64,000 nucleotides of DNA, taken from the NCBI RefSeq assembly GCF_949628265.1, contig NC_088786.1, forward strand, positions 24,325,681 to 24,389,680, in the 5' to 3' direction. A program made the position numbers and the translations under genes. Under the pieces are notes generated by a model. The model was not told the origin of the DNA. It ran no database searches and saw only the letters and a program-made list of their open reading frames with translations. Source of the DNA: Cloeon dipterum. Taxonomy: Eukaryota > Arthropoda > Insecta > Ephemeroptera > Baetidae. Positions 1 through 64,000 of this stretch are shown here, piece after piece (positions within the stretch are counted from its first letter, which is position 1; every line of letters starts with the position of its first letter).

Positions 1-3000
1 GCCTAGAGTGTCAACCGCGTGGTACTCATCTTGTTTGTAAAAGGCAGTCGAAACACCCTAAACAAAGGAGATTCCATTGCGAGACGCTTTATGGTCGGGC
101 GAGGGACCACACTGATTGCACGTGGGACCCGAAACAAGGCGCGTGGGCAGCAATTTACTGCCGCGTGAGGGAGGCTGAATAAAAGAATGTGTACAAATAT
201 CGTCTAAATGTGTAGCAGCTCGGCGAAAGCGGCCGCGGCGGCTTTGTGGTCGAATCTGTCTTTTTCACCTTTGCAGCAGCAGCCGCCGACCCGCCCGCGT
301 TTGTGTCAGAAGTGAAGCGCGTGTGTGTGCGTGGTGCGGTTTGCATTTTTCAATCAATTGGTAGCTGGCTGGGGTTTTGCGGTCTTCGCATTGAATGCAA
401 AATGTTGCTCCAATAAATAATATCACAGGGCTCCGCACTTGTCACGATCACAAGTCGATTCGTTTCGTGCCCGGAGCTGCAGCGCGTGAACCAGTCTGAC
501 CCCGCTGACTGGTGACCAAATGTGAAACAATTGAACCAAGTTCAAGGTGAAAAGTTATGTCTGAGAATTTAACCTGTTAAAATAATAGTGGCAAAAATTT
601 TGTGGGTCTCGTCTAAATTAATTATTTCAAAATCGAAATATTTTAAGACAAACAATGAAACACATAGCTAGGTTTAATCTTCAAATTTAAGAAGTTTGCT
701 CTGTGTAATTCTTCGTGGTTAGCTAATGGTGAAAATTCTGTAACTCGTTCTCGTGAATTGATTCAGCCCCGTAGACCTCATCAGCAGTGATTTACCTAAA
801 AAATTCATACCCCTTTTTCATTCTTTGTCTCGAAATATTTCCCGGATGGGAAGACGTCTCAAGTACTTTGCCTAAAATCCTTTTCAAATAGGGCGCAAGC
901 AGTTCGCAACCGTCAGAAAGGTACAGGGGAAATTTTACCTCATAAATTCTTATATTAGAAAAAGAAGAATTTATCTATCTTTGAAATTAGCTTTTCATTA
1001 CAATGGAAGGTGTTTTTGAGCCGGTGAAATTTTTCGGGGGAAGGTTCAATCACAGGAAGGGCGAATGGCGAGGTTGGCAAGAATTCGTCACTTGGATCCT
1101 CTTTTTGATTTTTACTTAGAAATGGGTAAAGCTGGACGTTTTCGACGACCACTGACTCAGTATTCTCTGCAGATCTTTAAATTGAATTTCAGTCAAGTCT
1201 AATTAAAAAAGTTTGGATTGGCAAAGGTTGGGAATTTTTCTTTGCGCCGCAGTTTTTGAAAAGCTTTGGCAGGTCTTTCTTCATAAAAATGTGCTTCAAG
1301 CTAAAAAAATATTAAAATTAAAAAAATTAAAATATTGCCCAGATCCTTGTCAGTTAATTGCACGTGTGAAAGCAAATAACCGAACTGTATTTTCCTGACA
1401 CATTGGTAGTAAAAACACGAATAGAATATTCTATCTGTAAAATCGTGATTTAAATTTGTAATAAAAGAATGAGAGTATCTCAGATCAATATCTGAAGCAA
1501 CTATATTCGCGAATCATCTCACCAATTCACGAGCGGGGCTGCCAACAAACAATTGCCACGGGGAATCCTGGCCGCAAAGTTTTATTCCTTCAAAAGAACA
1601 AAGAGTGCATTAAGAAAGCAAACACACTCGAAATCAATTTGTACGCGCGATAACCCTTCCCTCCCTCCCTCCATCGAATATTTTCGCCAATAAATGTATA
1701 TTCACGCACGTCCCTTTGTTCTGCTCGTCTCGGTGCCGCGATCGTTAATTATCAACGAGTGGTCACGACTCTATTTGTTTTATTTGCTCTCAGGCATACC
1801 TCTGCGGGCCGGTTGACCAAAATTCGATTTGCATGCTTCGAAACTAGCGCTCCTTTGATATACTCTAGTGTGATGGGTAATTTCCTGTTGAAATTGTTTG
1901 CTTAAAAATGCGCAGAGATTCCTCTGCCACTTTCTCTCACTATTAAACTCATCCACACATTGAAACGTGTATTATACTTCACAAAAACAAATTAGATATT
2001 TCCTTTTCTGTCTAATTTCCTCTAATTTGTTTTGTAGGAAAAATGATTGTGTAGGTTGTACAAAATAAATGTGTTTTTACCAGAGGAAATGGTTTTGAAA
2101 TGCGGCATAGCAAGACGCATATTTTGATTATTTTTGTGTTTGCACTTAAGAGAAAAGATAAAAATCCCAAAAAAGTAGTAAACCCTTGTTGCTGTCGTGA
2201 TTCATTTAGTGGCGATCTCCTCAGTCCCTCATGCAGTGGCAACATTTTCCTCTGACACGCACATATTTTTTTCCGAGTCTTGTTTGTCGTCGAAAGTCTC
2301 GTATCAAAGAGTAGTGGAGCGAGAACCACTCGGCGACAGGCATTGATGAAATGTGGCATAAATAATTGTCAGGGTGCGACATTGTATTTTATCGGTGGCC
2401 GCACTGGCTCATTTCGGGTCGAGCATCCGCGCACGCATTAATATCGCATCGGCGTGTGACAGCGGGCGATCGATAAAATGCAAATTGACCGCGATCGAAA
2501 TGAATTACTTTCAGACGAGTTCCTGTACAATCCAACATATATAATTTAAGTGAATCACTCAGCGCGGCTGTCGTCGGGCGAGCACGCAGCAGGAGGTCAT
2601 CTCTGATTGCCAAAATTAATTCAATTTGGGCTGATTTGCATGCGCGAGAAAATGTATGTACGCCGGGCGGCGGGGAAGGTGATTCATCGGCGAGGATCGA
2701 GTTGCGCTGCTGAGCGACAACCATTAATTTTGCCAGATTTTATCGCATTTTTTATGCGCGCATTACACTTAAGCACGCGAGGACCATTGGGACTGGCTGG
2801 ACGGCGGAAGATGAGCGGCGCCTCCCGTTCTCCGTCGCGAAAGCAGCTTAGCGCGCTCGAGACGTGCTTTTGGCGCCGCGCTCGCTGACTGACAAACGAG
2901 CCTCGCGGCCTTTCACATTGTTTGCTTAGCGCCGTGTTTTTCTTTCTCGGGCCTGATGATTTTTCGAAAGATTGCCGACTGAAAACTCGCTGTGTAAAAA

Positions 3001-6000
3001 GTAAATAAATTTCGGCTTGCGGATAGTTGGGTGCCGAACGCAGAGCTGTTTTTCAATCACTCGCTGATACAAACGGCCCGATGAAAAGCGCCGCCGTGGA
3101 ATAACACGATCCACTGCGCGCAATTGATTATTTCTTTGCGGTGACAAATATCTACGAATTTGCTCATGAAAGATTTAATCTTTCGGTCATAAATTTGGAG
3201 ATAGCCTCCTCTCTTTATTTATTCTTTATCGATGTTTTAAAGAATTGTCTATTATTTTAGTTGACAGCATGATAAATTTGAACCCAAAACATTTTTTTCA
3301 ATCTAGTAAGCATTGCAACAACATTAATTGAATTAATTTTAAATTATGTCTGAAACAAATGTTTTGACTTTTATCGCAATGAAGTAGTATAGTTTATCAT
3401 TTTAGTTAAATGAAATCCTTATTTTTACTTTTGTCAACCAAAATCATGTTGGAACTTCTCTTTGGATTTTTAATGATTTAAAAGGTTTTAGATTTTTTAC
3501 AGTTAAATAGTCGCTGGTTGAAATGATTTAAGACGCCTTTAAGTATGTGGTCAAAGTGGCCTAAATGAGAGGATTTGAGCTTGTTAAATGTTTTCATGTT
3601 AATTTCAAGCTGGGTTAAAAAGTTAGTTTGTCTTTTAAATGAACAGCCCCGCATTAACCATAAAATATGAAAAAGGATAGTAAGAAATTCAGAGAAATAT
3701 TTAAAATCATCAAAAACATGATACAACTAACACTACTAACATCAAAGTCAAACAAATTTCGTTTAAATTTACCGGTTCGTATAAAAGCTTGCCTTTCAAA
3801 TTATCTCCATTAGTTGATCTAATTGCTCTTTGACAAGTGCAAGCTTTTACATTAAAAGTGCATTACTCGCTCTAAGTGCATCCTTTTATGGCACTTCACG
3901 AAAAGATACATGGATATTTGTTTTGTCCCTTGACAGTAATTGATTTATTACGCACTCACTGCGTTTTGCAATGAAGATGCATCTGATTCGAAGAAAAAGC
4001 ATCTCTCTTTTTGCACGTCAGAAAGGTCCAGACCGTAAAAAGCTGTGGCGCAAGATTCCAATCGCGCGACGTGTTCTCTACACGACGGCAATTTAAGGAC
4101 AGGAAAGCGAGAAATTACGATTCCGGCGTCGCTCGGCTGAGGTGTCAGAAAATCTTTATTTTAATTAGGAATACGCGAAGTGAGGAGATGTGTCATCGCG
4201 AGCGAAGGGTGTCTCTCGGAGCCACTTTTACGCCCATACGCAACACGATTTGCTCATTACTATGCGAAATGTAAGTGAAGAAGTTTTTTCGTGTCGGGAA
4301 GGCGCGCCTTTTCGCATGTCGGCTACCATTGTTCACGATGTGCGGCGCGCTTTAAAATATCGAGGCTGATTCAGCGCGTTTGTCTGCGCGCCGCGCAGCA
4401 TCGCCATCGCCACACATGGTCGAATTTCCTCGATCGGACGCTTTGAACTCGGCTTACACACTCCGCTCCGATAGCGTAATCTTATAATCACAGCGCGAGA
4501 CGAAAAAATTAAACGTTTTGTTCCCGGAATATCGGTTGCTAATGGAATGACTTGGGCTTTGCGTTTCTCCCGAATCATTTTTCAGCGAGACGTACAATAC
4601 CGCAGCTTTCGAGTGAAAATCTGGTTTGCGATCTCGGGTCAACGTGCCTTTCAATTTTTCCACTTTTAATAAACGCCGACCGCCCCGTTAGGCCGGCGTA
4701 TTCGTACCTGTTCCAGTTCAATTATCGAGCGAGTCATATCTGAAACTAGAACAATAAAAGCATAAGTAAACACCTTTCTTTCCCTGCAGCCCGAGTACAG
4801 AAAATGGACGGAGCGTGTAAGTGAATAAGTGATTTGCATAAAACACAACGCGCACGAAAAAGGCGATGTCTGGCTCAAATCAGTTTTTGTCCACCCCCTC
4901 GCGACCGTGACGCGCGTCCGCTATCTCTCATCCAATTTCACGCCGGATCGTTTTGATTGTGCAAAATCACTCATAACACGTGATATGTCGGTGGACGGAG
5001 AACAACAGCCCAAGACGAGAACCAGAGAATGGGAAGCGTTGCAATAGTCCTCCTAAATCAGAGTGGCGTGCTCAATTGCTGCTGTTCCCACTCGCTCGCT
5101 CCTCACAGATCTCATATAACACCAACAACCGCACCTCTTTGTTGTTATTTATAAATTGTGGCTATAAATTTGTCTACTTTATTGATTTTAAATTAGAATT
5201 CGTTTTTATGACACCTTGCTGTGGGCAGCTGGATGTCGCTCCCAAACGGCGTAGAATATGCATTCGTCGGTTTGCTCAATTGTTTCATCCTTGTAGGAGA
5301 GACTATCCCCATTCCTGCGTTCAAAGCTACGCAAGGATTGCTACAAATTGAAAAGTCCCTATTTTGCGCAAAATTTATTTTTCTTCCTTGAGAGTTACCA
5401 GTAGTGGAGGGTTGCAGATGTTATCTGAAACATTAAGCGAAAAACAGCAAATCTGACTCGCTTTTTTATTATTTATAGGACCGCAGTGTTTCAGCCACCT
5501 GTGCATTGTGTATGTATCTGCAAACCCACCTTTACCCAACCAAGGTCCGATTTATTTTCTCACTGAATTTTTGCACCTGCTAGATTGCTACCAGAAAAAT
5601 ACACACAACCATTTAATTTCAAGCCTGGTATTTAGCGCAATTAAGTAATTACAATCAGTAAAATACGTTAATGCGTTCAATTTTCTTTTTAAATGAAAAT
5701 ATGACTCACGAGCCCCGACGTCTCACATGAGTTAGCTGTCATTTTCAGCTGAGGACTACCCGCAATTGTCTGAAAGGCGTTACTTCTTTTATGAACGGTC
5801 TGCAAAACGCTATACTCAACAGTGCTGGAAGGCTGATAGCATCTCCGCGCAATCCACAATATTACACAGTAATTTGACTTTGTTTGATTTGTATCATGGA
5901 ACGTAAGACCCATTTCATTACCTTGAATTTCAGCGAAATGGAGCTGAATGAATTTATCTCGGCCTCATGTTCGTACTCAGCAATAAAACTTAGATATTTT

Positions 6001-9000
6001 ATTTGCATGTTAGCTTCCACCTGACGTAAAGAAATGTCCGTCGATTCAATTTTTCCTCTCTGAGCCCTAACGTCTCTTGACATGTTGAATATTAAATAGC
6101 GCTTAATAATTCACTGTCAAAAGCGAGCAGTTTAATTCTTCTAAACTTGTGGTTAGTCGCCAGTGTCCATTCGTGAATGGTCAGAAGTGTATATGGATGG
6201 GATGCCCAGCCGTCGAATGGAAAATAATGTGGTGGACAGTGACAATGGAAGAGAGGTGATCGCTGATCAAATCTCCGTGGTGACATTAGCACTCTTAGCT
6301 GCCTATCTACTATTTATGGCCGGCCCGTTATCATTCAGCAGACGCTTGACATTCGGATGAAAAACACCAGGCGTACTAAAATTCCAACACGACAACTTGC
6401 TCCGATTTGAATATGTATTTTGTTGAGTGCAGCCCAACAATGGAAAAAAAATCCGCATTCATCACACCACAATTTTTTATTTGTATTCACATTATAGGAC
6501 AACAGGTTATTCCAATTGTTAAAAAATTTATGGAACTAGAAAAAATAGCTTCCCATTTAAATTTTTAACTCCCAATTTTTTCCATGCTCATGATGACTTA
6601 TTGTAAAAAATCTGAACTGATTGGTAGGAAGAATTTGTTATTTAATTTGCAAATGAGAAACAACACCCGGCCGATCACGACATCCTCTTGGAGGTCGTTG
6701 ATGATGGCATTTCCATTTTAAGCCAATTTGGTGTATCGGCAAAGACAAAAGAGCGAAAAACCAATCGGTTTCCACACACGTCCGGCAATAAAGCAATTAG
6801 CATATTTTTGTGAAAAAAGGGGCACTTAATTCATAAACCTCACTTTCCTGGATCAGCTGTTGCCTGAGACGCTTTCCTGGCCGCCCGTGTGTGTATCTAA
6901 TTGCCACTCTGCTAAATTATATCTCCGAACAAACAGACCGTCAGTTTCCAGAGAGCTAATAATGGCTGCCGTCTATTAATAAGACAAGATTCCGGTTCAC
7001 TTAATAACCAAAATTGCACGCAGAGAGGCGCTATTAATTAATCGAGTGGAGAGTCCGACACGCAAAAGCAACCGAATTTGAGGGAAAAATAAAAAGAGCT
7101 GCAATATAATTAATAAATAATAGTGTTGGACGGGTCGTGGTTGGTCTTCTCTTGCGTTCGCTCGATTTGTTCACGTAATAAATACGATGTGCGCATTTTG
7201 TAGTACAGCCATGTGTAATTACTGCGGCAGTGCAATTGCAACAACCGGTTTTATGATTTTTGCATGTCGAGTGACTTCACCATCATTTGATGTGATGCCA
7301 TCGCTCTCGTGTGTGTGTGTGCGGCGGCAAGGCAAAAAGTCAGATTTATTAACTCACTCGCTGCTCATGCCACTGCAATTTGCATGATTAATTGCACGCA
7401 TTAAAATTCTATATGTCGTGGTTGCGAAAATCAATTTTACGTGCGAGCGTCGTGTGTGCCGACGAGTAAGTTTTCACGCAGAAAACGTTCGAAAGAGAAG
7501 GTCAATAATTCGTCTGAATAGTCTATAAATTCTTTGCGGTTTTATGCTCCTGCTGGTCTCAAGAGGCTGGAGAAAATAAATTTGGCTTTAATTAGATCCG
7601 GCGTTGGAATTTGCATGTAAATGCTGGGTCCAGAATATTCGGTTACCGCGCAGCAGATTGGGCATAAATTTTCCCAGGCAGCACAATGGACGCGAACGTA
7701 ACCAGAATGAAAGGCGACAAAACACCCACATATTGATGACGAGGAGGCGGCGCGGTGGAAAAAGAAGTCGGTTTTAAAAAAAGTTTGGCTGCTGTAGAGA
7801 TAAAAATTTATTGCCTCAAAGAGTAGCCATGGCCTCTCTTTTAAATAACAATCTAAATGAGTCACTCTATTCATCTTGTTCTTAAATAAATTTGTTAATG
7901 GCATATAAATCTCGACGCGATTCACACAACACACAAAGAGGAAATACAATGCAGGGGACTGCCACTGCCAGGCGAGAGTGGAAACAAATTGCAGGTGAGA
8001 GAAACGGACAAAGGTGTATTGAAAAAACGCCGCCCGCCATCCAATATTTTAGCTAAGTAATGAGATTTTTCAATGATCTGCTGATAGAGTCGTGGGCAGC
8101 GAATTGAAAGGAAACCTGTTTGTGCTTTTGTTGCCCACATCGCACTGAAACGCGTCTAACTAAGATCAATTATAGACAAGTTCACTTATTTCTTTTTCTG
8201 CAGTAAAAATATTCGTGTTTTTTCAATACGTGATGAATTTCTCTATGGTATATAGACTTTACTTTAAACTCTGAGAGTTATAGTTATTTAGAGCGTAAAC
8301 TCTAAAATAAAAGCCGTTAGATTTGGTGCTTGGAGTAAGCTACAGGGATAAATGAAATTTTATTAGCCTTATAAATATTTTTAACGTTTGATTTAAACCA
8401 CCTAGAAATTTTGTTTTTACTCCTAACAATCCTGAGGATCCCATCGAAATCCTGAGTTGTACAGACAGCTAATTCCTTATAAAGTCAGGTAATGCGATCC
8501 AAAATAGTAGCATCAATCTCATTATTAATTATATAACTCACAATGACAGGTTCTAACCGAATGACCATTTTTGTTCTCGCGTCTGCAAATTCATAACCTG
8601 CTTTAAAACACCTGTGGTGAGCCTCGTCCTCCGTGACCAGGATTTACATTGCCTCTTTACTTGGACCATTTGAGGGGATTGGGTATTCAACGGTGTTGCG
8701 TTTACACTTTGAGCAAAAAATGAAGGAATTTGAATGGACACCTCTTTGCAGCTCTTATCATAATGAGGGCCTATCCCATAAATTCCAGCACGCTGGTGTG
8801 CGACACGCCAATTAACTAGCAGTTTGAGTAAAACCCTAATAGTGAAATGGCATACGATGCTTGGCTCGCGAAATTAAATCTCAGCGCCGACGAACGGCGG
8901 CGGAATAATAATGTGGGCATTTTAAGGAGTACTCGCAGAACAAGAGTCCTGTTAATAGCCGATAATCCGCGGCGTGCTTAGTAATTAGAATCATTAAAGT

Positions 9001-12000
9001 TGCACTGCCAGGAGGTGTGCGCGCCTCGATAATTAAAACACTCGCGCAGCACGACTTTGCGCTTTGATTAAAAGCATACCTAGCGTCTAGTTTGGCGAAG
9101 AAAAGAAAAATGGGCCCAGCAGGAACAAAGCTTGACAAAAATAATCGGATCGGCTTTGCGGCTCGACCCATTAAATATTAATTTATGAAAATGAGCCCCC
9201 GCCTGCTCTTTGAGGTTTTAATTAAAAAGAGTAAATCAAGCTGCTGCCTCTTTATTATTCAAATAACAAGTTACTTGAAACCGGCAATCATCTTCTCGCA
9301 ATAAAAGTGAAATTCAATGGCGCAGCGTGTGCGGAAAGCCTTGATGTGAGGCCGAGACCGCGGTGGCTTAATGATTTTGTATAAATATTTTCGTCCGAAG
9401 CGCAGATTTAAATTTATTGAAATGAGCGTGTCATAAATTTCTAATGGAGATCTGTCGCCGTGACATTTATCTTGTTGTTTCTCTCTTTACGCTCGGCGGA
9501 GTTTGATTGAACAGCAGCTGAGCAGCTATTGCCGTGGCGGCCAAACCTTATTAGACGTTTGCCCGGTTTTTACAAATGAGCCTGCGCTGCCGTGTGCTCG
9601 TCGGCGGAATTAATCTCCTCGTCTCGTTTTCGAAACGCCCCTTTGCTGTTATTGTTTATGTAAATTTCCCCGCACCGTTCCGCTTTTAGTTGTGCAATGC
9701 ACAAACTGAAACTTTTTCGGAGCAGCGAGAGACGCCGGGGAAAGAACAGTTTTGGGATTGCGTTCGTCGTACAGCTCTGAATTAATGCTGAGTCAATCCT
9801 GACAGAGAGTGAAACAGTTTATGACGATTCGGTTAAAAGTCGTGTAAAACCGTTCTAATTAACAAGCTTGTCAAACAAGCGCGCCAATCTGGATAACCTA
9901 CCATAATTAAGCGCACTCGGAAAGCAACACCTGCGGCGCGTAAATAAATTCGTAAGCCAGTTTTCACGCCTCTGTGTCAACCTGGCGTGAAATATCCAGC
10001 ACAAAAGAATAATGAATGTGCCACCAAACACACGTTTGAAAATATTTCGCACTGCACGACAAACTTGTCTCGCGGAAGAGTAAAAAATAACGCCGCGCCG
10101 GCCGTATCAAGAATTTGAGTCAGGGAAAATATTCCGGCCGAAGATCTCTCGGCTGCGATAAAAGAGAGTATAGAATAAGAGGAGCGGGCGCACCAAACCA
10201 GTTACTGCATCACAAAACCGGTGCATAAATATTTCCAGATGTGGACACGTGGTAAAATTTTCGTGCTGTCAATGAGGGAGATTTTGTCAGGTGAAAAATC
10301 CGCTCCGCCGGTGCGCTAATTGAATTACTGAGCGTTGGCTTAAGCATCAAGCATGTGCATGACTCCGCTCTATACGAGTGTGTCATTAGAGGAATTCATC
10401 CTATCGGCCTCTCGATCGACCAAACGCCTGATTATAGACAGAAAAGTGCAAGCGGCCAGTCGGAACAGGGTGTTTTCAAAGCGGCTGTCCACTTTATCAT
10501 TCATCATCATTCTCAGCTCCGCCTCATCGATTAGCTTGAAATGCTACTGGCATTTTTTTCTATTACTCCGAAAAGTACAACCAATTTGTTTAATTAAAAC
10601 ATCGCTATTAAATTAATGAAAAATATTTGCCTTGATTGTTCTGGAGGAAACTTAAAAGACGTCACCAATTTGTTTAATTCTGGTATTTAATGAAATAGAA
10701 AATTACACGAAATGGGAAATTTTTCAAAGCATCTTCAACTTGAAAACGATTTTGTTGGCCATCTATTTTCGGTAATCGCCAATAAGCAATTTTTACTCAA
10801 TAGTAAAATTTTGTTATTACAAAATAACAAAAAATATGAGGGCATTTAAAATTTCTTATATTATGTGTGGACAAATCTGAAAACCAGTGCACCCGTTGGA
10901 CTTTTTGGAATTATCAGACAAGCGCTGGACAAAGGGAGCAGCCGCTCAGGGTAGCAAAGATCTATGTACCGTGATTATTGTTTGATTGTTAGATTTTCAT
11001 TTTGTATCCAACCAATCAGCAAGAAACTCTCTATCTGGCTAACAACTGAAGTCTTGTAAGTGGTATCAAGATATGCACTGGCCGCTCGCTTGTTCGATGA
11101 CGCTGCGGTCAATTCCGCAAGTGCACTCTGATTTTCAGGTTTTAAGCAGAACCCATCATATTTTTTCGCCGTCTATATCCTTTAAGATTTAAGAAAGAAA
11201 CTGATTTACATTAACATTTTGGATGACAGGAAAATTAGCATTGCTGTGTGAAACTTCTCACTAACCACTGGTGAACCTAAATGGGCTACATTCATATCTA
11301 ATGGATTAGAAAATTTCACACCACTAATAAATGGATCGTTTCTAAAATACAATACAAATCTCTGCGAGTCATTTTTGAACGTATAATGTGGAGAAGGAAT
11401 GCGGGGTGTTTTGAATGTAAACGGACGAAATTGGCCAAGAGCCTCATTCGCTGCGATTTCGAGTCGACGTCGACCACACCTCGCGTGCTGGACGCGAGTG
11501 ACGTGACAGTCTTGCAGCAGCCAGTCTCGCGATAATTTTGGTCAAAAAGAAGTGCATCTCGCGGTGTGGAAGTGGCTATTTCGAGAGAGGCGATAAACAT
11601 TTAAACTTCACCTTCCGGCACCAAGCGATCTCAAATTCGGTGACCAAAAGCAGGCAGAAGGAAAAGGATGTATCCGATGTGATGCGCTGGCGGAGAGGAA
11701 AGAATGCACGCGCTGCTCTCTCGATCTTTATTAATGTTATTGCTACCGGTGCCAAGAATCATATTATCGCCGCCGCTCTTTCAGCGCCGGGGCTTTTAGC
11801 GCACAGTCAGTCGGTGGGAATTAAACACGAGAGAAAGGAAATCGGCACCACGGGCTGTGCGAGACGTGTGTGTTGTACGCGCTGCAAAAAGTGGAATGCG
11901 CGTATTCGCGCGACGAGAGATGAGGAACACGTGGACACACGTGCCCCTGTTTGTGCAATGACGCACGTGTTCATTCATGCTTTTATCAGCAGCATGTAAA

Positions 12001-15000
12001 TCGCCCGCGATTGCTTACACGAGCAGCCTAATTGCGCTATTAAGTTGCCGATTTGATGGTGAGAGACGCGACTTGTTTGCTTATCAAACCATTTCTGAGA
12101 AATAAACGACAAGCAACTTATGAACGAGAATAAAGGGCGGATTTAAGCTGCCCTGCCAAACAGCCAGATTGATTTAAATGATATGTGTGTATTTAGTCCT
12201 TAATTTGTATCTTCCATGGGGTAAAAATTACAAAAAGAGTTTTAAGCAGGCAATTTATTCGGTATGGAGTCTTCAAGGCTGACAATGTGAGACACTCGCC
12301 CATTTTTCAGTTTGAAATCTGCAGGCACCTTTTAACTTTGAAAGCATTGAAAGGTTCATTGTCAGAGCGTTCTCATAAATTTAAATCGCACATACACAAT
12401 ATCTCAAAGTCGGTGTCAGTGCACATGGAAGATCACTTCTTCAAAAGCAGTTTTAAAATCCCGCGTCTGCTTTGTGAGAGAGAAAGAAATAATCCCCCTT
12501 GGCCCGAGTGAGTGTGTGTACCGAACGGGTCTTGAAGTTCCAATTAAAATCTCGAATTCGCAGCCCTCGCCTTCGATGTCACTCGAAGCAGATTGACATT
12601 CGCAAATTCAGCCAGGCAGGCAAATGAGATCAGCGGCGAAATAATCAGCGCAAAAAGCAGCCTCGCCTGTGCGCCGCGCGTATTGTTAATTAAATCGCTT
12701 TTCACAATGGAGCCACAGGGCCGGAGTGCGCTTGAAAAATGTGAGAAAATAAATCTCAGGTGGGTTAGAGATAAAAAAACGAGCAAAGGCATACGCTGCG
12801 GTCCGCCCGCCTACGCGCTTTGCACATTTATCTTTCAATCTCCTTACTTTTGCACTTCAGGGCCTAATCTGCGATCTCTCTCACTTTTATACTTTCAGCT
12901 GCTTATAACGTACGTGTCCGACCGAGTTAATACATCTCCATTAATTCGCGGCCGGGTGCGAGCAGCAGGAAATTATCCTCGGCCGCCGCTTGTTTTCCAT
13001 CGCAATCATGAACTGCGCGTGTCGTAAAAATTTTTACAATCGGCGGTAATGAAGGTTTCGCAAAATATTTTGGGTCGTCAAGACTGACGTTGATGCGTGC
13101 GAGAGGTCGACGCAGTAATAGTAAAACGCCTGCGAACAACAATAAACGAAAACGCGCGGAATCCAGCCGCCGAAAATAAATAAAACATACACACTCACAC
13201 ACGTTCGCAGCTGTTTTTTTTATATCAAACACGCGCGAACCGATTTTCACTGAAAAGCATTTTCGATTCTTCCGTGGGATGAATGAATCTCTCTGCCTTG
13301 CACGTCACTCTCCGACGCGCATTTATTTGTCTTGCCAACGCACAAGTCTGCTCCTCTCGCCCAGGTGGTTCTGCATTTTACAGCGATTAGTTCAGTCTTA
13401 ATTTCGCACGCCACGTCTTAACGGCAAATCACTCGGCAAAGCGAATGGAAAGGCTAAATGTGAGTAATAGGGAAATAAATGACTCTTATATTTTTCATAA
13501 TTAAGAAGAATAAATTGGGCTTGCAAGTTTTGGATGCCATAAAACTTGAGCAAATCAATCTCTTAGTAAACATACTGTTTCGACAAATAAATAAATAAAT
13601 TAAATAGCCTGCTTTGTTTGTGTCTTAGGAACTGAAGATGTGACAAAAATAAAAGAATAATTTAAAACACTTAATTTGTTTCACAAGGAAACTCTTAGGA
13701 TCGATGCTACGTCTAAGTTTATAAAAATAACACATTTTACAATGCATGTGAATTTTGGTTCGTAGCCAGTTTTTAAAGTAACGAATCGATTGATGGGTTA
13801 TTTTTATTGTCTTATAGCTCAATTAAGTTTTTCCTATAGAGGGTGTGATTTGGGATATGTACTAGTTATAACCCTGAATTGAGGAGCTACAAACTTTTCA
13901 TATTCTAAAGGCTTGGAAGGAGAAAGTTTAAAAAATTTGAGTTTACGGTGATTTCGATGTTAAATATACTACAAAGATTTTACTTCTTCAGAGCTCGCAA
14001 AAACTGGCAAATTTAAAGAATCCCATTGTAGAGGTCTAAATTACATAATTTACGAGTGGATCGATCGGAATTGATTTGATTCAATAAATTCGCCTCAAAC
14101 TAAAGCGTAGTATTCTAAGAGTTCTTTTTCAGAGTGCAATCTTAAATTTAAATAAATACAAGTTGCAATAGCAAATTTTTTGCCTTAATTACGGCAAACT
14201 GGCTATCAATGGAATACCCGTGATTTTTTTCTGAATGAAACGTGGGAAAGGTTGCTGATCGTTCGTCGGCGAAAAGTTGTCTGATCTTGAAATTCCGCCA
14301 CGGTGCACACCGCGTACATAGCAAACTGACCAAAATTTATCTGAGTGAGCTCCAGTCACTTCGCCAGCATGGTTCTACAACCGTTGTGCGAGTCGATCGC
14401 GGCGAAGATTAAAAATTTTGCAGGCATATGTGTTCTAATTAGCTGGCGCGGAGCCGTAATAAAACCACGAGTTATGAATTCGATTGAGGCCCTCGGACGT
14501 CAGGGCAGGCAGAGGGCAGTTTCGGTTATTAATGTAGGTGCAAATGACCGACAACTCGACGATAAACAGCTAATCAAGATAAAGGCCCTCCTGCGGGATC
14601 ATTATAATTTTATTGCAGTTTTATAGCAGCGTTGAAGATGTGCTCTCTGCGAAAAAAAATGGTCAAGAGCGACAAACGGCAGGAAAAGTCGCGCAGCGGA
14701 CAGCAGCCTGGAGTGAGTTTTCTTTTATTTTTCAGCACTGCGTCGTGCATGCAGCTGAAAAGCAACAATGGAAGATCGTGTTGGGCGAAAAAAGTTTGGC
14801 AGTGAGCAAAGCAAAGGTCGGGTCCTCGGAAGGTGGTGCGCCGAGCCGTCGGCCAACTGGTGAGGCGGCGGCGGCGGCGGCGGCGGCGGTGGTGGGACGC
14901 GCTCCGTTTGAGAGGTTCGCCAGCTCGTGACGCGGCGCTGCTCAAGACAGCAGAGAGCAGCAGGATTCACACAAGTCGATCGCTGGTCCTCGTCCACTGC

Positions 15001-15079
15001 AGCATCCCTGCGCTGGATCGCGTCTCTCGCCAGGAGCTGGATGGTGGCTGACCCCGCAGGGCCGCACTGAAGCCCCACG
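1..15079. other. Non-coding region, CpG-rich patches
   Basis: I find no supportable exon in this stretch. Open frames are short, overlap on both strands, match no family I recognise and lack paired splice signals. Composition alternates between AT-rich runs with TAATTA-type cores and patches rich in CpG and GCGC (around 2.4-2.9, 9.5-10.2, 11.4-12.0 and 12.9-13.2 kb). Perfect POU octamers (ATTTGCAT or its complement) occur at 1827, 2478, 2634, 4832, 6001, 7378 and 7609. A short GT run lies near 7307-7323. The look is that of a regulatory gene desert or long upstream flank, which is inference. Confidence 0.6.
14864..14889 (+). repeat. (GGC)n trinucleotide run
   Basis: About nine GGC units lie in a GC-rich block roughly 200 bp upstream of the candidate collagen first exon. 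Such runs are common in 5' untranslated regions and CpG-island promoters. Proline, arginine or alanine open frames here are by-products of the repeat. Confidence 0.85.
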
Positions 15080-15096
15080 ATGACCCCTTCGAGAAG
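15080..15096 (+). CDS. Candidate first coding exon of the collagen gene
   Basis: An ATG at 15080 (context CCACGATGA) follows an in-frame TGA twelve bases upstream. The frame reads M-T-P-S-R-R and meets a good donor, AG|GTAGGC, after 15096. Joined to the acceptor at 26769 (TTTTTCCAG|G), the frame continues as R-L-G-R-V and then into the MNPGVVFLL signal peptide. This gives a basic n-region ahead of the hydrophobic core. The surrounding GC-rich block and (GGC)n run fit a promoter and 5' UTR. The link spans 11.7 kb and rests only on frame, splice signals and a sensible signal peptide. The alternative is that translation starts at 26783 and the 5' UTR exon lies elsewhere. Confidence 0.4.
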
Positions 15097-17167
15097 GTAG
15101 GCAGACACACGGCGCGGAAAAGAACCGAATTTTTCACGCTTCGTCCCGATCGGGGTGACAGTAAGCCGATGCTCACGACCACAACAAACGCTTTTCCAAC
15201 GCCTATGGTCGATCGACTGCGGTCAGATCACTTACTGTTGCTCTTCAAACGTGTACTCCATTTTTGCAGACGGCTATTATGCATCTCGAATTAGTCACAG
15301 ACGAGCGGCGACAGACAGATTTTCCGCCTTTCGAGGTTGCGAATAAAGTGCCGAATTTAGTGCCGCCACCAATGCAAATAAGAGAGTCGCGATTTAAATT
15401 CAAGTGGGGCCATCAATTAAAGCAAACGCTGCCAATCGGTCTGCGAATCTGACCATATAGGCGGCAAGTAGTTATGATAATTGCACGTGCGAATTAAGTG
15501 GTTGCCATTCGACGCCTTTTCCGAGAACGGCCGGACGCGCTTTGCAGAGGAGTTTAAAACGACAGCTACTTTGTGTGTGCAGCTTTTGCTCAAAAACGTT
15601 CACATACTCGGCTCCCGTTTGCAAAGTGCGCATCAGAAGCGACTCTTCCTTCTCGTTAAGTAACCCGTCCGCCTACCAAAACCAAAACCGAGGAAAAGAC
15701 CGTCCGTTGACTCGAGCAAAAACGTAATCCGCGCCCGTCGCACGCACTCGTCTCACGAGACATTTTATTAAAATCACATTTTGCGCTCTTTGATCGCCAG
15801 GGGAGAGCAAGGCCGCCGTTTTACAGCGCATAATTATACATGCGCGTGGTGATACGCGAAAAGTCTTCTTTTTAACGGTAATCCACGTTGTAAAATAATA
15901 AAAAAAACTAAAAACAAACGCACACGCCATTGTAACTAAATTTATGGAGTTCAGACGTTTCCAGGCCTGCAAGAAAACGCATAATTTTGCAATTTAAATA
16001 CATTCGTGCTTGGCACTCTTGATTCAAAGTCAATAGTTTTACTGAAAACCTCAGGAATTTCTTTTATTCTTTTAACTCGGTTCTCAATAGTCAGCATTCC
16101 AGATTCAATTTCAAGAATTTAAAACACACAATTTAATGTTGAATAAGAATTTTATTTGAAAATAATCTGTTTTTTGCATGTAAAGTATATGTTATATAAA
16201 TGAAACGCTCATGTGAGTTGGTATCTCATCTCGGCTGATTCATTTGCGCAGACATAAAATTGGAACAGCGCACAATGGAAGTGGAATGTGCAAAAATGCG
16301 ATCAGTAAACACTCGGCGTTACACACCCTCGGCCGGTGATGCCCAATTTTATTTTTGTTACGCGGCGAACACATGCTTTGTATCAACAGTGACGCAATTA
16401 TTGTATATTTTGCTGGTTCCTGCCTCGAGATAGAAGCGAATTGTTATTTCAGCGCCATCGGAAAGCACGCCTGCCTGTACGCCGGTTCGCAGCCGCGCGG
16501 CAGCCTGACGAGAGTGAAGCAGATTTTTAGCTTCTGCCCAAAGAAGCGCTGCTCGTTCAAATTTTTTCCTCGTATAGTAATCAGATTTGACGGGTGAAAA
16601 AGGGCTTTTGCTGCGCGCCGCCTCATTATTCGCTGCGATTATTCACCAAGTTGACAGATTTTTAGGCGCAAGTTGAAATTTCTCGGCACGCAGACGCAGA
16701 CTTTGGAAATTCGCAGTCGTGCAAATTTTAACGGCCACGCGAAAAGCGCGGAGCAGTAATATGATTTCATCCTGCTTGTCAGGTCTCAATAAATTTTCCG
16801 TCTCCACTGACCCGTGAAACAAAATCTGCGACCTTTTCCCGTCCGACCGCGTGCGCCGGCCGTGCGAGTAAAAAGCACTGATTAAACTGCTAGGAAATAA
16901 TTTCGTCCAGGCTAACGTATTCATTTCCATTTTTATTGAATAAATCTGGCTAATTTATTGCGTAGAAACTGTGCTGGCATGAGAAACAACAATTATCTGC
17001 ACTCAAAATCAGGGGATAAATCAATTAAAAAAAAAAAATCCAGAAAAACTTGATACCGCCCTTTTTGGAAGAGTGAAAGAAATTTATGTATAATTTCTTG
17101 GCCGGCTGCGAATTATTTATGCGCGGAGAAAAATGCTTTCAGCCGGTTAGTGTAAATGGATCAAATT

Positions 17168-17169
<2 letters not shown>

Positions 17170-17208
<39 letters not shown>
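17170..17208. repeat. (CA)n microsatellite
   Basis: About 19 perfect CA dinucleotide units in non-coding DNA. The length is likely to be polymorphic. Confidence 0.97.
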
Positions 17209-17209
<1 letters not shown>

Positions 17210-20141
17210 GCGGGCCAGACAACTTTTTGCCCGCCGCCGCTTAATAGATGGGCGCGATAATAAAATAGGTAAATATAGAGTGAAACTAAATATTATTATT
17301 CAATTTAGACGAGCGGCCACCGAGTAGTAAGTATCTTCTGAAAATGTTTGTGCTTGAGACGTGCGTTTCGTTTTTTCTTACGGTAATCGCGCCGTCATGT
17401 GCCTCTCGCCGGATTTTCTTCTTCACCAACCAAGTCTCATTATCTTCGTCCTTTCTATTATGTCAATTAGCAATCTCGAAGGGCTTTTAAAGCTCGGCTC
17501 GGTGTTTTTGATTGTTTGACAATACTTTTCCTCTAATCACCTCTTTTATTTCAATGTGTCAGATTTATAAACTTGAGCTGAGTCATCTAACTAGTATAAG
17601 AAAGAACTTCTAACAGTAGTGCATTCCGTGAGGGTGGAGGAATTTAAACTGCATTTAAAAAGAGCAGCTCTGTTTTTTCAATTGGTCGTTTCCAGAATCG
17701 TTGGTTCGGAATGCGGATGTGTCGTGTTTTCTTTTCAGCAGGGACTAAATGTCCAAAGGCACTCTCAGAGACCTTGACTTAAAATTTAAATGATTTCTCT
17801 GGCGGATATTTACAAAAACAAAAATAAAATGTGCTGAAGGTAATCGTTCAATTATTCCTGATCAATAATAATTGCTTTTTATTTTTTGTTAATTTGATCT
17901 GCACATCCTTTTAACATTAAATTATGAACGTTAAACATATAATGTAATTGCATTTTTATAGAACAAAATTTATTGAAAATAAAACCACAAGCCTCAGCTC
18001 TTGTTTTATTTTATGTATGTATACATTAAAGGAAAAGAAGTAATAAAGCGGAAAAGAACTATCAAACGATAACCTTGTTACTTGCTGCATGCGAGTCACA
18101 ATCACGCTCATCTAAAAGCTGAGCTAAAAGTTGAGCTTTAAAATCCGTTTAAGATTGCTAATTGACGTAATAGAAAGGAAGAGGATAAACATGTTTTTTG
18201 CCTCTCTCAATTTGAGCTTCTTTCACCTGCCAACTAATTTCCGCCACCCCCTCAGTATGCTATTTTGGCTTGTTAGAGCGAACGAAAGTGAAGAGTGCCG
18301 ATCACGAGTGGCTATTTGCATTTTTGATCGCCTCAGCATCCTGCAGCACTCATTACCGTCAATCCAGATCTGTGCGAAATTGCACGTCTCGCCCGCCGAC
18401 TGACTGACTGGCTGACTTGACTGGTTGATCTCCCCGCAGCCGATTTTTGGAATGGCACGCTCTCTCATCATCAGAGAGCGGCGGCACAGCGGGAGTTTCT
18501 TTTGATGAAATGTGAACTCAATCTTCCAAGTCAGTCACCTAATACACAAGAAGTCTTTAGCTCAATGAGTCGCTATTAATTCCCCTCCGCTCACGGCGAT
18601 TATTTTTGCTCCAACTCTTCCTCCGAAGAGAGCAAAAGAAGCAAACAATGTTGAGGAATTTATCGCGTCGTATCTGGCACACAGCGTTAAATTATGTTTT
18701 GATTAATAACAAGTAGGGCTGTGAATACATTAGTAATAGTAAACGTTTTATTTATCAAATCCTGTGTCCATATTGGGAAACTTGTAAATGCGCTCTCGGG
18801 AGACTGTTACAATCTTTGAGGAAGACAATATATGTATTCTAAGTGGTGTGGGATTCTTTGCTGCTTCATATATCACGGCTGGCAGTTGTCACAGCGAATT
18901 TCTGATTTGACATCTTTTATTCCGACCACAAAGCTCGCATTAATATCAATTGAATGAACATTGCTCTTAGTTACCAGACACGTCCGTGACCCTTCCTGCG
19001 CGTGACTTTGTTGCCTCTCGAGCTAATATTTCAGGATGATCGTTCACAATTTGAGAGGCTTTTCGCTTTTCACGTCAGCTCATCTTGTTTCCTAAGAAAA
19101 CAATTTAGACAAAACTGATGAGAGCTCTTTGCATACAATTTTTTATTTTTAATTGCAGGCCTATATACTTCAGGTTATTTGATTAAAAGCTGTCGAATGT
19201 CTTTAAAAAGAGAAAACTATTTTTTCAAATATTTGACAAAAACTCCTTATGAAAATTGCTGAAAAATGAATAAACCTTAAAACTTTTAAAACATTGTGTG
19301 CAGTAATTAATACTTTTGATCATCTCCTCCTACTCCATGATCTGAATTATATTGAATGGAGTCAAACGTATCAACATTGATGCGTAATTTATGTTTTATT
19401 TGCAATTCGCGAGGACATTACAATCAATATCAACGAGCAGCTTGCGCGTGAGGTCAAGCCGATATTGACTGTGTGTGTAGCATAAACGACGCCATTATTA
19501 GTGATTAAGTGGCAGTGAAGCAAACGCCGGAGCCAAAGCAGACAAACGGCGTGCGAAGACCTCTGAGAACTCCCATACGGTGTCTGAGCAGACGTGTAAA
19601 AAAGCGGCTGACCGACCGCATGCACGAGGTATTCAGTGGCTCTCAGGCTGGAATTTTCAGTTTTCCTATCAAATATATATAAAATGAGTGAGGCCCCCCA
19701 GTGCGAGATAAAGATTACCAACATAAAAGCAGGGCCAGCCCCCATGCAAACCACTCCATGTCTCTTCTTGTTGCAAATAATATAATAGGCAGAGGCAAAC
19801 TTGATGGCATTTTTATCTCTCTCTAGGTACTTTTTCTACTCTTGGTGCCAAACGAGCGTACATGTGAGACGGAGGAGAGAAGCGTACGCACAGTAACAGC
19901 GCTGATTGAAAAACTGGCTGTTTTCGCTTCGAATAACCAGATGCAAAATCATGTCAGCTGTCCGTAACTTCTCTCATTACTCGTGATCACTTTTCCGCTC
20001 AATTAACTTAAAAAACAGTTTCGGCGCTGACGAAATTTGACATGACCTAATATGCCGAGGAGCGAAATGAGTCATTGCAGCAACAAAGTGCGAAATGACA
20101 ATTTAAATGACGGCGCCCATGTAATGTGATTTTCTTGGCGC

Positions 20142-20145
<4 letters not shown>

Positions 20146-20214
<69 letters not shown>
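20146..20214. repeat. (CT)n / (GA)n microsatellite
   Basis: About 34 uninterrupted CT dinucleotides. On the minus strand this reads as a GAGA tract, the class of sequence bound by GAGA factor in insects. No flanking promoter feature is evident. Confidence 0.97.
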
Positions 20215-20216
<2 letters not shown>

Positions 20217-23200
20217 GTTCTGAAACTGGAAGTTAAATAATCTTTTATCCTTTTTTGGCAAATCACACTGTGTGCGCCTCTCTACGGTCAGCTATCATGT
20301 CTCGGGCGCCAAAACGCGCCGCGCGTGTTATTTTCTCAGGCGGTACCCTGCCGAGAAGCGTTAAAATCCTCACTGATTAAAAATTTAGAAAGAGTTAATT
20401 AATCAATAGTTGCGCGTGGAAAAGCACGTATAGCGCGGCGTGTGTTTGTGTGAATTATTTTGCGTTTCTCTCTAATTTATTATGCCAAAAGTTAAGGTAA
20501 TTTGTTAAAAGTGCGTCATTTGCAGGTGAAGTGATTTATTCGCCTCTTTTAAATACTCCGCTTTCGTGCACGCGGTGTCAATTATGCCCAACTTGCAAAT
20601 TGCTTTCACGGCGCATCATTCTTTTGCTGATACCATCGACTTTGTACATTAACTAAAGCATTCAAGGGCTTCGGCAATCAAATCCACACCAGCAGAGTTG
20701 TAAAATTATTATCGAGCTCAAAGTCAATGGCCAATCTCGTTTGAAATAAAATACACACGCGAGCTCAATAACCACAAAATAAAATCAAACACGCACAAAA
20801 ACTGCCATGCGTCGAGTCTTCTTCGCCCTTCGTGTGTCAAAAGAATCATTCCAGCGCGTAAATCCAATATCTTATCCCGTATTACTTGAAAAATGCTATC
20901 GAATGACGCGTGTGGCTGCATACACAACACACATATCGCCTAGTAATATCCCAGGACGCATCCTCCACATCTCGGCTGGTTGGGTGGACCACATACCTCG
21001 ATTGAGATGCATAACGAAGATTTCAAATTAAAAAAGCATCACTTCACATCAGGAATTTCCACAAAATCTGTCCACAAGTCTTAGGAATTACACAGTCTAA
21101 TCCTGAATTAGGTAACAGAAATCAGTCAAAGCTCGAGGCGTGAGGGAAACAGGTTGGTGCCATTTGAAAAGGTCGTGATCCCAGTTTGAATCGTGAGTGG
21201 CCCGTTTCATCTTTTTAATGAGATCTGTGCGCTACTCCCCATGCCCACGCACTTCACGCCTGTTGCATTTTAATTAATTAGCTAATTGCACGACACAAAC
21301 GTCTCTTCCCCATCGAGCCGATTTCTTCGTGCTCTGCTAATATATTCGACTGAAGGAGCTGTTCCGACATGCCTCCTCGTTAATTAATAGCAGAGCGTTA
21401 AATTTATTCCGACTAATTTCGCTTCTCGCGCAAGCCATCGGACCCCGCTGTCTGTTTAGATATTTGGCAGATAAATTTTAATGCTGCTCCAGACTAGATG
21501 TTTGAGCCTTTCGTAGAGGCGCACATATAAAATGCTGTTTTACAAGCGCCGCAATGATTGTACATTTTCAACAAGCCCGTGTACAGTACCGTTCAAGCGA
21601 ATAATTAATTTATGCCCGTAGTTGGGAGCCGCGCGAAAAGAATAGCCCTTCAAGAGGCATTTCCTTATCATTCACGAATATCTAATGGGCGCGGGAAATT
21701 AGTGAAATTGGAGAAGAACAAGTTTGACATAATTTGTTAACGTATCGGCTGACCGAATCTCCGGCTGCGAGAATTCCTCGTGTCCATCCTTAAAGGAATT
21801 AAAAATCTTCCTGCTCGACTCTCGTGCAGTCAGTTGAGGCCGAAAATCACAGTCAAATTTAGCCGAAACAGTGTCTTGTATGCGCCCTCGATTGAAGCGG
21901 CGCGCGGTAACCTAATCTGCTGCAGTGTCTGCAAATAAAAGAGGGAGAAGACAAGGAAGCTCGTGTAATTATCGAGAATTTTTCGGCAATTTTCGCGTAT
22001 ACGTATATATATCCATTTCTCACGTCAGGTGGACACGAATATAAATACAGGTTTTAAACCCGTTCCAAAATGAGACAAAAAACCGAAAGCGCGGCGGACG
22101 CGATTTGCGCTACTACCCGCAGATCGCTACGCTAATGAATTGTTTTGAAAATCACATTCATTAACTTCCAAACAAACATGCGAGGGCCAGACATACAAGG
22201 AGTGGCTCAATGTGTCAAAAGGGTCGTGTAAATTAGTCTTAACCGTTCGTTAAAGGAGGAAAAACGCATACGAGGTAAAGGGCAGATCCAGCGCCCGACG
22301 AGCAGCACAATCTTAGCCGCGAGAAACAAGCAACTGAATTTTCGGAGCTCGTGTTTTCACCTCCTCAAAGCATTGTTGAGCCGTTCGGCGCTCCAAAAGT
22401 TTGTGTTTATAGAAACGACGCCAAAGAGGTGACGCAGGGGTCAATAAAATCTCAAATTTCTTTCCACCGGCGCGTTATACTACATATTGTCCGATGCCAG
22501 CCGAAAAAGAATAAAAAAATCAAGCTTTGTTGCGCGCCAGGCCATAAAAATTTGCTGGCGAATAAATTCGACGCGACTTCCTGCATGACATAAGAAATGC
22601 TGCGTGAAATGACATCACACGTCTGCTCAGGTCTGATGATGAATCGCGCGCGCGAGACGTATCTCGCTACTTTTTGCAGCAATAACGCTTGGCACCGACC
22701 TTTGCCTCATTGCTGTGTGTCTCTCTCGATTGAATTAATTAAGCGCGATCTTCGTATGCAAATTTCTCTTCTTCCCAGCGGCAGCGGCAGCAGCACTGTC
22801 TCTGCGTTCTCCATCATCATCTTGATAGCATGAAGAATGGTAATCCAATTACAATGCTCCACCCACTGAACAAAGATTGATTACAACTATAAAAATACCA
22901 GCCAGCCGCGCGCACACACAAAAACACGCGGGTTTCGCATGGGTAAATGCGATGTACCAGATAAAATTATGTCTGCCCGTTCTTTATTTGAAACGTCTGG
23001 CTGGCATTAAGTGCAATGTGAGGTACACACAACAGTGTCAGCGTACAGCTGGAGTGGCTCATGCACATTTATCTTAATTGTTGCTGCCGCGCGCGTTAGC
23101 TTTTGTCCTCTTGAATGAGGTAGGTGGACTGGCGCCCCCACGAGAATAAGTCGAGACCCTGCCTGCGGACACGAACATATTTATTGGCGAATTAAAAACA

Positions 23201-24914
23201 CAACACACACTAGCAAGATTTTTGGCATTCCTTCGCGCATGTTCAACGTCACCCTCGCGGGAATTGCCTAGTTAGAGTTTTACTTATTGACTGTTAGATC
23301 TCAAGCGGAAAATCACAGGTATTAGTTTGATCACTAGCTTTCATTCCCAACAAAACGAGCCATCATACACTGCGGGGAATTTTTCACACAAAGTGGCACC
23401 AGGTATACTTCCGTGTTCAACGAGAAAACTACTTAGAATAAATTCTGGGCGTTTGATCTGCTTTGGTGGAATTACAGCACCATCAATAACACACATAAAG
23501 CTGCCGGACAAGTTGGCTAAAATTTAAATTTGTCTTTCTCCGTATTTACAATAAGCTTTTCAGTAGATAATACCTCCAGTTTAGGCGCATAAAGCCCTCA
23601 CCTCGGCACTGAAATCACGAATTTGGCACGGTGATAATTCTGCATTATGGGATAATTTCGAAGCACAGCAGAATATTTCAGGCTCAATAAATCTGCGGCT
23701 CTCGCGCGGCCGACAGCTAAAAGCTCGCGCGTCGCACAAAATGCTGTCGGGTGCTAAATGACGTGCTTTGTGTCTCAGCACACAATAATAACACACGCAA
23801 ATTAAAATATTTCTATACAGTCATGGGGCTCGTAGTTGCCTTTTACGGAAGAGCAGCGATGCTATCAATCGCGTCCATTGTTCGCCCTGATTTATTCGCT
23901 CTCATGCTGCTGATGATTATTTTCGATCTCTGCCCTTTATTTTCAACCAGAGTGTTTTCATGCAGCCATGGATGTTGCTCCTGACAAATTGTTTCTTTCA
24001 AAAAGCAGTCGCAAAGCCAAGAGCTCGCTTTTATCGCCCGCTCATCTAGCCATTTTTTGTCCTCTAGTTTTATCATCCTTGCTCTTCTTCACGCAGTTTC
24101 GCGCGTGTCTTTGATGTTTGAAAACGAAGCTGACAGATCAAGGAAATGCCTTTAGATGTTTTCATTTGAACAACTTTTTCTTGTAATTTCTGTGCTGTTA
24201 TACTTTCTTGAATTAAGTAAAGTTAGATATTAACCAAAAATAAATATGTAATGAGTTTATTTTGTTCTCAGGAAAAATCTTTCAGTTAAGAACAATGGGA
24301 AATATGTAATTTATTTTTATTTGAGTTAATTTTTGTCTAAAAATTTTTATTACTATTAAAGCAGTTTTAATCTGAGCTGTTCTGACCAGGAATTGGTTTA
24401 CAAAGTTAACTCTTTTCATATATTCAGACTTCAACAAATTAATTAAGTCAGGTCAAGAGTGTTAGCAACACATTGTTATTATGATAATGACAGGTCTAAA
24501 GACGGCTGCCTTTGGCAGTCAGATCGTAATGATAATCACAAGCGGAGCTTTCAGGCTTATTTGTTTTCATTCTGAAGGTAGTAATTTCAGTTGATGCTTT
24601 TATTACTGTATTTACGTGTGATGCCTCAGCTCGCGGATGTAGATGGATTATTAATCCTTGCAAATCGTTTATTTATTGTTTAGTTGGTGTTTTTTGCAAA
24701 TTAAAGATTAAGTCAGTGACACAGTTGAATTAAACCTTTTTGTTTATTTCCAAGTCTTGTGCAGAAACTATGTCAGAAAGTATATTGTTGGAATTAACGA
24801 CAAAAATAATATGTATTTCAACAATTGCAACTGTGCTATTTTTGGCAAAATTTAAAGCAACATCATCTGTCCAATACTCTATAACTTCTAAATTCCTCTT
24901 TTGACCCACTAAAA

Positions 24915-25526
24915 ATGATTAGCTTGATGCGATTTCTGCTGACAAAATTAATTTTTGGGAAAATCGTGGCCTTCTTCTTCAGACGCCTCACGAGGCGAGC
25001 CTCCAAGCGGACCAACCGAACTAACGCTTGTCACCCTGGTGCCAGGGATGTTTTCCCTACCTTTAACGCAGATGGATTTGCTGTTTTTGCAACGTTCCCC
25101 GAAATCGACACAGGCTCAGACTACGAAGACGACACGGAGCCCGGTTCGTTGCAGCAGAGCAGTGCAGGTCTAGCAATTGCTTTTTTCGCGCTGCTGACGC
25201 TGAATTTCTACTTCATCAACTTTGTCACTGAATGGCAGCTCATAGTTTGCACACCCTGCAAAATCGTCAGCAACATCTACAGGGCAGAAACCCCGAGAGA
25301 GGCTTTGAAATGCAACTGCAGTTATCTGATTGACATCTTTGGACAAAGTATGCTGACCTTCACGGCTCTCAGACTTTTTAGCGTCTTCGTTCTGGGACGC
25401 GTCAAGAAATGGTGGATTTTCGATTTGCTGGACGACGTGCGTGACTACATCGTCCCAAGGAAGGCTGATGAATATTACCAGAAACTTTGCTCTTACTCAG
25501 ATTACGAACTTTATTTCAGATACTAA
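24915..25526 (+). CDS. Single-exon orphan ORF, possible membrane protein
   Basis: The frame encodes 203 residues and is the longest intronless ORF outside the ZMYM gene. The N-terminal ~22 residues alternate hydrophobic and basic residues and are followed by an arginine/lysine-rich stretch (about 23-38). An acidic segment lies around 63-77 (DTGSDYEDDTEP). A clear 19-residue hydrophobic segment (about 86-104) is a probable transmembrane helix. The C-terminal half has several cysteines and ends in a tyrosine-rich tail. I recognise no family. Its coding look (varied, protein-like composition and higher GC than the AT-rich sequence just upstream) supports a real gene, but no promoter or polyadenylation signal is obvious. 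It lies on the same strand inside the putative first intron of the collagen gene. It could be a lineage-specific gene or a decayed one. Confidence 0.5.
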   Translation: MISLMRFLLTKLIFGKIVAFFFRRLTRRASKRTNRTNACHPGARDVFPTFNADGFAVFATFPEIDTGSDYEDDTEPGSLQQSSAGLAIAFFALLTLNFYFINFVTEWQLIVCTPCKIVSNIYRAETPREALKCNCSYLIDIFGQSMLTFTALRLFSVFVLGRVKKWWIFDLLDDVRDYIVPRKADEYYQKLCSYSDYELYFRY

Positions 25527-26769
25527 AATTAAAACAACAAACAAAAAGTACAGGTCTATAGAAATTTTAATTTGTTAAACACTATAAGACACTTTTAACA
25601 TTCGGATGTAATCAATGCAAGTCTTTTAAAAGTTCAGCTCCATTCATTTCACGACTGCCCCGCAGCTGGTGATTTCGCATATAAGGGAGCATGGGGTCAC
25701 GACCTTTTTAATAATAGCACCAGATTACCCGCCCATCTCACTTAAAAGTACGTGAACCAATTCAATTTGAGGCTCACGAATTAGATAATTTATCGACTCA
25801 ATCTCGTCTGGAAGATTAATAGTGGTACAACTCCAGGAACTGCCGGTCGAGACTTGAGTATACAATTTATTTCATTTAACAGTTCGCAAACCGCAATTTC
25901 TCAACGCCAACATTGTAATTTTGACTGGACCAGTTTTCGTATCCACTATGATGTTCGCTCTTTTATTGGCAAAAAATCAATTTTTGCTCGCAAAAAAGCT
26001 TTTACGGCGAGTGCGGCTTTGTCTGTCACTTGTTAACACTCAAGTAGTGCAACATGTTTATTTTTAATTACCACCCCGCCAATTATAAATAATGCGTTAC
26101 TTGCGCTTCGCGGTGTTTTTTCCTAATAAAAAGTGAGTTTATGAGTCGTAAAAGCGGCGCTATTAGTCGCGCGTGCAAGTGATGAGAGTTGCCCCTTGAA
26201 TTATGAGACGGAGATGACATCAGCTTTTCTTTCGCCAAGCGGCCCGGCTGGCATTAACAAAATATATTTTTGACTCCACTCACACAGAAATTATTTATTC
26301 AGCAAGCTCCAACGCAAGAATTATTTTCAATTTGATCAATGGACCGTGAAAAGAGGCCGAGATTGCCAAACACAAAGGCTCGCGGCATGATGTGACGTGT
26401 GTCACTTTTGCATTATAATATGCTGTGTCTTTCCCTGTAGCTATTTTCACCTGCCAGTAGGCGGCGATGAGAAGCCGTGATAGGTATCTCCAATAAAGCG
26501 ATATTTATAACTCAAATGATCAACATGATTGGAAATATGGTTATGAACGGCGTTAAGGAATGTACTGCAAGTGACAGAGATAGTAGAGGAGATTGAAAAC
26601 TGTTTCAAGAAAATCTGGTTTGTAACTCTTTTGAAATTTCTTGGGTCAAACGAAGCGTGAATTATTCCCCTTGTTGATTTCTTAAAAACAGTTTGGATAA
26701 TAATTATTAAATAAATGAACACATTTTTTAACACAGCAGAGTTATTAATTAGTGATTTATTTTTTCCAG
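25527..26769. other. Intronic or upstream non-coding DNA
   Basis: There is no coding exon between the orphan ORF and the collagen signal-peptide exon. The stretch is AT-rich with TAATTA cores. It ends in a pyrimidine-rich tract and acceptor (TTTTTTTCCAG) at 26769. Confidence 0.55.
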
Positions 26770-26782
26770 GCTCGGAAGGGTG

Positions 26783-29700
26783 ATGAACCCTGGTGTGGTC
26801 TTCCTCTTGGCGGCGGCACTGACATCCCCTTCAGTGGTCGTGGCGCGTAAGTTGTTGAAATTTGATGAGTTTTCAACACGTGGTGCTCACTTAATAAATG
26901 TGTGCATCGTCGGTGGTACAGCATCTCTTGAAAAAGCAAGAGTGCACCACAGCGCGCGCGTGACTTTTATCTAAACACCGCGCTGATTTATTAGCGGCCA
27001 ATGAAGAGTAATACTACATTGTAATCCCGCAGTCGTCGTGAGTGATGAATTAATTTCATTTTCTCGCCACCGATGACTTCATAAGCTAAAAATACTGGCT
27101 CGTTCCGCGCTTAATGAACTGATCGCGCACGCAATCTCCTCTCCCCCGAATGTATTAACGACTTAAGAAGAAGTAAGAAATGGATTCGATGGCTAGACAC
27201 GATGCAAATTACGCGGAAAATTGTGCTCAAGACAAGTGGGACGGCGCGACTACAGGGCAGGATTAGCATAATTCAAATCGGCCAGCCCATTTTCGCTAAA
27301 GACCGACTCATTTGCAAGCAAATGAAGCCATTAATAAAATTTCGTCGTCCGGCATTGTCAGCAAAAAACAGGCCGGCTGAATGAGTTGGGTCAGGTCAGG
27401 CTGGGTCAACGATGCCTCATTCATTCACAAGCCACACTTCTTGTTACATACGTTGATTTAGCAGATGTTGAGCGCGGCCGGGGTAGTGCGTTGTCACGGC
27501 ACGCGATAATTACGTGGCCATCGAGCTGAAAATGCAGACCGTCGTCCGGCAAAACGAAACACACGCCCTGGATGTTTACACACTGATTACCGCACGCACG
27601 AGCAGCTTATTTGAATTTGAAATTCTCGTCGTCCCACACACTTAGTTTAGGCTAGTAGCGCAGTGGTGGTCCGCTCGGCCCTTATTGGAACGAGCGTCTC
27701 TCAATGACGTTGTTTTCCGCACTTAAGATCACTATCAGTAAATTGGATTTGGCCGTTTGCCGATTCTTGTTCTGTTTGTTTGCATACAAGCGCTATAAGA
27801 CTTTGATGAGGCTTTGTTTCCGATTTGCAAATGAGCCGCGATTCGCTATCGTGAATTCATTTGATTCCGCAAAAACAGCCAGTTTAGTTTGTATGATTGA
27901 TGATTGAGGATTAAGTTTTAAAAAAAGAGAAAAATTAAGTTGATTTTAATAAACTAAATTGCAATTGGTTTTACTTCAAATGATTGAAATATTTTAAATC
28001 AGGATGAAAATGAGGGGAATGAGGAATGGTTATCTCGCACGTTCTCTTTTATTGGAATGCAGTTTCAACGTTTTTACGCTCCTCGTTTTATGGAGCTATT
28101 TACACATTAGTTTCACAAAATTTCAATCGTTTCATCTTTTTTTAACCACATTAAAAAGTTACCGGGATAAATATGATTTTTATTTGCACACAGAGAGTGA
28201 GAACAATTACGTGGAGCTGAATGGACCCTGCGCCGGCTACAAGCCTGGAGAGGACGACCTGCAGGCCTTCGATTTCATTCGCAACTTTGCTCTGGATCTG
28301 CCGGAGACCCAGTACCCTGGCGTGACTCGCGTCAGGGGCTCCAACAGGATGCAGACTGCCTACAGACTCAATACCAACGCTGACCTCCAACTACCCACCA
28401 GGTCAGCTTGAAATGCATCCCACTTGAAACTACTTCTTTTTCATTCATAAAATTTAAACCACCTCTGTTGTGTTCGCTCGAGAATCATGCTTCAACCGTG
28501 TGTTTCAGGAGTGTGTTCCCTCTGGGCTTGCCCGAAGAATTCAGTTTTATTTCAACGTACAGAGCACGCAGACTTCCTGGCGATAGGTGGCACATCCTGC
28601 GGATGACCGACCTGCAAGACAGGCCCCAGTTCCTCATTACCGTGCACGGCCGAAACAAGACGTTAGAGTTTTCTATCGTCAACTACGAGGGCCGGTTGCA
28701 GACATTATACTTTAAAGATCCTCCCGTAAGATAAAGCCCATCAGCTTTGCTTGTTATTCTTTTCATTGCACCACATACATACTCATGAGTTCGTGCAATA
28801 TAACCCTCAAATTTATTTTATTGGTTGCGAGGTTGTTTGTACGTACTCTGGTAAGATTATCTCGCTCTTTTACAGCGGGGACAGCCCTTTTTAAATCTTC
28901 ATCTGCGTGTCAATTGTAACCAACGACATTACACACAATAAAAAATAATCCGAGAAGGGCCAGTGGGAGTGAACATGCAGGCTGAAAAATTTGCTCTTCT
29001 GATTTTGCAGATATTTGACAAGGAGTGGCACAAGATCCACTTCGGTGTGTTCAGGGACAGGGTCGAGCTGTACGTCGACTGCCAGCGGACGCAGGAGCAC
29101 AGCCTGCAGCCGAGAGGACCCATCGACGCCAATGGCAAAATCGAAATCTCCAAGATGGCCAACGGCCGACGCACTGTTCCGGTAAGAAAAGCGACTCATT
29201 CATCATAAATGTGTATTTATGTTCCAGTCAGTCGCTCTCTCAAATGGACCATTATTTACGAGTGCGAGGCAGAATGTGTGTCTCAGCAGGGCAGTGAAAT
29301 ATCGAGCTGAGTGAAATACTTGACAATAAAACTTTGTCAAGACTTTCCGCTTCACTGTGCCTTGATATTTATTTTTTTGCAAACGTCTAGCCGGTTTTGT
29401 ATCGCACCAGTCTTTTGAATCATTACGGGCCTCGCGTTTTCTGCCTGCCAGGCGATTTGCACTCGATCACTGCCCTCCAAGGCCAGGTCTGCGCTTGTAA
29501 ATAAACAATGCATTAAAGTAAAATGCACCGATTTTTTGCACATAAATCATGAATGAGCAGACTGTGTTGTGCTCGTCGCGTCTAGAAATTGCAATAAATA
29601 TCGCAGACGGTGTTTGTGTAAAGTGGAAGCGTACACGTTCTGAGAACCGAAGCATATGTGTGTGCGCTTTCCAAGGGAGGAGGAAGAGATATCGCCCGCG

Positions 29701-32700
29701 AGATATAATTCGCTTATTCATCTTGAGAGCGGCGACACGCAGCTTTTTACTTTAACAAAGTCACAAAGTAAACACGCACTAACTGAAAGCTGAAATATTT
29801 GTTTGCAGATTGATTTGCAGTGGATGGTGTTAAGTTGCGACCCGGAGAGACCACAGCGAGAGACGTGCGGCGAAATTCCTGTGAGCGTGTGTGCCATGCA
29901 TTCTCGCGTTCGCGAAATAAAAAGAAAAAATGATTTAATCTTTTTGCCACCCACGCGCTTGAGCAGGAAAACAGACGCGAATATCTTTTCTCTCGTCGTT
30001 ACTCAGCGATTGCTACTTAAAATTTTATCGTCTTTTATCGCACGCGGCCACTTCTCTTTTACACGATGCAGAAGATGAAAAGTTGGCACTCGTAAAAATA
30101 GCCAAGGATTTTTATGGTCTGCTGTTATTTTTGGTCAGTGGCTTTTCATTCGCTTCGCCCAGCGCGAAGCCAGTCATTTTGCTGTAATTGCAAACGAGTT
30201 TTGTTTTAAATTACGTCGGGTACGCTTGATTTTTTGAATTGCCGGTAACGGGTTGTGGCACGATATTTGGCGATTTATTCAAACAAGCTAAGAATTCTGG
30301 GATGAAATGACCATTCCTTGCTCGTTAGCGCAAGCCGAGTTGCACTTTTACGCGAGTCAACAGCTCTTGACCCTCGCGTGCAAAAGGCGCAACTCATCGT
30401 GCAGAAATAAATGGCTTGCTCGGCCGAGCGCAGTATAAGATTAATGTGCTTGCAGAATGCACCTAAAGCTGCCACGGGATCCTGCGAGCAGACCGTGTGT
30501 CCTCAAGGACCACCTGGACTAAACGGCACCAACGTAAGTAGAGCTATACACTGATTTTATCTGGCTCGATCCACGCAGCGCGATACAAACAAATAAATAA
30601 ATGAGCTGGAAGCAGCAGTCGGTTTGTTTCTGCTTTTCTGTCAGCGGCAAACCAATGAGATATGTTGTTGTTATCAGTGCATAAATTGCGCGTTCGCCGG
30701 CCGCCACCGCGTGCTGTCTCTTTTTTTGCACCGGTCGCTGAATTAATTAATTGATTTTCAAGTGGCTAAGCGAGACTGGACCACACACACTAAGCATAAG
30801 CAGGTGGAGCCTCGCGAGTAAAGCCTCATTTTTTATGTTGTTTCCTCCGTATGCGGTAGCACACGTTTTTACAAATATTTACACGTCTAATATGCAGCTG
30901 ACAAATTTTAGGGCACCAAAGGCATATCTGGTGATTTTGGAGATCCAGTAGGTTTTCAAAATTTTAGTTTAGATCAAGTTTCTTTCACTCCGCTTGTGAC
31001 TCTCTTAGATTTGTATCTCCATTTCCCAACTCTTGCACTTAATTTATTAGAGACACTTTCATTCTTGGTGCAAACTGTCTATGAGAATGTCCGCTAATTA
31101 GTGACGCACACTGTATTTCCTTATAGAATTCTTAACCCGTTAATTTGCTATCTAGGGCAAAGATGGGCGACCTGGTTCACCTGGCCTACGAGGACCAATT
31201 GGGGTTCCGGGTTTCCCAGGGGACAAAGGAGAAAAGGGAGAAGCTGGAGTGCCAGTAAGCATTTTTGCATGCGTGATTAACACTCTTTGTGGCTGCTTGT
31301 TAACCTTATCCTACATATTTAAACTTGCCAAACCAATTCTTAATTGAATCACCCAGTACCCCTTTCTAAACGATTAATATTTATCGTTTTAAAATTTAAA
31401 ATCAAACTACTTTCATGTGGAAATTCTGGATTGCGTGACATTAAGAAAAGCAAAGAAATTAAAAGTGAGAAAATTATATTTTTGGTTTAGCTAAGTTGAT
31501 AAATTATTGGTAGCAGACAAAATTTATATCTTTCTAGTATTATGGTAGTTCTAGTTGAATTTGTTGATTTTTTCCGATAATTTTACTAATACTCATTGCA
31601 TGCGCGATATCTAAACAACGCTGAAAACCTTTGCCTTTCAAGTTCACTTTCTGTATGTTCCATCACTTTTTGGGGCGTAGCTGGCGAGCCTGGTGCTCAA
31701 GGACCACGAGGGATCCCAGGTTTGTTACAGAGTCAACAAAGGCTGGGCGCACGCAATAAATTAACTTTCAATTTATTGCAGGCTCCATTGGGCCCCAGGG
31801 CTTGGAAGGAAGAGCGGGTCAGAAAGGAGAAAGGGTAATTAGAACTTTTAATATGCGTAACGTTTGCTATAGGCCAACTCTACGTCTCGCAAAAAAAATC
31901 GCCACGGGCATTTGAAACGAAATTTTCCTAAAAAAAGTATTTTAGGGCGACACGGGTTTAAAAGGTGACTTTGGTGAAAAAGGCGAAAGAGGAACAGATG
32001 GCTTGCCTGGCAGAGATGCAGTTGCAATAGAGGGCGAACCTGTAGAAGGCCCCCCTGGACCTCAGGTACAAGAGGTTCACTAATATGCTTTTGCTCTTAA
32101 AAAATTATAAATTTTAGGGACTGCCTGGATTTAATGGAGAGAAAGGCGATAAAGGTGAAACAGGCTTTCGAGGCAGGGCTGGCACGAAAGGTGAAAAGGG
32201 AGACCAAGGTGATCAGGGCCCTCAGGTGAGTACGATCTTTTGGTTGATTTAATTAAATATTGAAGGCGAAAACGTCAGCTGTGTTAAAATTTATTTTGTA
32301 TGCGCACAAGCAATAATTATGATTTCAGTTCAATGTTTCACGATGTCGATCGTAATTTTTAGGGTCTGACGGGGCCTGCAGGTCCACCGGGCACGCCGAG
32401 CTTTATCAGCAACAATGTTGACGCTGTGCCAGGCGAAAAAGGCTCTCAGGGAGAACGCGGAGAGCGAGGCGAAAGAGGGAGTAAAGGAGATAAAGGTAAG
32501 CTCTCCTTCCATTGAAAAGTTGCTCTTAATAAATCGCAACTATCGCTCCATATATATGGCACGCCGATGCGAGTGTGTGTTTGCTGCGTATGCAAAATTC
32601 GCAAAATATCAGGCACGCCTATGCGAAATATTTGGTCATGAATATCAATGAATTGTACTGTATGGTCGAACCACTCCTTTTGCAGCTATTATGGTGGACC

Positions 32701-35700
32701 GTGATCACCCTTTTACTTCCTATCAGCAGCACACCGGCCTACGCAATTCAATAAAATACATTTTATTGTTTTATAATCTTGATTTAAGTGCACTCGGATG
32801 AAAAATCAAACTAGCAATCGTAATAAATAATCACAGTCACGTCAGCGATTTTGAGCTCAAAGAATATAGGTGTTTTAATGTCTGAAACGAAAAATCTGTT
32901 TTTGTGTAGCTAGCAGTAAACTGGCCTATTTCTGGTAGATAAAAAACACATGACCTCCTGTTGACAAGCAACAAAAACATTCAAAGTGCAGCTGCATCTT
33001 ATGCATTTGGATGTGCATATTTCAGATACGGCGCGTGACTAAAAAAATGTATTTTTAGGAGAGATAGGTGACGCAGGAATAGATGGCAAAGATGGATTAC
33101 GAGGGCTGCCAGGAAAGGATGGGACGCCCGGATTTCCAGGAGAAAAAGGGGACAGAGGAGATCGGGGACTTATAGGCCCGCAAGGCCCATTCGGCCCAGG
33201 TGGCCCACCGGTAAGGTTTCATGCCTGCTTATACTTTTTATGCCAGAATAATGTGATTGTGTGGTACTATACAAACACAATAAATTAAAATGTCACAGTT
33301 GATGTCTTTAAAATGGTTTAAATTCACATCATTTACTGAGGGACTGTATAAATGGTTATGAATGCCTTGATTGGAGCGAAGTAATGATTTTTCTTTTTTA
33401 TTTAAATAAGAATTTTTGATATCGTTATAATTTTTTTGATAATTTGGCAATAAAATTTTTGTAATGTGACAAATGTGAGAGTAAACAAGAATACCTAATG
33501 CAATGAAAGCGACTTAATACTGTTTTCCACAGGGAGTGGCTGGACCTATTGGACCAAAGGGTGATGAAGGTATTTTGATTCCGTATCCAAAATTATAGGA
33601 AAAAAACTAAATCAATTCCCTTGTGGTTATTAGGCAGAAAGGGTGAACCTGGACTGGATGGGAATCCAGGTGTGCCGGGAGCTGCTGCAGCTGAAGGTAT
33701 ATTTTTTAACTCAAAAATGATTGTGAATTTTGATCTTTTCTTTAAAGGGGATCCAGGAAAACCTGGTGATAAAGGTGACAAGGGTGAAAGAGGAGAGAAG
33801 GCCGACAAGGGCGAGAAGGGTGACTCAGGGTTGGCAGGACCTCCAGGACTCGTAGGTATGCCAGGTCGGGAAGGACCGCAGGGCGATGAAGGCAAAAGAG
33901 GCGAGCATGGGGAAAAAGGTGATCATGGACAAAAAGGTTCACAAGGAATTCAGGTAACATTTGTTTTAAGGTTCATCGCAAGATAAAAAAATATTGATTA
34001 CAAATAGGGACCACCTGGCAAGCCGGGAACTCCAGGCACTTCAGGAAAGCCAGGTTCAAAGGGGGAAGAAGGTGAAATATTACTAAATTAATTAATGTCA
34101 CTGTATTCAAATTTAAGTATTTTAGGTGACCGTGGAGAGCCAGGTCCTCCAGGACAGAGAGGCTTGCCTGGTTTACCAGTAAGTACTATGCACACATAAC
34201 GCTAAATAAAGCCATTAGATTAATGCTTAGAAATCAAGGGCTCAAATAAATATAATTATAATCGGCCTTGTTGCCAGCCAGCTTTACGTGATCACTGAAT
34301 CGCCTTGCAAAGAGCGTGAAACTGTGCCGCCGTACAACAGTTCAAAGCGTGTAGTATAACATTCAAGTAGAGAGTTCTTCGATTGTTTGAACTTTAGAAA
34401 AATTACAGTAAAAAATTGTAGAAGAACATTTTAATAAATTAAAAAAAAAAACTCATTTTCAAGGGAGCCTCAGGAGCTGTTGGTCAAATGGGTTTGCCAG
34501 GCCCACCCGGAAATCCTGGAATCCCAGGTTCTGTAGGACCAGCAGGACCTCCTGGCGAGGTGGTTACCGTGTCTAACAGCATTGTGGCAGAAAGCAATAG
34601 CCTGCAATCAATGATAGGTCCAAGAGGACCTCCTGGAGCTCCAGGATCGGTAAATAAGTTCGATTATTATTATTTTTTATTAAATGAAATAATTACTCAA
34701 TCCTTGCAGCCTGGTGAACGTGGAGCAAATGGGGAAAGGGGCCCAGAAGGACAGCCAGGAATGCCAGGTAAATAAAAGGGATAAATCGAGGACAAATAAT
34801 TGTTTCTATTTATTTTTATTTAGGACTCCCAGGGAAAGACGGCCCTCCAGGTTTACCGGGACCGCCTGGACAAAGAGGTCAACCTGGTTTGCATGGAGCT
34901 GTGGGACCACCTGGAAGAAGTTTTACTGAAGCAGAAGTCAGGGAATTGTGCATCAATGTGATAAGAGGTGAGAAATCATAATTGTTACTGCGCATTAATT
35001 TTCGGAAATTTGTAACCTAATCGAAAAAAGGACTGAAAAAAACGCTGCAAAACGTTTAAGGAAGAGCAGACGTCTTTAATGGCATATTATATGCCAAGTT
35101 CCTAATCAAATCTTTCAGATTACATAAGGGAGTATGCAGAGACGCTAACAGGCCCGCCTGGTCCACCAGGTCGAGGACGACCTGGGCGGATCGGTCCACC
35201 AGGTCTTCAAGGGTCTCCAGGTTTGAATTTCTCTGTCCTCGAAAGGCATGCAGAGCTTGGAGCTTTGTCACAGCGAAACTTTCCGCTTGTACACTGCAAT
35301 TTCCCGGTCACGAACAGTCACATAATAAAAAATTGTTCTTGTGTACATGATTTAAATTGGAGAAGGGTTAATTCACATGATTAACATAGCACCAAACTTA
35401 TGCGTGTCGCACAGAGAGGCTGGCGGAGTTTACTGAGGATATTCGAGGACCCCCTGGTCCACCTGGTATCGGTAGGATTGGAAGACCTGGCAGAGTGGGG
35501 GTCAAAGGGATTCCAGGTAGCTACCATTTTGAGCAGCACGGATCAGAGGGTTAATGGAATCAATAAATTCTGTGTCCAGCCTTCTCAAAAATGTAGATTG
35601 GAACGCAAGATTTTGGCTCTCTCCTGTACCTATCATACAATTCGTCCACACATTCTGCTTTTGTAATTAATTTTTATTATTTTGCTTGTGCATGCATGCC

Positions 35701-36285
35701 TTTAAAGCATTTTATGAAAATTTTGTTCTTCACCAACTATTCTAATTTTAATCGCATGACTTTTTGATTCCATTAATCAAGGTTTAGTGGACCATTTTTA
35801 AAATCTCTTATCATTTAGGTGATCCAGGCCCAGCTGGCTTGCCTGGTGAAAGAGGGTTCACAGGCCTTCCTGGAGCGCAAGGGCCAGTTGGCCCGTTCGG
35901 GCCTCAGGGTAATTCTTAAGCACAAAAATCCTACTCCACAAATAATGTTTTATCCACATGAACAGGTGAAAAGGGTGAGAAAGGTGAGAGGGGTCCTGAA
36001 GGAGTCGGAATAGAAGGCCCTCCAGGTCCTAGAGGGCACCCTGGAGAAACCGGACCGACGGGCGTTGGCTTGCCTGGCAGGGCAGGCGACAGAGGTGAAC
36101 AAGGCAGACAAGGTAAGGCTTTACAAAATCTATTTTCCACTGGAGGAAATATCGTATATGTTTCAGGCTTACCTGGAGTAAGGGGTCCGCCAGGTCCTCA
36201 GGGCCCACCTGGATTTTGTGAATACTGCAACTATGCCAACAGCATCCAAGCCTCAAGACAAGACAGCAACTCCAAAGGACCGTAA
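26783..36285 (+). CDS. FACIT-like collagen alpha chain (collagen IX-like)
   Basis: This encodes a secreted extracellular-matrix collagen of about 970 residues. Exons: 26770-26846 (signal peptide), 28194-28401, 28509-28725, 29011-29181, 29809-29880, 30456-30533, 30912-30947, 31156-31254, 31681-31719, 31782-31834, 31946-32065, 32118-32225, 32363-32495, 33059-33210, 33533-33569, 33634-33696, 33748-33953, 34008-34071, 34126-34178, 34464-34649, 34710-34767, 34824-34967, 35119-35220, 35415-35516, 35819-35908, 35966-36112, 36167-36285. Residues ~22-250 form a thrombospondin N-terminal-like (laminin-G) domain, including the [10 protein letters not shown] motif typical of FACIT collagens. Interrupted Gly-X-Y tracts follow. 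A non-collagenous break ([10 protein letters not shown] onward, 34880-35150) with a cysteine recalls FACIT NC2 domains. The tail after GPPGF has C-E-Y-C. One Gly is replaced by Ala (near 33802). Phase fails between 31254 and 31681, so one small exon is probably missing. COL9A1 is the closest type I can name. Confidence 0.88.
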
Positions 36286-38057
36286 ATAGGCAATGACGCA
36301 AACTTAAATAATTCACATTTCACTGCCAAGAACTCTTTAGCTACAACAGAGTGACGGGGTGGGTGGAATTAAATTAATAAATTTGCTAGTCCAAAAGCTA
36401 TGAAAGCAGGTCCTGAATTTTGTACTATGATGGAAGCATAATTATATATAAATTGTAATTGTTGAATAATGTATTTGTAATTTTGACAAAATAAGTAATT
36501 AAATTTAAAACGTTGGATGAAAACTTTTACTATACGTGCATGCAAGGACCAGAGTGCCATAACCAGTGACGAGATATTAAAAAATGAATTTAAAATTATG
36601 TGTAATAAAAGAACATGACAGTAAAATATAGATTAATAAAATCAATCAAAATGTCTCTTCGTACCATGAAGCTGTTTGATATTTTAACATTGATTCCCAG
36701 TTTTAAATGGCATTTATTTATTTTATTTGTGTGTTCAAAAGCTCCAGAGAGAGCATGTTATTATATAATATTATAGTGCATAGTTTTAGATTTCAAAAAA
36801 TATAGATTTGATAATGAACACAGCAAATGTGAATACACAACATTAAAAAAATGATTAAATTGATGGTAGCGTTTCAACCTTTAATAAATTACAGCATCAA
36901 ATGAATATATATGTTTTCTCATTAAGACCGTGTATATGATCAGAACAGATTACAAAAAAGGATAACCATTTTTTTATTTAACTCATTATATTATGTGTTA
37001 TTTAATTTGATTTCCCTTAATGACAGTGGCAAGGAATTCTAAATCCTATTGTAACATACGATAATACGAGCGCCGCGACAAACATAGGCTCATAGTTCAT
37101 ACACGGAACACACGCGAGCTATTCTACTCGACCCACGCACGTGTATAATATGACAATTGTGTTTCAATAATAGCATTGTAGGTAAAGATTTAACCGATGA
37201 TCTTTTAAAAAATTTTCAAATATATTTCAGTAGAGTTTTAAAAAGTTTAAATCAGTTTTTAAATTTACTATTGTGTTATGTTAAGAAGGAGAAAGGGAGT
37301 TGGCAGACCGAAGCAAATTTTCTATGCTCTTCCAATCGCGCGTTTTTATTCAAATACACAGAAAGCAACTTGATTCTATCCAAAATTATTCCAAACGTAA
37401 ATATTATTATGCTTAAATTACAAGTATTGAATAGTTATTACTAATTGAAACGTTCAAAACGCCATGCTTATAATAATTTTATAAAAATAAATTTTAAAGT
37501 AATTGCATTTAACTGAAAATTTCAAGTACGAATAGCAAGAATTTTATATTTATGTATCGGCCTGTTATGTTGGCAACTGCGTCTTGAATTTGCGTATAAA
37601 CATGGCGGCTAAACAGTGTTAGCGGGTGTATAGCTGCTTTGCAAACTCAAATTTGCTGTTTTAACAGTTAAGGTGGGTCAATTTGTCGATTTGACAGTTA
37701 ATGCATGTTCAGAACTAAACCTTGTATGAGATGATATAGTATGAACACTATAAAGATTATTTACAAAGAAAAAATGCAAAGTAAAATATTTCGCGGCTTT
37801 TGCACGCATCTCAGGGGTTCCATTGGATGCGGTATGCGAATTGTTATCTTCCAAAGCATCCCAGCCGTTTATGCGCATATATATGTATTTATTTCAAAAC
37901 CCTTTCAATCGAATCTGGACGGGAGCCTGTTGGAATCGTAAACTACATTTTTACGCATTTAATTTAAACAAAATTATTAAAGGAAGCGCGTGTGTGCCGG
38001 CAACAACCAACACAACACAATGCGACGAGCTAATATTGATTTTTTAGATTTCAAACG
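36286..38057. other. Collagen 3' flank and ZMYM promoter region
   Basis: AATAAA signals at 36376 and 36604 are candidate polyadenylation sites for the collagen transcript. The middle is AT-rich and featureless. Around 37600-37672 a less AT-rich segment ends in AAG|GTGGGT and could be a 5' UTR exon of the next gene. That gene's first coding exon is preceded by the acceptor TTTTTTAG at 38047. Confidence 0.4.
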
Positions 38058-41000
38058 ATGAGCGTCTTCAACGCCGACGACGATATCTTGAGCAATGATG
38101 AACCTGTCAAAAGCGTGGAGATGGAGGATATTTCAGCTACTGAAATGGAGACTGCACCTTGCTCTGACCAGGTAGTAGGAAGCACATCCACAGAGGGTGA
38201 GATCCCCCCAGGAAGCGGAGTTCCCAATGAAGGGGGACACCCTTTAGATGGCGCAGGTTCGCCAATTGAGATGGATAGAAACAGTCCAACAGGTATCAAT
38301 TCATATTATAATGTCTACTAAAAAGAAAACATGAAAAATTGTATGTTTTTCTTCCCTTTAGAAAAAATGGTTGAGGCTCAAGATGAACCCAACGATACAG
38401 AAATGGAGACTTCAAATGAAATGGAAGTCTGTCCTCAAGAAAAAGAAGAGGAGTCAGAACAGAAAGAAGCTAACTTTGATGAGCTGATAGCGGAATCTTC
38501 TACGCCCACCAATGAACCTGTCGTCATCACAGAACAGAAAGAAGCTAACTTTGATGAGCTGATTGCGGATTCTTCCACACCCATTGATGAACCTGTCGTC
38601 ATCACGAATGGACCCTCAATCGGAGAAAGTGAAAGCATTGTACCGGCATTGGAAGCGGGAGACAATTCCATGGACACAGACAAGCAACCAGCAGATGATG
38701 AAAAAGCTGCACCTGAAATTTTAATGAAAGACTATGTCAAGGAGCTGGTCTTGAACCAGAGTGAGGCTGAACTTCCTATAAAACAAGATGAAGAATTGGT
38801 CAATCAAAATGAGATTGAATCTGCTGTAAAAAGTAATGAGGATGAGTCTACAACCAATGATTGCGAGATTGAGTCTGCAGCACACAAAAGTGAAGATGAG
38901 TCTGTTGCAAATCCAAATGAAGAGTCTAACCAAATGGGTGTATCGGATGATGTCCAGTGCGTGGATGAAAAAGAGGAGACTGAGAGTACAGGCCGAGCAA
39001 GTGCTACATGCTTTGCAACCTTTGACGATGAATCTCGACTGTCTAATGACAAAATCAGTGTTGACAATGTTGAAGATGTAAATATAAATGAAAGCACTGA
39101 TGTTGAGGTGGAGGGGGAGGAAGCAGCTAATGAACAAGAAGGGGAAGATCCTTTGGAAGCTGGTGGAGTAGTTGACGATTCCAAGAATGATGATGTGGAG
39201 GAAGAGATATTAGGGCACATTCCAGTTTCAGGCGAATCAATAGAGAGAGCAAACAAGTCGCTTGAAGAAAACAACACAGACCTGCAAAATTCAGAGGTTG
39301 AGAAAATGGAAGAAGATGTTAGTATTGTTGAGAAGAAAAATGATGAACCAAAGGAACCTGAGGAATTGGAACATGAGGAACTTGCAGAACCTGAAACCAG
39401 ACATTGTCATCAGTGCAATACTGTAAGCATTTTAACTGCTAATATTAGCATTATTTGGCCACTTTTGCAATGTTGTGTGACATCTACAGGTTTTAAAGGA
39501 ATTTAAGGTTGTGGTTTAACCTTAAAAAATGTCAGTTTCATGCTAATCAGAAATTTCACAGCTGATCTTTGACACTTTAAAGGAGCCACAAGTTATGGAC
39601 TTGGTTAGCTGGCAAATTAAGTTTAATATTATGGCATATTTGCTCAGCTTTCCATGGAACATTTGTTTATTTTTCATGTTAGATCAGATAAAATTAATTC
39701 TTTGAATTCCCACTAAACAATACATTCTTGGAAAATTTAAGAAACACTATCGTAAATGCCGCTACTAAAGTAAACAGTTGGCCTCTTTAGCCTCAAAGCT
39801 TTTGCAGTTGTTTGATTATATAATGATTCCATATAAAATTAATGTAAAGTTGAAACTTTATTTCTCATTTTTATCCCTGTCCGAGGACTGGGAAGGGCGC
39901 GCACTGAGCACCATCTTATTTTTACCAACTCCTTTAATTCTATGTGAAATGAGAATTGACATGGAGGTGTATAATATTAGTTATTAGATCTCTAATTAGC
40001 ACATAGTATTTATTGCTCAGCATCATGCAACTATTCGCTTTGTTTTAGGAAAAAGAATGTCTCTTCATATTAAAAACCTCAACAGAGTGCAGCAAGAAAT
40101 TTTATCTGTGCACCAAGGAGTGCTGCAATGAGTACAAAAATCGGCCTAAAATAAAAGCAATAGGTAAGACAAATGTCATGTTCTGAAACTTGAATGATTT
40201 TACATTTTTGTATTCAGCATCAAATAAATTGCAAACAATCAACACTGAAGAACCAGAGAAAGCGCCAGATTTGACAAGACGCTGCTTCAGTTGCCGAAAG
40301 GAAATTGACCCGACAAGCTCTGAAAAATTGTCTTGGCAGTCAATGGAGTACTGCAGTGAGGAATGCATAGGTTAGTTTCAATTCCACAGTTATTGATTTC
40401 ATTACTGACAGCTACTTGTTTTGATTCGCATTAGAATCCTACCAAAATGAACTGGGTGCTTGTTGTGCTAACTGCAAAGGTGATGTTCCTCAAGCTAGCA
40501 TGGGCAAGTACTGTGTTCGCTTTGGATACAACGCCAGACAGTTCTGCTCAAGCAAGTGTTTGGAAGAGTTTAAAAAAGGACTTAAGGTCTGCAGTTATTG
40601 TCAGAGGGATATTTCGGGTGAGAATGAAGGCTTCCTGGCACCTATTGGCGATAAAGGGCAGTTCAAGGTATATACTCTATTATCTTATTTTTCTGTTCAA
40701 AATTAATTTGATTCAATAGGACTTCTGCAGCAAGAACTGTATGGATGACTATCATGTAATACTCTGCAATAGACCGAAGCCAGTCATCACTGATAGCTGC
40801 GCCGTTTGTAGTGACATGAAGGAGATCACAATTGAAGTGATTCAAAGTGGCGGAGTTCAAAGGCTTTGCTCTGACCCCTGCTTTGCTGCGTTCAAATTCG
40901 CCAACAATTTAAAGACCGGTAAGATAACGATAAAATATTATTTGCAAGGATTAACTTGGAAAATCGCAGATGAATGCGAGCTGTGTAAAAGACACTTTGA

Positions 41001-44000
41001 CGCATACATGCCAGGCCGGCAAAGAGTTTACTACAATGATGTCATGCACAATTTCTGCTCGAGAAAGTGCCACAATGTGCACACTTTGTCATCCCGAAGG
41101 ATAATTTCCTGCGGTTGGTGCAAGGTAGGCTTGTTTTTTTGACACACAAAATAGTTGACAATGTGCATGTGATTAATTTCAGGTTAAAAAGTACAACTTT
41201 GATATGATTGAAATGAAGTTTCCATGCCCAGCCCCTCTGTGCTCTTTGAAGTGTCTGCAGTTGTTCAAAGTGTCACAGACTGCTTCAAATTCACAAGTGT
41301 AAGTCTTGATTTTCAGAATTAAATATTTTCTTGTGGCTAATGTCGAAGTTTCCTTCCAGAATCAAGTGCGATATGTGCAAGAAACAGAGTCAGGGCTCTT
41401 GTCACTTGACCATGTCTGATTCAACAGTTAGAAACTTTTGTTGCTTTGTCTGCTGCATGGACTACCAAAAAATGAGTAATATGACACCCATTATGGACCC
41501 AAGAGCAGCTAGCACAATGAACGAATCTGAACCGACGATGCCGATCATAAGCAATGTCACCTCTCTAGCAGTTCCAACTTCAAGAGCATCGCCTGTGGTA
41601 AGGATCAGCAAATTTTAATCTACTTGAGCACTAGATTTATGTCACGCAGGAGGTAACTGCTCCAGCAATCAGCACTACAAGTACTGGTATGAGTACTGGT
41701 TTGAGTACTGTGTCCTCAACTCCACCTCAACACATCAAGATTGTCCAGCAGACATTTGTCCGACCTCCTCCTTGTAAATCTGTGTCAAACAAAAGCACTT
41801 TTTGCAAACCTGCCACCTTGTCCAAGGGAGTTATGAACAAACCTGTGATGGCAGCAAAAGCATGTCAGACAGGTTGGTGCATTGGTTCCTGAACTTGTTC
41901 ATTGAATTATTTTAAAATATAAATGAATGCATGCAATTAGTGACAACTCAAGCATAAAGCTCTAGACATTGTGCATACATGCAAATATGTGTTATAAATG
42001 AAATACTTCATATTTCAGACTTTGAAGAGAACAAAACTCCGGCCCTGATTCCTGTTCCTGTGCCAATATATGTACCCGTTCCTTTGGCAATGTATAGTTT
42101 TCCTACTCCAATACCAGTGCCATTCCCACTACCAATCCCAGTGCCCATGTTTATTCCCACTACCAGAAATTCAGCTAAGGGAATTTTCAAGGAAATCAAG
42201 GTATGATACCAATAATTTTACTTTCTATGCCTGTCCATTTTTGTTTCTTGCCTCACTTGAAAAAAAATGATCAAAGTCAATTTATAAGATCTAATTTGAA
42301 ATAGCAAAACTAGGGTGCAACATTGTCCTAATTTTCGGAAATTGTATATTATTTAATCTCTTGATGTCATGCTTAAAATGCCCAAAATTAATCCCTTGTG
42401 CGATTGCTCTAGCTAGTGCAAGACGAGAAAAGCATGTAAGAAAATTGCAAGCAATTAAAGTAAGCTATCAGTGTTTAAAAATTACTGTTGTCAGCGTCGG
42501 AAATATCGGGACATTTATATCAATCAACTCAAATCAACTATTTGTATTGACCCTCATTTTGGTGGCCTGTCCACTTCTGACTTTTATTTCACCGGATTTT
42601 GTCTGTTCAATCAAAATAATGAGACCTTTTTAATTTTCATGTATATTGGATAATAAATATCCTTTATACCTTTCTATGTTCCCTACTAATTCAATCTTTG
42701 GAATTATATTATTGCAGAGGATTGCGGATCAAGTCCCTCGAGATCCATTTGAAGCTGAGCTTCTGATGATGGCAGAAATGGTGGCTGATGATAAGAAGGG
42801 CAATGTTACCAGTGACAGTGATGATGATGACAGAGGAAATGCTGACATTGGAGCCCCGTCGCCCATGAACGACAGCGATGATGCAGTAGAACCACCCACC
42901 CCAGCTCCCACAAGTAAGTGTAGGAACTACAAATAATTTATACTTGATTTCACTCTTAACAAATCTTGGTACAATGTTATTCTGATCATAGAATAACGAT
43001 AACTGTAAGTGATTAGGGAAGTGTGCTGGCTACGCAAATTGGTGCTCCTCATAATCTTTTTTAATTGCCTTCCTCAGACGAACCACCTGTGACGCCGAGC
43101 TTTGGGGGCGAAGACATTTTGCAGATGGCTGTCAACATGGCCATGGAAATGACTGAACCGGCTCCCCCACAGCCTCCATCTCTTGACTTGGAGACTGTTC
43201 TAACACCACAACCTGTTGTCCCTATCCAACCGCCACCTCTGTCAAGTATGTTTGTGAATCATTTGATTTTTGAAAGATTATTGTAAGTATTTAAACTTCA
43301 GCTTTGAGTGAAGAAAGAAATGAGCCAGTTCAAAGAGGCAGGAAGAGAGGAAGGGGCCGTGGTTCCTCAAACAACAACTGGACGTCTGCCAAACGGACCC
43401 GCGCATCCTCCAGAGAACTGTCTCACCACCAAGAAATTATTCCTCATGATACAACGCACCATGATCGTTCTCTGGTGGACAGTGATAATGAACCTACCAT
43501 AGAACCAGACCCTGATTTGCAACTCAAGGTTAACATAAATCAGTTTCTTCTCGTATTGACAATGTGTTTTTATTGTTGCATCTCTTATATTAACCAGTAT
43601 TGTTGTTGGATTTGCAGTTCTCTTACGGTGTGTTGGCTTTCCGGAAATGGATAAAGGAGAAGAATTCTGAATTGTCGTTGTCTGGGAAAGCTGCTAAGCT
43701 CTTCAAAACTGACATTTTGCAGCTGTCCACAGAGGAGTTAAATTTCACCTTGTGCATGTTTGTGAAGGAAGTGCGCAAGCCTGACAGAGATGAATATGCC
43801 CCTGATATCATTTTCTATCTTTGCCTTGGTATGGTTTGGTAGAACTTTTAACGAATGTGTGATCAACGCTATTTTTCACAGGCATTCAACTTTACCTCTA
43901 CCGCAATGGACGTGTAGACAACATTTTCACTGATGCATTTTACGAGAAATTTACTGACTGCCTTAACCAAGTTAGCTCTAAGTTTGTGACCCGCCTGAAT

Positions 44001-44763
44001 GATAGAAGTACGTTTTCAAAACTACCACATGGTATCAGTAGTGCAATTGAGAGAAAATGCTCATCATATTGTATTTTGTTATGATTTGGCTGACTTTTTA
44101 ACTCCCTTTTTTAGACTTGCTTACTCGAGTTGAGGAGGAGCATCTTTGGGAGAGTCAGCAACTTGGGGCTCACTCTCCTCATGTGTTGCTGTTTACATTG
44201 ATGTATTTCAACACTAAGTACTTCTACTTGACTGAAGTTGAGGACCACATGAGGCTTTCATTTACTCATGTTATGAAGCACTGGAAGAGGAACAATACTC
44301 AGCCGGGGAAATCCGGACCGAGTAGAAACGTGTTGCTACGATATTATCCACCTCAATCTGTGTTGGGTAACTAATTAATTCTAAAACTTATGCACTTGAA
44401 GTAAAATTTGTATGTCTGCAGATGCTGATGAGCGAAAAAAGAAGGTTTATGAGCAACAAGAAAATGAAATCAATCCTTTGAGGTGCCCTGTGAAGCTCTA
44501 TGAGTTTTATGTTTCCAAATGGTAAGCACTCAACCATTACAATAACTATGTATTTGTTATTAACCTGAAGCTTCTTAAGCCCTGAGAGTGTGAGAGGAAG
44601 AAATGATGTGTTTTACCTGCTGCCAGAGAGATCTTGTGTACCTGATAGTCCTGTCTGGTACTCGACAATGTCCATGCCCAAGGAAGCGGTCAGCAGAATG
44701 CTCAACCGCATCAGAATGGTTAGGGAAATACTATGCATTTTGCACAGTTTGGAATATCATTGA
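38058..44763 (+). CDS. ZMYM2/3/4: MYM-type zinc finger protein, ZMYM2/3/4 family
   Basis: This is a predicted nuclear chromatin-associated protein of 1474 residues. Exons: 38058-38292, 38362-39422, 40049-40163, 40218-40370, 40435-40667, 40720-41124, 41183-41298, 41360-41597, 41650-41872, 42019-42200, 42718-42913, 43078-43245, 43302-43528, 43618-43828, 43882-44007, 44115-44366, 44422-44521, 44580-44763. All phases close. Residues 1-430 are acidic and low complexity. An array of Cys-rich MYM/TRASH-type fingers follows (from HCHQCNT through CHLTMSDS), with repeated C-x2-C and FCS-x-x-C pairs. A proline-valine linker near 42050-42160 (PVPVPIYVPVP) is characteristic of ZMYM2/3/4. The C-terminal ~350 residues from SYGVLAFRKWIKEKN are the DUF3504 domain, derived from a Crypton tyrosine recombinase. 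Vertebrate members join LSD1/CoREST-type complexes and bind SUMO. That role here is by homology. The start ATG is the first after the acceptor at 38047. Confidence 0.9.
38457..38606 (+). repeat. 75-bp tandem duplication inside the ZMYM coding exon
   Basis: Two adjacent 75-base, 25-codon copies encode EQKEANFDELIA(E/D)SSTP and then (T/I)(N/D)EPVVIT. The copies differ at only a few positions, so the duplication is fairly recent. It keeps the frame and extends the acidic N-terminal region. Confidence 0.85.
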
Positions 44764-45178
44764 AGAAAACTGTTTTGTATAAAATCTACTACTTGCTTAA
44801 AATAAGATAATTTTAAAATCTCCATGTATCTGAAGTAAAAGTGGTGTTTTTTTCACTCTTCCTTATATAGTAAGTGACAGATGAACAACAAAATGTTCTA
44901 ACTACTTAACAGATTGTGAGATACTTCCTATTGATTCAGCGGGTGAAGAGAGTTGAAAATACATTAAAGTTGAATTCTAAATAACAAAATTGAAAACCAT
45001 GCGTTCTAGAAACGTAAAAATGTTTCATTGGGTTAATACGAATAATATAATTTTCTCGCAATGTAAAAATCTCTTTTAGAATCAAACGAAATTTGGAGTT
45101 TTCCCGCTGCAGAATTGCTGTAGAGCGACACCACAAGGGCTTAAGTAGAATTAATTGAGGTTCGATTCAATAACAATC
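44764..45178. other. Short intergenic region between ZMYM and NDUFS6
   Basis: These 415 bases must hold the ZMYM 3' UTR and the NDUFS6 promoter. No canonical TATA box or repeat stands out. Confidence 0.5.
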
Positions 45179-46065
45179 ATGGCCGCCGTAAAGAATATCA
45201 GGCTCCTTCCGAACTCCCTGAAATTAATTAGGATTATTCCATCTCTGTGCGTGAGAAATGCGTCCTCAAACTCAAGTGACACTGCTACTCACACTGGACA
45301 GGTATGCTTAAAATAATTTTAAAACGTGTGACGTATGAGACAAAATGAAAAATTCAAGTAAATTGCACACCAGTTTGTTCAAATGAGCGCAACAAATTTT
45401 CATTGCTTATATTATTATGGAACTTTGAAATTGAGTAATATACATAAAATATTGTTGATTAAATTAACGTATATAATATGTATTTTGGGATGCGATTATC
45501 AATAACTTATGTGTATGTATGATGCCCAATTCGAAATTTGGAATGTGTCGTTTTGCCTTCCAAATCAAATCCATAATGCAATATACCTATTTATGTATCA
45601 ATGCACAACTCTCTTGCTCTTGTTAATTAAATTTCTTTTACTTTAAGCAATGGGACAGCGATGACTACAGGTTGGCCAGATTTATTGAAACCCCAAAACA
45701 AGTCAACACAAAGTTTGCTGTTGATTTGATCAACAAAGCAACACCAATTTCCCAGAAAAAGAGGATTGTTTCCTGTGATGGAGGTGGTGGACCCACTGGA
45801 CATCCTAAAGTCTACATCAATTTGGTATGTGCAGTTTAAAAAACTCAATTGTTCTTATTTACACACATATAATATTATTAAACAATGAACTATTATGTAC
45901 AGGCCTTTATTTACACCTGATTCAGGATAATGGCTATTGTGAACGTGTCCCAAGAGTAAATATTTAACGCGGCATAATATAAATGATTTGTTTTAGGATA
46001 AACCTGGGAACCACTCCTGTGGGTACTGTGGGCTACGCTTCTTCAAGGATGGGAGTCATCACTAA
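45179..46065 (+). CDS. NDUFS6: NADH dehydrogenase iron-sulfur protein 6, mitochondrial
   Basis: This is an accessory subunit of mitochondrial complex I, needed for late assembly of the N-module. Exons are 45179-45301, 45648-45824 and 45997-46065, all phase 0, giving 122 residues. The first ~35 residues are basic and hydroxylated without acidic residues, a typical mitochondrial presequence. The body has the family hallmarks: CDGGGGPTGHPKVYINL followed by a C-terminal zinc-binding motif H-x2-C-x2-C (HSCGYCG) ending in DGSHH. The length fits the family. A polyadenylation signal is at 46114-46119. It is convergent with MRPL57, whose stop codon lies 133 bases away. Confidence 0.96.
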
Positions 46066-46113
46066 GTAGTCAAGGCACTACTTAGTTTGTTGTAAAAATG
46101 TTACAGTTTAGGA

Positions 46114-46119
46114 AATAAA
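46114..46119 (+). terminator. NDUFS6 polyadenylation signal
   Basis: AATAAA lies 49 bases after the NDUFS6 stop codon. Confidence 0.8.
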
Positions 46120-46144
46120 ATATCTGTTTGATGCAACACCAGCA

Positions 46145-46150
46145 TTTATT
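46145..46150 (-). terminator. MRPL57 polyadenylation signal
   Basis: TTTATT on the plus strand is AATAAA for the minus-strand MRPL57 transcript, 48 bases after its stop. The two convergent genes therefore probably have touching or overlapping 3' ends. Confidence 0.7.
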
Positions 46151-46197
46151 TATTAACTATCACTAATTTTCCCGAACACTTGAACAGTCACTCACAA

Positions 46198-47523
46198 TCA
46201 GTCCCAGCTTTCTCTGCAACGCAAGAAATCCAGTCTCTCTTCTATAGTGACGTTGGGCTGGGATTTGCCTCTCCGGATCTCAAATTTAACCCGTTCAGGG
46301 TCCTTTGGTGGATGCGCTTTTTGATACAATTCTTCTTGTGCCTGTATGTGAGATGAAAAGATGCGAATTAAGCTGACGCTAACTGCATGTGCTCAACATG
46401 CCTGTTACATCAAATTTATCCCATGGATCTATGGTGGACTCACGCTTTCCGCTTAATCTACACTTCTCAGTTTGATGGGAAGAATCAATGTTAATGCACT
46501 ATCCTGGCTATCCTACCGAGAAGTGTGAGTTGTTTGAAAAGTGTGAGTCCTTTGTATAATGCTAAAATCACAAAAATCGTTCACTCACACTTCTTGTTTC
46601 CTCTAAAATAACATGGAGCGCTCTGCTCAGTTGGGAAGTGGGAGTGTTATCGAGAGTTGTGATTTTTACATCGGATTTCCATTGCAAAAATTATTTTAAC
46701 GATCTAACTGTCAAATTTTGAAACCTAGCCACTTGGTCAACTTACATGAGAAAAACTGTTGGCAACTAAATTTGGTGCGAATAGGAAATAGGACCCAGCC
46801 CCTATCTACACCCGACGTGGCTGTGTCCTAAAGCCTACGATTAAAACACTTATTTAGTTGCCAAAAGATTGCAAAATATTGTAGATAACCTAAGTAGTGT
46901 GTGCTTACAAATGTCAAGTATGGGTGCCTGAGGTAAAACAAGTTTTCCTCTTCAACTCTCAGTTTTTGACGCATATTTTCTTTCTCTAGTGGAGTGACTT
47001 CCCTGATGAATCTTTGCTTTCTGAAATGAAAGAGAAAATTTATTTGTAGCGGACGTTTTGTCCGTTATATTATTAAGAGTTAAAGATATTCTTGTGGAAA
47101 AACGAGCAAACCATTCTAGAGATCTCAGCCGCGAGTTTTAAGGCGGCGGCCGGCGGGACCGGCTCAGCCGAATTTTTTGCCCGGCGGCAGTCAATTTTCA
47201 CCGGTGGCTGGCGCGGCAGACAATATTTTAAACGCGAAGTTTGATAGTGATTAACGGCCCAGAGGGCCGGAAGACATTTTTTCTCCTGCAATTTTAATTT
47301 TTGACCCTTTTCCACCGGCGGCTGGCGCAGCTTACAATAGCCAAATTCACGGCGGCTGCCCTAGTGACCCAAAATTTGCGTAGCACGGCTGGCTGAGACT
47401 AGCCGAAACCTCTACTCTAAACAATTCATTTCTCGAGTGTGTTATGATGCATCATACTAACCCTCTCCAGATATGCCCACGCGGCATTCTTTTAAAACTC
47501 TCAAGGACCAAATTTAGCCGCAT
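46198..47523 (-). CDS. MRPL57: Mitochondrial ribosomal protein L57 (mL63 / MRP63)
   Basis: This is a small protein of the mitochondrial large ribosomal subunit. Exons on the minus strand are 47523-47462 (start ATG), 47020-46909 and 46341-46198. They have lengths 62, 112 and 144, and join in frame to give 105 residues, close to the 102 of the human protein. The N-terminus reads MRLNLVLESFKRMPRGHIWRG, matching the family pattern of a G-H-I-W/F-R-G-K segment. The middle has EEENLFYLRHPYLT, the family's E-A/E-E-N-x(3-4)-L-x-x-P-Y/F-L/M-T block, and the protein ends near NVTIEERLDFL. The first donor is GTTAGT, a less common but acceptable form. Both introns hold repeat-derived sequence. Confidence 0.9.
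46450..46550. repeat. Copy of a hairpin-forming small repeat (family A)
   Basis: The segment has arms resembling CTACACTTCTC and GAGAAGTGTGAG flanking a core that contains GATGGGAAGA and CAATGTTAAT. The same core and arms occur in the opposite orientation at 50005-50095. It lies in MRPL57 intron 2. It is probably a decayed copy of a short non-autonomous element. Confidence 0.65.
47196..47340. repeat. Duplicated CACCGGNGGCTGGCGC segment
   Basis: Two diverged copies of TTTTCACCGGTGGCTGGCGC, with nearby GC-rich sequence, lie about 110 bases apart in MRPL57 intron 1. They are probably remnants of a mobile element. Confidence 0.5.
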
Positions 47524-49299
47524 GACGGGAAAAAAGCTATAACTAGTTTTATCAGAGCCTCTGAAAATATCGGGGTTTCAATCGCAGGCGCAGGGGGAAT
47601 AATTGATAATTGATAATCAAAACATGCGACTACGGAACGCGAAACAACAACATGAGCTCAAGTTTTCAGATCATCTGGCATCTGGCATGACAACTTGGGA
47701 GGGGGGAGTACCGGGTGGGTTGGGTTTTTCTTTAACTAATGCGGTGGATGCGCCGAGACGCCACTATGCTAGCAGGCAGCAGCGGTGATAACACGAACGT
47801 AAAGAGGAATGAAGTAGCCAGAGTGGGCGTAAGGAGAGTAAAGTTCACTTTATAGACCCGTTGCGTTCGTAAAAAGCCCCTATTTTTATGATACCATGCA
47901 AAAGTTACGGATAATTGAGGCTTAATTAACCCCCGTGCCACTCGGCCTTTGGGACCCCAAGGAACCCTTCGCGAAAATGAATTTTTGAGCTGACGTGACA
48001 AACCACGCATGCGTCAAGCCGTGTTTTGTAGCAAAGCAGCGCGACGACCAATCAGATTCGCCAGCTCTCCAGGCCCCCTAGCGAGCAACACTCTAGAGAG
48101 AGGATTTCTTTGCCCGAGACGACTACTCTAGCACTACAGCGTAAGTTAAGGAGTAGTAGAGAATCAGCTCTGATGCCTTTGTCGCCTGCTAGTATCTACT
48201 CTCCTTTTCTTACACTCTAATGTGGGCGTGGTCGTCGTGGGAAAGAAATCTCCACATTCCACAGGCACACATGTTCCATGCTTTCCTCTTTCCTCACGAC
48301 ACGAGTTGCATCCAGGTTGCACCGTTGGTGTTGTGATTTGTTTATCATTCATAAACAAATTTTAAAAAAGGTGAGAACAGGCAAGACTGGAGTCAGGGCT
48401 TCGGCTTCACCCACACAGGTGCAGGGAGAAATATATTTAATATTATGCACGATACTCTTTGCATGATCAACTCAATTTCTATTGTGCTCTCAGCTCTCAT
48501 TTCCTCAAAACAGTAGTTAGTTAACACAACTTTACTGCTTCTATGTATAACCTTCTACTGTTGGAAGTAGTGATGTTGGACATTAATTATTTTCACCGCA
48601 CATTGAATGATTTAAATGAAAAGAGCATCTTTGTTCTCCACTCTACATATTTTGGAACATAATGCATCATAATCCATGCATCTAGCCGAAAATTGGTTTA
48701 GGAAACATTGCGTCTTATAATATGAAAAGTTGTGTAGTTGCTTCTGTAGTGAAAATATTGGTGAATAAATAATATTGAATCAGGCATACATATCCGAAAA
48801 TTGAGGATGCCCGTTACTAAACTGAAAAATCAAATTGACTGCGAATAAACTCAAGCGTGAAGCGTGATATTAAAATCTTTTTAGTGTATGATACATAAGA
48901 TTAATTGATCTCGCAGGATTTGATTCAAGTTTCAAGAAAATGAGTGTGTTTCATAGGTACATAAACTGATCCCCATACTTTATTTTATCTGTTTAGTTCT
49001 AATTTTCTTGACAAGGTAATAAATAAATCATTCGTCCAGGGTAATGTAATGAGTGATAATAGAGAAAAGGATAGAATCCAAACTTTCCTACTACACTGCA
49101 ATTTGCGTCTACGGCAGGTTAACAGTATAAATATTATTTACGTTATTTACATGACCTCTATCGTTGTTTTAGGTGCTAAAAGAAGCTCTCTATAGAAAAA
49201 TCGGGGAAGTCTTAATAGCTCACATCTTTAGTCTACGGCTATGATAGCGGATTTAGTTTCAAATAATGTTCTTCATTAGTTTCAAAGTAATCTTTATTA

Positions 49300-49740
49300 T
49301 GGTTCTGCAGGGCTATTTTGCTCCATACATTGCCATTATCCAGACAAAATAATATCAGTTTGTACATAATTGTTAAATTGAGAGGTGGTTCAATATTTCC
49401 TGAAATACTGCTCTTTTAAAAATTCCTTGAAAGCACTTAAGTTTCCGTTGAGACACAAATTCAGTAGGAGGTTGTTCTACAGGCTATAGCTTTGAACTTG
49501 GAAAGTTGAAAACAGTTTTCGGCACTTCAATATTATACTAACAGCACCCAGCACCTGTGTTTTGCGTGGATTGAGTTACGGTTCTGCAGGGCTATTTTTC
49601 CCCATACAAATGCCATATCCAGACAAATAAATTTAACATAGGAATATAATTATTAAAGTGAAGTGAGACTTTAGTTCAATACTTCTTGAAAAACTGTTCT
49701 TTTAAGAGTTCTTCAAATGCACTACTTAAGATTTAGCAAC
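49300..49740. repeat. Pair of diverged direct repeats
   Basis: Both copies begin GGTTCTGCAGGGCTATTTT and share CCATAC, CCAGACAAA and CTTTTAA-type blocks in the same order, with indels. They start 279 bases apart (about 49300 and 49579). The divergence suggests an old tandem duplication or two copies of an old element. Confidence 0.7.
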
Positions 49741-50004
49741 CAAGTATCACTGAGCAAATGAGCAAACTTATTGAAGCTACCAGATCCATAACCATTACTT
49801 CGTTCACAATCACATTAAAATTTGTAGGACATTGGAAATGATCATTAATAATAATTGAGCATCTGAATTGCTTTTACTAAAAGCTAGAGCAAAAAGAAAG
49901 CTATAGCGTTGGTGCACAACACCTATGCCCATGCTTACGAAGAGAAGCGCACCAGAACACATAATACGCATAATACATAGTATGGCAGACTCACCATTTT
50001 CGCC

Positions 50005-50095
50005 CAACTCACACTTCTCGCTAGGATAGGGATTAACATTGAATCTTCCCATCAGAGCGAGAAGTGTGAGTGAGCGGAAAGTGTGAGCCCCCCAT
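50005..50095. repeat. Hairpin repeat (family A), better preserved copy
   Basis: Perfect 15-bp inverted arms CTCACACTTCTCGCT (50008-50022) and AGCGAGAAGTGTGAG (50056-50070) flank a 33-base loop, with an extra GTGTGAG downstream. It is related in inverted orientation to 46450-46550. Confidence 0.8.
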
Positions 50096-50415
50096 ATGTA
50101 ATATGTCGTCCGGGTCTCGGTAAAATTGCGCAACTTTCAACAACCAAACGTGAATTTCCTTGTTGCTAGAAAAGGTCAACAATCAATTCGACAAAGAAAA
50201 TTTGGGTGTTCGTTGAACGTTGCGAAATTTTACCGGGACCAGGACGATGTGGTAGTGGTGATTACCAGTAACTTCCGACAAAGGGTCGAATTTTAATAAT
50301 AATTGTTCAGCGATTTTTGTAACAATTTGTGTTTCATTGTGAGCCTTGAGCCGATAGAAGCCGGCCCGGTACCACACCGCCATGACTGCCACACTGGGGG
50401 CAGGCGGCTGGTTTA

Positions 50416-50423
50416 GTTGTTCC
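50416..50423. repeat. Left target-site duplication of the hAT element
   Basis: GTTGTTCC directly precedes the terminal TAGGGTTG. The identical 8-mer follows the right end at 59637-59644. Confidence 0.93.
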
Positions 50424-50570
50424 TAGGGTTGGCAATATCAATATCGATATATCAAAAAAAATTGATATATCAAATATCATATCAGTTATCAGCCCTGATA
50501 TCTAATATATCATATCAGGGGGATATTGATATCAATTTCTGATATCAACGTCCTGATATCTGCTCAGGAA
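50424..50570. repeat. hAT left terminal and subterminal repeats
   Basis: The terminal TAGGGTTG is followed by about 140 bases made largely of GATATC, ATATCA and TGATATATCA units on both strands. These palindromic motifs are likely transposase or BED-finger binding sites, which is inference. Confidence 0.75.
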
Positions 50571-50911
50571 CCAATTTTCGAGCTCGGAGCTCAAATTCAG
50601 GTTTAGGTACTGGTACTGGCTATGGCTACTGGCTGGGTTAATGGCATTGTACGTGTTTAATAACCAATCAAATAATGGAATACTGTTTTGTTGGTAGCAC
50701 TCAATTACTACTAAGAACTGTTACCACTCCCACTCCACTTCCACACTGCTTCCATACCCGGCACACCCACTCGACCCTCCTACTTGTTGCTTGTCCTTGT
50801 TGTTGATATATGTTGATATTGACTTAAGTTTAAAGTTTTTCTTTATGTTTTTGCTTGGTCCTAAACATAAACCAATTTTTCCTCTCACGGACAGACAGTT
50901 GACAGGACACC

Positions 50912-53170
50912 ATGCCAGGCATAGCATTGCGCCGGTGCCAAATTTGTCGGTCTTCTCTAAACAGACGCTCAAGAGCGGGTCGGCCCTCACAAAATCCACC
51001 TTTGAGGATTGCTACTGAGAGAGCACACAAATTACTCGTTTCGCTAATCGTGATGGCGAATCTACCGATACGGATTGTTGAAAGCCGACAATTCAAAACT
51101 CTCTTGAAATTTTTAGCACCCTGGTATCGGGTGCCTTGCAGAGCAACGGTGAGCTTCATATAACACAATTTTTTTTGCAAATTAATGTTGTTTTTGACTA
51201 TAGATTGGAAAAGTGATTGACAAGTTGTACAGCAAAGGCGTGACTTTACTCGCAGATAAAATAAAAGATCAGAGTGTATGCCTTACGATGGATCTTGCAA
51301 CGGTGCTGCACTCAACTCGACACTTCCTAGTGGTTACTTTGCACTTTATTGACGGTAAAGATTTATTTAATTTTGAATCTGAACTCTCAACTTCCTTAAT
51401 TTTTACTTAGATTCGTCAAACAACTTAATGTCTGTGTCACTCGCTGTGAAACAATTGATGGCGCGGAGCACGGCCCCTGAACTAATTAACATAATTCGAC
51501 TGATCCTTCGCGAGTTCGGATTAAAGAAGAATCAGATAAAAAGTACTTGCTCAGACCGTGGGGCCAATATCAAAAAAGCATGTACAGATTTGTTTGGTGC
51601 AAACAAAACTGTCTTCTGTATATGCCATCTATTAGACAATGCTGTACAAACCAGTCTCTCGGAAGTCAGGCCATTGATGTCTTTCTTGAACGATGTGAAA
51701 TCGGTGCGTACCACATAATATTATTTTGCCTCAATAAATTAAATTAATCATGATATAGGTTGTCGCGTTCATCAAAAGGAGCACTACTGCAGCAAATCTG
51801 CTGCGGAAGTATCAATTAGCTGACGGACGGATGTACTCAATGTGCTTAATGCCCATCCAGTCTGTGGCTACGAGGTGGAACAGTGTTCTGCATTGCACTA
51901 AAAGATATATTTTGCTCCATCCTTACATAAATAAAGTGCTGCAGGACTCTTCACTGTCGTCTTCTAATCCACCGCCAGTTATTCTTCAAGAGTGTATCAA
52001 AACTTTGGATGAAATAATCAAAGTTCTGGAGCCAGTTGAAAACTGTACTCTTACATTTTCCTCAAGCAAAAACTGGACTGGAAGTTTAGCTGTCATCGCT
52101 TTCAAGAGCTTGGCGCACACGATTAAGAATACTAATGTGACTGAGCCTGTTGCCAAAAAATTCAAAGATGCACTGCTCAAGAATTTGGGCAACCTAAATG
52201 CGCACGTGGAGGACAACATCTTGTTAGGTGCAGCAAACGTGCTTGATCCAAGGTAATTTTTTAGCACAATTTTTATGAAATTTGTTGTCATTATATATTA
52301 GTCTGCGCTTCATTGACTTTCTTTGCTTGAACTTTCATTTTAATGTGGTAAATTCTGATAAAAAATGTCCTTTAAAATAATGGGCTAACATCGTGTGTTA
52401 TTTCATTATGTATAGAATTTTTTTAAGTTTATCATCTTAAACAAATTTAAGTTAATTGAAAGGCAAAATAATATGGATCTAACTATCATAAAGATTGAAT
52501 TTACCTTCACACTTCAAATGTGGTTAAATTGTTCTATTTTTATCAAAAATTCAATAATTAAATGCATTACTACTTACAGTTGCAAATTCTTTTAAATAAT
52601 TTTTATTATAAATATTTAATTAAATGATAATTAATTCAGATTCAAGGGTGCATCTTTGACAAAAGAACAATACGCGAAAGCAATTGGCTTGATCAAAGTG
52701 GACGTGGAGCAGGCTAAGGAAAGAGGAAATAATGGTGCTGATTCAGAAAATTTACCATTCCTGGATGACAGGTAAGCATATAATATGTTTCTCTTTTATT
52801 TCATGCACTATATATTTTTCTGAACAGCTGCGAGGATATTTTGATGAGCTATTTTCAAGCAAAGTCCCCTCTGCCAAAAAGAGCAAGAACTCAAGATGAA
52901 ATCAATGAGTACCTAAATAGCCCCCTCGAACCGTATCAATGTTCACCAAACGAGTGGTGGGATCTTCATGAATCTGATTTCCCCAGGCTTTCGGTCATCT
53001 CCAAGAGTTTTCTTAAGATCCCACCTTCATCAGTAGCCTCTGAAAGGGTTGTATCTAGCATTAACTTGGTATTAAAAGCTGAAAAAAGTAGGATGCTCTC
53101 TCAACGTTTGGCCAGACTTATCTTTTTGAGAAACTTGCCTGAAACATTTTGGCAAGGCCTTATTTCATGA
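50912..53170 (+). CDS. hAT transposase (catalytic gene of the element)
   Basis: This is a predicted DDE transposase that cuts and pastes the element. Exons are 50912-51148, 51204-51354, 51411-51703, 51759-52252, 52640-52771 and 52828-53170, joining to 549 residues with all phases closed. The ATG follows an in-frame TGA twelve bases upstream. The N-terminal RIVESRQFKTLLKFLAPWY block is the usual hAT region before the catalytic core. Candidate acidic residues are D109 (CLTMD), D178 (CSDRGAN) and E321 (LEPVENCT). The C-I-C-H motif near 199-202 and T-R-W at 265-267 are standard hAT landmarks. The last exon carries the dimerisation domain, with WW, FPRL, KIPPSSVASER and a final LIFLRN. The usual N-terminal BED finger is not seen, and only about 490 bases of element lie upstream. 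D109 is followed by LATV and not the usual GWT. Confidence 0.9.
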
Positions 53171-53295
53171 ATTGCGTAATACTTCCATTCCATGCTTAAC
53201 CTATGATTATTAAATACAACTTAATCAAAAATACATATTTTTTGGGATTGTATTATTTCGTGGGATTATCACCTTCAAAAAAAATTTAAGGAAAG

Positions 53296-55008
53296 GAGCA
53301 ACATTTATATTCATTAATGAGGTGAGCTAAACAAATTCTGGTCTTTAATGAATTATTAAAAATATTTTAATTTTTAGTAATCGTTGGTCGACTGCTGTTT
53401 GGGAGATGTCAGCAGAGATGCTCTAATCTCTTCCCTGTAAGCCCCAACAACAAGAAGGATGCTTAAAGAAGCAACATTTATATTCATTAGTGAGGTGAGC
53501 TAAACAATTTCTGGTCTTTAATGAATTATTAAAAATATTTTAATTTTTAGTAATCGTTGGTCGACTGCTGTTTGGGAGATGTCAGCAGAGATGCTCTAAT
53601 CTCTTCCCTGTAAGCCCCAACAACAAGAAGGATGCTTAAAGAAGCAACATTTATATTCATTAGTGAGGTGAGCTAAACAATTTCTGGTCTTTAATGAATT
53701 ATTAAAAATATTTTAATTTTTAGTAATCGTTGGTCGACTGCTGTTTGGGAGATGTCAGCAGAGATGCTCTAATCTCTTCCCTGTAAGCCCCAACAACAAG
53801 AAGGATGCTTAAAGAAGCAACATTTATATTCATTAGTGAGGTGACTAAACAATTTCTGGTCTTTAATGAATTATTAAAAATATTTTAATTTTTAGTAATC
53901 GTTGGTCGACTGCTGTTTGGGAGATGTCAGCAGAGATGCTCTAATCTCTTCCCTGTAAGCCCCAACAACAAGAAGGATGCTTAAAGAAGCAACATTTATA
54001 TTCATTAGTGAGGTGAGCTAAACAATTTCTGGTCTTTAATGAATTATTAAAAATATTTTAATTTTTAGTAATCGTTGGTCGACTGCTGTTTGGGAGATGT
54101 CAGCAGAGATGCTCTAATCTCTTCCCTGTAAGCCCCAACAACAAGAAGGATGCTTAAAGAAGCAACATTTATATTCATTAGTGAGGTGACTAAACAATTT
54201 CTGGTCTTTAATGAATTATTAAAAATATTTTAATTTTTAGTAATCGTTGGTCGACTGCTGTTTGGGAGATGTCAGCAGAGATGCTCTAATCTCTTCCCTG
54301 TAAGCCCCAACAACAAGAAGGATGCTTAAAGAAGCAACATTTATATTCATTAGTGAGGTGAGCTAAACAATTTCTGGTCTTTAATGAATTATTAAAAATA
54401 TTTTAATTTTTAGTAATCGTTGGTCGACTGCTGTTTGGGAGATGTCAGCAGAGATGCTCTAATCTCTTCCCTGTAAGCCCCAAGAACAAGAAGGATGCTT
54501 AAAGAAGCAACATTTATATTCATTAGTGAGGTGAGCTAAACAATTTCTGGTCTTTAATGAATTATTAAAAATATTTTAATTTTTAGTAATCGTTGGTCGA
54601 CTGCTGTTTGGGAGATGTCAGCAGAGATGCTCTAATCTCTTCCCTGTAAGCCCCAACAACAAGAAGGATGCTTAAAGAAGCAACATTTATATTCATTAGT
54701 GAGGTGACTAAACAATTTCTGGTCTTTAATGAATTATTAAAAATATTTTAATTTTTAGTAATCGTTGGTCGACTGCTGTTTGGGAGATGTCAGCAGAGAT
54801 GCTCTAATCTCTTCCCTGTAAGCCCCAACAACAAGAAGGATGCTTAAAGAAGCAACATTTATATTCATTAGTGAGGTGACTAAACAATTTCTGGTCTTTA
54901 ATGAATTATTAAAAATATTTTAATTTTTAGTAATCGTTGGTCGACTGCTGTTTGGGAGATGTCAGCAGAGATGCTCTAATCTCTTCCCTGTAAGCCCCAA
55001 CAACAAGA
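53296..55008. repeat. 173-bp tandem repeat array, direct units
   Basis: Ten units, counted by TAATCGTTGG at 53378, 53551, 53724, 53896, 54069, 54241, 54414, 54587, 54759 and 54931, are spaced 172 or 173 bases. The one-base difference comes from GAGGTGAGCTAAAC versus GAGGTGACTAAAC. Units are otherwise nearly identical except the slightly diverged first one, so the array is young or homogenised. It begins about 125 bases after the transposase stop codon. Confidence 0.95.
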
Positions 55009-55480
55009 CCAACGATTACTAAAAATTAAAATATTTATAATAATTTATTAAAGACCAGAAATTGTTTAGTCACCTCACTAATGAATATAAATGTTGCTTC
55101 TTTAAGCATCCTTCTTGTTCTTGGGGCTTACATGGAAGAGATTAGAGCATCTCTGCTGACATCTCCCAAACAGCAGTCGACCAACGATTACTAAAAATTA
55201 AAATATTCATAATAATTCATTAAAGACCAGAAATTGTTTAGCTCACCTCACTAATGAATATAAATGTTGCTTCTTTAAGCATCCTTCTTGTTCTTGGGGC
55301 TTACATGGAAGAGATTAGAGCATCTCTGCTGACATCTCCCAAACAGCAGTCGACCAACGATTACTAAAAATTAAAATATTTATAACAATTCATTAAAGAC
55401 CAGAAATTGTTTAGTCACCTCACTAATGAATATAAATGTTGCTTCTTTAAGCATCCTTCTTGTTCTTGGGGCTTACATTC
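55009..55480. repeat. Inverted units of the 173-bp array
   Basis: About 2.7 units of the same repeat run in the opposite orientation. They start abruptly at 55009, where CAACAACAAG meets ACCAACGATTACT. They share differences absent from most direct units (TTACATGGAAGAG, and CTTGTTCTTGGGG), so they form their own subgroup. The last unit is truncated around 55480. Together with the direct units they can form a long fold-back. Confidence 0.93.
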
Positions 55481-55832
55481 TCTGCTGGGAGATGTCAGTG
55501 GGGCAGTTTTTCATGCGGTTGATAAACTGATCATCGAGCAGGAGGGCATGTCCAGGATAGTATATTTATTTTACTCTGTCACTTTATTTGGTGAATTTTT
55601 AATAAAAAAAAAAGAAAGTTTACTTAACTTTACTTTTATTCGTTCCTGCTTAATTTCTTTAGACAAACTCAAACAATATTACTAAACTAATTTTTAAAGT
55701 TTGTTTAAATGCGTAGAAATTTCTATATCAGTCAATTATAAAGGGTGAAAGAAATAAAATTGTAAAATATTTAGTTTCATTTTGGTTTTTACAATTTATT
55801 TCTACTTTGACTTCATTTTGTAACGATTAACA
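55481..55832. other. AT-rich spacer after the array
   Basis: No coding feature is visible. TTTATT at 55795-55800 is an AATAAA polyadenylation signal for the minus-strand gene, 33 bases after its stop codon. Confidence 0.55.
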
Positions 55833-58725
55833 TCACAAGTTGGCAGGATAATTGGCAAGGAAAGTCATCATTTGAATGTCGTCACTGCAAATATCCCTGT
55901 GGGGAACAACAACCTTCATCGAGTTCTGGCAAATCACTGAGAAGTATTTTTGTGCAATTTTGAAAAGTGGGTGACCTCTTTTGGCAAACCAAGCACTGTG
56001 CATATCCACCATATTTAATGGTACCATGGACTCCTCCATATAGCTTTTTAGGGTATGAGACATCCCAAAATGTGCTCGGCTTACGTTTGTGTTTGTGATG
56101 GCTCTTTCAGCAACTAACTGAGTCCAAAAAGATTCTAAAAAGCCTGAAACAAGGTTTTATGCGAAATAAATCAAATAATAACGTAAGAACAACACTAGCA
56201 AATTATATAAAGACAAATACCATCTCCTTTGTCCTCTTTAGTTTGTTTCTCCGCCAAAGTATTTGAGGCGTTTCTCGACGTTGATTGACTCAACTCCCGT
56301 TCAAGTCTACGAATTGCTTCAGCTCGTATTTGTGATGGCATGGTTTGATCATTCTTAACGCGATAGTCAAGCAAACTGACGAATGCGCTGAATTCAACGT
56401 CAGACGTGAAAAAGCAAGATTCAATCTCTTGTCCCACGAATTCGCTGAGCTCTTTGGCCTCCCGAGAAAGTGATTTGGTCTTTATGTCCGTCAGGAATGC
56501 TTAAACATGATGACAGATATTAATAGCACATACATTTGAAAAGAATTTAATTAAAAATATTAAATTTCTTTCAATTTTTAACTTTAAAAAAGTTTTAACC
56601 ATCTGATACTTTACCAGCAAAGAGATTTTTCAATGTCATCCACATCGATAAATGGACCTGGTTGGGCTGAATAATCGATGAAGCAAGGACCTTTTTTAGC
56701 TTCTTGAGACATTCGACTAATTCTCTGGCCGTCTTCAGCTCACTCCTACTCAACGCTTCAGCCCTCTCTGTTGTATCATGGGATGCGAGTTCAGTGTGGT
56801 GGTCGATGACAAGTTCAAACAACTCATCTGTGTCAAAACCACGTACTTTCACTTTCTCGTCTTCAGTGAGTGTTAGCAAAAACTGCTCACTGAAAGTTTT
56901 GGAAATGTTTAGATGGTCATATTAAAGCTGAATGCAATTTAATTTACCATTTTGTGAGCTTGAGGAGAGGAGCAATGCATTGCTTGAAGAATTCCAAGTC
57001 GTTGGTGTGTTGCAGGACAGTTTTCCACGCTCTTTGAAGCGCTGAGCTCAGACACACGACAATTGGGATCAAAGGCACTGCCTCGCTTCCTGCAATCAGA
57101 GCGGCTTCTTGCAATCCTGGCTCAGTGTTATCAACCAGGATAAGAGCAATTCTCCCACGGAAGATTTCAGCGTCAATTATGTAACTCATCCAGTCTGAGA
57201 TGGTGCTCATCATATCCACGCCCACTTCATCTCTCAATTCTTTCGTGGATACCACGACCTTTTGAATTGGCTTCTCTTCGTCTAAAAAAATTGGCTTGTA
57301 GAATTAATTGTGATGATGTTACAATTTACGTACAACAAAAGTAAATACTTCCTAATAGGAATTTTTTTAGATCATGAATGTGTGTCTCCACTCCAAGGGT
57401 CAGAACTGCATCGTTGTTGATGGATAGGGCAGACACAAATCTATCATATTTCAGGTGATACTCTGCACGAAAATTCTCAATGAGCTGCAAATGGGAGGGA
57501 ATTTTAAGAACAGTTGTATTCAGTAAATTTTTAAGTTTACCTCCTGTGAAGTGAAAAGGTTGTTATTTGGGCACGCACTAACAACAATTTGTTGGAAGGA
57601 GGGAGCATCAAGAATTTTTAAACTGGCAGATTGGCAAGTCAAAAATAAGTCTTTGATATATCCCAACATTGTACTTGCGTTAAGCCTTCGTGTGCCTTGA
57701 GTGAGATTTAAATTTATTGTTTTATTTTATTTATATAAATTTTCACAAAACATACCAAAACTCTCCAAGATTGACAGTTGCTTGGTTTTGCTTTTAAGTT
57801 CTTGGCGATTTTCACCAGCGGCAGGCCTCTTTCTAGATAATGCAGAAGACTGGCCACCCTCACTACAACCAATCAGCTCATCATCACTGTCTTTTTTATC
57901 TTTAGCTGTTGACTCTGTCGATGAAGTCACCTTGCCAGCTGTCAGCATCTAGAAGTGAAAAATGAATTATGAATTTACTATTAATATCAAAACTGATTCT
58001 TTCTGTTTGTACCTGTTGCTTCTTTTTCTTTGCCTCTTTCTCTTTCCAGCATATGAGGTAATAATTGAAGTGCTTGTTCTTTAGGTGTGACCACAAGTTA
58101 GATGTGTTTTCACCCAACACAACAACATTGCAAACAAGACAAACGAATTGGCATTTTTTTCCATCCTGATTGGTGTTTTTTGAGAAATACTTCTTAACCG
58201 CAGAGCCCGATGAAGTACTAGATGCACAGGTTGATTTCAAAAATAAATTACGATTGCTGGGTCCAGCAGCAGGCAGTGAAGACACAAGGTTAACTACTGG
58301 CACCTGTTTTAAAGAGAATAAAATCAAATATTTCAGCGTAATGGTTATTATGCATTTAACTTACAATAGTTCAACTTTTACAGTGATGCAAGAGTATTTT
58401 TAGCAATCAATTCACCATAATTTAAAATTTTTTACGAGCGGCCTGATTCAGTAAGCGGCCAACACTGTTCCAAAATCTTTTGTTGTTCATGCCCAGACGA
58501 ACAACTTTTGTTATTTTTTAATCTCAAAAAGTTCGTGGACGCTTACTGCATCAGCACCATAAAAACAGTATATTAGCATAGTTAAATTAATTTCAAATGT
58601 ATCTAATACATAAATTAGTTATAGTTATTTTTCACCTCTAACTCTAGGAGCGGATCATCAACATCTTCCTCAAACGAATAAATTTCGTTGTCTGCCATAA
58701 TAGTATGGTCATGCTCATCATCCAT
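55833..58725 (-). CDS. BED-finger, hAT transposase-like accessory protein
   Basis: Minus-strand exons are 58725-58636, 58303-58013, 57948-57756, 57695-57541, 57484-57349, 57281-56948, 56889-56615, 56499-56221 and 56143-55833. They join without a phase error into 687 residues. The ATG follows an in-frame TAG nine bases upstream. An acidic N-terminus (1-30) precedes a BED zinc finger with C85-x2-C88 and H103-x4-H108 (SHLKNKH). A Lys/Ser-rich linker comes next, then a body that follows the order of hAT transposases. ALILVDNTEPG resembles the second-aspartate block and VVCLSSALQ the position after it. The expected first-aspartate (T-x-D) block is not recognisable (AVLTLGVET). The C-terminus has WFAKRGHPLFKIAQKY like the dimerisation domain but lacks the usual SER signature. 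I read it as a catalytically lost hAT paralogue kept for DNA binding or regulation. A separate degenerate hAT is the alternative. Confidence 0.8.
58444..58553. repeat. Small imperfect inverted repeat in an intron of the BED gene
   Basis: TGATTCAGTAAGCGGCCA at the left and its near-complement around CGCTTACTGCATCA at the right enclose about 80 bases, with a second inner pair of TTTTGTTGTTC-like arms. It could be a tiny insertion or a structured intron segment. Confidence 0.5.
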
Positions 58726-59505
58726 GCTCTATCTCCTCGTAAAAATGCAGTCCGGCCGGCAGTCTGCCCTCTCACAACTTGAAAGATTTTCATATGAAAT
58801 GACAGCTTCAACATGATAAACACTGCACACATACCTAAATTATAATAATGGAACTAACTGTTGTAGTTATTTGGTCCACCAGGGAAGCCTTACATAAATT
58901 GCACCAATTCAGGAGTGCAAGGTGCACAGATTTCCATCAGGGCAAGGGCCCTTTCCAGCGTTTTTTTTTATTTAATAATTAATTGTCTTAATCTTATGGT
59001 GCATTCTGCATTGGTCTTATTGTTAGTGATGGTCGCAGTGCTGCCAACTTGCAACGACGTCAGATATTATGGTTGGCAATTAATTACTATCAAAATCAAT
59101 ATAATTTCTATACTAATTAAACAAGATACTTTAAGTTAAGCTTAAAAAAGTTATGTAATAATTTACTGTAACGCTACACTTTTTGAAAACTATAATTATT
59201 GAAGTCCTGAAGTTACACAGGACAGTTTAATTGACTATTGACTGTATGATGGCACGATTAAATTGTTATATTTTAAATAACGGTTGGAGCCGCCACACCC
59301 CTTATCAATTTAAGTTTAAGAGGCGCGTGAAATTTAAATTATTGAAATACTCGTTTCAAGACTGCAGAAAACCTCTATTTTCAAAATTTGTCTCATTAAA
59401 CAGATTATTTAACCAAAAAATCGGTTATTAATGCAAAAAAATCGATTTTTAGGCCTTAAAAATATCCATAACCGGTTTCAGTTCCTCCGGCAGCCATTTT
59501 TTGAT
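58726..59505. other. Right-hand non-coding part of the hAT element
   Basis: This holds the promoter and 5' flank of the minus-strand gene. I see no other coding exon and no internal terminal-repeat pair with target duplication. Confidence 0.5.
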
Positions 59506-59636
59506 TATCTGGCAATATCAACATTGATATATCAAAATTTGATATTTCTCCTGTGATATATCAATATTTTGATATCACAAATATCATATCAAATATCGAT
59601 TTTTGATGTGATTTTTTGCACTAATTTACAACCCTA
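59506..59636. repeat. hAT right terminal and subterminal repeats
   Basis: TGGCAATATCAA at 59510 repeats the left-end sequence in direct orientation. TGATATATCA palindromes and ATATC units follow, and the end is CAACCCTA, complementary to the left terminus. Confidence 0.8.
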
Positions 59637-59644
59637 GTTGTTCC
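59637..59644. repeat. Right target-site duplication of the hAT element
   Basis: GTTGTTCC directly follows the terminal CAACCCTA and is identical to 50416-50423. Confidence 0.93.
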
Positions 59645-60936
59645 TTTCCTCGCTAGTATCGATCATATCGTTACAACCAAACGCAGTGTGACGCGTTGGC
59701 GCTGCAGTACATAAGGGCTTTACGCAGTAGCTTGCTGCTCGATAACGCGGCAAAACGGCTCCTATGGAGCTATCTTGCGGGCCCGTCGAGGACTAAGTTT
59801 TCATTCATTTTAGTAGAGATTTTAGTTTATGGAATCTTTAACTGGTTTTTCAGCAATGGCTTTTGAATAGCGTTTTATACTGTTAAATAAAATATTTAAT
59901 ATTTTTTAATTATAAAGCTTTCAAAAATAATTCGAATGCTGATTTATACAACGTCGATAAGGGCAAGCGTAGCGACAGGTTAGCTACGGCTTAGTACGTT
60001 AGAGGAGGGTAACCTCCTCAATGACAATGCATATAAAATGGAGGCATGTGCGATGACACCTAGTTATGTTTGATTCCGCAGAAGATTCGTCTGATGCGAG
60101 TCCGAACTTTGTGTCTGAGCTTCTATTTGATTGACCAGGAATAGGGTCTGCGGTTCCCTGAAACTTGATACGGATAGTGGGGGGAGTGTGCAGTATAAAT
60201 TTAGGCCAATCCGCTAAATTTGACAATTAATTAACTTAATAGTCATTTACATATAAAGTCTCCAGCGGCTCCCGGCGGTGGCGGCTGTGGCAGTGATCGC
60301 CACATTTTGCCGTTTTTAGTGATTAAATCTGTCGTTGAATATCTTCACTTACATTACCTTTTTTTGCATTGAGACGCAATTTTTTCTAAGCCTTAGCTCA
60401 ACAGACATGTTGTTTCATGAGATCAAAAACCAGGGCTAGGAATCTCCCGGTCCCGGAGAGTTCCCTAAACTTGCAGTGGATTTTACCAGTTTCGTGTGGA
60501 TTATTGCACTAAAATATATAAACTCAAAATTGACCAGTTTTGCCGTTAAAACATATATATGTTAAACGTTATCTGAAAATCTGGGGTTCACATGTACACA
60601 ACGATTAGTATTTATGGTATTTATAAAGATTTTTTCGTAAATTTTAAAATCATCTAAAGAAACAAACCAAATTAATCCCATGCCCAGTCCTGTTTTATAA
60701 ACATTTAAGATTTAAAAATTTTCTTACAATGAGATTTAAGATTAAAACATTTTCTTAAAATAAGCTGAGTCTTTCTTAGATAATATTTAGGAGATTGTCG
60801 AATAGACTAAATTTAGAACATTGTATGATTTTTGGGATTTTTGATTAAGGACATTATTTTAAGGACTATACGTATGGCACCCCACCTTAGTTTAAATGGC
60901 TTTACCCTTTAATCTATGTAATATTTAATTTTCAGA
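59645..60936. other. Upstream region of IFT43
   Basis: I find no coding exon. The IFT43 start codon sits one base after an acceptor (TTTTCAG at 60935), so a 5' UTR exon must lie in this stretch, but I cannot place it. A GC-rich segment at 60260-60310 (CGGCGGTGGCGGCTG) is one candidate for the transcription start area. Confidence 0.45.
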
Positions 60937-63900
60937 ATGGCGGAGCAAGAGTTTTCACAGTCTGTGCGACCGCCCCCAAGAAAGAGCAGATCGGACACTT
61001 CCACGTTGCTCTTGTCGAATAATTCAAATAGCAGTCCAAATCACAAACCTGAATCCAACAAAAAGGTAGTAATTTTGCCGTGACTTAAATATAAATGCAA
61101 AATGAGTTATTGCTGAATTGATGTTAAAATTCAAATTCTTCCGCAAGTGAATTTCGGAATAATTATAAGCATTGACCGGAAAAATAACTTTTCCTTGGGA
61201 GATCTCCATATTGATATCTAAGTTTTCCTCTAACTCTTAAAAATTCGGTTCAGTGTTTTTATAACATTTACAAACATTAAAGTCTTCTTCGCTTATGATT
61301 TGGCCTGCAAGAAAGATTTCTAGTCAATGACACTTAACGCACTATTAATTTTACAAATTTGAAGGGATTCATCGGTCGGGTTGCGTGTACCGCGGAAACG
61401 CAATTTAGCGCGATAGCGCCAAAGCTGGTTTGAATTTTGTGAAAAGAGGCGAGCTGGCTGCGTTGCAGCGCTGTGACGCACACCGCACGCGCGCCGCCCC
61501 GACGGGCCGTTCAAAGAAGCGCTTGGTAGGCACGCTCTGCTGCGTTTCGCTGTGCAAGGGACGGGCAAGCGGCAGTCTTTTCTCCTGCGTGAGGAGGTCA
61601 AGTAGCGGGGTGGGGGAAATGCATTAACGCTTGCCCCACCCTTGCACAGCGAAAACGCAGGAGAGCACCTCTCTGAATGGCCGGCTGGTAGCGGCGCGCG
61701 TTTGCTGTAGTGCTTTGTGCGGGTACGAATTTTCAACCCAAACCCCTCCCCGAACCCGCTTATTTCGTAACGCACCCAAACCGCACCAAACCGCACTACG
61801 CCAAGCTAGCGCCAACCCGCACCCGCAATCCGCCATATTGAATTTGCAAAATCTGGGCCAGCACCCGCGGGTTTGGTGCGGGTTTTGCGGGTCAGTTTAT
61901 GTTTAAAATGTGCAGTAATGAAATCAAGACCACGGAACAATTAAATTTCAGATTTTGCCTAATTTTTCGTAAAATTAAACGGCTTGAGGGCAAGCAGAGA
62001 GGTCACTTTTTGGTGCAAGCAGAGGGGTCACTTTTTGGTGCAAGCAGGGGGGTCATTTTTTGCTGCAAGCAGGAAGGTCCGTTTTTTGTGCGAGGGGCCG
62101 TTTTTCTGTTTTTGGTGCTAGCAGGAGGGTCTGTATTTGGTGCTATTAGAATTACATAAAAGTTGCGGGTTTGCCGAGTCAACCCGCACACGAACCAAAC
62201 CACACTACGCCAACCCGCACCCGCAATCCGATTTTGATTTGCAAAATCTGGACCCGCACGCGCGGGTTTGGTGCGGGTTTTGCGGGTTCAACCCTCAAAC
62301 CCGCGACCCGCGCAAAGCACTAGTTTGCTGTTGTGCGTCTCACAGCGCGGCAACGCAGCCAGCTCGCCTCTCAAAGTGTTGCTTTTCACAAAAATTCAAA
62401 CCCGCTTTGGCACGTTCGCGTTTCTGCGCTACACGCAGCGCGACGGACGACTCAAATCTTTTTTAAATATGTTATTTATGTGGGGTGCCGTTAAGTGTCC
62501 TACTATAGAAAAGTGTTCTAAAAGGGGGTACTCTGAAAGTGTCTTTCCTTCACATGTAATGTTTTTCAATGTATTTGACCCAAGCAAGAATAAACAAGAA
62601 TGTAATCTAGAATATTGTGTTCTAAAGACAATCCGCCCTCCAAGTTATCAGAAAGTGTCCTATAAAGAAAAGATACATGTATATTTTCGCGATACTCATG
62701 AAAACATTATATTTTTTACTTTTAAAATTTCAAGTTGGATAGTATTGCAGTTGGAACTTTAAACAAAGCTGTTGAGCTATTTTCCAGTTAGCATGAGTCG
62801 GAATCATAATAGGTCTCTTCTTCGCTCTTTGACCCATTTAATCATTTTTAGTCTTAAAATGCACGGGGTTGTAAGCAGTGGGTTGGCCCGTATAGTATAT
62901 ATATGTATGTTAATCTCTCTTGCATCCATTGTCTTAGTAGCCCTCTGAATTTTCTTGTCCTGCCAAAGCCTGTTTCAAGCGTCTCTCCCTTTTATTTCCC
63001 TCAGTTTAGCTTCATTGATTAAAACAAATTAAAGAGTGAAAAATAATGACTAATTAAAGTGGCGCTACCAGCCATCGTCTTGTTCTTAGGAACCACATAG
63101 AGCATATCGTAGGACACTTTGATGGCACTGATAGAGACCAACGCCCTACACTACTTATGTTTTGTATTTCAGGGCCCGGCGCCGCAACCACCAAAGTCTA
63201 AGCGAACTGGAGTTTGGGGAGACACTATTTTCCAAAGCAACAAGTAATTTTTCTCTTATTCTCACTATTTTATTTTATTGATTTTTTTTGTTAGAGAGAC
63301 TACCATAGCAGCTCCAGCAAAGCTCTCCCCTGATGCTGATAAAGGTGAGATTTTACAGCAGCGATGAAACAAATTAAAAATACATAATATGTTAAGCAAC
63401 ATAAAATTGATTTGTAGATTGTTTATTCATTTATGCGAACTTTACAGATATTCCAGTAATTCCAGATCTAGATGATTTGCAAGAAGAAGAGTTTGCTTCC
63501 CAGATAGCAAAGGCTCCTTCGTAAGCACATTTTTAGATTCATTTTATAGAACATCTGAAATTTTTAGTTTTGGTCGTCTCATCAAGACTGAAATAATTCG
63601 TCTGTCTTTAATTTTCTTCTTCTATGAAATATTGGCCATTTTATCATTCTCTTATTGTTTCAGGGTTGCAGTAAACCGTGTGGCTGCGTACAAGGAGCTT
63701 GACAGCGATCTATTCCAGCATACTGCGTTTGCGAAAATTGAAGATATCAGCCTGCGACTCTTAACCACAGTGCTCTCTCCTGAATCTGATCTCAAAGAGG
63801 TAATCAGTGATCATGTGGAGAAAATTCTCTTAAATTATTTAACATTTCATTATTTTCAGTCTGATTTACCTTGGACTTGGGAGAGTTTGTTTACTGAAGT

Positions 63901-63946
63901 TGCGTCCCAGGTCTCAAGCGAAAACATGAAGAGTCCTTGTGAATAG
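60937..63946 (+). CDS. IFT43: Intraflagellar transport protein 43
   Basis: IFT43 is a small subunit of the IFT-A complex, which drives retrograde transport in cilia. In insects it should act in ciliated sensory neurons and sperm. Exons are 60937-61065, 63173-63243, 63295-63344, 63448-63520, 63664-63799 and 63860-63946, joining in frame to 181 residues. The N-terminal third is polar and variable, as in other species. The conserved block begins DIPVIPDLDDLQEEEF, then VAVNRVAAYKELDSDL, LRLLTTVLSPE and W-T-W-E-S-LFTEVASQV, each with a clear counterpart in vertebrate IFT43. The weak donor AA|GTAATT after 63243 is supported by phase. Intron 1 (2.1 kb) has been enlarged by nested transposons. The last intron is only 60 bases. 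Confidence 0.94.
61708..62322. mobile_element. hAT-type MITE nested in the larger element
   Basis: This 615-bp insertion has terminal repeats TAGTGCTTTGTGCGGGT and its near-complement ending CGCAAAGCACTA. It is flanked by the 8-bp duplication GTTTGCTG at 61700-61707 and 62323-62330. An 8-bp duplication and TAG-type termini indicate a hAT MITE. It has no coding capacity. Inside are a ~90-bp direct repeat rich in CCCGCACCCGC and GGTTTGGTGCGGGTTTTGCG (61794-61890, 62202-62290) and a 25-bp tandem array. Confidence 0.85.
61991..62143. repeat. 25-bp tandem repeat inside the MITE
   Basis: About six diverged units of the form CAAGCAGRGRGGTCACTTTT followed by TGGTG. They lie between the two ~90-bp direct repeats of the MITE. 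Confidence 0.85.
62500..63172. other. Remaining part of IFT43 intron 1
   Basis: This has no coding content. It contains a copy of the motif GTAGGACACTTTGATGGCAC at about 63109, related in inverted orientation to GTGCCGTTAAGTGTCCTAC at 62486. Confidence 0.5.
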
Positions 63947-64000
63947 GATTCTAAATCTGCACGTTGCGATTCTAGATTTGTATCTCTACGCGCTAATCTT

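Follow-up and report, generated by a model that had tools for sequence, protein, structure and literature searches.

In the octamer formed by the hAT transposase Hermes, three protomers grip the left transposon end with their BED domains and no BED domain holds the right end; excision in vitro requires the BED domain, as described in sections of PMC10368747. The same sections propose, and in their titles state, that the BED domain binds subterminal repeats, and according to them a free-standing hAT transposase is expected to carry a BED finger. Known hAT members are described there with the finger on the transposase (PMC10368747), whereas in the locus reported here the finger and catalysis are found in two convergent genes. 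In the portions of the literature drawn on here, known members have a single gene and are described as 2.5-5 kb in length, while the present elements have two genes and measure 6.0-9.2 kb. In searches of open-licence PMC papers, no two-gene hAT was recognised from titles and abstract openings.

Boundaries of the element

The window (the whole 64-kb stretch of Cloeon dipterum DNA that was analysed) contains an element of 9213 bp at 50424-59636, on contig C1. The genome searched was the 190 Mb of a single Cloeon dipterum assembly. Outside its two genes, the element has the following features.

50416..50423, no strand: target-site duplication, left copy, GTTGTTCC
50424..50431, plus strand: left terminal inverted repeat, TAGGGTTG; the same or a similar end is found in short copies
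50432..50593, no strand: left subterminal cluster, 14 ATATCA copies (both orientations counted) within 162 bp
53292..55477, no strand: palindromic array of 172/173-bp units between both genes
59467..59628, no strand: right subterminal cluster, 10 ATATCA copies (both orientations counted) within 162 bp
59629..59636, minus strand: right terminal inverted repeat, CAACCCTA
59637..59644, no strand: target-site duplication, right copy, GTTGTTCC, identical to the left copy (8/8 bp)

The perfect 8-bp duplication, first noticed in a reading made from the letters alone (the sequence-only reading), was confirmed at both sides. The matching termini claimed in that reading agree exactly over 8 bp; taken further, 11 of the first 16 positions are alike. 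When 2911 x 3274 positions were scanned, the best end pair was exactly 50424/59636, with a score of 13.5. The top end-pair score among 390 overlapping control windows taken from the 64-kb window was 9.5. A chance origin of the duplication was ruled out, since none of the 390 control windows reaches the score of the element. A second set of termini around the minus-strand gene, with its own duplication, had been named beforehand as evidence against a single element; the best inner pair there scored 6.5, which is not above the control level, and the scan around the plus-strand gene gave zero candidates.

The palindromic 173-bp tandem array makes up about 2.2 kb of the 9.2 kb. It is found only in the window element and is not part of the architecture common to the families described below.

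The catalytic gene

The plus-strand gene consists of six exons.

50912..51148, plus strand: exon 1, without a BED finger
51204..51354, plus strand: exon 2, 151 nt, phases 0 to 1, first Asp (TMDLAT)
51411..51703, plus strand: exon 3, second Asp (SDRGAN) and CICH
51759..52252, plus strand: exon 4, TRWNS motif
52640..52771, plus strand: exon 5
52828..53170, plus strand: exon 6, catalytic Glu (SVASER) and Dimer_Tnp_hAT domain

As had been proposed, these exons join into an open hAT transposase gene of 549 codons, with GT-AG borders and zero internal stops, and the 549-aa product is identical to the NCBI protein P0001. The hAT triad is kept (D109, D178, and E508). When the protein was aligned to Hermes structures over the catalytic core and the C-terminus, it was found to keep the Asp of TMDLAT, the Asp of SDRGAN, CICH, and the Glu of SVASER, which I take to be the catalytic positions. 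Its TRWNS motif is common to the family. The two proteins of the window match NCBI proteins of this mayfly, which are entered as 'E3 SUMO-protein ligase ZBED1-like' and 'uncharacterized protein LOC135947991'.

Pfam finds Dimer_Tnp_hAT (PF05699) alone on this protein, without BED. Is this a conventional hAT transposase with a missed upstream BED exon? This was rejected: 480 bp separate the left terminal inverted repeat from exon 1, and the list of open reading frames has no BED-like frame there. A BED scan, in which 150 of 596 candidates were scored, also found none between the left terminal inverted repeat and exon 1.

The partner gene

The minus-strand gene, called the partner gene here, consists of nine exons.

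58636..58725, minus strand: exon 1, acidic leader
58013..58303, minus strand: exon 2, BED zinc finger
57756..57948, minus strand: exon 3
57541..57695, minus strand: exon 4
57334..57484, minus strand: exon 5, 151 nt (NCBI model), phases 0 to 1; its end is taken from P0012
56948..57281, minus strand: exon 6, C of CxxH kept, H lost
56615..56889, minus strand: exon 7
56221..56499, minus strand: exon 8
55833..56143, minus strand: exon 9 and stop, degenerate hAT C-terminus without the Glu

The nine exons of the sequence-only reading do join, giving 687 aa, while the NCBI model P0012 has 692 aa. The difference lies in the exon 5 donor, which is 15 nt further on in P0012; the shorter exon 5 stops at 57349. 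P0013 and the other families support the donor of P0012. P0013 comes from another Cloeon source and is a 74% match to the window partner, with a gene model that lacks the BED exon. The same source also has P0002, an 87% match to the window catalytic protein over 446 residues, whose gene model is fused to a reverse transcriptase domain. P0002 and P0013 are probably on one contig, as both are listed with a 71237-base contig.

Pfam finds a BED finger on the minus-strand protein and no hAT domain, and the ZBED1 BED structure 2ct5 was matched with an E value of 0.0011. The finger sits in additional 5′ exons of the partner genes. Thus, the opposite strand encodes the finger that a hAT transposase would be expected to carry. 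The description of both genes as full hAT-type genes had missed this division: the plus-strand gene lacks BED, and the minus-strand gene looks like a degenerate transposase with BED. No partner relatives were found outside Cloeon in searches each scoring about 8000 candidates, and an alignment-based protein search with the partner matched the two Cloeon partners only. Two AlphaFold predictions had pLDDT values of 30 and 35.

Other two-gene families in the genome

Is the pair limited to this locus? It was found that convergent catalytic and BED genes lie inside the elements of four families at five loci: the window element (family 1), copies A and B of family 2, and one element each of families 3 and 4. 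All five have a perfect 8-bp duplication, and each family has its own termini. The elements of families 2, 3, and 4 are 7233, 6048, and 7921 bp long. The proposal of a two-component hAT lineage is supported by this recurrence.

The genome search with the minus-strand protein led to two diverged loci on C2. Copy A (C2:3050394-3057626, 7233 bp) has the duplication TCGGTTTC and the termini TAGGGATTGGTA/TACCGATCCCTA. Its catalytic gene has six exons and is open (548 aa, against a shorter NCBI model, P0003), its BED gene has nine exons and is open (666 aa), and the intron phases of both genes are those of the genes of the window element. Copy B is full-length, 99.1-99.2% identical to copy A, and has a different duplication, GTTCCGAC; nested insertions of 4971 and 12943 bp interrupt its catalytic gene.

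Families 3 and 4 were reached via weaker matches of the catalytic protein in the genome search. Family 3 (C1:37982342-37988389, 6048 bp) has the duplication TTCCAGAA and the termini TAGACATG/TAGTCATG, while the termini of families 1, 2, and 4 are of the TAGGG type. Family 4 (C2:36764686-36772606, 7921 bp) has the duplication CAGCCATG. Their end-pair scores are 13.5 and 14.5, against 9.5 for the best of the 390 controls. In both, a BED gene is convergent with a BED-less catalytic gene on the other strand. The two genes of family 3 are open (691 and 564 aa), as are those of the window element and copy A, for all the divergence between the latter two. The catalytic gene of family 4 has an apparent frameshift, its 5′ end is not fixed in the gene model, and one exon junction is not fixed in the partner model. 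The genome search with the family 3 partner found its own locus only.

The catalytic proteins of families 1 (window) and 2 (copy A) are 45-46% identical, and their partners 31%; the remaining family pairs have catalytic identities of 23-28%. D, D, CxxH, RW, and E are conserved in the catalytic proteins of all four families. Pfam scans of three catalytic proteins found Dimer_Tnp_hAT and no BED in each, and scans of three partners found BED and no hAT domain. In family 4, the genome matches of Dimer_Tnp_hAT and BED are on opposite strands.

It had been predicted that full-length copies would carry both genes between different duplications. This holds in the related families, while no second close full-length copy of the window element was found in the assembly in searches with both proteins. 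The suggestion of recent activity is accordingly supported in part. As for one-gene copies between the same termini, which had been named as evidence against the pair, the protein searches gave, besides the two-gene elements, two catalytic-only pieces, L073 and L074, both of other families and with unconvincing ends (end-pair scores of 10.0 and 8.5). L073 is a truncated relic of family 3 with the catalytic side alone.

Dimer_Tnp_hAT has 13 matches in the genome, namely the five two-gene elements, L073, a gene on C3, and six others. Five of the six others, read around the domain only, keep the Glu; the sixth is C2:36672227. One of the six, on C5, has a BED match on its own strand, some 7 kb upstream.

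Short relatives and subterminal repeats

The left 501 bp of the window element had at least 40 matches, 39 of them besides the element itself, and the right 645 bp had at least 41, 40 of them besides the element, with two being pieces of one locus. By hand count, at least 41 loci besides the window element and copy A match one or both ends, and at least 36 match both. Of 20 short copies examined, 15 have a perfect 8-bp duplication and two have one with a single mismatch, all of the duplications being different; in the other three, no duplication was found by the pattern used. The 17 copies with a duplication are 1178-1473 bp long. The short copies look like non-autonomous relatives, because neither protein search matched them.

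In copy A, ATATCA in either orientation occurs 17 and 11 times in the 162 bp next to each terminus. It occurs five times in the interior of the window element and six times in that of copy A. The corresponding repeats are TATCGA in family 3 and TACCGA in family 4, each with five copies at either end and none in the interior. In shuffled sequences, any 6-mer reaches at most four at both ends. In all four families, the subterminal repeats are family-specific, enriched at both ends, and rare inside.

Might the window element consist of two unrelated adjacent insertions, with an outer duplication that is coincidental or belongs to one of them? Nested insertions do occur in copy B of family 2. However, both ends of the window element belong to one family, the scan for inner termini found none in it, and the pair recurs in families 2, 3, and 4 with duplications of their own. 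I regard two separate insertions as scarcely credible; a single two-gene element is the preferred reading.

Homology of the partner to hAT transposases

Partner bodies, with the BED part removed, were compared as profiles with hAT transposases. Five pooled bodies (four families and P0013) gave a probability of 97.7% over 423 columns. Families 1 and 2 with P0013 gave 90.4%, family 3 gave 94.4%, and family 4 gave 95.9%; the profile alignments span 423-471 columns. Single bodies gave 39% (window), 40% (P0013), and 0.2% (copy A). Among the controls, 24 shuffles gave at most 1.9% and five reversed sets at most 0.6%. When partners were compared with partners, family 3 against families 1 and 2 gave 0.6%, which is no detectable similarity, and family 4 gave 58%, confined to the BED part.

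The alignment has a gap, K, or S in the column of the final E, and S, S, or D in place of the H of CxxH, while the C is kept. For families 1 and 2, 3, and 4, the first Asp column has G, Q, and D, and the second has D, Q, and G. In the ungapped alignment of the 151-nt exon, the place of the first Asp is D in family 3 and E in copy A. None of the partners has the whole triad, and single acidic residues persist. That every partner has lost both Asp residues was rejected, since the first is kept in family 4 and the second in the window element.

All eight genes have an exon of 148-154 nt that bears the first Asp column, with a phase 0 intron before it and a phase 1 intron after it. Its length is 151 nt in the four partners (NCBI model for the window) and in two catalytic genes. 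This phase-matched exon argues for a common origin of both genes by duplication. Judged by the profile alignment and the common intron phases, the partner gene type is a disabled hAT transposase.

In a tree, the four catalytic proteins group together at 94/93, below the program's star, with P0004 as the next neighbour at 98/95; families 3 and 4 drew long-branch warnings. That the four families go back to one split is likely but unproved, because the family 3 partner is unlike those of families 1 and 2, the family 4 similarity lies in the BED part only, and the catalytic grouping has moderate support and long branches.

The partner could instead be a captured host BED-domain gene or a passenger. 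A gene of that kind is present on C3, where a host-like BED gene has an inactive hAT part with the E replaced by K. Against capture, the same gene type is present in the same orientation in four families, and introns are common to the partner and the catalytic gene. In addition, comparison of the partner gene between copies A and B gave 21 differing codons, 11 nonsynonymous and 10 synonymous, with a dN/dS of about 0.31-0.44; P ranges from 0.009 to 0.05 depending on the assumed transition bias, and the ratio is a weak sign of constraint. The catalytic genes of A and B differ by six nonsynonymous and five synonymous codons, which is not significant, and 212 nt of B are unaligned. Capture is thus very improbable, and a duplicated transposase gene is the preferred origin of the partner.

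A possible division of labour

At the level of sequence, the two-gene elements, the split of the domains, and the hAT homology of both genes demonstrate a split architecture. I consider it probable that the window element is an autonomous-looking cut-and-paste hAT of a two-component lineage, with the BED partner as a positive subunit of end recognition. The stricter form, in which the pair is obligate, is perhaps slightly better than an even bet: the transpososome would be a hetero-oligomer of an inactive BED-bearing subunit and a BED-less catalytic subunit, derived by duplication within the transposon and division of labour.

An ancestral hAT transposase gene with BED may have undergone duplication within the element, leaving two convergent copies. 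The BED exons would then have been lost from one of them, which retained the catalytic core, while the other would have retained these exons but not catalysis. The BED-bearing inactive subunit may bind the subterminal repeat arrays at both ends and, presumably by physical interaction, recruit or co-assemble with the BED-less catalytic subunit. The latter would cut at the TAGGG termini and insert the element with an 8-bp duplication, and both proteins would be needed for transposition. Since the BED domain of Hermes is tied to subterminal repeats, binding of the repeats by the partner would be natural by analogy. Such a division of functions between subunits is compatible with a Hermes-like octamer.

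Inactive derivatives of transposases often act as repressors. The BED protein might likewise be an element-made repressor or titrating regulator that occupies the ends, with the catalytic protein finding them via another domain. A short basic N-terminus, potentially DNA-binding, is present in the catalytic proteins of three families; in family 4, the 5′ end is not fixed in the gene model. However, repression would not need a catalytic protein that has lost its finger, and the finger was found in none of the four catalytic genes, though sections of PMC10368747 lead one to expect it on a free-standing hAT transposase. A repressor role appears rather unlikely.

If the partner is instead the positive subunit of end recognition, the lineage is a natural experiment in which finger and active site are on different subunits. 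It would mean that end recognition and chemistry can reside on different protomers, and it would offer a clear example of a gene that was duplicated within a transposon and then subfunctionalised. The targeting and catalytic halves of a transposition system could then be studied separately.

Comparison with known systems

The elements resemble known hAT transposons (Hermes, Ac, Tol2, and BuT2) in the 8-bp duplication, the TAGGG-type termini, the D/D/E residues with CxxH and RW, the C-terminal dimerisation domain, and the subterminal repeats. The terminal inverted repeats are short and of the TAGGG/CAGGG type, as in hAT. The N-terminal BED finger is absent from the transposase itself and present on the partners. 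As in two-protein DNA transposons, a second conserved gene lies within the same termini. The second protein of PIF/Harbinger is not known to be a degenerate copy of the transposase, which the partner described here is. RAG2-like is an unrelated protein, and the RAG-like transposase comes from another superfamily.

The likeness to PIF/Harbinger is that two proteins are encoded by the element, both being needed in Harbinger according to parts of PMC2836001. In RAG-like transposons, catalytic and accessory genes are convergent, as described in parts of PMC7204232. In KolobokP, a second gene lies downstream of the transposase gene and on the opposite strand, but the protein it encodes is a His-Me finger nuclease, as far as portions of PMC9587614 describe it. 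The domesticated ZBED/CGGBP derivatives have BED on a hAT-derived protein with a non-transposase role, as described in parts of PMC8097297. The latter are host genes, whereas the partner gene described here stays in the transposon beside its catalytic partner.

Internal array and related copies

As listed below, an array of 172/173-bp units lies between the two convergent genes of the window element.

53292-55477 of the window: array of 172/173-bp units

In the array, nine full units share one orientation and two have the reverse one; partial units are also present. The array's inverted arms (up to 471 nt) are 98% alike. In a genome search, the unit was found at this single location. It is predicted that read-through transcripts across the array could form long hairpins.

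In family 2, which has the same gene pair, copy B (L069, L070, L063, and L061) is more than 99% identical to copy A and carries two large nested insertions of 4971 and 12943 bp. I also found short relatives, 1.2-1.5 kb in length (loci L024-L043). Their ends are TAGGGATG in some and TAGGGTTG in others, and many have perfect duplications. They are probably non-autonomous families mobilised by the two-gene hAT lineage.

Fragments and other hAT- or BED-related sequences

A further catalytic fragment was found on contig C2; it matches the C-terminal end of the catalytic protein from family 2 at 51-64% identity.

L074 (C2:37047500-37057499), 4896-5226: catalytic fragment

This locus has no partner match and no detectable ends; the fragment is a leftover of another related family. 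On contig C3, one gene has both parts on the same strand.

L077 (C3:19158300-19162200): BED + hAT-derived gene, both parts on the same strand

Its catalytic position has K in place of E, and it looks like a host-domesticated transposase. Separately, dozens of zf-BED-like matches lie within long open frames at about 28.7-31.6 Mb of contig C4 of the source genome (G000); this region is probably a C2H2 zinc-finger gene cluster.

Comparison with a public transposase

In the tree, the nearest neighbour of the four catalytic proteins is P0004 (support 98/95), a public hAT transposase record with no BED domain listed. The record lies on a 1977-bp contig; this contig may be truncated, or the record may belong to a further split element.
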